Shown here: positions 1-37,886 of the stretch, in pieces | Numbering within the stretch: position 1 is the first letter of the stretch | How the letters are laid out: each line of letters begins with the position of its first letter | Assembly (NCBI RefSeq): GCF_029269265.1 | Contig: NZ_JARIXP010000005.1 | Location: 500,347-538,232, forward strand | Direction of reading: 5' to 3' | Source: Rheinheimera sp. 1928-s | Lineage (GTDB): Bacteria > Pseudomonadota > Gammaproteobacteria > Enterobacterales > Alteromonadaceae | Length of the DNA: 37,886 nt | Notes under the pieces: generated by a model | The model's database searches: none | Told to the model about the DNA's origin: nothing | Seen by the model: the letters and a program-made list of their open reading frames with translations, nothing else | Program-made: the position numbers and the translations under genes

Positions 1-1
1 C

Positions 2-211
2 AATAAAGATGAAATTCCTGCTTCAACCCTGATGGATTTTTATGTGGGCTACAGCAAAGACTTGTCATCAAAGGATATGTTTAAAGGCATAGATCTGTCA
101 TTAGTGCTGAACAACCTGACAGACCAAGATTATTTAGCGGGTGGACAGGAAGGCGCTTATTACTTAGGTGCGGAACGCACTGCGACCATCACTTTAAAAC
201 TGGATTTCTAA
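2..211 (+). CDS. TonB-dependent receptor, C-terminal fragment (cut by window start)
   Basis: The frame is open from the first bases and ends at TAA 209-211, giving 69 residues of a protein that begins outside the window. The text contains beta-strand-like alternation, the segment LSLVLNNLTDQDYLAG and a C-terminal phenylalanine (TITLKLDF). The NLTDQDY block followed by a last strand ending in Phe is typical of outer-membrane TonB-dependent receptors, where the terminal Phe is needed for BAM-assisted insertion (family knowledge). The substrate cannot be told from this part. It is followed by a strong intrinsic terminator, so it is the end of its transcription unit. Confidence 0.85.
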   Translation, partial: NKDEIPASTLMDFYVGYSKDLSSKDMFKGIDLSLVLNNLTDQDYLAGGQEGAYYLGAERTATITLKLDF

Positions 212-236
212 GTTAATCCAGAGTGACAAAAGCCAG

Positions 237-268
237 GCCGGAGCCCTCAAAGCTCCGGCTTTTTTATT
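237..268 (+). terminator. Rho-independent terminator of the receptor gene
   Basis: Perfect 8-bp stem GCCGGAGC (237-244) / GCTCCGGC (252-259) with a 7-nt loop, followed by six T (260-265). It lies 25 bases after the receptor stop codon. Confidence 0.9.
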
Positions 269-379
269 GTTATATAGCACCAGCCCGGGGATAGCGCTCG
301 TGCAAAATACCAACAGTTTGGTATTTGGCCGGACTTCTTTTATGCTGGCCAGTAATGGCAGTACGAAAAGCGTAACAGC

Positions 380-1108
380 ATGAAAACCAAACTGTATTTA
401 ATTCCAGGTACTTTGTGTAATGCCAGGCTTTGGTCTGAGCTTGTACCTTACCTTAGCGACTATGAACTGGTGCATTTGCCCATTCCATCAGGATCGGATC
501 CAGACCAATTGGTCGAACACTTAGCATCGGCTTTACCGCCACACAAATCAGCCTTGCTCGGGTTTTCATTAGGCGCTTATTTAGCTTCATTATTAACGGT
601 GCGTTATCCGGAAAAAGTTGCCGGCTTGATGTTGGTGTCTAACAGCCCCGGCCCGCTAAGTACAGAAGAGTTGATTTCACGTCAGCATAGCTTGAAGCTG
701 ATCACTGATTTTGGTTACAAAGGCATAAGTCAGAAAAAAGCTGAAGCCTTACTGGACAGCGCTAAGCTCAGCCCTGATGCAATGCAACATATAGTAAAAA
801 TCATCCGTCAAATGGATGCCGAACTTGGCGAGGATGCGTTAGTAGCTCAGCTGCGTGTAACCTCAGAACGCAGAGATCTAAAAGATGAATTACTTAAGCT
901 GACTTTCCCCATCTATTTTGTTTACAGCGAGCAGGATCCGCTGATTAATAGTAACTGGATGCAGGATTTTATTCTGAGCAGTCAGATATGCAATCAGCAA
1001 TACAGCCAGGTCGTGTTTCATGCAGTGGCAGGTTCTGGCCATATGTTGCCCTTAGAGCAACCTGCTTTACTTAGCCACTCCATAAAGCAATGGCTGAGTG
1101 AGTTATAA
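380..1108 (+). CDS. Alpha/beta hydrolase
   Basis: 242 residues, the usual size of single-domain alpha/beta hydrolases. The nucleophile elbow GFSLG is at residues 61-65 (Ser63). Candidate acid Asp186 sits in the SEQDPL segment and catalytic His221 in GSGHMLPLEQP, both at the expected spacing, so the triad looks complete. An oxyanion-hole-like LIPGTLCNARLW lies at the N-terminus. There is no signal peptide, so it is probably cytoplasmic. Substrate is unknown: this family includes esterases, BioH-like carboxylesterases and thioesterases, and the short cap region does not decide. It is a single gene between a terminator and the yqjD-like cluster. No strong Shine-Dalgarno is obvious before ATG 380, but no better start exists downstream because the first strand begins at residue 4. 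Confidence 0.85.
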   Translation: MKTKLYLIPGTLCNARLWSELVPYLSDYELVHLPIPSGSDPDQLVEHLASALPPHKSALLGFSLGAYLASLLTVRYPEKVAGLMLVSNSPGPLSTEELISRQHSLKLITDFGYKGISQKKAEALLDSAKLSPDAMQHIVKIIRQMDAELGEDALVAQLRVTSERRDLKDELLKLTFPIYFVYSEQDPLINSNWMQDFILSSQICNQQYSQVVFHAVAGSGHMLPLEQPALLSHSIKQWLSEL

Positions 1109-1352
1109 GCGCTTTTATGCAGCCTTGAATCTAAGGCGAACTGCTGTGTAAAAATTACCAGCAACGGGTAACTTCTACAGCCAAGCTACAGGTTCGCAGC
1201 AGATAAAGAATCGACAAAGCACTGTTTTTATTGATTTATATCTATTTGGCACAACCAATGCTTTAATTAATAGGCAAAGAGTACAACGCAAAGAGTAAGA
1301 TGCGAATTGCAGCCATAGCTGCATTTCACAATGTTCATCAAGGAGATTTATT

Positions 1353-1670
1353 ATGGCTACTTCACAAAGTGCAACAGAGAAAGCAAAAAGCAATAGTGCG
1401 TTAAATTCACCTGTGACGGAAAAAGCTATTGAAGCTGCCCATCATGCAGTGGACGCAGTCGCAGAAAAAGCGGCTATAGCTGAAGATACATTACGTAAAA
1501 CAGCAGCGAGCTCTCAGGAAACGCTGACGCACAAACAGGAAGAGATCAAACAGCAACTGCAACTGTCTTACAGTAAAACCCGTGAGTTTGCAGCACAAAA
1601 CCCATTGGCCACTGCAGGCATAGCTTTTGCGGCTGGTGTACTCTTGACCGCTTTGCTACGCCGTAACTAG
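1353..1670 (+). CDS. YqjD/ElaB-like (DUF883) membrane-anchored stress protein
   Basis: 105 residues: a polar, Ala/Glu/Lys-rich helical stretch (about residues 20-80), then one hydrophobic segment (about 82-100, NPLATAGIAFAAGVLLTALL) and a short basic tail RRN. This is the architecture of the YqjD/ElaB/YgaM family, inner-membrane C-tail-anchored proteins reported to bind ribosomes in stationary phase in E. coli (family knowledge; function here is inferred). The start is supported by AAGGAG about 8 bases upstream of ATG. It heads a three-gene cluster with yqjE-like and yqjK-like genes, the same order as E. coli yqjD-yqjE-yqjK. Confidence 0.85.
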   Translation: MATSQSATEKAKSNSALNSPVTEKAIEAAHHAVDAVAEKAAIAEDTLRKTAASSQETLTHKQEEIKQQLQLSYSKTREFAAQNPLATAGIAFAAGVLLTALLRRN

Positions 1671-1706
1671 GATTGCAACTGACGCAGTAACAACGAAGGC
1701 GGATTT

Positions 1707-2204
1707 ATGCAACCTAGCGAAAGTTCTGAAGCACCTGCGCAAAGACCAGGGCAGCCCGAATCCACTCAGGCTGCCCTGACTAAATCAGCAGAGCAAGCCT
1801 TGGATCAGCTGGCTGAAATAGTGGCACTTGGCAATTCAGTCAAGCAAGCTTATGCCAGCCAGCTGAAACTAACAGGGCAAATAGCAACTGCTGAATGGCA
1901 GCTCACAGGCAGAAGCCTGACCATAGCAGCGGCTTTGGTCGTATGCTTTGGCGCTGGCATGATATTACTATGGGGCAGTGTTTTATTGCTGTTAGGGTAT
2001 CTGTTGTTTCAGTTAAGCAGCTCTGTCGTGATCACTGCCACAGCGCTGTTGTTGTTGCAGTTTGCTTTATTGCTGTGGTGTTGGCGCAGTTTAGCCTATG
2101 TGCTGGCACAGGCTGGCTTTTCAAATACCTTGCGGCAATTGCAATTGCTCTTGTTCAGGCCACAGAAGGAAGACACAAATGCTGATCCAACGGCTACTCA
2201 CTAA
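1707..2204 (+). CDS. YqjE-like (phage holin superfamily III/DUF1469) membrane protein
   Basis: 165 residues. The N-terminal part (1-65) is hydrophilic and Gln/Ala-rich; two long hydrophobic segments follow (about 70-100 and 105-135), separated by a few residues, with a charged tail. This two-helix pattern and the position directly after a yqjD-like gene fit the YqjE family, which is grouped with putative holins but is a chromosomal housekeeping membrane protein. It starts 36 bases after the preceding stop and overlaps the next gene by 26 bases, which suggests one transcript and translational coupling. Molecular role unknown. Confidence 0.75.
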   Translation: MQPSESSEAPAQRPGQPESTQAALTKSAEQALDQLAEIVALGNSVKQAYASQLKLTGQIATAEWQLTGRSLTIAAALVVCFGAGMILLWGSVLLLLGYLLFQLSSSVVITATALLLLQFALLLWCWRSLAYVLAQAGFSNTLRQLQLLLFRPQKEDTNADPTATH

Positions 2205-2433
2205 GCAGCAACAGAAGCTGACTGAGCTGACCGCACAAAGCCAGCTACAGCAGCAGTTATTGCTGATAAGAAAACAACAATTATCAGCAGCAGCTTTGGG
2301 TTTTATTGGCTCAACTCCGGGCTTAATGCTGAGTTTTTGCGCTGGTTGCCTGTTTCAGATGCGCCATAACAGCGCCGTGAAAATGATGCGCAGTCTGGTA
2401 GGGTTTCGCTGGATCACAAGACTGATTGGTTAG
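2179..2433 (+). CDS. YqjK-like small protein
   Basis: 84 residues from ATG 2179, preceded by GAAGGA (2165-2170) inside the end of the yqjE-like gene. Longer upstream reading in this frame is only a shadow of that gene, so the internal ATG is chosen. The sequence is a Gln/Leu-rich helix with basic residues (about 1-35), then a moderately hydrophobic stretch (about 36-58). This resembles E. coli YqjK in size and gene order (yqjD-yqjE-yqjK), but similarity is too weak by eye for certainty. The 26-base overlap with the upstream gene supports co-translation. Confidence 0.65.
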   Translation: MLIQRLLTKQQQKLTELTAQSQLQQQLLLIRKQQLSAAALGFIGSTPGLMLSFCAGCLFQMRHNSAVKMMRSLVGFRWITRLIG

Positions 2434-2503
2434 TACAGAGCTGATCTGTGACCTGCTCTGTACTCAAGAAAAACCTGTCACAACATGTTTTTCCAGGCTC
2501 GAG

Positions 2504-3721
2504 TTAAGGCTTACAATTTTGCCGGAACAAGGCGCGTTGTTCCAGCGCTAAATCTGGATAGTCCGTAAATAGTCCGTCTATACCCTGCTTAAACAAAGCC
2601 TGCATTTCATCAGAATAACTGAATTTAGTTTTTTCATCTTTGGGCATTAAATAGTTCGCTTCAGCCCTGAAGGTATAAGGGTGTACTTGTAAACCTTGTT
2701 GCTGGGCCGCTTTGACAAAAGGCTTTAAATTCAGGCTGTGTTTCTGGTAAATACTGCTGCGCCATGGACCTATACCAGCGGCGTAGCTCTGCATAAAGTT
2801 CAGGCCTTTGTCGTTCAGTAAAACAGAATAATCCAGAGGTTTGGACTCTGTGGCTAAAAAGCTGCTGCTGTCTTTATAAATGGACGCTAAATCAGCGCTC
2901 TGCTGCTGATGATAAAACACGTCATAAGGCACAGAAAAACTATCTTTCGGCGGCAAAAAGGCTTTTTCTGTATCTCCTATCAACTGGATCAACGGAATGT
3001 TCAGCGTCAAAGCTGGCATCCACTGATGTTTTAGCTCCAGTAAATTTTGCACTTCAAAAGACTGAATAAAAACCCGGTTTGGTTCGGTAAAACGCAGCTG
3101 CTGTAATTGCTGTACAAGCATTTTGCTGATATCCAGCGCTATGAGGTTTCCTGCTATAGTTTTGCCTTCATAACGAAAATAAGTCGGGTGTTTGGTTTCA
3201 ATATAAAGCCCGACTTTGCGGCCGGTATCGGCCTCAAACTGTTTTACCAGACTCACAATCTCAGCCAGAGTAACAATAGCAAACTTGTCATTGTGCTCTG
3301 CGCCCTGAGGCCTTAACCCAGGTAAAGGTTCGCGGGCTTTCAACTGCTTTATTTCAGCCAGAGTAAAGTCTTCACTAAACCAGCCCGTGATTGGAATGCC
3401 ATCAATACGTTTGGTGGTTTTGCGATCGGCAAACTGCGCTAGTTCAGCCACATTAGTGGTGTGAGTTAAATCATTTTCATGACGGCTGATAAGCTGACCG
3501 TCTTTGGTGGGTACTAAATCGGGCTCGATAAAATCAGCGCCCATCCGCATGGCAAGCATATAAGCTTCCAGCGTATGTTCAGGTAAATGACCACTGGCAC
3601 CACGGTGTGCAATAACTAAAGGAGCAGTAACACAAGCATCTGCGGCAATGGCAACGCCGGATAACAGAGTTAAAGACAACAGGCTCAGAGGCAGCAGGGA
3701 AAAACCTTTTTGTATCAGCAT
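2504..3721 (-). CDS. glpQ: Periplasmic glycerophosphodiester phosphodiesterase
   Basis: 405 residues from ATG 3721. Signal peptide at about 1-27 (basic start, Leu/Ser-rich core, VAIAAD cleavage region), so exported. The GDPD barrel opens with IAHRGASG (His39, Arg40), Glu52, the metal-ligand pair EPD (66-68) and His81 (SRHEN), all characteristic of GlpQ enzymes, which hydrolyse glycerophosphodiesters to glycerol-3-phosphate plus an alcohol using a divalent cation. Length and the PEHTLEAY motif match GlpQ rather than the shorter cytoplasmic UgpQ. A GTG seven codons upstream (3742) is also in frame, but the ATG has AAAAGGTG at better spacing. The 5' region carries a perfect 12-bp tandem repeat that duplicates this ribosome-binding segment. 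Single gene. Confidence 0.9.
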   Translation of the reverse strand: MLIQKGFSLLPLSLLSLTLLSGVAIAADACVTAPLVIAHRGASGHLPEHTLEAYMLAMRMGADFIEPDLVPTKDGQLISRHENDLTHTTNVAELAQFADRKTTKRIDGIPITGWFSEDFTLAEIKQLKAREPLPGLRPQGAEHNDKFAIVTLAEIVSLVKQFEADTGRKVGLYIETKHPTYFRYEGKTIAGNLIALDISKMLVQQLQQLRFTEPNRVFIQSFEVQNLLELKHQWMPALTLNIPLIQLIGDTEKAFLPPKDSFSVPYDVFYHQQQSADLASIYKDSSSFLATESKPLDYSVLLNDKGLNFMQSYAAGIGPWRSSIYQKHSLNLKPFVKAAQQQGLQVHPYTFRAEANYLMPKDEKTKFSYSDEMQALFKQGIDGLFTDYPDLALEQRALFRQNCKP

Positions 3722-3726
3722 ACTAT

Positions 3727-3750
3727 TCACACCTTTTGTCACACCTTTTG
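3727..3750 (-). repeat. Perfect 12-bp tandem repeat carrying the glpQ ribosome-binding site
   Basis: TCACACCTTTTG occurs twice head to tail (3727-3738 and 3739-3750). On the coding strand each unit reads CAAAAGGTGTGA, giving two AAAAGG Shine-Dalgarno-like segments 12 bases apart, one before ATG 3721 and one overlapping the alternative GTG 3742. Confidence 0.8.
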
Positions 3751-3857
3751 CAAAAACTTCATACTAAAACCACAGAATGACAATAGCATGACACAAAATC
3801 CCAGAGCTGGGCTTGCCCTGCCCGTCTGGTGTTAAAAGCTGTACCCTAAAGCTTAGA

Positions 3858-4733
3858 TCAGCGACGCTCCTGCGCCCATAAATATAAGCCGCTGGCCATA
3901 ATAACCCCAGCGCCAATAAGCAGCGATAAGCTTGGAAACAACTGCCATAGCAGAATATCAAAACCTAAACCCCACACCAGCGCAGTGTATTCAAAAGGCG
4001 CAATGACAGAAGCCGGTGCTAAACGAAAAGCTTCAGTAATAAACACCTGACCTATAGCACCACTTAACCCCATCAGCGCTAATAACCACAGATGATCCGA
4101 AGATATCGATACCCAATCAGGATAAGCTAAAGCACCAGCACCAAGACCTATCATGGTCATCAGCCAAAACACCATATTTCCACTGTTGTCAGTGCGGGAT
4201 AATACCCGAACCGTAATAGCAGAAATGGCATAACAAAGCGCTGAAACCAAAGCTGCCAGCGCGCCTAAACTCAACAATTGATCGCCTTCTGGTTTTAGCA
4301 TAAACAGCACCGCCAACATACCAATGCCGATAGCAACCCATTGTCTTAGCTGCACATGCTCACCTAAAAACCAAACCGACATAGCAGTAATCAACAGCGG
4401 CGCTGCAAAAAAGATGGCGTAAGCATCAGCCAGTGATAAGGTTTGAATGGCATACACAAAAGCTGACAACATGACGATGCCAAGCACGGCCCTTAGCAAA
4501 TGCAAAGACCAGCGTGAATTGAGTAAATGCTGCACTCTGTTGGTTGTCACTAACCAGACGACTATTAAGGGCCAGGCAAACAAAGCTCGTAAGCTGGTGA
4601 TTTGCATAGGGCCATAATGTTGCGTCAGTTGCTTCATACAGGCATCCATGGCGCAAAACATGCCAACGGCCAGCAACATACACAGAATTCCCTTAGTCGG
4701 TTGATCGACAGCGGGGTGAAGCAGACTTTTCAT
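3858..4733 (-). CDS. EamA/DMT-family transporter
   Basis: 291 residues with about ten hydrophobic helices arranged as two repeated EamA halves. The beginning (KGILCMLLAVGMFCAMDACMK) and the central GEHV plus RQWVAIGIGMLAVL block are typical of the drug/metabolite transporter superfamily. Predicted inner-membrane exporter of a small metabolite; the substrate cannot be deduced. ATG 4733 is preferred over an in-frame GTG two codons upstream (4739), because AGGTGG then precedes the ATG, an arrangement seen also before the cytochrome b561 gene in this window. It ends about 110 bases beyond the start of glpQ on the same strand, with no obvious terminator between, so the two may be read together. 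Confidence 0.85.
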   Translation of the reverse strand: MKSLLHPAVDQPTKGILCMLLAVGMFCAMDACMKQLTQHYGPMQITSLRALFAWPLIVVWLVTTNRVQHLLNSRWSLHLLRAVLGIVMLSAFVYAIQTLSLADAYAIFFAAPLLITAMSVWFLGEHVQLRQWVAIGIGMLAVLFMLKPEGDQLLSLGALAALVSALCYAISAITVRVLSRTDNSGNMVFWLMTMIGLGAGALAYPDWVSISSDHLWLLALMGLSGAIGQVFITEAFRLAPASVIAPFEYTALVWGLGFDILLWQLFPSLSLLIGAGVIMASGLYLWAQERR

Positions 4734-4849
4734 AACCACCTGATTAATGCAGAAAACAGCGGGCTAGTGTTCAAAAATCCTTAAACTAAAGCAAGTGCAA
4801 AAACAGCAAAGATTAAGCCTGATCTGTAAACACAGTGATTCCAGAGATG

Positions 4850-4878
4850 ATGCCGCTTTTGCGGCGCCAAAGCGGCAT
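4850..4878. other. Perfect 10-bp hairpin of unknown role
   Basis: ATGCCGCTTT (4850-4859) pairs with AAAGCGGCAT (4869-4878) around a 9-nt loop. Neither side has a T tract, so it is not a standard intrinsic terminator. It lies between the EamA gene start and the glycosyltransferase remnant. Confidence 0.5.
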
Positions 4879-4923
4879 ACAGTTTCGTCACAACAGCATG
4901 CTGAATGTAAGGATAATTAGCAG

Positions 4924-5358
4924 CTGTTATCTCTTATCGTCCTTTTCTACAATATCGCCAGCTATTTTCCTCAGTTGCTTGATTCCATCGCAGAGTAACT
5001 GGCAGAGCAGTTTCAGGTGATTCTGATCTGTGATGGTGCCACAAACGCCAGCCTTGAACTGGCACAACAGCATATTTGTAGTTCAGCACGACCAAACTTT
5101 TACCTGTTGTTATGTCAGGTTAATGCAGGTGTCAGCGTGGCAAGAAATACCAGTTTAGCCAAAGCAACAGGCGACTCTATTGGTTTTATCGATGCTGACT
5201 ATATAGTTGGCAGAGTTGGTGTTTTATTGTTTTATATCAAGGTACATAGAGCAAAACAGGCGCACACTCTGCTCCGTTCTTGCCTTACAGCAGAACAGGT
5301 TGTAAAAGCTACAGGTCTTTTACTTAACCAATCCCAGCCTTGTGTACTTTGCGCCTGA
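4924..5358 (+). pseudogene. Broken family-2 glycosyltransferase
   Basis: One frame reads as the N-terminal half of a GT-A glycosyltransferase: LSLIV-FYNIASYFPQLLDSIAE, an in-frame TAA at 4996-4998, then QVILICDGATNASLELA, NAGVSVARNTSLAKATGD and GFIDADY. These match the nucleotide-sugar binding core and the DxD region of GT2 enzymes. The frame is closed upstream by TAG 4918-4920 with no start codon at the expected place. After the DAD motif only about 50 unrelated-looking residues remain before TGA 5358, so acceptor-binding parts are missing, probably by internal deletion. No ribosome-binding site supports the GTG at 5017. I call it a decayed gene with a premature stop, missing start and loss of the 3' half. 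A terminator directly at its end suggests the original 3' end is retained. Confidence 0.75.
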
Positions 5359-5386
5359 CTACACCTCTGTCGTCAGGCGATTTTTT
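5352..5386 (+). terminator. Rho-independent terminator after the glycosyltransferase remnant
   Basis: Perfect 8-bp stem CGCCTGAC (5352-5359) / GTCAGGCG (5372-5379) with a 12-nt loop, followed by A and six T (5381-5386). The stop codon of the remnant lies inside the left arm. Confidence 0.8.
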
Positions 5387-5387
5387 A

Positions 5388-5459
5388 CATTTTACATCCT
5401 TGTAAAATGCCCGTAGGGCCAGCTAAAGCTGTTAAAAATCGCTCCTTACGATTTTTTAA
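5388..5459 (+). repeat. Four-hairpin interspersed repeat, copy 1
   Basis: Four consecutive inverted repeats: ATTTTACA/TGTAAAAT (5389-5408, 4-nt loop TCCT), GCCC/GGGC (5409-5419), CAGCT/AGCTG (5420-5431) and AAAAATCG/CGATTTTT (5434-5456). A second copy with the same order and spacing lies at 33989-34059. In the first stem an A-T pair here is a C-G pair in the other copy, and in the second stem the outer G-C is T-A there, so pairing is kept although the bases changed. Both copies follow an intrinsic terminator on the same strand. No coding potential is seen. Confidence 0.75.
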
Positions 5460-5651
5460 TCCCCTTCTTACTTGAAGCTGTAGCTGCGTTACCTTCGCTC
5501 TTTCGCCCCAGTGTTTTCTAAAACATCCGCTTGGCACGACCTGCTCAATCACGCTTCAATCCAAGTGCACATAGGAAAACTATGCTCCTGGGGTCCCAAT
5601 CACTTGTCGCCTTGCTACAACATCAATTAATTTGGGGGATTTCGATTAGGT
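5460..5651. other. Non-coding stretch with small hairpins, possible further repeat
   Basis: No credible gene. It contains short inverted repeats such as GTTTTCTAAAAC (about 5513-5524) and CATAG/CTATG (about 5570-5584). The last ~60 bases (ending AATTAATTTGGGGGAT) look like recurrent intergenic sequence of related genomes from memory, but no second copy is visible in this window. Together with 5352-5459 it forms a ~300-base gene-free block. Confidence 0.4.
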
Positions 5652-6143
5652 CTATTTTGCTGCTAACGCCTGCTGAATTTCAGCTTCTAAATCTTCTGGT
5701 TTGGTCAGCGGTGCAGCACGTAAAATCGCCTTGCCGTCCCGGCCAATCAGAAATTTAGTGAAGTTCCATTTAATGGATTCTGAGCCTAACAGGCCAGGTT
5801 TTTGCTGTTTCAGATTTTTAAATAGAGGCGAAGCGTCCGGACCGTTTACATCCACTTTGGCGAACATGGGAAAAGACACGCCATAGTTCAGTTCACAAAA
5901 CTCACTGATTTCCGTTTCATTGCCCTGCTCTTGCTTACCAAACTGGTTACAAGGGAAACCTAAAATTTCCAGGCCCTGATCTTTGTATTTCTGATACAGC
6001 TCTTCCAAACCTTTGTATTGCGGCGTAAAACCGCATTTGCTGGCAGTGTTCACAACCAGCAGCACTTTGCCCTGATAATCTTTTAACTCGACCGATTGGC
6101 CTTTGATGTTGGTCACTGCTAAATCAAAAATGGGGTTTGGCAT
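5652..6143 (-). CDS. Glutathione peroxidase family protein
   Basis: 163 residues. The peroxidatic Cys lies in NTASKCGFTPQY (residue 37 from this start), followed by GFPCNQFGKQEQG with the conserved Gln and by KWNFTKFL with the Trp-Asn pair, so the Cys-Gln-Trp-Asn tetrad is complete. These enzymes reduce hydrogen peroxide and organic or lipid hydroperoxides; bacterial Cys-type members (BtuE-like) often use thioredoxin rather than glutathione. Cytoplasmic, no signal peptide. Two ATG codons are adjacent (6146 and 6143); GAGGAG lies 3 bases before the first and 6 before the second, so the second is favoured slightly. A 24-bp palindrome at 6206-6229 sits in its promoter region and suggests control by a peroxide- or OhrR/MarR-type sensor. 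Confidence 0.92.
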   Translation of the reverse strand: MPNPIFDLAVTNIKGQSVELKDYQGKVLLVVNTASKCGFTPQYKGLEELYQKYKDQGLEILGFPCNQFGKQEQGNETEISEFCELNYGVSFPMFAKVDVNGPDASPLFKNLKQQKPGLLGSESIKWNFTKFLIGRDGKAILRAAPLTKPEDLEAEIQQALAAK

Positions 6144-6205
6144 CATGTGCTCCTCTGTAGTTTGGGGTTTCAGTCAAGGCTGAAAGTAAAAACATAATGC
6201 CTAAC

Positions 6206-6229
6206 AATTAAATTGCATGCAATTTAATT
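6206..6229. promoter_or_regulatory. 24-bp perfect palindrome, candidate OhrR/MarR-type operator of the peroxidase gene
   Basis: The left half AATTAAATTGCA (6206-6217) is followed directly by its exact reverse complement (6218-6229). The flanked core CAATTAAATTG resembles known OhrR boxes (TACAATT-AAATTGTA type). On the minus strand TTGCAT inside the palindrome and CATTAT 17 bases further on can serve as -35 and -10 elements of the peroxidase promoter, so a bound repressor would cover the -35. The operator identity is inference; the palindrome itself is seen directly. Confidence 0.6.
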
Positions 6230-6276
6230 TTATAGATGTAGTTGAAGCAAAAAACCGAACAAGACAGCAATCACAG

Positions 6277-6690
6277 TCAGTTCGCAGGTTCGCTGATAAA
6301 GCCTAACTTTAACAAACCCGATTGCTGCACAGCAGCCATGGTTTTGAGTACATGCTCGTAAGGTGCAGCTTTATCACCCCTAATATGTACTTCAGGCTGA
6401 GGCTGTTGTTGCGCCTGCTCCGCCAGTTTTAAATCCAGCACGGCGACTTCAATAGGCAGATCGTCCCAAAATACAGCGCCATCGGCCTTGACCGTTAAAG
6501 TAACAGTTTGAGGTTTAATTTCCTGCTTTTCATTGCTGACCCGAGGTAAATCTACCTTTACGCTGTGAGTCAGCACTGGCACTGTGATAATAAAAATAAT
6601 CAGCAACACCAGCATCACATCGACCAGTGGCGTCATATTAATTTCGCTCATCACTTCATTATCTGAGTCTAAACCTCCACCAAAAGCCAT
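6277..6690 (-). CDS. exbD: ExbD/TolR-family energy-transducing protein
   Basis: 137 residues: short cytoplasmic N-terminus, MSEINMTPLVDVMLVLLIIFIIT transmembrane region (about 14-38, shown here in outline) containing the essential membrane Asp, then a periplasmic domain ending near LKLGFISEP. This is the canonical ExbD/TolR layout. With ExbB it forms the proton-driven motor that energises TonB. ATG 6690 follows the exbB stop directly, and AAAGGAGG lies inside the end of exbB, so translation is coupled. Third gene of tonB-exbB-exbD. TolR is the alternative, but there is no tol-pal context. Confidence 0.9.
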   Translation of the reverse strand: MAFGGGLDSDNEVMSEINMTPLVDVMLVLLIIFIITVPVLTHSVKVDLPRVSNEKQEIKPQTVTLTVKADGAVFWDDLPIEVAVLDLKLAEQAQQQPQPEVHIRGDKAAPYEHVLKTMAAVQQSGLLKLGFISEPAN

Positions 6691-7419
6691 TTATTTTGCC
6701 TCCTTTAAAGGCACAACCACTCTGCTGCTTTTTGGCGCTGCGCCCGTCAGAAAATAGGCGTGTAACTGATGGGCAAAACGCTGCATTTTGTTCAGCACCT
6801 CTTTATTTCCACGCTGTAAGGCGTTGTAACCCAACACTGCAGGAATAGCCACGGCCAGACCAAAAGCTGTCATAATCAGTGCCTCACCTACAGGGCCTGC
6901 AACTTTGTCGATGCTGGCCTGACCGGATACACCTATGCCCACCAGCGCATGATAAATGCCCCAAACAGTGCCAAATAAACCAACAAAAGGCGCAGTGGAG
7001 CCGACTGACGCCAGAATAGCTAAGCCCTTTTGCATCTGCTCGGCACTTTCATCTATAGCGCCCCGTAAACAAGAAACCAGCCATTCAGCCAGCGGTAAAT
7101 TGCCATGTAAGTCTTGCTGATGACTTTGATGATGATCCAAAGCCGCCTGACCTTCATCGGCCATATAACGGAATGGATTCATAGGCCCTGTTGCTGAGTC
7201 GGCCGAACTTAAAATCCGTAAACCTTCGGTAAAACTATGGGCATGCCAAAAATCATTGCTGGCTCTGCTGATGCGTTTTAAGCGCCATAAGCTAATGGCC
7301 CGGATCACGATCACAGTCCAGCTTGCTACTGACATCAGTAGCAGCATCACAGCCACAGCTTTAATAACAAAGTCACCCTGGGCCCAGAGTGCGGCAATAC
7401 CGTAGGGATTTTCTTGCAT
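6691..7419 (-). CDS. exbB: ExbB/TolQ/MotA-family proton channel
   Basis: 242 residues with a first membrane helix at about 18-40 (VIKAVAVMLLLMSVASWTVIV region), a cytoplasmic loop, and the conserved C-terminal pair of helices containing ASVGSTAPFVGLFGTVWGIY and GPVGEALIMTAFGLAVAIPAV, the signature of the MotA/TolQ/ExbB family. It forms the pentameric inner-membrane channel around ExbD that harvests proton motive force for TonB. It is 10 bases downstream of tonB and immediately upstream of exbD on the same strand, so operon membership is clear. Confidence 0.92.
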   Translation of the reverse strand: MQENPYGIAALWAQGDFVIKAVAVMLLLMSVASWTVIVIRAISLWRLKRISRASNDFWHAHSFTEGLRILSSADSATGPMNPFRYMADEGQAALDHHQSHQQDLHGNLPLAEWLVSCLRGAIDESAEQMQKGLAILASVGSTAPFVGLFGTVWGIYHALVGIGVSGQASIDKVAGPVGEALIMTAFGLAVAIPAVLGYNALQRGNKEVLNKMQRFAHQLHAYFLTGAAPKSSRVVVPLKEAK

Positions 7420-7429
7420 GATTTACTCT

Positions 7430-8110
7430 CTAATGAATTGAATTTAAATTAAAAACCACAGGCTGCACAAACCAGAAATCTATTGGCTGGCCTAATTTTA
7501 ACGCTGGCTCGTAGGTCCAGTTGCGCACCGCATTCAGTGCCGATTGATCCAGTCGTGCAAACCCAGAACTTTGTTTCAGTTTTAACTGCCCTACTTTGCC
7601 GTTTTTCAGCACCAACACCTGCAAATAAACTGTGCCCTGCTCTTTCAAACGGCGCGATAACATCGGATAAATCGGCGCTTTATTCACCGCATTACTGGCC
7701 GATGCGACAGGTGGAGTTGCTGGAGGCTCTGCTTCTGGCTCCGGATTTTCAGTGACGGTTTTGGCAGGTACTGCCTCCGCAACAGGTTCTGGTGCGCTGA
7801 TAGCAGTGGGTGAAGCTTCTGCAACAGGAGTTGGTTTGGACTGAGCAGCTTTGGGCTGACTGACATTTTTTTTAGCGACAGCCGGTTTTTGTTGAAGCGG
7901 CTTTGGCTTCGGCTTTTTTACTGGTTTTGATAATGCAGGGCTGGGTTCAGGTTTTTCTGGCTGCGGGGTAACTGGAGCTGGAATAATAAGGCCTTCAATG
8001 GCTGTTTCCACAGCTTTAGCTTGTGGTTCTGTCGAAAGAGTCACAGCTGCTGCAACTAAACTTACATGCACCATCAGTACAAAAATAAATAACAGGGCAG
8101 ATCTTTTCAC
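7430..8110 (-). CDS. tonB: TonB energy-transducing protein
   Basis: 226 residues. A single N-terminal helix (about 5-24, LLFIFVLMVHVSLVAAAV) is followed by a long Pro/Lys/Glu/Ala-rich spacer (about 35-135, with KPKPKPLQQKP), the periplasm-spanning region, and a C-terminal TonB domain (about 145-226) with PIYPMLSRRLKEQGTVYLQV, SSGFARLD and VRNWTYEP. These are the hallmarks of TonB, which transmits energy from ExbBD to outer-membrane receptors. First gene of tonB-exbB-exbD. A Fur-like box lies about 190 bases upstream (8300-8318), suggesting iron-responsive expression. Confidence 0.92.
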   Translation of the reverse strand: MKRSALLFIFVLMVHVSLVAAAVTLSTEPQAKAVETAIEGLIIPAPVTPQPEKPEPSPALSKPVKKPKPKPLQQKPAVAKKNVSQPKAAQSKPTPVAEASPTAISAPEPVAEAVPAKTVTENPEPEAEPPATPPVASASNAVNKAPIYPMLSRRLKEQGTVYLQVLVLKNGKVGQLKLKQSSGFARLDQSALNAVRNWTYEPALKLGQPIDFWFVQPVVFNLNSIH

Positions 8111-8299
8111 CGCTTTTCCACCACATTAATGCCAGATAACAGATCAAAGTATGCCAAACAGGCGTTTTGGGTAACCTGAATTGGACTCTCTGATCTGAAA
8201 AGTTAAACCTGGAGTCAATGCAAAGCTGCACGAATCCACAGCGACAGCAGTGCGACAAAGCTTTTATCGCACTGCACTCAGACAGGAAGTATGCTATCG

Positions 8300-8318
8300 A
8301 GAATAATTCTTATTTGCA
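8300..8318 (-). promoter_or_regulatory. Candidate Fur box upstream of tonB-exbB-exbD
   Basis: GAGAATAATTCTTATTTGC matches 12 of 19 positions of the classical GATAATGATAATCATTATC consensus by hand count and contains the frequent AATAATTCTTATTTGC core. A similar box lies at 36984-37002 before the siderophore receptor. Binding is inferred. Confidence 0.6.
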
Positions 8319-8374
8319 ACCAGTTTAATGCAGAGGGAACTTTGTATACCCGGTATACAGGCTCTTATTCATTT

Positions 8375-8974
8375 TTAACGACGGCGGATCAACAAGCGGA
8401 TCCCAAGTACAGTAGTCAGCATCAGCAGTACTAATCCCATTACACCCACAACCTGATCCAGACTTTTATACCCTGTCCATTGCAGGTAATGAGCTTTGTA
8501 TAAATTGTTAATTAATTCAGTATCTTTACCTTGTTGCGACACACTCAAACTATGCCAATCCAGTTGAATTTGTACATCGGTATCTGTGATAAAACCTTGA
8601 TCGGTTTTTTGCAGCTGTTGGCCATAACGCTGAGGGTCGACGCTGATTGCATCTTTAATAAGCAGCTGCAGTTCGTCTTCTTCAGGCAGGGAACGTACTG
8701 TGAAATCTTGCGGGTTCAACTGCTGCCAACCATCTGCTTGTTTCACCAGCAAATGCACACCCAACACGCTTTGCAGCAATTTAACTTCCTGCCAATCCGG
8801 TTGAGGATTAATTTGAACAGCACTGCTAATTGGATAGGTTTTAATAGTCAGATAGGAAAAAGCAGCCTGATAACCTGGTTTGATAAAAAATATCAGACCC
8901 GTAACAGCCCAGATAAAAAATGGCAGAATTAAGCACCAGCCTAAAAAGCGATGAACACGACGAGGTAAAGACAT
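8375..8974 (-). CDS. PepSY-associated membrane protein
   Basis: 199 residues from ATG 8974 (an in-frame GTG lies four codons upstream; neither has a strong ribosome-binding site). Helix 1 is at about 8-30 (VHRFLGWCLILPFFIWAVTGLIFF), with a periplasmic domain of about 140 residues and a second helix near 172-192, ending in RLLIRRR. The start resembles the first helix of PepSY-TM iron-regulated membrane proteins (R-x-H-RFLGW), and the TDTDVQIQLDWHSLSVS stretch recalls a PepSY strand pattern. These proteins accompany TonB and siderophore genes and may take part in periplasmic iron reduction, but biochemistry is poorly known. It lies upstream of tonB on the same strand, with the Fur-like box between. 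Confidence 0.65.
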   Translation of the reverse strand: MSLPRRVHRFLGWCLILPFFIWAVTGLIFFIKPGYQAAFSYLTIKTYPISSAVQINPQPDWQEVKLLQSVLGVHLLVKQADGWQQLNPQDFTVRSLPEEDELQLLIKDAISVDPQRYGQQLQKTDQGFITDTDVQIQLDWHSLSVSQQGKDTELINNLYKAHYLQWTGYKSLDQVVGVMGLVLLMLTTVLGIRLLIRRR

Positions 8975-9032
8975 CTGACACAACACTCACTATCGTTGGA
9001 AAAACAAAAGTTTAACAGCAGTAAGAGTAAAA

Positions 9033-9938
9033 TTAACCGAAATTCTTGTCAGTTGAGTTCGGCAGCTCAGTGGCCTTGCAGAGTTGATTGCCACCCGCAT
9101 GTTTTGCTTTGTACATAGCCCGGTCTGCTGCGGCTAACAGACTGACTTGATCCTGGCCATGCTGCGGGAAAAGTGCAATACCAATACTGGCGGACAATTG
9201 CAGAGAGTGTTGTTCAAATAAAAACGGTGACTGAAGTTTAGTCAACAGGTTCTGCAAAATGCTTAATACTGCGGCTTGATCTGTCACTGCATCCATCACA
9301 ATAACAAACTCGTCTCCCCCTAAACGGGCCACGGTGTCGGTTTCACGCACTGAATGTAGCAAAAGTTCAGCTACTTTTTTCAAACATGAATCGCCAGCAG
9401 CATGGCCGTACTGGTCATTCACTTCTTTAAATTTATCTAAATCCACAAAACATAAAGCCAGCATGCCCTTCTCACGTCTGGCACGTGCTAATGACTGCTG
9501 TAGCCGATCGTCAAACAAAGCTCTGTTCGGTAATTGGGTCAGAGGATCGTAAAAGGCAATGTGCTGTAACTGCTTTAACAGTTGTTTGTGTTTGGTGATA
9601 TCGCGGGCTACAGCCACCCGTACTTTTTGATCTTCAGACCAGCGGGCAGACCACTGGATATGAGCAATCTGACCATCTTTGCGGATGTAACGATTTTCAA
9701 AATCGATTTTCTGATCGCCAGACATAATTTCGCTGGCGGCCAATAAAGTACGTTCTCTGTCATCCGGATGCACTAATTCAATCATGGGCCGACCGATCAT
9801 TTCAGTGCTTTTGTAGCCAAAAATTCGCTCACAACCGGAACTCAGATACAAGAAGTGGCCGTTGGCATCAACCACACAAATAGCTTCAAGCAATTGATCA
9901 ATATAGTCACTTAACGAACCTAACGAGGGGCTTGACAT
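9033..9938 (-). CDS. PAS-GGDEF diguanylate cyclase
   Basis: 301 residues, no membrane segment. PAS domain at about 12-118 (EAICVVDANGHFLYLSSGCERIFGY in outline; the PAC end is RVAVARDITKHK), then a GGDEF domain at about 128-292. The active-site motif GGDEF is intact at 207-211 and is preceded by RETD (198-201) exactly five residues upstream, which fits an RxxD inhibitory I-site. Predicted to make cyclic di-GMP from two GTP in response to a signal sensed by PAS, with product feedback. No EAL domain. It is transcribed in the same direction as the downstream tonB region but stands alone, and next to a two-PAS transducer, hinting at a motility/biofilm signalling pair. Confidence 0.92.
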   Translation of the reverse strand: MSSPSLGSLSDYIDQLLEAICVVDANGHFLYLSSGCERIFGYKSTEMIGRPMIELVHPDDRERTLLAASEIMSGDQKIDFENRYIRKDGQIAHIQWSARWSEDQKVRVAVARDITKHKQLLKQLQHIAFYDPLTQLPNRALFDDRLQQSLARARREKGMLALCFVDLDKFKEVNDQYGHAAGDSCLKKVAELLLHSVRETDTVARLGGDEFVIVMDAVTDQAAVLSILQNLLTKLQSPFLFEQHSLQLSASIGIALFPQHGQDQVSLLAAADRAMYKAKHAGGNQLCKATELPNSTDKNFG

Positions 9939-10085
9939 ATCCTACCTGTAAATAGAAGCTCGGATAACTGCGAGGAGCTCACCATGAGCTCCAGCTTTCA
10001 AACTTATCACTTTTACATCCTGCCACTCTTTACTGTGTCGCTGCAACACATTACCCGAAGTCATCCCAATTTCAGGCAACACTGT

Positions 10086-11393
10086 CTACGACGTTAAAAT
10101 AACATTAGAGATCTGACACACCACATTATCTGCACCGGCTTTAATATCTGACATCACATCTTCAACCTCGCTGATACGATCATTCACCTGCTGAGCAGAT
10201 TGATTTACATCAGTGATTACCGTCATCATGGCTTCAACAGTTTGCTGTGTAGACGAAATCACAGTCGCTATTTCACTGGTTGAATTGGCTGTTCTGGAAG
10301 CAAGACTGCGAACCTCATCGGCTACAACAGCAAAACCCCGCCCCATATCACCAGCCCGGGCAGCTTCTATGGCTGCATTTAAGGCCAGCAGGTTTGTTTG
10401 TTCTGCGATAGCTCTTATGGTGCTGACAATGACACCAATATTTTTTGCATGGGACGTCAGAGTTTCAGCTTGCTGATAGGCTCTGCTTATTTTTCTTACC
10501 ATAGCGTTGGTGACACTGACTGTTTCTTGTAATTTTTCGACCCCGGTTGCCACAATAACTGAAGTTTCTTCGGATGTGTTACCCGCCATATCGGCAGCAT
10601 GACGGACTGCCTGCTCTTTATTCACAGAGAGGGTTACATCTGAAGCAAATTTAATAACCCGTACTACATTGCCGTTATTGTCAAAAATAGGGTTATAGGT
10701 TGCTTCAATCCAAATCACCTGACCTTCTTTGGTAAAACGTTTGAAACGGCCAGATTTATGCTGACCCGCAGCCAATTCAAGCCAAAATTTTGGATTCATC
10801 TGATAAAACTCATCATCACAAAACATCCGGTGATGGCGTCCTGTTATTTCCGCAGCTTTGTAACGCATGGCTTGCAGGAAATTTGCGTTTGCTTCAAGCA
10901 CATTGCCTTGTGGATCAAAATGGATCACAGCCATAGAGCGATTAATAGCATCATAAACCGCATTTTTTGTATCCAGCTCAGTTTTAGAGGCTGTGACGTC
11001 AGATGCAATTTTAATAACTTTTTCTACGACTCCGTTGCTATCCCTGACAGGGAAATAAGTCGCTTCCAACCAGGCAATCTGGCCATCACCGCGGATCCGT
11101 TGAAACTGGCCGTCAAAACAATCACCATTTTTCAAAGCCTGCCAGAACTGACTGTATTCACGTGTATTTACATAATCTTTGCTACAAAACTTACTGTGAT
11201 GCTGACCTATGATGGCATCTGCCTGCACTCGCATCATGGTGTTAAACAAGGCATTACTTTTCAGCACATAACCATCGGGGCTAAACTCGATCACGGCTAA
11301 ATACTGTTCAATAGCCCCCAGATCGGCGTCGGCTATAGTCACGCGAGTTGTTAAGTTTTCTATCAGTTGTTTCGTTTTACGGCTAAAAATCAT
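10086..11393 (-). CDS. Soluble two-PAS methyl-accepting chemotaxis-type transducer (BdlA/Aer-like)
   Basis: 435 residues without transmembrane helices. Two PAS domains of similar sequence (about 25-135 and 147-255), each with a GxHHxxFC motif (GQHHSKFC at 63-70, GRHHRMFC at 185-192) and each ending in a KxASDVT block. A signalling domain follows, with the highly conserved hairpin [19 protein letters not shown] at 331-349, which contacts CheA/CheW. The layout and length match BdlA, a cytoplasmic biofilm-dispersion regulator, and related energy-taxis receptors. There is no HAMP domain. It probably reports redox or ligand state to a chemosensory array; cofactor is not determinable. Monocistronic, next to a diguanylate cyclase. 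Confidence 0.9.
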
Positions 11394-11856
11394 AGGTCAC
11401 CCCGTTGTATTGACATCACACTGTGATACATAAGTCAGAGCCTGCTTCTGCATCTGTAAACTCACTTACGCTTTCTGTCCTGATTCCTGCTGAACCTTAA
11501 AAACAGGCAATAGCGATACAACAAATGAGTGAATAGCCTGTAACAACATCCTTAGCGGCATAGTAACAAAGCAAAAGCGAAATATCAATAAAAATGATAA
11601 AAGTGATAAATGCATTCACCGTAACTATCTGGTGGACCACAGTCATTCACTGAATGCAGGTTTTTGTCATTGTCAGATCAGTAGAAATGCCCCAACTCAT
11701 CAGGCCAATGAAGAAAAAAGAAGGACGTTCAGAAAAGCAGGGGGACGCTGAAGTGGCCAGACTTTGGCCACTCATTTATGTCAGAAGCCAGAAGAGCCTA
11801 AGCTTTTGATCACACGCTCATTTGCAGTATTAAGTGAGGTACCTCTGACGAATACA
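11394..11856. other. 463-base gene-free stretch
   Basis: No supported gene. It holds an 8-bp hairpin AGTGGCCA/TGGCCACT (11752-11772, 5-nt loop, no T tract) just beyond the 3' end of the aldo/keto reductase remnant, and an inverted repeat TGCATTCA (11611-11618) / TGAATGCA (11651-11658). The A/T-rich part near 11580-11610 could hold the transducer promoter, but I cannot place -35/-10 elements with confidence. Confidence 0.4.
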
Positions 11857-12653
11857 TTAGTCCCATGCAGGCGAAAAATCCGGATTGGCCAAACGCTCAT
11901 TTCTATCCAGGCTGGTCAGTTGAGTCATGTTCTCTGAGGTAAGGTTCACAGCCAAAGCTGCTAAATTTTGTGCCAGATTCACTTTTTTAGTGGAAGACGG
12001 CATCACCACAAAACCTTGTTGTAACGACCAGGCTAACGCTACTTGTGCAGCCGTGATCTGATGCCCTGCCGCTATCTGTTGGATCAAAGGTTCACTCAGC
12101 ACCTTGCCATAAGCCAAAGGCATATAAGCGGTGATCTGAATGCCCTGCTCTTTTAAAAATGCCACCAGTGTGCGGTTTTGTAAAAACGGATGCACTTCTA
12201 CCTGATTGGTGGCTATTTCCTGCACTCCCACTGCATCTATCGCTGCTTTGGTTTGGCTTACAGTAAAGTTGGAAACGCCCATTAGCCGGGTTAATTTTGC
12301 TTGTTTTGCTTCAGCCAGAGCTTCAACATATGACTGCACTGGCACTTCATCTGGTAACGGCCAGTGCACCAAAGTTAAATCCACTTGATCCAGCTGTAAT
12401 TTTTCCAGGCTTTGTTCCAGACTGGCTTTGAGTTTGTTTTTATTTAAAAACTCCGTCCATATCTTGGTCGTAACAAAAAGCTCACTGGCTTTTATACCAC
12501 TGTCGCGGATAGCACGGCCGACATCCTGCTCATTGCCGTAAATCTGAGCGGTGGCTATAAGGCGGTGATTACCGATTGATAGGCATCTTCTCCTTTTAAG
12601 CGAAAAGTACCAGCGCCTAATACAGGAATAGTGTGTTTAAGAGTAGTGTTCAT
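11857..12653 (-). pseudogene. Aldo/keto reductase (2,5-diketo-gluconate reductase type), frameshifted
   Basis: Reading from ATG 12653 (GGAG upstream) gives a normal AKR start, HTIPVLGAGTFRLKGEDAYQSVITAL, ending at a stop at 12555-12557. The rest of the enzyme continues in another frame: IATAQIYGNEQDVGRAIRDSG, FVTTKIW, LVHWPLPDE, GVSNF, NQVEVHPF and the C-terminal part to 11857. Compared with the family, the segment between ITAL and ATAQIYG (normally ELGYRxIDTAxxYGNE) is short by several residues and out of frame, so a deletion of roughly 16 bases is likely. The catalytic Asp of the IDTA motif is Ala here (IATA). Tyr of IYGNE, Lys of TTKIW and His of LVHWP are still present. Likely inactive. 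A downstream GTG could start a 175-residue C-terminal fragment, which would lack the cofactor-site start of the barrel. Confidence 0.8.
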
Positions 12654-12762
12654 GTCTGGTTCTCCGTTAAAGTTGGCAGTAGCATATACCAGACTAATCT
12701 TCAGAATAAGCAAAGCCACAGACAAAACACTTTTGCACTGACAGCAACAAAGGATTCCATTT

Positions 12763-13467
12763 ATGCGGTTTAGTAACATAGTTGTGCTGACAGGTGCAGG
12801 TGTATCTGCCGAGTCTGGCATTAAAACCTTTCGTGATAACAATGGATTATGGGAAAACCATAAGATAGAGGATGTGGCGACTCCTGAAGGTTATGCGCGA
12901 GATCCAGCCTTGGTGCAGCAGTTTTATAATCTGCGCCGCGCTCAACTACTGGACCCCAAACTTAAACCCAATGCCGCTCATCTGGCTTTAGCGCAGTTTG
13001 AACAGCAACATAAAGCCAGGGGGGGCAACTTTTTACTGATCACGCAAAATGTCGATAACCTGCATCAAAGGGCAGGATCAGAGCATGTCATTGCCATGCA
13101 CGGTCAACTGCAAAAAGTAAAATGTGCTGTTTCAGGCAAAAGCCAAAGCTGGTTAAAAGATTTAACAGCCACAGATCTATGCCACTGCTGCAAAACGCCA
13201 CAACCACTTCGACCTGATATTGTCTGGTTTGGTGAAATGCCTTATCAGATGGACCAATGCACAGATGCACTGATGCAGGCCGATTTGTTTATTTCCATTG
13301 GTACTTCGGGTCAGGTCTATCCGGCTGCAGGTTTTGTGCAGATAGCTGCAGAGTCAGGTGCCCATACAGTTGAGCTTAATCTGGAAGCCACCCGTGGCGA
13401 TTTTGCCGAAGGTTATTACGGCCCTGCGGCTAAAATAGTACCTGCTTACCTTGCGAAATTAAGCTGA
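12763..13467 (+). CDS. cobB: NAD-dependent protein deacylase, CobB-type sirtuin
   Basis: 234 residues. NAD-binding [10 protein letters not shown] (11-20), TQNVDNLH (94-101), catalytic His113 in MHG, and a zinc module with Cys121 and CHCC at 140-143 followed by [13 protein letters not shown]. Tyr55-x-x-Arg58 (YNLR) is the class III pair that favours desuccinylation and other acidic deacylation in addition to deacetylation. The order and spacing match E. coli CobB without its longer N-terminal extension. Cytoplasmic enzyme removing acyl groups from lysines with NAD, giving nicotinamide and O-acyl-ADP-ribose. AAAGGA precedes ATG 12763. Divergent from the aldo/keto reductase remnant; followed by a terminator. 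Confidence 0.93.
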
Positions 13468-13561
13468 AGTTATCCTGAAGATCCGGGCATGATGCAAAAT
13501 GTGCGGATCAGTTTGCCGGACGGCAGCGATGGCGTCAGCAAAGGTCATCATTAAAGTTCAG

Positions 13562-13592
13562 ATGCGGTGTAAGTTGCTTACACCGCATTTTT
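13562..13592 (+). terminator. Rho-independent terminator after cobB
   Basis: Perfect 12-bp stem ATGCGGTGTAAG (13562-13573) / CTTACACCGCAT (13577-13588) with a 3-nt loop and five T (13588-13592). It lies about 95 bases after the cobB stop. Confidence 0.85.
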
Positions 13593-13724
13593 CCTGCCGT
13601 TAATCGTTTTTTTCTTATAGCTCCCTAGTTGTCTTTATTTTATCAACAAAAAGTAACCTTACTGAAACAAACAACAGCTCTAATGTCGCGGCAGATTTCT
13701 AATTAAACCGACATCGGAGTCAAA

Positions 13725-15728
13725 ATGCAGAACAAAAATTTCCAGATTGATAACTCGGGTATAGATCCACAAACTAACTTTTCAGATAACCCCGATTTTC
13801 AGTCCGTACTGGCCTCGCGCCGCAGTTTCTTAAAAGGTTCTTTAGGCGCAGCCATAGCCACCATTATGGGCTCAGCTTTAGTCGGCTGCAGCAGTGATAC
13901 AGCTGAACCAGTCACAGGCCCTGTGGGTGTCAAGCCTGAACCAGCTCCGGTTTTGTTGGGTTTTGCCGCTATTGCGGCTAACCGTCTGGATGAGATTACA
14001 GTACCTGTGGGTTACACAGCCCGGGCATTTTTACCTATGGGCACGCCACTCTCTGGCAGTTACCCGGCTTATCTGGCTGATGGCAGCAACACTGGTGCCG
14101 ACATGGAACAGCAAGTGGGTGCTCACCATGATGGTATGCATTTTTTCCCTTTAGATGCGCGCAGCAGCAACCAAAACAGCAACGAAGGTGTACTGGTATT
14201 TAACCATGAATATCTGGATGCCAACGTACTGCACCCTATGGGTCCAACAGGCTTGCCCCGCCCAGCTGACGAAGTTCGTAAAGAAGTAGCAGCCCACGGT
14301 GTCACTGTGGCTCATATCAAAAAAGATGCACAAGGCCAGTTCCAACTGGTGCAAGGCAGCCCGCTAAACCGCCGCATCACAGGTGCAACTCCTATGGATA
14401 TCACAGGCCCAGTGCGTGGTGATGCCAAAGTGGTGACTAAATACAGCCAGGACGGCACCCGCACCCGCGGTACTTTAAATAACTGTGGTAATGGTTTTAC
14501 CCCCTGGGGCACTTATTTAACCTGCGAAGAAAACTGGGCGGGTTATTTTATGAATGCAGATGCAACTCAGCCACGTGAACACAGACGTTATGGCGTTGGC
14601 AGCAGAAATGGCCGCTATTACTGGGAAACTGCCGATTCAGGTGCCGAGCAGTATCAGCGCTTTAACGCAACCAGCTTAGGTGCTGATGCCACAGAAGATT
14701 ACCGTAACGAGCCAAATACTTTTGGCTGGATAGTAGAAATTGACCCATTTAATCCAGACAGCGTGCCACAAAAACGCACAGCTTTAGGCCGTTTTGGCCA
14801 CGAAGGCGTTATTTTTGGCCCTGTGGTGGAAGGTCAGCCGATCGTTGTGTACTCAGGCGATGACTCTACTTTTGAATACATCTACAAATATGTCTCTAAA
14901 GCGCCTTACTTTAAAGCCACTGCAGGCGGTCATTTACTAAATGACGGTACTTTGTATGTTGCTAAATTTAACGCCGACGGTTCTGGCGAATGGTTGGCTC
15001 TGGATATCAATAACGAAACCCTGATGACCAAAGCCGCTGCTGCTGGTGTTAACTTCGACAGTCAGGCCGACATTTTGTTAAACACCCGTCTGGCGGCTGA
15101 TATTGCCGGTGCGACGAAAATGGACAGACCTGAATGGGGTGCAGTGCATCCAACGACTGGTGAAGTGTATTTTACGCTGACTAACAATACAGCCCGAACC
15201 ACGGCTCAAATTGATGCACCAAACCCACGCGCCAATAACGCCACTGGCCATATTATTCGCTGGAAAGAAAATGCAGCAACTCAAGGTTTAAGTTTTAACT
15301 GGGATATTTTTCTGCTGGCAGGTGATGTTGGTACTACCACCCCAGGTACTGACCTGACGTTGACTGCAGACAATCATATGGCAAGCCCGGACGGCTTAAT
15401 GTTCAGTGCCAACGGTTTGCTGTGGATCCAGACAGATATGAGCGGTTCTCAGCAAGGTGAAGGCCCTTATGGTAACAATCAGATGCTGGTGGCCGACCCG
15501 GCAACCCGCAAAGTGAAGCGATTCTTTGTCGGACCAGTGGATGCAGAAGTAACAGGTTTAGCCTTTACACCAGACTTGAAAACCATGTTTGTGAATATTC
15601 AACACCCTGGTGATCGCTCTACTCCAACCCAGTTTACCAGTAACTGGCCAGCGAACGACGGCAGCAGCAGACCACGTTCAGCGACTGTGATTGTCACCAA
15701 AGATGATGGTGGCGTGATAGGCTCTTAA
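13725..15728 (+). CDS. PhoX-family (DUF839) Tat-exported lipoprotein, putative phosphatase
   Basis: 667 residues. The N-terminus has the twin-arginine motif SRRSFLKG (31-38), a hydrophobic stretch and then SALVGCSS, a lipobox with Cys55, so it should be folded in the cytoplasm, exported by Tat and lipid-anchored. The body shows PhoX-family blocks: FNHEYLD, NNCGNGFTPWGTYLTCEENW (from about residue 252), RFGHEGV, YSGDDSTFEYIYKYVS, RPEWGAVHPTTGEVYFTLTNN and SPDGLMFSANGLLWIQTD. Characterised PhoX enzymes are calcium/iron alkaline phosphatases acting on phosphomonoesters; many DUF839 proteins are untested, so activity is inferred. No convincing Pho box is visible upstream. Single gene with its own terminator. 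Confidence 0.85.
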   Translation: MQNKNFQIDNSGIDPQTNFSDNPDFQSVLASRRSFLKGSLGAAIATIMGSALVGCSSDTAEPVTGPVGVKPEPAPVLLGFAAIAANRLDEITVPVGYTARAFLPMGTPLSGSYPAYLADGSNTGADMEQQVGAHHDGMHFFPLDARSSNQNSNEGVLVFNHEYLDANVLHPMGPTGLPRPADEVRKEVAAHGVTVAHIKKDAQGQFQLVQGSPLNRRITGATPMDITGPVRGDAKVVTKYSQDGTRTRGTLNNCGNGFTPWGTYLTCEENWAGYFMNADATQPREHRRYGVGSRNGRYYWETADSGAEQYQRFNATSLGADATEDYRNEPNTFGWIVEIDPFNPDSVPQKRTALGRFGHEGVIFGPVVEGQPIVVYSGDDSTFEYIYKYVSKAPYFKATAGGHLLNDGTLYVAKFNADGSGEWLALDINNETLMTKAAAAGVNFDSQADILLNTRLAADIAGATKMDRPEWGAVHPTTGEVYFTLTNNTARTTAQIDAPNPRANNATGHIIRWKENAATQGLSFNWDIFLLAGDVGTTTPGTDLTLTADNHMASPDGLMFSANGLLWIQTDMSGSQQGEGPYGNNQMLVADPATRKVKRFFVGPVDAEVTGLAFTPDLKTMFVNIQHPGDRSTPTQFTSNWPANDGSSRPRSATVIVTKDDGGVIGS

Positions 15729-15744
15729 AACGCTTTCCAAACAC

Positions 15745-15771
15745 AAAGCCGGTGTAAAAACCGGCTTTTTT
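15745..15771 (+). terminator. Rho-independent terminator after the PhoX-like gene
   Basis: AAAGCCGGT (15745-15753) pairs with ACCGGCTTT (15760-15768) and runs into a T tract to 15771. The A-rich left flank means it could also act for the convergent DUF2798 gene on the minus strand. Confidence 0.85.
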
Positions 15772-15793
15772 AATGTTTTTTCAGCGAAAAAAA

Positions 15794-16042
15794 CTAAGGC
15801 GTTTCAACAATAAAACTGGTTAGTTTTCGCACCAGCGGCAATATCAACAGTAATACCGGATAGGCCACCACCCAGGACAGAGCCCAGGCTCCCAGCCAAA
15901 TCGTCAGTTCAAAGCCGCCAAAACCGGTACTTTTTAAGGTACTGATCAAAGATACAATACAGCTCATAATAATGGATAAAATCAGCGGCATCACATAGGC
16001 CATAGAGCGGGCAGGCAGTTTTTTAAATACAGGTTTTGACAT
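15794..16042 (-). CDS. DUF2798 family small membrane protein
   Basis: 82 residues from ATG 16042, with GGTGAG seven bases upstream; an in-frame GTG four codons earlier is less likely. Two hydrophobic helices (about 14-36 and 45-70) with the LPARSMAYVMPLILSIIMSCIVS start and the GFELTIWLGAWALSWVVAYP block typical of DUF2798 proteins. Inner-membrane protein of unknown function. Convergent with the PhoX-like gene. Confidence 0.8.
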   Translation of the reverse strand: MSKPVFKKLPARSMAYVMPLILSIIMSCIVSLISTLKSTGFGGFELTIWLGAWALSWVVAYPVLLLILPLVRKLTSFIVETP

Positions 16043-16155
16043 CTCGGAACTCACCCAGTAAGAACGTGTTTACAGCATTCAGGCTACATTTGGGCATTGC
16101 GCGGCAAAGTAGCAGATCTGCGATTAAAAGATAAAGCCAGCTCAGTTTGACTCTG

Positions 16156-16506
16156 TTACACCAACTTTGGTGCATCAAAGTTTTCCGGCTCATCGCTGTA
16201 AATACAGACATTCCAATCTGCTGCTAAACCTGTTTCAGCGACGCAGTAGGTCTGGAAAAAGTCTTTTATTTCATTGCGCTGGCAATGAGCTTCAAAACTT
16301 TGCATATCAGCCCAAATTTCGTTAAACACAATCGGAAAACTTTTGCCTTCGGCATAAGGGCTTGAAATATGACGGGTCACTCTGTACTGCAGGCAACCAT
16401 CTTCACGCAAGGTATTGGCTTCTAAACCTTGCAGCACTTTAAAGAGTTCAGCTTCTTTGCCAGGCTTAGGTAAAAACTGGGCGATGCAATACACTTTTTT
16501 AGACAT
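16156..16506 (-). CDS. ABM-superfamily (antibiotic biosynthesis monooxygenase-like) protein
   Basis: 116 residues, a single dimeric alpha/beta-barrel-type domain: VYCIAQFLPKPGKEAELFKVLQGL, GCLQYRVTRH, FNEIWADMQSFEAH and a C-terminal strand. The pattern (strand, PGKE-x-ELxxxL helix, GCLxY, EIWxDxxxFxxH) is that of YgiN/ABM proteins, small cofactor-free oxygenases or related proteins of mostly unknown function. The ATG overlaps the stop codon of the upstream pseudouridine synthase (TAATG), so the two are translationally coupled. Confidence 0.8.
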   Translation of the reverse strand: MSKKVYCIAQFLPKPGKEAELFKVLQGLEANTLREDGCLQYRVTRHISSPYAEGKSFPIVFNEIWADMQSFEAHCQRNEIKDFFQTYCVAETGLAADWNVCIYSDEPENFDAPKLV

Positions 16507-17429
16507 TAGCTTTCCTTCGATTCGGTAATAACGGGCCAGCTTTGCAGCTGACGGTTTGATTCAAACTGATGATCCTGGCCTGTAACCGGATCCATAAAAC
16601 TCAGGCGTTTTGCCAATAATTGCAGTGGTTCGGCAAAATCCAGTTGCTGCTTTGGCAGCAACTCTGGGTAATATTTATCAAATAAAATAGGGCAACCCAC
16701 AGACAGCATATGTAACCTCAACTGGTGGGTTTTCCCTGTATGGGGGCTAAGTTCAAACAATCCAAGTTCAGTACCTCTTTCCACCAGGGTCAGGCTGGAA
16801 AACGCATTCACTTCACCATCCACTTGTTGCATTAAAAACGCCGGAGTTGACTTTTCCAGCCGGTTTTTAACTTGCCAGCTGTGTGGTAATTCGAGTTGCT
16901 GAAGTTCTGCAGATAACAGGGCCACCGCCTGATAACTTTTGCTGATATGCCCTTGTGCAAACAGCTGATAATACAAAGGCCTGCTTTGGCTATTGACAGA
17001 AAACAGCACTAAACCTGCTGTTTCCTTATCCAGCCTGTGCACTGCTACCACATCGTGCAGACCCGTATCGCGTTTCACTCTTTCCAGCAGGCATTCATTG
17101 ACGAATTCACCGCCAGGAGTCACAGGTAAAAAATGCGGTTTGCAAGCGACAATAATATGCTCATCCTGGTACAAAATCTGATGGGCAAAAGGAATAACAG
17201 GCTCAGCTGCCACTTCACGGTAATAACAGACCCGGCGGCTGGGTAAAAAGGCGGTGGTTGCACTGATGACTTCACCACCAAACCAATAGACTTTGCCATC
17301 AGCTACACGCTGTCGCCAAATGCTAGCGTCAATGCGGTGGAATTTTTCAATCAGAAAATTCAGCACTGTACCCCAGCCCAAATCTTTGGGTGGTAAGGTA
17401 ATTTCAGATGGCTTTGTTGCTTTGCTCAT
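16506..17429 (-). CDS. RluA-family pseudouridine synthase
   Basis: 307 residues. An N-terminal S4-like region (about 18-72) precedes the catalytic domain. The RluA-family signature HRLDKETAG is at 131-139 with catalytic Asp134; ILYQDEHIIVACKPHFLPVTPGG, KSYQAV and HTGKTHQLRLHM are further conserved blocks. It converts uridine to pseudouridine in an RNA, rRNA or tRNA; the exact target (RluA, RluC, RluD or TruC-like) cannot be fixed from motifs. The longer N-terminus argues against plain RluA/TruC. First gene of a pair with the ABM protein, which starts in its stop codon. Confidence 0.88.
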   Translation of the reverse strand: MSKATKPSEITLPPKDLGWGTVLNFLIEKFHRIDASIWRQRVADGKVYWFGGEVISATTAFLPSRRVCYYREVAAEPVIPFAHQILYQDEHIIVACKPHFLPVTPGGEFVNECLLERVKRDTGLHDVVAVHRLDKETAGLVLFSVNSQSRPLYYQLFAQGHISKSYQAVALLSAELQQLELPHSWQVKNRLEKSTPAFLMQQVDGEVNAFSSLTLVERGTELGLFELSPHTGKTHQLRLHMLSVGCPILFDKYYPELLPKQQLDFAEPLQLLAKRLSFMDPVTGQDHQFESNRQLQSWPVITESKES

Positions 17430-17487
17430 ATCCCCTCACGTCAGAGGGCCAGAGTTAAGACAATTCGGCGCTTTGAGTCAACTTGTT

Positions 17488-18042
17488 TTAGCTTTTAGTG
17501 CCGAATAAACCAGGCAACATACGCTTTAACGTATTGTCTTTCACAATGTAATGGTGTGCCAGAGCGCCCAGTACATGTAAAGCGATAAAGGCGTAGCCTG
17601 CTTTGCCCACCATTTCATGCACTTCTTTAATGGATGCAGCAAGATCTGGATCTGGTGTTATTAAGGCTGGCAACTGAAAGCCCCAAAATGGAATAACATG
17701 ATCAGCAGCGCTTAACAGCAGATAACCTAATATAGGCATCAGCAGTAAAAAAACATAAAGCACAGCATGCATCAAAGCTGCAATTTTGATCACTATGGTT
17801 TTGGGTGCGGGTTTTATCAAAGGTATGAAACTAAAACGCTTGACCAGCAAGCGAAGCCACGTAATACACCATAAACTTAAGCCCAACACAAAATGCACCT
17901 CTTTGATCAAGTCACGCTCCATTGTGCCTTTTTCAAAGACCCCTCTGAACTCAATACTGGCATAAACAGCAATAAGCAGCAGAACAGTCAGCCAATGCAA
18001 ACGCAGCATCCAGACGCTATAACTTTGTTGTGAAGCCGACAT
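17488..18042 (-). CDS. Cytochrome b561 family protein
   Basis: 184 residues from ATG 18042 (AGAGGTGG just upstream; a GTG two codons earlier is less likely). Four helices; candidate haem-ligand His residues at 16 (RLHWLT), 50 (EVHFVLG), 142 (EVHEMVGKAGY) and 156 (ALHVLGALAHHY), matching the four-His pattern of prokaryotic CybB. A di-haem inner-membrane cytochrome; in E. coli CybB acts as a superoxide:ubiquinone oxidoreductase, others take electrons from diverse donors. Single gene, about 60 bases upstream of the end of no other gene on this strand. Confidence 0.9.
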   Translation of the reverse strand: MSASQQSYSVWMLRLHWLTVLLLIAVYASIEFRGVFEKGTMERDLIKEVHFVLGLSLWCITWLRLLVKRFSFIPLIKPAPKTIVIKIAALMHAVLYVFLLLMPILGYLLLSAADHVIPFWGFQLPALITPDPDLAASIKEVHEMVGKAGYAFIALHVLGALAHHYIVKDNTLKRMLPGLFGTKS

Positions 18043-18132
18043 AACCACCTCTGTGTTGAATTACTTTTTCATTCTGCCAGTGAAAACTTAAGGCAAGCTG
18101 AGCTTCTGCGCTATCAGCTTCCCGCAGAGCAT

Positions 18133-19410
18133 TCAAACAACACTAAACAACAGCAGTCCTGCCACACCCAGCACCAGCATGGCTACGGAGATACGCATTG
18201 CCAGGTTTTGAGCGCCAGCCACCCATACCATGACAGTTTTCACCAAAGAATTACTTAAGATGGCAATGCCAATAGCAGTAGCGGCCAGTTGAACAGACTC
18301 ACCACGACTGGCATAATCGGCAAGAGATAAACTAATGGCATCCACATCAGTTAACCCCGCTAGAGCAGCCAGCCAATACAAGCCCTGACCTGGAGCATAA
18401 TGCTCTGCCAGTTTGACCAGCAACAATACCAACGCAAACAACAAAGCAAACTGAATAGCCGACCATAAACTAAAAGGATTATTCACAGGCACAGCAGTAG
18501 CAACAGAGGCTGATTGCAGTCTGTGACTGGCCAGAAAAAAAGCCATTGCTAATACTGCGGTGACTAAGGCCAGCCCCACTAAAGGCCATAACAGTTGCTG
18601 CATTAAAGGCACAGATATAGCAGTCACAATCAGTATCACCCGACCAAACATCACCAGCCAGGACACTAAAATGCCAGCTGCCAGCCGATTAGCTGCCCCG
18701 CTGTCATTTTCAATTTGACTGCTGCGGGCAAAACTTAAGGTCATAGCTGTGGATGACACCAGCCCACCAGTCAGAGCGGTGATCATGGTGCCTTTGACTG
18801 AACCTAAAGAACGTACTGCTATATAACCTACTAAAGACAAAGCAGAAATTAAAATCACCAGCAACCAGAGTTTATAAGGGTTTAATGCCTGCCAGGGGTC
18901 GATTGCTTCATTCGGCAATAGGGGTAATACAATAAAACTGGCAATCAGAAGTTTCAGGCCGGCATACAGATCATCAGCACCAATTTTGCTGATCAAACCA
19001 TGCAAAGGCTCCCGAAACGCCAGAATAGCCGAAGTGAAAATAGCCAGAGATACGGCGATTTCTGCAAAACCAAAAATGACAGCGCCGCCCAATAAACAGA
19101 CGGTAATAGCAGACAACTCGCTGGTTAATCCCAAAGCCACAGCTTTGGCTTTATTCTCCAGATAATAAGCACAGAGTACTGTCACAGAGACGGCCAACAA
19201 AGCAGCGATAAACAACCATGGTGTTTGTAAATGCACAGACAACCAGGCGCTGACAGCCCCCAATTGCGCAAATAAGATGTAAGTACGGACTCCGGCAAAA
19301 GAACCGGGGTGATTGTTGTTTTTATGCTTTTCCCGTTCAATGCCAACCAAGGCACCAATAAGCAGCGCAATCAAAAAGTTTTGCGCCAGTGTGATGTCAA
19401 ATCCAGCCAT
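18133..19410 (-). CDS. MgtC/SapB-DUF4010 family membrane protein
   Basis: 425 residues and about 12 hydrophobic segments. The N-terminal ~135 residues carry the MgtC start (NFLIALLIGALVGIEREKHK, then GVRTYILFAQLGA), and the C-terminal half is the DUF4010 domain (LTGGLVSSTAMTLSFARSS; AALAGLTDVDAISLSLA). The combined protein is common in proteobacteria; MgtC parts relate to Mg homeostasis and F-ATPase regulation in pathogens, but DUF4010 proteins have no firm function. The conserved TDVDAI motif suggests an ion-handling site, which is inference. Monocistronic, divergent from the LLM monooxygenase. Confidence 0.88.
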   Translation of the reverse strand: MAGFDITLAQNFLIALLIGALVGIEREKHKNNNHPGSFAGVRTYILFAQLGAVSAWLSVHLQTPWLFIAALLAVSVTVLCAYYLENKAKAVALGLTSELSAITVCLLGGAVIFGFAEIAVSLAIFTSAILAFREPLHGLISKIGADDLYAGLKLLIASFIVLPLLPNEAIDPWQALNPYKLWLLVILISALSLVGYIAVRSLGSVKGTMITALTGGLVSSTAMTLSFARSSQIENDSGAANRLAAGILVSWLVMFGRVILIVTAISVPLMQQLLWPLVGLALVTAVLAMAFFLASHRLQSASVATAVPVNNPFSLWSAIQFALLFALVLLLVKLAEHYAPGQGLYWLAALAGLTDVDAISLSLADYASRGESVQLAATAIGIAILSNSLVKTVMVWVAGAQNLAMRISVAMLVLGVAGLLLFSVV

Positions 19411-19645
19411 AATTCATATTCTTAGTGAGTTGATCCCAGCATAGCTGAATTTTTGCGTTGTTCGTTGATCTGTCACAACCCTAAGCCTGTTTACCTCACT
19501 TCACCGCAAAAAATAAAGCATCGGGCGGCAAAATCCGCCTAAATGCAGCACACCACTTGAATCCCCGGCCCAGAGCACCCATTGCTGCATTAGTTTCATA
19601 CCAAACGGTATTGAATGCAGATAATTACAGCCTTGCGGAGTACTG

Positions 19646-20632
19646 ATGATCCCTTTTTCTATTTTAGATTTAGCCCCTGTTGCTTCAGGCAGCACTATTA
19701 GCGACAGTTTTGCCAATAGCAAAGCCTTAGCGCAACTGGCAGACACTTTGGGTTACAAGCGGTATTGGCTGGCTGAACATCACAATATGCCGGGCATTGC
19801 CAGTGCGGCGACCTCCCTGCTGATCAGCCACCTGGCTGCTGCAACTTCTCGAATTCGCTTAGGGGCTGGTGGCATTATGCTGCCCAATCATTCACCTTTA
19901 GTGATAGCAGAACAGTTTGGCACTTTAGCCACTTTGTATCCGGACCGTATCGATTTAGGTGTAGGCCGGGCACCTGGCAGCGATCAGCAAACAGCACGGG
20001 CATTGCGACGTAACCGCATGGAAACAGAAGATCAATTCCCAACCGATATCCTTGAATTGCAGCAGTACTTTGGTCCGGTAAAGCCAAATCAGGCGGTACA
20101 AGCCGTGCCAGGACAAAACCTGAATGTGCCTCTATGGATTTTAGGTTCGAGTTTATACGGCGCTCAACTGGCCGCTCATTTGGGTTTACCTTATGCATTT
20201 GCCTCGCATTTTGCCCCAGCGATGATGGAACAGGCCGCTGCTTTGTATCGAAGAGAATTTAAGCCGTCGGCTCAACTGGATAAACCTTATCTGATGCTGG
20301 CGCTGAATGTATTTGCCGCAGAAACTACAGCAGAAGCCCAGCATCTGTTTACCTCACCTCAGCAGCAGTTTGTGAATTTGGTGCGGGGCGTACCGGGTTT
20401 GTTACCTGATCCAGTTGAGGATATGGACCAGATCTGGCAAGCACATGAAAAAGCTTATGTGGAAAAAGCCTTAGCCTGTTCGGTGATAGGTAATCCAGTA
20501 GAAGTAAAACAAGGTTTATTGAATTTTATCGAACAGCATCAACCAAACGAGCTGATGTTGACCAGCATGATGCACGACCCTAAAGCACGGCAAACCAGTT
20601 TTAGGATTGCGGCAGAGCTTATCTCTGATTAA
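19646..20632 (+). CDS. Luciferase-like (LLM class) flavin-dependent oxidoreductase, intact copy
   Basis: 328 residues. The YhbW-type pattern is clear: [14 protein letters not shown] at the start, [21 protein letters not shown] (34-54), [29 protein letters not shown], then [16 protein letters not shown] and [12 protein letters not shown]. These are FMN-binding TIM-barrel monooxygenase-like proteins; substrate unknown. GGAG lies 7 bases before ATG 19646. The last 615 bases (20018-20632) are duplicated at 22992-23606 with about 41 mismatches and no net indel. It forms the left flank of the variable locus that ends with the DUF481 gene. Confidence 0.92.
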
Positions 20633-20850
20633 TGCACTCCTATAACCTGTTCGCGCATTTTCCAGATCGCTTGTGCTTTTAACAGTTGAAGCGGTCTGCG
20701 GCCACTTTTTGTACAAAAAGCTATACATGCTACCGCTTACATTTAATTACAATTGAAAACAAAATTTAATAACCCAGTTGATTTTATCTACAAAAAAATG
20801 GCATTTAGACGATGCTTATATACAAAAGCATGCGACAAGACTCCAATTTA

Positions 20851-20884
20851 TTGCGACTAAAACACGTAAGATGAATAGTCGCAA
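20851..20884. promoter_or_regulatory. 9-bp inverted repeat in the leader of the subtilase gene
   Basis: TTGCGACTA (20851-20859) and TAGTCGCAA (20876-20884) are perfect inverted copies 16 bases apart, 36 bases before the subtilase ATG. It could be an operator or an mRNA hairpin near the ribosome-binding site; a related half-site TGCGAC lies at 20831-20836. Role inferred. Confidence 0.45.
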
Positions 20885-20919
20885 CGGAGAAAATAATAAT
20901 AATTAACGGGAACAACTAA

Positions 20920-22725
20920 ATGAAAATCAACAAGTTAAATCCAACTGCATTAGCAACTTTATTGGCTTTAGGCTGTGGCAGTGCGGCAGCTGCAGATCGG
21001 GTCATTATTCAGGTCGACAATGCCAACAAAGGTATGATCACTGCGTTAACAAAACAGCTGGGTGGTGAAGTAAAAGTAGATGCAGATGGTTTTATCGCAG
21101 CTCAGTTTAACGGCAGATCTGTAGATGACATCAAAGGTATTTTAAAGAACCCACATATCAAACTGATTGAAGAAGACTTAGTGCGTAAACCTATGGCGCT
21201 GTTTAACGACGACGCTGGCGATCCAATGCAGCAACAAATTACTCCTTATGCTGTATACCAGTCTCAGGCCAATCAGGTGCAATTTAACCCTGGTGCTGGC
21301 ATGAAAGTTTGTGTGATTGACTCAGGTTTAGACCAGTCTAACCCTGACTTTAACTGGGGTAGTATCACAGGAGATAACGACTCAGGCACTGGCAACTGGT
21401 ACGACAATGGTGGCCCACACGGCACTCACGTAGCAGGAACCATAGGTGCAGCAGACAACGGCATAGGTGTAATTGGCATGGCACCTGGTGTTGCTATGCA
21501 TATCATCAAAGTATTTAATGCGGAAGGTTGGGGTTACTCTTCTGATCTGGCTCATGCAGCACAAAAATGTAAAAACGCTGGTTCAAATATTATCAGCATG
21601 AGCTTAGGTGGTGGTGGTTCTAACACTACTGAATCTAACGCTTTTAAAACCTTTACTGATGGCGGTGGTTTAGTTTTAGCTGCTGCCGGTAACGATGGCA
21701 ATAACGTGCGTTCATACCCAGCTGGTTACCCTTCCGTCATGATGATCGGCGCTAACGACAATAACAACAACATTGCTGACTTCTCTCAATTCCCAAGCTG
21801 TACCCTGAATGGCCAGACTAATGAAACTTTCTGTGTGGAAGCCACAGCTGGTGGTGTTGATACTTTATCAACTTATCCAGCCGATATGGCAACCAGTGCT
21901 ACCTTAAGCGCCAACGGCACACCCTATGCAACTTCAGCGATGGAAAACCCGGGGTCTGCCAGCGCAGCTACTTTTTTCATGGGAACAGCTCAGAGTGTTA
22001 ACTCAGGTGCTGCCGGTAAAATCTGTATGATTGACCGTGGTGTGATTTCTTTCCACGATAAAGTGAAAAACTGTCAGAACTCTGGTGGTGTTGGCGCCAT
22101 ATTGATCAACAACACTGCAGGCATGTTGTACGGTACTTTAGGTGAAGGTTCGGCCAACACTACATCCATCCCAGCGGTAGGTGCTGCTTTTGAAGACAGA
22201 ACTGCTCTGCTGGCAGCAACTACTGCTTCTATCCACATTGGCACCAGCGATTATGGCCTGATGAGTGGCACTTCTATGGCAACTCCGGCTGTAGCTGGTG
22301 TCGCAGCTCTGGTGTGGTCAAACCACCCAAGCTGTACCGGAACTCAAATCCGTAATGCGTTAAAAGCGACTGCAAAAGACGCAGGCGCTGCTGGTAAAGA
22401 TGTGTACTTTGGTTACGGTATTGTTCAGGCTGCTGCAGCGCATCAGTATCTGACAACCAATGGTTGTGCTGGTGGTACTCCAACTCCGGGTATCAGCCTG
22501 ACGTTAAAATCAGTGAAAAACAAAGGTAAAAGTTATGTCGATCTGACCTGGGCAAGCGCCACAACCAGTTCAGTAGACCTATACCGCAACAATGTTAAAG
22601 TACTGACTACAGCTAACGACGGCGCGCACCGCGACGGCCCGTTAAACCGTGGTAGCTACAGCTATAAAGTTTGTGAAGCAGCAAGCACAACGAAGTGCAG
22701 TGCCAGCACTTCTATCAATCTTTAA
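20920..22725 (+). CDS. Secreted subtilisin-like serine protease (S8) with I9 propeptide and PA insertion
   Basis: 601 residues. Signal peptide 1-25 (SAAAAD end), I9-like inhibitory propeptide at about 27-90 (RVIIQVDNANKG ... HIKLIEEDLV), then the S8 catalytic domain with Asp134 (VIDSGLD), His167 (PHGTHVAGT), oxyanion Asn258 (AAAGNDG) and Ser452 (GTSMATP). A protease-associated domain is inserted between Asn and Ser (about 350-440, with GKICMIDRG and GVGAILIN). The C-terminal ~95 residues (507-601) look like a fibronectin-III-type or adhesive module (YVDLTWASATTSSVDLYRN), perhaps used for secretion or binding. Predicted extracellular endoprotease. It occupies the intergenic slot between the LLM gene and a DUF481 fragment and ends in a strong terminator. 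Confidence 0.95.
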   Translation: MKINKLNPTALATLLALGCGSAAAADRVIIQVDNANKGMITALTKQLGGEVKVDADGFIAAQFNGRSVDDIKGILKNPHIKLIEEDLVRKPMALFNDDAGDPMQQQITPYAVYQSQANQVQFNPGAGMKVCVIDSGLDQSNPDFNWGSITGDNDSGTGNWYDNGGPHGTHVAGTIGAADNGIGVIGMAPGVAMHIIKVFNAEGWGYSSDLAHAAQKCKNAGSNIISMSLGGGGSNTTESNAFKTFTDGGGLVLAAAGNDGNNVRSYPAGYPSVMMIGANDNNNNIADFSQFPSCTLNGQTNETFCVEATAGGVDTLSTYPADMATSATLSANGTPYATSAMENPGSASAATFFMGTAQSVNSGAAGKICMIDRGVISFHDKVKNCQNSGGVGAILINNTAGMLYGTLGEGSANTTSIPAVGAAFEDRTALLAATTASIHIGTSDYGLMSGTSMATPAVAGVAALVWSNHPSCTGTQIRNALKATAKDAGAAGKDVYFGYGIVQAAAAHQYLTTNGCAGGTPTPGISLTLKSVKNKGKSYVDLTWASATTSSVDLYRNNVKVLTTANDGAHRDGPLNRGSYSYKVCEAASTTKCSASTSINL

Positions 22726-22736
22726 ATCACTGGATT

Positions 22737-22765
22737 GGGGCTGAGTCAAAACTCGGCCCCTTTTT
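22737..22765 (+). terminator. Rho-independent terminator of the subtilase gene
   Basis: GGGGCTGAGT (22737-22746) pairs with ACTCGGCCCC (22751-22760), one G-T wobble, loop CAAA, then five T (22761-22765). The T tract touches the stop codon of the DUF481 fragment. Confidence 0.9.
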
Positions 22766-22971
22766 CAAAACTTAGCACCTATACTAAGTTTTTGATGTAA
22801 ATCGCGGCTGCCGGAAGAGATCACCAAATCCTGTGGCAAAACCACATCAATTTTAGACCAATCAAAATCCACCGAAAATGACAAGCGGATACGCTCTGTC
22901 AGGTAATAACTCAGCCCTGTACTCAGATTCACATCCTGTTTAAATTGGATAAAGCTCACAGGTTGATTCAC
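22765..22971 (-). pseudogene. DUF481 protein, 3' fragment (duplicated remnant)
   Basis: 207 bases matching the end of the intact DUF481 gene (24412-24618), with 7 mismatches by hand count and no indel. It encodes the last ~68 residues (from about NQPVSFIQFK to LSIGAKF) including the stop, but has no start. Upstream on this strand the match ends abruptly at 22971, where sequence of the LLM gene begins. It is the left half of the chimeric scar between the two cargo segments. Not expected to be functional. Confidence 0.92.
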
Positions 22972-23606
22972 GGGCTTTACGGCGCAACCGCATGGAAACT
23001 GAAGATCAGTTCCCAACCGATATCCTTGAATTGCAGCAATACTTTGGTCCGGTGAAGCCAAATCAGGCGGTACAAGCCGTGCCAGGACAAAACCTGAATG
23101 TGCCTCTATGGATTTTAGGTTCGAGTTTATACGGCGCTCAACTGGCGGCTCATATGGGTTTACCTTATGCATTTGCCTCGCATTTTGCCCCAGCGATGAT
23201 GGAACAGGCCGCTGCTTTGTATCGAAGAGAATTTAAGCCATCGGCTCAACTGGATAAACCATATCTGATGTTGGCGCTGAATGTATTTGCCGCAGAAACT
23301 AAAGCAGAAGCCCAGCATCTGTTTACCTCACCTCAGCAGCAGTTTGTGAATTTGGTAAGAGGTGTGCCGGGTTTGTTACCTGATCCAGTTGAAGATATGG
23401 ACCAGATCTGGCAAGCACATGAAAAAGCTTATGTGGAAAAAGCTCTGGCCTGTTCAGTTATAGGCAATCCGGCTGAAGTGAAAAAAGGTTTGCTGGATTT
23501 TATTGAACAAACCAATCCGGACGAGCTGATGCTCACCAGCATGATGCACGACCCTAAAGCACGGCAAACCAGTTTTAGGATTGCGGCAGAGCTTATCTCT
23601 GATTAA
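22972..23606 (+). pseudogene. LLM flavin-dependent oxidoreductase, 3' fragment (duplicated remnant)
   Basis: Starts at residue ~119 of the intact protein ([13 protein letters not shown]) directly after the DUF481 fragment and runs to the same stop codon. From ATG 22992 a 204-residue product could be read, but it lacks the N-terminal third of the barrel and has no ribosome-binding site. Over 615 bases I count about 41 mismatches to 20018-20632, clustered between positions equivalent to 20370 and 20565; the last ~60 bases are identical. The reading frame is fully preserved and many changes are synonymous, so it diverged while still under selection or came from a relative with an intact gene. 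Confidence 0.92.
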
Positions 23607-23921
23607 AAATGGGTTCAGCTCAGGATCAAGGCTTGGAACTTATTGCATCAATCTATTGGACTGGCCTTGGCTTGTTGATGTGCAGAATTTTTATTGCCAT
23701 CGCCTGATAAAATGCAATAAAAAACAATGCAAAAACAAGTAGTTAATGGGGAAGCAACCAGAACAAAGAACAAAGCCTGACCCAAAAAGAATACAAAATA
23801 AGTTGCATTTGTTAATTTGGCGTGTCACTGTTCAAGCTGAATTCCTAAAATAGTTAAATTTAGCGATTCAAAACTATCCTGCCCGTTGAGATCCAAACGA
23901 AACTATAAAAGGAATTTATTT
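23607..23921. other. 315-base upstream region of the small secreted-protein gene
   Basis: A/T-rich and without a gene. It bears no similarity to the segment after the intact LLM gene (20633 onward), although both follow the same LLM stop codon. A/T-rich stretches near 23790-23880 may contain the promoter; none is assigned. Confidence 0.5.
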
Positions 23922-24365
23922 GTGAATATCAAGATATATCATAGGTTAGTGTTGATTTTTGGCTTGTGCTTTCTTGTTGGAAATGCTGAAGCAAACACAA
24001 CGCCACTGCGTGAATGCGTTGCAGGAGCATGCAGTGAAATTGTTCATAACAAGGAATTGGGTAAGGCAACAGTTACCGTTTGGGACGAAAAAGGAAACGT
24101 TATTTCGGCCGATACGTTCGATTTGGATAGTTCGGCAGAATTGGTTCATGTGAGCACAAGCGACAGTGTGGATTCTACAACGCCTGAGCATGCTCCTGCT
24201 GCGCCTTGCGATAAAGGTCCGTGCGCAACCGCAATATCACAAACATATGAAACAGCAACCCATGTTGTTACAGTTACCTACACTTTCATTTACTTTAATG
24301 GTCAGTTGATGGACGTGAATGCAACCTCAGTAGAAAATAGTTTACCGCTTGCAATGACAAGATAA
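23922..24365 (+). CDS. Small secreted protein of unknown function with two C-x-x-G-x-C modules
   Basis: 147 residues from GTG 23922, chosen because AAAAGGA lies 8 bases upstream and the protein then begins with a clean signal peptide (about 1-24, MNIKIYHRLVLIFGLCFLVG then NAEA). A TTG 12 codons upstream would extend it without a ribosome-binding site. The mature part has two related segments: CVAGAC (about 31-36) followed by a charged beta-like stretch KATVTVWDEKGN, and CDKGPC (about 95-100) followed by HVVTVTYTFIYFNGQ, separated by an acidic Ser/Thr/Pro linker. Each could hold one disulfide. I do not recognise the family. It sits alone in the second cargo slot, looks A/T-richer than its neighbours and ends in a terminator, so acquisition by transfer is plausible. 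Confidence 0.75.
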   Translation: MNIKIYHRLVLIFGLCFLVGNAEANTTPLRECVAGACSEIVHNKELGKATVTVWDEKGNVISADTFDLDSSAELVHVSTSDSVDSTTPEHAPAAPCDKGPCATAISQTYETATHVVTVTYTFIYFNGQLMDVNATSVENSLPLAMTR

Positions 24366-24373
24366 GGCTTTTA

Positions 24374-24406
24374 GGGTCAGATGGTTATCTGCCAACAATC
24401 TGACCC
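24374..24406 (+). terminator. Terminator-like hairpin after the small secreted-protein gene
   Basis: Perfect 9-bp stem GGGTCAGAT (24374-24382) / ATCTGACCC (24398-24406) with a 15-nt loop, followed by CCATTT. The T tract is short. It ends 6 bases from the stop codon of the convergent DUF481 gene, the same placement as the subtilase terminator relative to the DUF481 fragment. Confidence 0.6.
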
Positions 24407-24411
24407 CCATT

Positions 24412-25401
24412 TCAGAATTTCGCACCTATACTAAGTTTTTGATGTAAATCGCGGCTGTCGGAAGAAATCACCAAATCCTGTGGCAACACCACATCAATTT
24501 TAGACCAATCAAAATCCACCGAAAATGACAAGCGGATACGCTCTGTCAGGTAATAACTCAGCCCTGTACTCAGATTCACATCCTGTTTAAATTGGATAAA
24601 GCTCACAGGCTGATTCACAGGTTTTAAGTAACTGCCTTCGCTGAAAATCTCAAAACTGCTACCGGTCCATAAATAACGCAAGTCCCATTCCAGCTGAATA
24701 TGACGAAAATCCAGACTTTGTCTGTCACCGACAAAAAGTTCTAATCCAGCACTTTCTTTAAAGTAAGTTCGTTTTAAACCAGCCAGAGCTATCAGTTCCA
24801 CCCTCAGCTCTTTGGTATCATAAAAGCTATAACCCAGGCCTGAACTTAAATCGATATTTTTGTAGTCTGAGCTGACAAAATCCTGCGAGTAGTCGATTTT
24901 ATTCCGCCAGAATAGCTGAGGCTGAAAAAAATAGTCAGCACCTGGATTCAGCAGATATTTATGGGTTTTCTTTAACGAGTTACTGGTTTCGTAATCGTAT
25001 TTGGCATCAAAGGTCAGCCGTAAATTGTCATCACGTTGCTCAAAAGCAGTTTTAAAGCCCAGATTATCCGACCTGCTACTACTGCGCTTTTTACCCGCAG
25101 TTAAATCTATGCTGGAGTGCCTTACGGCCTGGTTTTTAACCACTGGGGCTTCCGGCTGGGCAGCCGCAGGAGTCACTTCAACAGCTGCAAGTTTTGGCTG
25201 TTCAATACGCTCAATCTGAGCTCTGGGTAATTGCACTTGCCCTGAATAAGGTAAGTTCAGAAATACAATCTTTTTGTCCTGCTGGGTGATCATACCAGTT
25301 AATCTGTCACCATTTTTCATCCAGACCACTGCAGCCTGCCCTGCAGACGCTTCACAGCATATACACCACAACAAAGCCACAAAAAGCAGTGTTTTCACCA
25401 C
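24412..25401 (-). CDS. DUF481 (YdiY-like) outer-membrane-type protein, intact copy
   Basis: 329 residues: signal peptide about 1-21, an N-terminal beta segment VVWMKNGDRLTGMITQQDKKIVFLN resembling an SH3-like/LSm-type domain (about 25-70), a Pro/Ala linker (about 72-100), then a DUF481 beta-rich domain to the end (TAFEQRDDNLRLTFDAKYDYE, GLGYSFYDTKELRVELIAL, and a final strand ending in Phe). Alternating aromatic strands suggest a small outer-membrane barrel. Function unknown; E. coli YdiY is acid-inducible. Its last 207 bases are duplicated at 22765-22971. It is the right flank of the variable locus. Confidence 0.85.
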   Translation of the reverse strand: MVKTLLFVALLWCICCEASAGQAAVVWMKNGDRLTGMITQQDKKIVFLNLPYSGQVQLPRAQIERIEQPKLAAVEVTPAAAQPEAPVVKNQAVRHSSIDLTAGKKRSSSRSDNLGFKTAFEQRDDNLRLTFDAKYDYETSNSLKKTHKYLLNPGADYFFQPQLFWRNKIDYSQDFVSSDYKNIDLSSGLGYSFYDTKELRVELIALAGLKRTYFKESAGLELFVGDRQSLDFRHIQLEWDLRYLWTGSSFEIFSEGSYLKPVNQPVSFIQFKQDVNLSTGLSYYLTERIRLSFSVDFDWSKIDVVLPQDLVISSDSRDLHQKLSIGAKF

Positions 25402-25545
25402 AGCTATCTTCCTTGTGAATACAAAATCAATTTCAAATGACCTAAGTTTAACAGCAGAGAATCCGCCTGCGCAGCTTCCATAAACAAAAAGGCAAAAAGA
25501 AAAAGGAGCACAAGGCCCCTTTTCATCTACTTTGCGACACAGTGA

Positions 25546-26028
25546 CTATTTAGGTAATACAACAGAATCGAGCACGTGAATAACACCGTTGCTGGTTTCA
25601 ATATCAGTGCTAATCACCTTAGCGCCATCGACATAAACCACACCGTCTTTCACCGCGATTTTTAAATCCTGGCCTTGTACTGTTTTGGCTGAGGTTAACT
25701 TCACGACATCAGCAGCCATCACTTTACCCGCCACCACGTGATAGGTCAGTACATTACCAAGAGCGGCTTTGTCTTTTAACAGCGCCTGTAAATCTGCAGC
25801 TGGAATTTTGGCAAAAGCGGCGTCGTTTGGTGCAAACACAGTAAATGGGCCAGTACCTTTTAAAGTATCGACCAGGTCTGCTGCTTTGACCGCAGTCACT
25901 AGCGTGTTAAAGCTACCTGCAGCTACCGCAGTATCAACGATATCAGCTTTGGCAGCAGCATAAGATGCAGCAGAGACGACTAAAGCTGCAGAGAGAACGG
26001 TTAAATTCAATAATGAGCGAAATTTCAT
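25546..26028 (-). CDS. Secreted fasciclin (FAS1) domain protein
   Basis: 160 residues: signal peptide about 1-25 ([11 protein letters not shown]), then a single FAS1 domain with [24 protein letters not shown], the H1-like box [18 protein letters not shown], the [12 protein letters not shown] box and the H2-like ending [14 protein letters not shown]. This matches small bacterial fasciclin/MPB70-like proteins, thought to act in adhesion or surface interactions; periplasmic or extracellular. Single gene with no obvious partner. Confidence 0.92.
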
Positions 26029-26189
26029 TCTGATTTCCTTTTAGTTGAACATAAAACCCGCAATAGAAAACGGCGTCGATGCTTAAAAAGATCAGAAGTA
26101 TATTTATTTATTTTCGGTAAACTTAAGTTGAAACATGCCGTAGTACGCTGTAACAAGCAGATGGTTTCTTTACGCTGTATTTTAATAAT

Positions 26190-26663
26190 TTAGCTTTTAG
26201 TCTCCGGTGTTTTCGGAACTTTCCAGCAGCGTGATTCGTGTCGGGTCACAGCGCCAAAATTGACAGAAAAACCATGTTTCAGCAGACCATCTAATGCCTC
26301 GTTTTCATCGTTAGTCGGATGAAAAACCTCACTGGATGTAAAGCTATTTAAACTTTTTAAAGTTTGCTCTACTTGCCAGCGTCCTACAGCATCCGGCGGA
26401 AGCAGTACGTATTCCAAAGTTAAACCCCGCTTTAAATCCTGTTGCAGTAATTGCTCTATCATTTTCTGGTTTTGCACAGCAGTCACTGACCATTGGCGCA
26501 AATCCACGATACGAGCCCAGGGCTTGCCTTGCATCGCCTGGCAAAACTGCTCCAGAGCTTCGGCATAACGGGCCGTCAGGTAATCTTCATGAATGCCGGT
26601 AAAACACACGTAAAGCGCATTTTCGCTACGCTTAAGTTCCAGCGACGACAAAAAACTATTCAT
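26190..26663 (-). CDS. Hypothetical cytoplasmic protein, possibly STAS-like
   Basis: 157 residues, no signal peptide or membrane helix. A strand-helix pattern (ALYVCFTGIHEDYLTARYAEALEQFCQAM, then WARIVDLRQWSVTAVQNQKMIEQLLQQ, then LTLEYVLLPPDA) is loosely like STAS/SpoIIAA-fold proteins, including the D-L-R position after the second strand, but I cannot assign the family with confidence. It is divergently transcribed from the ArsR regulator across a 149-base region rich in inverted repeats, so it may share control. Confidence 0.6.
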   Translation of the reverse strand: MNSFLSSLELKRSENALYVCFTGIHEDYLTARYAEALEQFCQAMQGKPWARIVDLRQWSVTAVQNQKMIEQLLQQDLKRGLTLEYVLLPPDAVGRWQVEQTLKSLNSFTSSEVFHPTNDENEALDGLLKHGFSVNFGAVTRHESRCWKVPKTPETKS

Positions 26664-26745
26664 ATCTATTCCTGCTCACTGTGCCTGCCTGGAGAGTCTG
26701 TTCTGAGCATAGCAGCAGACAAATGTACCGGGCAGAACAAAATAA

Positions 26746-26795
26746 AAGTTGCATATCGCAACTTGACGATATATATTTCGCCGCATCGCGATATA
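26746..26795. promoter_or_regulatory. Overlapping inverted repeats, candidate ArsR-family operator
   Basis: AAGTTGC/GCAACTT with a 5-nt spacer (26746-26764), ATATCG (26753-26758) / CGATAT (26767-26772), and the palindrome ATCGCGAT (26785-26792) overlap within 50 bases, 18 bases before the ArsR start. CGATATA occurs twice. Position and symmetry suggest autoregulation by the ArsR protein, possibly also of the divergent gene. Confidence 0.55.
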
Positions 26796-26812
26796 CACAT
26801 ATGGATTAACCG

Positions 26813-27118
26813 ATGAGCTCTGCAGAACTCGACGACATGATCAAAGCCCTGTCCCACCCAGTGCGACGGGAAATTTTAAACTGGCTGAAACAACCTGAAG
26901 TCTATTTCGCCGATCAGGAACACTCACTGAGTTTTGGTGTATGTGCCGGCAAAATCGACCAGAAAACCGGTTTGTCTCAGTCGACAGTGTCAGCCCATCT
27001 GGCCACCTTGCAACGTGCTGGTTTTATCAGCAGCAAAAAAGTAGGCCAGTGGAATTTTTTCTCGCGTAATGAAGAAGTTATTCAACAGTTTCTGGCGCGT
27101 TTAAATGATCAACTTTGA
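26813..27118 (+). CDS. ArsR-family transcriptional regulator
   Basis: 101 residues with the ArsR winged-helix pattern: MIKALSHPVRREILNWLK (9-26), recognition region TGLSQSTVSAHLATLQRAGFI (53-73) and wing SSKKVGQWNFFSRNEEVI. It has one Cys (VCAGK) before the recognition helix and lacks the CVC metal site of ArsR/SmtB metal sensors, so a redox, electrophile or other ligand is more likely. No good Shine-Dalgarno precedes ATG 26813. It is 10 bases upstream of an old-yellow-enzyme gene on the same strand, which it presumably regulates together with itself. Confidence 0.88.
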   Translation: MSSAELDDMIKALSHPVRREILNWLKQPEVYFADQEHSLSFGVCAGKIDQKTGLSQSTVSAHLATLQRAGFISSKKVGQWNFFSRNEEVIQQFLARLNDQL

Positions 27119-27128
27119 GGAGTTACAG

Positions 27129-28181
27129 ATGCCAACTTTATTTGATGCAATCACCATAGGTGATTTAACCCTGAAAAACCGTATTGTCATGGCGCCTTTA
27201 ACCCGCTGTCGTGCTGACGAAGGCCGTGTGCCTAATGCCATGATGGCTGAATACTATACCCAGCGCAGCGGCGCAGGCTTAATTTTATCCGAAGCCACAG
27301 CTGTGACCCCTATGGGTGTGGGTTATCCTGATACACCAGGAATTTGGTCGCAAGCTCAGACTGAAGGCTGGAAGCTGGTCACTGACGCAGTGCATAAAGC
27401 AGGCAGCCGTATTTTCCTGCAGCTGTGGCACGTAGGCCGTATTTCTGATCCGATTTATCTGGACGGTGCCAAACCTGTAGCACCAAGTGCGTTGCGTCCG
27501 GCTGGCCATGTCAGCCTTGTTCGTCCAATCAAAGACTATGAAGAACCACGTGCTTTAACTTTAAGCGAAATTAAAGACGTAGTTGAAGCTTTCCGTATCG
27601 GCGCTTTAAATGCCAAAGCCGCTGGTTTTGATGGTGTGCTGATCCATGGCGCCAATGGCTATTTGCTCGACCAGTTCCTGCAAGACAGCACCAACTTACG
27701 TGATGACGAATACGGTGGTTCTTTAGAAAACCGCGCCCGTTTGATGCTGGAAATCACAGATGCTTGTATAAGTGTTTGGGGCAAAGACAGAGTGGCTATG
27801 CACTTAGCCCCTCGTATGGACGCTCATGATATGGCTGACTCCAACCGCACCGCCACTTTTAGTTACGTAGCCACTGAACTGGGCAAACGTGGTATAGCTT
27901 TTATCTCTACCCGTGAACATGCAGCTGACGACAGTATTACACCGCTGATCAAACAACTGTTTGGTGGCACTGTGATTGCGAATGAAAAATTCAGCAAAGC
28001 AGAAGCCAATGCCTGGTTGGCAGATGGTAAAGCAGATGCTATCGCCTTCGGTATACCTTTTATTGCCAACCCGGATTTACCAAAACGTTTAGAACTGGAT
28101 GCACCACTAAACCAGCCACGACCAGAGCTGTTTTATGGCAAAGGGCCTTTAGGTTATACCGATTATCCAACTTTGGCGTAA
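27129..28181 (+). CDS. Old yellow enzyme family ene-reductase (NemA-like)
   Basis: 350 residues from ATG 27129, with GAGGAG 6 bases upstream; an in-frame start eight codons earlier lacks such a site and overlaps the regulator. FMN-binding TIM barrel with MAPLTRCRAD (21-30), GAGLILSEATAVTPMG, LQLWHVGR and the substrate-binding His173-x-x-Asn176 with Tyr178 (IHGANGYLLDQFL), then DEYGGSLENRARL. The classical OYE length and motifs match E. coli NemA, an NAD(P)H-dependent reductase of activated alkenes, maleimides and nitro compounds. Regulation by an adjacent ArsR protein differs from the TetR-type NemR of E. coli. Confidence 0.93.
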   Translation: MPTLFDAITIGDLTLKNRIVMAPLTRCRADEGRVPNAMMAEYYTQRSGAGLILSEATAVTPMGVGYPDTPGIWSQAQTEGWKLVTDAVHKAGSRIFLQLWHVGRISDPIYLDGAKPVAPSALRPAGHVSLVRPIKDYEEPRALTLSEIKDVVEAFRIGALNAKAAGFDGVLIHGANGYLLDQFLQDSTNLRDDEYGGSLENRARLMLEITDACISVWGKDRVAMHLAPRMDAHDMADSNRTATFSYVATELGKRGIAFISTREHAADDSITPLIKQLFGGTVIANEKFSKAEANAWLADGKADAIAFGIPFIANPDLPKRLELDAPLNQPRPELFYGKGPLGYTDYPTLA

Positions 28182-28184
28182 ACA

Positions 28185-28220
28185 TAACAGACCTGCCCAG
28201 CAAACCGGGCAGGTCTGTTA
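28185..28220. terminator. Terminator hairpin between convergent genes
   Basis: Perfect 14-bp stem TAACAGACCTGCCC (28185-28198) / GGGCAGGTCTGTTA (28207-28220) with an 8-nt loop. It lies between the convergent OYE and lipoprotein genes and can serve both; T tracts are weak. Confidence 0.75.
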
Positions 28221-28225
28221 TTCGT

Positions 28226-29251
28226 TTAATTGAAACTAAGTTTGACCGACTTAATATCCACCCATTTGGCCTGACCTACTGACAGATCTCCAGTAGCATC
28301 TGTCATAACATATTGTGGATAAGTATTGGGGATCGCAGTACCTTGTTCCGGAAATACATCACGATGCTCAGCGCCAGACCAGTTCCATGGACCATCAGCG
28401 AATCCTTCCAGTATTTCAGCTTCAGGTGATGGATAATGCAGATAGGTATTGACTACTATTGGGGTATCAGCAGCGATACGCATCAGAGAAGCATGCTGCC
28501 TGGCATCGGCAGTAAATTTCAGCGTTGAACCTTGCTGCTCCAAACCTAAGGTAAAAGACGCTATTGAGTTACTGGTTACCTGAACACGGGTACTGCCATT
28601 CACAGGGGTATAAAGCCAGACAGCGGCTCTGATATCACTGAGTGGCAGTTTGATGTTTTCTTCACCATCCCTTTTGAAATGACGTACCATCAGAGTCACA
28701 TCCCCGGCATCAAGCTCAGAGTTTTTATTGGTATCAAAACTAATGTCGTAAGAATACTCTACATATCCACTGGATTGCGCACTGCGGTTTATCGTGACAT
28801 AAGGAGGCAAAGTCTCCAGAGTAATTTCAGCAGTAATAGTCTGAATGCCGTTCACATTAGGGCAGCCAGGTGATGGCACAAAATAATCTGTTGCAGGCAA
28901 GTCCAGAGTTTCATTGCCTTCTTTAATGCGCAGCATACCGTTTACCAGCGCAAAAGATGAGGTAGAAACCTCACCTGTTGTAACATCTTTTGTTGTTAGT
29001 GATGTATTGGTACTGGCCGTCACATCAAAAAAATCGGCTTCGTAACAGCCCCGGCTTTCGTCGTATACATAAGTGGTCACACTGGTGGAGGAAATCATCG
29101 CTACAGCCAATCCATCGATGCCCCAACTACCGTGATAGTCAGCCAGAAGTGGTTTACTTTGTCCCTGGCCTGATCCCGAATCTGTATCTGAACCACCTCC
29201 ACCACATCCACTTAAAACTAAAACAGCTAACACCGAAACTAAGTAGTTCAT
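28226..29251 (-). CDS. Putative lipoprotein of unknown function
   Basis: 341 residues. Signal peptide with lipobox VLSGC (Cys16) followed by GGGG and a Ser/Asp/Gly linker, typical of exported lipoproteins of this group. The mature part is beta-rich with many Thr/Ser and includes DTNKNSELDAGDVTLMVRHF, a Ca-binding-loop-like DxNxxxxLDAGD segment (about residues 196-207). AAGGAG lies 7 bases before the ATG. I do not recognise the family. Placement is single, convergent with the OYE gene. Confidence 0.75.
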   Translation of the reverse strand: MNYLVSVLAVLVLSGCGGGGSDTDSGSGQGQSKPLLADYHGSWGIDGLAVAMISSTSVTTYVYDESRGCYEADFFDVTASTNTSLTTKDVTTGEVSTSSFALVNGMLRIKEGNETLDLPATDYFVPSPGCPNVNGIQTITAEITLETLPPYVTINRSAQSSGYVEYSYDISFDTNKNSELDAGDVTLMVRHFKRDGEENIKLPLSDIRAAVWLYTPVNGSTRVQVTSNSIASFTLGLEQQGSTLKFTADARQHASLMRIAADTPIVVNTYLHYPSPEAEILEGFADGPWNWSGAEHRDVFPEQGTAIPNTYPQYVMTDATGDLSVGQAKWVDIKSVKLSFN

Positions 29252-29390
29252 CTACAACTCCTTTTGCATTTAATGATCACTGTTTTAACATGCCTTATTT
29301 TGTTATGCCAGAGTTGCAACGCTACCTTTGTCAGTTTATTTCTCTTAATTCGCGCCAAAGCGAATAAAGCCCCTTCTACCTATCAACAAT

Positions 29391-30848
29391 TCACTCAACA
29401 GCACCTCTGCGCTGCCAGAACTTGCACACTACAAAAGCAAGCAATGACAACAGCAGTAGCGGAAACAGTACGACCAGTGCCAGCAAACTGAGCTTTAACG
29501 CCAAAGGCAAGCTGTCTGTGCTTTGCAAAGGCGGCAACCATCGCCCTGGTTTTCTGCGTCGCCACCATAAAGTTAAAGCTGCAATTAAAGCTGCAAGTAC
29601 CAGTAAACAAAACAGCAAATTCAGCCACTGATTCCAGACCCCGTATTGCCGCCCTAAATGGGTCATGGTGCCCCATTCCACCACTTTGGCTAAGGCCGAA
29701 TAACGCAGCCAGCCAATATCATCCAGCAATTCACCACTGGCAGGGTCTATATAAAGAGTCTGCTGGCCTTCGGCTTTATCAGGCACGTAGTTGATTTTAA
29801 ATACATCTTTGTCAGTTGCAGGATAAAAAATACGTACACCAGGACCATAAGTTTCCAGCGCCAGCCTTGTCAAATAAGCTTCAGCCTTACTGACATCGGC
29901 CTGCTGTGGCTGAGATGTTAATTCGTGCAACTTCGAATGATGAGGATGCGCTGCCTGTGGCGCCGAATGCTGTTGTGTGACCCAGGATTCAGTTCCTCCT
30001 GTGATATGCACTGCTGCTGAGTCTGTTGCAGCATGTTCCTGATGTTCATGGTGCGGATCCACAGCTCTGCTTTTCACAGTGTCCGGTAAATGAAAATTGG
30101 GCGATGGCGTTACCCAGTGCCACTCCGTGCTGAAGTCCCGACCCAACTGGGCAAACTGCTTGCCCCAAAACGTCGACCACGGCATACCACTCAATACCAG
30201 AAATGCCAAAGCTAATGAGCTGATAAGTGCCAGAACGGCGTGCCAGTCGCGCCAGTGCACCCGGCCATCACTGCGTTTTCTTGGCACTAAAACCCCGGCA
30301 AGCCGCCAATGTTTGGGCCACCAGAGCCAGCCACCTGTCAGCAGTAAAAATAAAGTCCAGCATGACATCCACTCGACAATATAACCCCCTGTTGTGCCAG
30401 CCATCAGCTCACCATGCAAACGCCGCACTATGGCCATTGGCTGGGTTGTAGGGTCAATATCAGCCTGCACCACTAAACGGTATGGATCCAGATAAATCAA
30501 ATGCACTCCATCAGGCGCTGTCAGTTGCCAGCGCACGGCCTGAGTTGGAGCCTGAGCTAACATCACTCTGTTGATGGTCCAAGCCGGATACTGCTGACGC
30601 AGGTAATCTTGCTGTTGCGCTAATGTGGCGACAGTACCTTGTGGTTTTACCTGATAGGCGTCCTTTTGCCACCACTGATCAAATTCACGATCGAATAAAT
30701 AAGCACAGCCGGTAACTACTAACACCAGCAATACGGGCGCTATCATCAGCGCAGACCAGCCATGCCAGAAAAAAACCGCTCTTTGAGCACCAGCAGCACG
30801 CAGCGCTCTTTTCTGCTGTTGTGGGTTATGGATAGTGAGTTTAGCCAT
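29391..30848 (-). CDS. PepSY-associated TM (iron-regulated) membrane protein with His-rich loop
   Basis: 485 residues from ATG 30848 (GGTGAG upstream; an in-frame GTG three codons earlier is less likely). Four main helices: about 30-52 (FWHGWSALMIAPVLLVLVVTG), 160-177, 205-225 and 405-425, plus a C-terminal hydrophobic tail from about 448. PepSY-TM signatures include RRLHGELMAG, GGWLWWPK and WRDWHAVLA. A periplasmic insert at about 264-308 is unusually His-rich (DPHHEHQEH, HPHHSKLHE), suggesting metal binding. This family occurs with TonB receptors and may reduce or handle ferric siderophores or other metals. The sequence after the last PepSY helix is longer than usual. Confidence 0.88.
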   Translation of the reverse strand: MAKLTIHNPQQQKRALRAAGAQRAVFFWHGWSALMIAPVLLVLVVTGCAYLFDREFDQWWQKDAYQVKPQGTVATLAQQQDYLRQQYPAWTINRVMLAQAPTQAVRWQLTAPDGVHLIYLDPYRLVVQADIDPTTQPMAIVRRLHGELMAGTTGGYIVEWMSCWTLFLLLTGGWLWWPKHWRLAGVLVPRKRSDGRVHWRDWHAVLALISSLALAFLVLSGMPWSTFWGKQFAQLGRDFSTEWHWVTPSPNFHLPDTVKSRAVDPHHEHQEHAATDSAAVHITGGTESWVTQQHSAPQAAHPHHSKLHELTSQPQQADVSKAEAYLTRLALETYGPGVRIFYPATDKDVFKINYVPDKAEGQQTLYIDPASGELLDDIGWLRYSALAKVVEWGTMTHLGRQYGVWNQWLNLLFCLLVLAALIAALTLWWRRRKPGRWLPPLQSTDSLPLALKLSLLALVVLFPLLLLSLLAFVVCKFWQRRGAVE

Positions 30849-31260
30849 GATACTCACCAGCCATAACAGAAAAAGAAAATGCAGAACAAGCGAGATTTAG
30901 CAGAATACGACAGGGAAATGGCATAAAAAATAACGCCTTAGCATTAAACAGTTAACTGAGCGTTATTTTTACATAAGGGGCAGTATCAGCCGATGCGACA
31001 TATTGTCGCAGTCAGGGGGCAACTCAGTGACGCAACCTGCGCAATACAACAGAGGCTATGAGAAGAAGTCGATAGCCATTAGCAGATGTGACAATACGCG
31101 CCTTGCCCATTGCCACTTTGATCAGTATGCTACCGCGGTTTTTAACTGCGCATTTTTACTATTTAGCTGGCAAAGGCTGAAAACCGCAAGGTCGTTACAG
31201 CCGTATAGTAAAAGAGTGAATTGTGTACTGGCCTGTCCTGAGATAGTAGTGGAGTGATAA
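30849..31260. other. 412-base divergent intergenic region with hairpins
   Basis: No convincing gene. It holds an 11-bp inverted repeat AAAAATAACGC (30926-30936) / GCGTTATTTTT (30960-30970) with A and T runs on the two sides (bidirectional terminator-like), a TGCGACA/TGTCGCA palindrome with a 3-nt spacer (30994-31010), and GCGGTTTT (31133-31140) / AAAACCGC (31180-31187 region) about 40 bases apart. An 84-codon open frame at 31003-31257 starts with TTG, lacks a ribosome-binding site and looks non-coding. Confidence 0.45.
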
Positions 31261-31446
31261 GTGCTGACCGATATATTGTTATTTACAGCCCGACTGGGTT
31301 TGTTACTGCTGTTGTTGATCAATCTGATTTACGTATTTTTCCCAGGTGCAGAAATCACAAAAGAGAAAAGAACAGAGCAATTGCTTGAACATTGTATTTT
31401 GGCCATTAGCGGCCTCGTTGGCCTGGCCGTATTGCAATTTGTCTGA
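31261..31446 (+). CDS. Small membrane protein, hypothetical
   Basis: 61 residues from GTG 31261 with GGAG 6 bases upstream. Two hydrophobic segments (about 3-28, ILLFTARLGLLLLLLINLIYVFF; about 44-60, HCILAISGLVGLAVLQF) are joined by a charged loop GAEITKEKRTEQ. The ribosome-binding site and well-formed two-helix topology make it a plausible real gene; no family is recognised. It stands alone between a hairpin-rich region and a possible terminator. Confidence 0.5.
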   Translation: MLTDILLFTARLGLLLLLLINLIYVFFPGAEITKEKRTEQLLEHCILAISGLVGLAVLQFV

Positions 31447-31481
31447 CCTTTTAGCTGTCGCAGCTTAAAACTGTAGAACCA

Positions 31482-31503
31482 ATGCCTGCTATGCAGGCTT
31501 TGT
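31482..31503 (+). terminator. Possible terminator after the small membrane protein gene
   Basis: GCCTGC (31484-31489) / GCAGGC (31493-31498) with a 3-nt loop, followed by TTTGTTG. Short stem and interrupted T tract make this tentative. Confidence 0.45.
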
Positions 31504-31837
31504 TGTCATGGCGGTTTATCGCTCAGATAGTTAACTGGCCTCTATCGGGTTCGCCCGTTGTATAGGCGGCTGTACTGCTGAATTGCCAGATTTCTCCACA
31601 CCATATCCATCAGTCTGCTGATAAAAATCAGTGCAGAAATACAGCTGTAACCTGCGTCATTTAAGCTTCTGAGTCGTAAAGTCACAGCGTAAGACACGAG
31701 GCTAAAACCAAGTCCGGCTAAGTTTGCTCAACACGGACATAAAATTCATAGATACAGGTGATTTTTTTTCGGGCAAATCGGAATAATTTCCTGTATATTA
31801 CCGCACTATTTTCAAACCCTAGCTTATTGAGATTACT
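31504..31837. other. 334-base region upstream of the EF-G gene
   Basis: No gene. A GC-rich hairpin CGGGTTCGCCCG (about 31547-31558) nested between GCCT and AGGC arms is visible. Close to the EF-G gene, TATATT (31794-31799) is a reasonable -10 element, but no good -35 is evident. The region is long for a housekeeping leader. Confidence 0.4.
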
Positions 31838-33937
31838 ATGTCAGCAGATTTATCCTTATATAGAAACATTGGTATCTTCGCCCACGTTGATGCCGGCAAA
31901 ACCACTACTACCGAGCGTATCCTGAAACTGACCGGTAAAATCCATAAGATAGGTGAAGTTCACGAAGGTGAATCGACCACTGACTTCATGGTACAAGAAG
32001 CTGAGCGTGGTATTACTATCCAGTCAGCAGCTGTAACCTGTTTCTGGAAAGGTCACCGCTTCAACGTAATAGATACACCAGGCCACGTTGACTTCACAGT
32101 TGAAGTTTACCGTTCTCTGAAAGTATTAGACGGTGGTATCGGTGTATTCTGTGGTTCTGGTGGTGTTGAACCTCAGTCAGAAACTAACTGGCGTTATGCG
32201 AACGACGCGAAAGTATCTCGTCTGATTTTCGTAAACAAGTTAGACCGTATCGGTGCTGACTTCATCCGCGTGACAGATCAAGTTAAAAACGTACTGGGCG
32301 CTCAGCCACTGATCATGACTTTACCAATCGGCCGCGAAGATACTTTCGTGGGTGTGGTTGACCTGCTGACTGAAAAAGCCTACGTGTGGGATGATTCTGG
32401 CAAACCAGAAAACTACGAAGTAATAGATATCCCAGCGGATATGGCTGATGACGTTGCTATGTACCGTGAGCAGTTAGTTGAAACTGCTGTGGAACAAGAT
32501 GACGACCTGTTAATGGCATATATGGAAGGTGAACAACCTACTATTGAGCAGATCAAAGCTTGTATCCGTAAAGGTACACGTGACCTGGCATTCTTCCCTA
32601 CCTACTGTGGTTCTGCCTTCAAAAACAAAGGTATGCAATTACTGTTAGACGCTGTTGTTGATTACTTACCGTCTCCAACTGAAGTAAACCCACAGCCTCT
32701 GACTGACGAAGAAGGCGAAGCAACTGGCGAATTCGCTATCGTTTCTGCTGATGAGCCGTTCCGTGCTTTAGCATTCAAGATCATGGATGACCGTTTCGGC
32801 GCCCTGACCTTTATCCGTATTTACTCTGGTGTTCTGAACAAAGGCGATACCTTACTGAACTCGTTCACAGGTAAAACTGAACGTATCGGCCGTATGGTTG
32901 AGATGAACGCGAATGACCGTACTGACCTGACTACAGCTCAGGCCGGTGATATCATCGCGCTGGTTGGTCTGAAGAACAACACGCAAACTGGCCACACTCT
33001 GTGTGATCCAAAACACATCTGTACTTTAGAACCAATGATCTTCCCAGAGCCAGTAATCTCTATCTCTGTCACGCCAAAAGACAAAGGTTCTGTTGAGAAA
33101 ATGGGTATCGCCATCGGTAAGATGGTGTCAGAAGATCCAACGTTCCGTGTTGAGACTGATGTTGATTCAGGCGAAACCATTCTGAAAGGTATGGGTGAAC
33201 TGCACTTAGATATCAAAGTAGACATCCTGAAACGTACTTACGGTGTTGAATTAGTTGTAGGTCAACCACAGGTTGCTTACCGCGAAACAATCACTCGTGA
33301 AATTGAAGACAGCTACACGCACAAGAAACAATCTGGTGGTTCAGGTCAATACGGTAAAATCGACTACCGCATTCGTCCAGGTGAGCAAGGTTCAGGCTTC
33401 AAGTTCATCTCTTCTACTGTTGGTGGTAGCGTTCCAAAAGAATTCATGCCAGCCATCGAGAAAGGTTTTGCTTCAATGATGAGCACTGGTACTTTAGCGG
33501 GCTTCCCAGTATTAGACGTTGAAGTTGAAGTATTCGACGGTGGTTTCCACGCAGTTGACTCTTCAGCCATCGCGTTCGAAATCGCAGCTAAAGGCGCTTT
33601 CCGTCAGTCAATTCCAAAAGCTGGCGCGCAACTGCTTGAGCCAATCATGAAAGTTGACGTCTTCACTCCTGAAGATCACGTAGGTGATGTAATCGGTGAC
33701 TTAAACCGTCGTCGTGGCATGATCTCTGGTCAGGAAGCTGGCGTCACTGGCGTACGTATCAAAGGTGACGTACCACTGTCTGAGATGTTCGGTTACATCT
33801 CTACACTGCGTACTATGACTTCTGGTCGTGGTCAGTTCTCTATGGAATTCTCTCACTACGCACCATGTCCACAAAACGTGGCTGACACAGTGATTGCAAA
33901 AGAGAAAGAAAAGAAAGCTGCCGCTGCTAAAAACTAA
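31838..33937 (+). CDS. fusA2: Elongation factor G, second-type paralogue
   Basis: 699 residues with the full EF-G domain order. GTPase motifs: [12 protein letters not shown] (15-26), DTPGH (78-82) and NKLD (132-135); then domain II, domain III with [14 protein letters not shown], domain IV with [10 protein letters not shown] and [17 protein letters not shown], and domain V. Translocation GTPase of the ribosome. It stands alone without rpsL, rpsG or tuf, and the G1-region [19 protein letters not shown] differs from the standard strand-operon EF-G, so I take it as the EF-G2 type found beside the main copy in Alteromonadales-like bacteria. Codon choice is visibly biased (CGT, GGT, GTT, GAA, AAC), as in highly expressed genes. 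A strong terminator follows. Confidence 0.92.
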
Positions 33938-33952
33938 TTAGCTGCTAATGCA

Positions 33953-33987
33953 AAAAAGCCCCGCTGGTGAAAACCGCGGGGCTTTTT
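33953..33987 (+). terminator. Rho-independent terminator of the EF-G gene
   Basis: Perfect 12-bp stem AAAAAGCCCCGC (33953-33964) / GCGGGGCTTTTT (33976-33987) with an 11-nt loop, then more T. It is followed at once by copy 2 of the four-hairpin repeat. Confidence 0.95.
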
Positions 33988-33988
33988 G

Positions 33989-34059
33989 TTTTTCACATCC
34001 CTGTGAAAAATCCCTTCGGGACCAGCTAAAGCTGTCCAAAAAACGTTCCTGACATTTTT
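33989..34059 (+). repeat. Four-hairpin interspersed repeat, copy 2
   Basis: Same order as at 5388-5459: TTTTTCACA/TGTGAAAAA (33989-34010, loop TCCC), TCCC/GGGA (34011-34021), CAGCT/AGCTG (34023-34034, identical in both copies), and an imperfect AAAAACG/CATTTTT stem (about 34039-34058). The first two stems differ from copy 1 by paired changes. It follows directly after the fusA2 terminator. Confidence 0.75.
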
Positions 34060-34072
34060 GTATTTTCAGCAG

Positions 34073-34636
34073 TTATTGCATTTTTTTCCCCGCTTCGCTG
34101 GCTTCCATTAATTTCGCCAGTCTGGATAAACGGGTTTCAGCTTTTTTGGCGCTACAGATCCAGTGCAGCAGCACCTTTTGATAACCTGGTGCTGTGGTTA
34201 CAAAAAACGACCAGGCTGCAGCATTGCTCTGAAAAATTGTTAGTTCTTCTGCTGACAAGCTGGCCACTGTCTCCTGCTCATGCGAGTAGATTGCAGATTT
34301 TTGCTCTGTTCTGTAAGAGAAGGCTAACTCCCCTGCTGCAGTCATCCGGCCTTGAGCCCGCAAGTTTTCCATCTTATCTATATTGATTTGACTCCAGATG
34401 GAGCTCTTTTTACGTGGCGTAAAACGAATGCTGTAGCTCTGTTCATCTATACGCTTACGTTTGCCATCGATCCAGCCAAAACACAAAGCTTCATCTACAG
34501 ATTCAGACCAGCTCATACACGACTTATCCGTAGCGACCTTGTGAAAGCCTACTAATAGCTCTGACGCAGTGGCTGCGTGTAACTCCAGCCAGCATCGGAA
34601 GGCTTGTGGGCTGTCAAAAAATAATGGGGCAGTCAT
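34073..34636 (-). CDS. YdeI/OmpD-associated family protein (bacteriocin-protection type)
   Basis: 187 residues from ATG 34636, where the protein starts MTAPLFFDSPQAFRCWLELH as in relatives; GGTGAG lies 4 bases upstream. Longer in-frame GTG and ATG starts exist at 34666 and 34648 but add unconserved residues. Conserved blocks: ELLVGFHKVATDKSCMSWSESVDEALCFGWIDGKRKRID, SIRFTPRKKSSIWSQINIDK, and a C-terminal helical part ending with AETRLSRLAKLMEASEAGKK. Members are linked to resistance against cationic peptides or bacteriocins in some bacteria, but biochemical function is unknown. Cytoplasmic. Confidence 0.85.
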   Translation of the reverse strand: MTAPLFFDSPQAFRCWLELHAATASELLVGFHKVATDKSCMSWSESVDEALCFGWIDGKRKRIDEQSYSIRFTPRKKSSIWSQINIDKMENLRAQGRMTAAGELAFSYRTEQKSAIYSHEQETVASLSAEELTIFQSNAAAWSFFVTTAPGYQKVLLHWICSAKKAETRLSRLAKLMEASEAGKKMQ

Positions 34637-34706
34637 CAGGCTCACCATTTCATCAGAAAACTGCACTCTAACTGACTCAGTGGCTGAACAACAAGAAGGA
34701 AAAAAG

Positions 34707-34737
34707 AAAACCCCGGGACTTTATAACCCGGGGTTTT
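34707..34737 (-). terminator. Rho-independent terminator of the siderophore receptor gene
   Basis: Perfect 11-bp stem AAAACCCCGGG / CCCGGGGTTTT (34707-34717 and 34727-34737) with a 9-nt loop; on the minus strand a T-rich run follows. It lies 28 bases after the receptor stop. Confidence 0.9.
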
Positions 34738-34764
34738 ACATCAAAGCCACGATAAAAGTGTCTA

Positions 34765-36924
34765 TCAGAACTTATAACGCAGGTTTGCACTGACAGAACG
34801 GCGCTGACCGTAGAAACAATCCCCACGATTCAGACAGGAGGTGATCACTGTTTTGTCAGTCAGGTTTTGCACCTGCAGGCTTAGATCGTAATCTCCCATT
34901 TCATAGCCCAGCATCGCATCCAGCAAGGTATAAGAAGGCGTGGTCAGCGGGTCGTTCAGCACCACACCATTCATCGCGACATAAGCGCTGCCATCCGATG
35001 TTTTACCTACATGACGCACACCACCACCCACTTTCATGCCATCAACCATAGCCAAACGCCAGGTCGCCCAAACAGAAGCCTGTTGTTCCGGCACTGCGGA
35101 TAAATCAGCCCCTTCTTCACCCAATGTATTACTTTGGCTGACATAAGCGTCGGTATAGGCATAGCTGGCATAAATATCCAGCTGCTGCCATGCCAGCTGA
35201 GCTTCCAGTTCCACACCTTTAGCTGTCACTTCCCCACCCTGAATTTGGCCATTTGGATCAATCAGTTCCGGGTCACCCAACTGGTCAGCCGCTAAAGTGG
35301 TAGTGCGGTTTTGTTCTTTAATTTGATAGATAGCAGCCGTTAACAGATGTTCTGTATTGTCAGGCTGATATTTCACACCAGCTTCCCACTGCTCGCCGGT
35401 TTGAGGCTTAAAGGCTTTACCATAAGCATCAGCGCCGAGCAGTGGTTCAAAGGATTCGCTGTAGCTAATGTAAGGCGAGACGCCACCATCCATCAGATAC
35501 ATCAGGCCCAGACGACCTGTAGTGGCATACTGAGATTCAGCCTCAGAGCCTTCGGTACGGCTAACTGTGCGGTCACGGCGTAACGCCGCAGACACCATCC
35601 AGCTATCGGCAATTTTCATATTGTCTTGCAGATACAGGCCGCTCTGATACACCTTGGTGGCTGCATAATCAGTCACATCAGCATCTGTTGGTAAATCTGT
35701 CACCTGACCATACACAGGGTTGTATAAGTCCAGTAAACCACCCGCACCATAAAATGAGTCATTGTCGGTGTAGGCATTCTGGTAATCAAAACCCATCACC
35801 AGCTTGTGCTCTATTGAGCCTATTTGTAAATCACCATGCAACTGAGCATCACTGGTGATAGAACGTGCATCGGCATTACTCAAGTAAGCCACACGGGAGA
35901 TAGTGCGGTTGTCATCCTGAAACACTGGCGGCCAGCCATACATAGTGTCGTAATCGGCGTGACTGTCACTGTACCGGCTGGCGACACGCACACCCCAATC
36001 ATCCGTCAGCTGGTGTTCCACAATCACAGTAGCGGATTGTTGCTCTGTGTCATAACGGTCAAAACCTGGTTCGGAGACAAAACGGTTGCTTGGGATCTGA
36101 CCAAACTCATTGGGTAAAATAGTGCCCTGATGCGGGAAAAACTGCGTACTGGTGCCTGATTCCCTTTCCTGCCAGTTGCCAAGCACTGTCACTTTAGTGT
36201 CGTCACTGGCCTGCCAGCTAAAAGACGGTGCTAAGGCTTTGCTGTTGTCTGGCACAAAGTCAGTCTGAGTATCACTGTCGCGCCATACCCCCACCAAGCG
36301 GCCTTGCAGTGTTTCATCGTCATTCAGTGAACCTGTGATATCACCAGCCAGTTGTTTACGTGAATAGTTACCCAATTGCGCCCATAACTGACCGCTGGTG
36401 GCTGCTTCAGGTTTTTTGCTGACTAAATTGACGATACCGCCAATAGAACCCTGACCATACAAGACTGAACTTGGGCCTTTCAGAATTTCAATTTGCGACA
36501 AGCCAAAAGGCTCTGTGCGCACATTGTTGTAATAACCAAACAAGGATTTCAGACCATCCAGATACTGCACTGGCGACACACCACGGATCACAGACCAGTC
36601 ACCCCGGGTATCCAGACCATAAGGACCATTGTATAAACCCGACACGTAACCCAAAGCATCCTGAACCGTCAGCGCGCCTAAATCAGCAATACGCTCTTCG
36701 GTCAGTACTGACACGGAGAGCGGAGTTTCGATAATAGGAGTATCAGACTTCGCACCTGAAGCACTGACATAAGAAATTAAACCACGCTGGCTTTTTATCG
36801 TGATCACTTCAATTTCTTTTTCATCAACGGCTTTGCTGTCATCTGCCAGTAGGGCTGCAGAATAACAACTTGTGGCCACAGCCAAAGCAACTAAGGATAT
36901 TTTGTGGAGTTTAAACAATGACAT
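34765..36924 (-). CDS. TonB-dependent siderophore receptor (ferrichrome-type family)
   Basis: 719 residues. Signal peptide about 1-27; a TonB-box-like EIEVITIKSQ (about 37-46); plug domain with ETPLSVSVLTEERIADLGALTVQDAL, IRGVSPVQYLDGL, EPFGLSQIEILKGPSSVLYGQGSIGGIVNLVSK, the hallmark of FhuA/siderophore-type receptors; then a 22-strand-type barrel ending in NLTDKTVITSCLNRGDCFYGQRRSVSANLRYKF. Cys pair near the C-terminus (SCLNRGDC) resembles that of hydroxamate and ferrichrome-type receptors. It imports a ferric siderophore across the outer membrane using TonB-ExbB-ExbD, which is encoded at 6277-8110. A Fur-like box lies about 60 bases upstream. The exact ligand is not determinable. Confidence 0.93.
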   Translation of the reverse strand: MSLFKLHKISLVALAVATSCYSAALLADDSKAVDEKEIEVITIKSQRGLISYVSASGAKSDTPIIETPLSVSVLTEERIADLGALTVQDALGYVSGLYNGPYGLDTRGDWSVIRGVSPVQYLDGLKSLFGYYNNVRTEPFGLSQIEILKGPSSVLYGQGSIGGIVNLVSKKPEAATSGQLWAQLGNYSRKQLAGDITGSLNDDETLQGRLVGVWRDSDTQTDFVPDNSKALAPSFSWQASDDTKVTVLGNWQERESGTSTQFFPHQGTILPNEFGQIPSNRFVSEPGFDRYDTEQQSATVIVEHQLTDDWGVRVASRYSDSHADYDTMYGWPPVFQDDNRTISRVAYLSNADARSITSDAQLHGDLQIGSIEHKLVMGFDYQNAYTDNDSFYGAGGLLDLYNPVYGQVTDLPTDADVTDYAATKVYQSGLYLQDNMKIADSWMVSAALRRDRTVSRTEGSEAESQYATTGRLGLMYLMDGGVSPYISYSESFEPLLGADAYGKAFKPQTGEQWEAGVKYQPDNTEHLLTAAIYQIKEQNRTTTLAADQLGDPELIDPNGQIQGGEVTAKGVELEAQLAWQQLDIYASYAYTDAYVSQSNTLGEEGADLSAVPEQQASVWATWRLAMVDGMKVGGGVRHVGKTSDGSAYVAMNGVVLNDPLTTPSYTLLDAMLGYEMGDYDLSLQVQNLTDKTVITSCLNRGDCFYGQRRSVSANLRYKF

Positions 36925-36983
36925 GGCACTTCCCTCTGAAAACAGTGCCGGAATTCTAAATGAAAATAGATCTCAATTGCAAA

Positions 36984-37002
36984 GCAATTAAGAATAATTC
37001 GT
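36984..37002 (-). promoter_or_regulatory. Candidate Fur box upstream of the siderophore receptor
   Basis: GCAATTAAGAATAATTCGT on the plus strand closely resembles the reverse complement of the box before tonB (GCAAATAAGAATTATTCTC). An additional inverted repeat AATTGC-AAA-GCAATT (36975-36989) overlaps it. About 60 bases before the receptor start, a good place for iron repression; inferred. Confidence 0.6.
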
Positions 37003-37035
37003 GTTTGAATAAATTTGATGAAGCGGACAGCTGCC

Positions 37036-37886
37036 CTACATCGTGGTAGGTGTGTTGGTTTTTATCAATCCAGGCTGATGAGCCGCTTGTAACTGCTGTA
37101 TGAACTTGAGTGCATCAAAATCATCCTGGCTGCTGAACAAGTGAAGTTGCTGCCAGAACTCTGCTGAAACATAAGCTTTGAGTACAGTCAGATAAGTGGC
37201 AGCTTGTGCGGTTTGCCCATCTTGCACCCGTGCATTGAACAACGCCCATAACCTGAAGAAGCTCATCTGTGGATCCAGCTGCTGCAACTGTTGATCGATG
37301 GCATGGTTTAATAACAAACCACAGCTGTAGTGCAATTGTGAATTGGCAGCTGCAGCTTTGGCATAATTTCGCTGTTTTTCTAATCCTGCCGCACACTGCT
37401 GCCCGGCATCCGTTAGCTTCTGCTGCAACATCTGCTTGTTCTGCTGCACTTCTGTTGTTGCCAGCCCAGCCAGATACTCTGCCGCACCTTCATGCACCCA
37501 GGCATCCTGACTGCGATCAACAGCTCCGGCTTCTCGCTGATACAAATGCGCCACTTCATGGGCAAAAAACCAGAATACGGCTTCTGATTCCAGCTTCTCT
37601 ATCGCCTTTTCCCCATACCAGTGCATAAAAATTTGTCCTGGTAAAGTGCCGCCCTGATGACCATAACTGCCATCTTCTGTTGCGCTATAAGAAGCAAAAA
37701 GCGCAGGTCTGAAGTTCAGAGCTCCCATCTGTGAGGTGAAATATGCCATCAATTGCGGTAACTGGCTGTTGATTTGCTGCTGAAGTATTAGGGGTAACTC
37801 AGAGTCAATCAGGCTGATAAAATCAGGTCCGGCTAAAGGGGTTGCTTTGCCCAGATACAGCTTTGAACCACTGTCCCGCTCCTGCC
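37036..37886 (-). CDS. Putative gluzincin-type zinc metallopeptidase, N-terminus beyond window
   Basis: The frame is open to the right edge of the window, so the 5' part is missing; 282 residues are visible. HEVAH (encoded at 37560-37546) followed 20 residues later by WVHEGAAEYLAG (Glu encoded near 37491) fits a gluzincin zinc site: two His of HExxH plus a downstream Glu, as in M1/M61-like peptidases. A TTG/ATG near 37752 is in frame, but coding sequence clearly continues upstream (QERDSGSKLYLGKATPLAG), so I do not use it. C-terminal part is helical and Gln-rich. Likely secreted or periplasmic, but the signal region is not in view. Family not identified. Confidence 0.75.
   Translation of the reverse strand, partial: QERDSGSKLYLGKATPLAGPDFISLIDSELPLILQQQINSQLPQLMAYFTSQMGALNFRPALFASYSATEDGSYGHQGGTLPGQIFMHWYGEKAIEKLESEAVFWFFAHEVAHLYQREAGAVDRSQDAWVHEGAAEYLAGLATTEVQQNKQMLQQKLTDAGQQCAAGLEKQRNYAKAAAANSQLHYSCGLLLNHAIDQQLQQLDPQMSFFRLWALFNARVQDGQTAQAATYLTVLKAYVSAEFWQQLHLFSSQDDFDALKFIQQLQAAHQPGLIKTNTPTTM

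What the first reader, a model, noticed from the sequence alone, without database searches (positions are those of the whole stretch)
20018..25401. Two alleles of a variable intergenic slot captured in tandem
Order seen: intact LLM gene, subtilase cargo (20633-22764), DUF481 3' fragment fused to LLM 3' fragment, second cargo with a small secreted-protein gene (23607-24411), intact DUF481 gene. Homology of the flanks stops exactly at the LLM stop codon and at the DUF481 stop codon, and the two cargos share nothing visible. A simple tandem duplication would give identical cargos. The better reading is that the space between these two convergent genes is a swap site whose content differs among strains, exchanged by flanking homology, and that a crossover at short homology joined two versions. 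There is no transposase or integrase. Each cargo carries one exported protein and a terminator abutting the DUF481 stop.
Basis: partly seen in the sequence, partly recalled or inferred. Interest (0 to 1): 0.75.

Follow-up and report, generated by a model that had tools for sequence, protein, structure and literature searches.

The report
Two slot alleles joined in tandem
In a Rheinheimera-like bacterium, two versions of one small stretch of chromosome, each carrying a different exported-protein gene, sit side by side, apparently because recombination recently added a second lineage's version instead of replacing the first.

Summary
LLM and DUF481 are convergent neighbours in all 11 genus relatives that carry this LLM gene (of 21 relatives searched). 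Their gap holds a subtilase gene in 6, the small secreted-protein gene in 1 (the sister species) and no gene in 4; none holds both. The window holds both, separated by a DUF481 3' piece fused to an LLM 3' piece.

The truncated pieces differ from the intact copies mostly at synonymous sites (LLM' branch outside an imported tract 12:1; DUF481' 8:1), with similar synonymous divergence (0.17 and 0.20). They were therefore working genes until recently: a recent join of two standing alleles, not an old decayed duplication. The join lies in an 11-base word that alleles of both genes nearly or fully supply.

The "swap site" reading needs toning down. The subtilase tree agrees with the upstream tree at its supported pairs, so it looks like the old resident. 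Only two cargo types were seen, and six other gaps in the window vary by more than 1 kb.

Best mechanism: a second allele added by one homologous crossover plus one short-homology join. Known kinds of event, an unusually clear case. No reads were seen.

The parts
19646..20632 (+). Intact LLM gene (MsnO8-type luciferase-like monooxygenase); its part from 19995 on is the left copy of the LLM repeat
   Evidence: PF00296 E 1.1e-40; TIGR03558 442.7 bits, above its cut-off; repeat D1
20633..22764 (+). Cargo 1: upstream region, subtilase gene, terminator
   Evidence: Subtilase in the slot of 6 of 11 relatives
20920..22725 (+). Subtilase gene, 601 aa, S8 peptidase with PA domain
   Evidence: PF00082 and PF02225; best solved-sequence match 1v6c alkaline serine protease, E 5.2e-73
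22737..22760 (+). Terminator hairpin of cargo 1, abutting the DUF481 stop
   Evidence: 10-pair stem plus T run; fold z-score -5.1 for 22730-22772
22757..22979 (-). DUF481' : 3' fragment of DUF481 (about 71 codons plus 8 bases beyond the stop), left copy
   Evidence: 95% identical to 24404-24626
22969..22979 (.). Join of DUF481' to LLM'; CACGGGCTTTA is matched at 9 of 11 bases by the intact copy of each gene here, at 11 of 11 by LLM of relative G015 and at 10 of 11 by DUF481 of G001, G010 and G015
   Evidence: counted by eye from its output
22969..23606 (+). LLM' : 3' fragment of LLM, right copy; its part matching gene positions about 826-915 is a tract like that of relative G010
   Evidence: 93% identical to left copy; tract tree support 95/88 and 99/96
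23607..24411 (+). Cargo 2: upstream region, small secreted-protein gene, hairpin
   Evidence: Aligns, with short flanks, to the slot of sister species G001 at 89.8% over 938 positions
23922..24365 (+). Small secreted-protein gene, 147 aa, GTG start, hydrophobic N-terminal segment, two Cys-x4-Cys motifs
   Evidence: No Pfam, PHROGs or PADLOC match, one weak NCBIfam match far below cut-off; relatives 85% (G001) and 40% (G167)
24374..24406 (.). Hairpin GGGTCAGA...TCTGACCC; the same pattern occurs 70 times in the genome
24412..25401 (-). Intact DUF481 gene; 24404-24626 is the right copy of the DUF481 repeat
   Evidence: PF04338 E 1.1e-16

Best explanation
This is a small natural merodiploid. Two alleles of the gap between LLM and DUF481, one with the subtilase and one with the small secreted-protein gene, came from two lineages about as far apart as the window's species is from its sister. 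They were recently joined in one chromosome. Most likely DNA of a second lineage paired with the chromosome by homology in LLM or DUF481. The other side was closed at a short shared word (CACGGGCTTTA, up to 11 bases) between the DUF481 3' part and the LLM middle. That happened either directly (one-sided homology with illegitimate joining) or because the fragment first closed into a circle and then entered by one crossover. Ordinary double crossover would have swapped the cargo; this event added it. Shown: the anatomy, slot alleles in relatives, recent selection on both truncated pieces, similar divergence of the two pieces, mosaic flanks. Inferred: the source, the order of steps, the exact short homology, and that either cargo is expressed.
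For: Slot alleles: 6 of 11 relatives subtilase, 1 small gene, 4 no gene, none with both. Window LLM and DUF481 copies are each other's nearest kin (supports 96/93 and 92/90), with sister G001 next (62/78 and 88/84). Divergence of the truncated copies is mostly synonymous: LLM' branch outside the imported tract 12 to 1 (p 1.6e-7), DUF481' 8 to 1 (p 3.4e-5, not polarised); dS 0.172 and 0.201, dN 0.006 in both, close to window-G001 dS at rluA, MgtC, LLM and FAS (0.17-0.22). A few cargo-linked bases continue into DUF481: the left copy ends like subtilase carrier G012, the right copy like G001. Short shared word at the join. A ComEC-type gene is present.
Against: The last 72 bases of both LLM copies are identical, and so are 122 bases of both DUF481 copies (mismatch lists), so the copies are not two wholly independent alleles: conversion or further crossovers are needed. 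In the imported tract the LLM' branch has 12 synonymous and 8 non-synonymous changes, a much weaker bias. The intact copies here share only 7 of the 11 join bases with each other; the full 11 rests on an allele in another species. Window-G001 dS varies among genes (0.13 to 0.55). One-sided illegitimate recombination is reported as rare and as usually giving a deletion (PMC3240628). DNA uptake by this species is not shown; ComEC-type matches also occur in E. coli. Reads were not seen. A recent two-step route gives the same end product.
Confidence: 0.7

Rival explanations
1. Two steps: first an ordinary tandem duplication of LLM'-cargo-DUF481' at the short shared word, with identical cargos; then ordinary homologous exchange replaced one copy's cargo and flanks with another strain's allele.
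For: Homologous exchange in these flanks is seen (imported tract in LLM', DUF481 5' part like G010, G004 DUF481 3' end like G002). Identical stretches of 72 and 122 bases between copies.
Against: Needs two events; none of the 11 relatives shows a tandem.
Confidence: 0.2
2. Old duplication: the tandem predates the split from sister species G001, which later lost the subtilase unit by recombination between the LLM copies; the pieces have since drifted.
For: G001 carries exactly the product expected from deletion between the LLM copies; copy divergence (dS 0.17-0.20) is like window-G001 divergence at several genes.
Against: Pieces free of selection should collect non-synonymous changes; outside the imported tract they did not (12:1 and 8:1), and LLM' keeps an open frame. 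The copies are sisters to each other, apart from G001, unless conversion kept them alike.
Confidence: 0.08
3. Assembly artefact: two strains or two loci were falsely joined.
For: Draft genome of 24 contigs; reads not available. In another genome (G004) two contig ends at this locus overlap with variant letters, so the region can trouble assemblers.
Against: The join is inside a 581-kb contig; the copies differ by 5-7% apart from stretches of 72 and 122 bases, so most reads place uniquely; the overlap at the join is very short; listed contamination is 0.24.
Confidence: 0.06

Closest known systems
Effector-immunity gene arrays of Vibrio cholerae T6SS clusters (PMC5361080, passages seen)
   Same: A new module is added at a locus by homology on one side and, as proposed there, illegitimate joining on the other, leaving remnants of the old allele and arrays of unlike modules
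   Different: There the old effector is displaced and immunity genes kept; here two whole cargos with unrelated exported proteins are kept and both flanking genes are partly doubled
Hotspots without mobile elements exchanged by recombination at flanking core genes (PMC5635113, passages seen)
   Same: Variable content between conserved genes, no integrase, recombination signs in the flanks
   Different: Here two cargo types plus no-gene slots among 11 relatives, and one genome holds two alleles in tandem
Single crossover of a shortened, re-closed circle giving duplications of the homologous locus in E. coli (PMC3240628, passages seen)
   Same: Product has a partial duplication of the homologous locus around the added DNA; a PCR product for it in 56 of 60 clones there, 14 sequenced
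   Different: Laboratory plasmid donor; here a natural chromosome-to-chromosome event is inferred
Merodiploids made by transformation in Streptococcus pneumoniae (PMC3784515, passages seen)
   Same: Transformation can create tandem duplications that hold two different alleles
   Different: Those are about 100 to 900 kb and form between repeats; here about 3 kb, bounded by a short word

Membership tests
Variable slot exchanged by flanking homology (hotspot without mobile element) | Different content between the same conserved genes in related genomes | tested here: met
   6 subtilase, 1 small gene, 4 no gene in 11 relatives
Variable slot exchanged by flanking homology (hotspot without mobile element) | No integrase or transposase in the slot | tested here: met
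   No such Pfam or PHROGs match in the two cargo genes; other ORFs of 100 aa or more in the slot overlap the truncated pieces
Variable slot exchanged by flanking homology (hotspot without mobile element) | Recombination in the flanking core genes | tested here: met
   Conflicting trees within LLM and DUF481
Variable slot exchanged by flanking homology (hotspot without mobile element) | More turnover and recombination than the rest of the genome | tested here: inconclusive
   Six other gaps in the window vary by more than 1 kb; upstream and downstream control trees also conflict on G004
Heteroallelic tandem merodiploid | Two different alleles of one locus in tandem, separated by a join of the two flanks | tested here: met
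Heteroallelic tandem merodiploid | Alleles were functional until joined | tested here: met
   Synonymous excess in both truncated copies, weaker in the imported tract of LLM'
Homology-facilitated illegitimate recombination product | One homologous end and one end joined, mostly at 3-10 bases of shared sequence (PMC3240628) | tested here: inconclusive
   Join word of up to 11 bases, but the parental alleles are not known
Homology-facilitated illegitimate recombination product | Insertion generally coupled with a deletion of similar size (PMC3240628) | tested here: not met
   No loss at the locus is seen; material is doubled. So it is not filed as a typical product; a re-closed circle gives duplication

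The most novel reading that the evidence does not exclude
The tandem is a normal, recurring half-way state of slot evolution in these bacteria: a cell first adds the new allele, then recombination between the LLM copies or between the DUF481 copies drops one cargo, so a clone can segregate cells with either cargo. G001 would then be a lineage that resolved to the small gene, and the other carriers lineages that kept or resolved to the subtilase.
Probability: 0.12. Interest if true: 0.6.

Novelty: new member of a known kind. Interest (0 to 1): 0.37.

Why it matters
Exchange of accessory genes between conserved neighbours is usually inferred from before-and-after genomes. Here both alleles are caught in one chromosome, and the codon pattern in the truncated copies marks the join as recent. 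It gives a testable intermediate: the LLM and DUF481 repeats (about 640 and 220 bases) should resolve to either single-cargo state, so the rate of cargo exchange could be measured in culture.

Tried and rejected
Second tandem in relative G004: two LLM 3' ends on contigs C192 and C45 looked like another tandem, but the contig ends overlap by 276 bases at 98.6% over one and the same slot, so it is an assembly break.

Recent cross-species import of the subtilase: rejected as the main story; its tree agrees with the upstream tree at its supported pairs, and its dS runs roughly with that of neighbours. The window-G012 value (0.288) is a little low against rluA 0.437 and MgtC 0.347, so a modest import is not excluded. 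Against a purely vertical picture: parts of the region just upstream of the subtilase are closer to G021, G016 and G015 than to G012.

Mobile carriage of cargo 2: no match on plasmids at E 1e-5; in viral contigs 4 stretches matched a pattern, none encoding a relative; no PHROGs match.

Defence reading: PADLOC gives a general subtilase model (E 1.9e-15) and a very weak IetS match for the subtilase, a weak oxidoreductase match for LLM, none for the other two; not pursued.

Function of the small protein: a single-sequence fold had mean pLDDT 60 and was not searched further; it suggests an N-terminal helix and beta strands.

Rfam: no match at gathering score in the window. A paper search on Rheinheimera with natural transformation gave 3 listings, none on the topic by title and abstract start; a search for additive-integration terms gave 1 unrelated paper.

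Two of the 80 were close (Alishewanella longhuensis 81%, Rheinheimera oceanensis 79%); neither shows DUF481 or either cargo in its 21-kb locus. The other 78 were not examined for slot content. Of 6 genomes of a neighbour genus with LLM at 80-83%, 4 were looked at, and none has DUF481 or either cargo nearby.

The codon test assumes that all single-base changes are equally likely; a bias to transitions would lower the expected non-synonymous share (0.78) somewhat; this was not modelled.

Full report
The window reads LLM (19646-20632, +), subtilase (20920-22725, +), a 3' piece of DUF481 (-) joined to a 3' piece of LLM (+), a small secreted-protein gene (23922-24365, +), and intact DUF481 (24412-25401, -). 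A repeat scan of the whole window reports two direct repeat families of 60 nt or more, and both belong here. The LLM copies are 93.3% identical over 639 positions, the DUF481 copies 95.1% over 223. The stretch matches its own genome once, inside a 581-kb contig.

Relatives. In the genus 22 genomes were searched, the window's own included. LLM matches came from 13, one of them weak (G003, E 7e-5), which leaves 11 relatives with the true gene. All 11 have DUF481 next to it, convergent. For G004 the slot was read at a contig break where two contig ends overlap. The gap holds the subtilase in 6 (G012, G014, G021, G016, G015, G008), the small gene in 1 (G001), and no gene in 4 (G010, G002, G004, G007); in G007 the two stop codons overlap (the last read by eye). 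None has both. The small protein was found in 2 of 22 genus genomes, the window's and G001, and in 6 of 196 genomes of a wider set that includes these, the other 4 in the same order and 3 of those weak. The subtilase has orthologues of 74-76% identity in 5 other genus genomes, with no window flanking gene found in the 13-kb stretches read.

Which cargo is old. The subtilase tree pairs window with G012 (100/100) and G021 with G016 (99/99), in agreement with the upstream tree; its other branches are weak. Its synonymous distances run roughly with those of neighbours: window-G012 0.288 against 0.437 (rluA) and 0.347 (MgtC); window-G021 0.731 against 0.742 and 1.113. So the subtilase looks like an inherited resident. 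On the tree of rluA, MgtC and LLM its presence needs 4 changes, no more clustered than shuffled labels, consistent with repeated loss or replacement. The small gene, in this genus, is shared only with the sister species G001.

Recent join of two alleles. If the truncated pieces had been idle since an old duplication, their changes should be mostly non-synonymous (expected share 0.78). On the LLM' branch, polarised with G001 and leaving out an imported tract, there are 12 synonymous and 1 non-synonymous changes (p 1.6e-7). In the tract itself there are 12 and 8; over all of LLM' 24 and 9 (p 1.0e-9). In DUF481', not polarised, there are 8 and 1 (p 3.4e-5). Left-right dS is 0.172 in LLM 349-822 and 0.201 in DUF481 3', with dN 0.006 in both. 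That is like window-G001 dS at rluA (0.174), MgtC (0.223), LLM (0.215) and FAS (0.197), though ArsR (0.131), OYE (0.404) and DUF481 (0.546) differ. In the trees the two copies are nearest kin (96/93 for LLM 346-825, 92/90 for DUF481 3'), G001 next (62/78 and 88/84). So two alleles, separated for about the age of the species split and working for most of that time, were joined recently. Against a simple version: the last 72 bases of the LLM copies and 122 bases of the DUF481 copies are identical, which asks for later conversion or further crossovers.

Flank recombination. LLM' carries a tract (gene positions about 826-915) grouping with G010 (95/88, then G012 at 99/96), while the left copy groups with G001 (83/78). 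The first 300 bases of window DUF481 group with G012/G010 (100/100), the next part with G001 (99/98). The DUF481 3' end of G004 (no-gene slot) groups with G002 (no-gene slot; 99/97), whereas its first 300 bases group with G016 (87/91), a subtilase carrier (identities). This is what exchange of slots by crossover in DUF481 would leave, although the two no-gene slots themselves hold different hairpins. The control is sobering: upstream and downstream trees also disagree on G004, so recombination is common here in general.

How special is the slot. Of 30 neighbouring gene pairs in the window, 28 could be measured in at least one of nine relatives. The LLM-DUF481 gap has a length range of 3733, but six other gaps vary by more than 1 kb, two of them by 3139 and 4553. 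Against sister G001 the window has two other stretches without a match in the part fetched, about 9.9-12.6 and 34.6-36.9 kb. Variable gaps are ordinary here; the tandem of two alleles is not, being seen in none of the 11 relatives.

The join. Bases 22969-22979 (CACGGGCTTTA) can come from either gene: LLM of G015 matches 11 of 11, of G021 and G016 10, the window's left LLM 9; DUF481 of G001, G010 and G015 match 10, the window's right copy 9 (counted by eye from its output). The intact copies in the window share only 7 with each other. A short-homology join is thus likely, its exact length unknown.

Mechanism. A donor piece that pairs by homology in LLM (or DUF481) and closes its other side at the short word adds a unit instead of replacing it. 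PMC3240628 (passages) reports that in E. coli 56 of 60 clones gave a PCR product for a duplication of the homologous locus, 14 sequenced, explained by a shortened and re-closed circle with one crossover. It describes illegitimate products in competent species as insertion with deletion, mostly with 3-10 shared bases, and rare. PMC5361080 (passages) proposes homology-facilitated illegitimate recombination for arrays of unlike immunity genes in Vibrio. PMC3784515 (passages, some from the abstract) shows merodiploids made by transformation. PMC5635113 (passages, some from the abstract) reports hotspots lacking mobile elements with recombination at flanking core genes. The own genome has a ComEC-type gene; that alone does not show uptake, since E. 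coli also matched in the control list.

Cargos. The subtilase is an S8 peptidase with a PA domain, nearest solved sequence 1v6c, an alkaline serine protease. The small protein has a hydrophobic start and two pairs of cysteines (C32, C37; C96, C101; invariant in the 3 sequences aligned) and no known family. Cargo 1 ends in a strong terminator. Cargo 2 ends in a hairpin of a dispersed kind, 70 places in the genome against 0 for the reversed control.

Verdict: real, well supported as a recent joining of two slot alleles, made of known kinds of recombination; interest moderate.

Noticed in passing
window 24374-24406; 70 places in G000; G004 slot (L055 from 179); G015 slot end (L051 from 7253): A dispersed hairpin kind GGGTCAGA...TCTGACCC (70 against 0 for the reversed control) ends cargo 2 and makes up most of the no-gene slot of G004; a shorter relative ends the G015 slot. 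Six Y1_Tnp matches in the genome, some at contig ends, hint at a REP-like family.
   Followed up: partly
window 9900-12600 and 34600-36900: Two further stretches of the window have no match in the fetched part of sister G001.
   Followed up: no
window gaps 8111-8374 and 13468-13724: The first gap is over 3 kb in 6 of 9 relatives; the second ranges from 257 to 4810 bases across 9 relatives.
   Followed up: no
window 25102-25401: First 300 bases of DUF481 group with G012/G010 (100/100), while the next part groups with G001 (99/98): a recombination breakpoint inside the gene.
   Followed up: partly
LLM gene positions about 376-675 (left copy, window 20021-20320): The window is unusually close to G021 here (95% in four windows of 75), although the LLM 5' part is 85%: perhaps an older import tract.
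   Followed up: no
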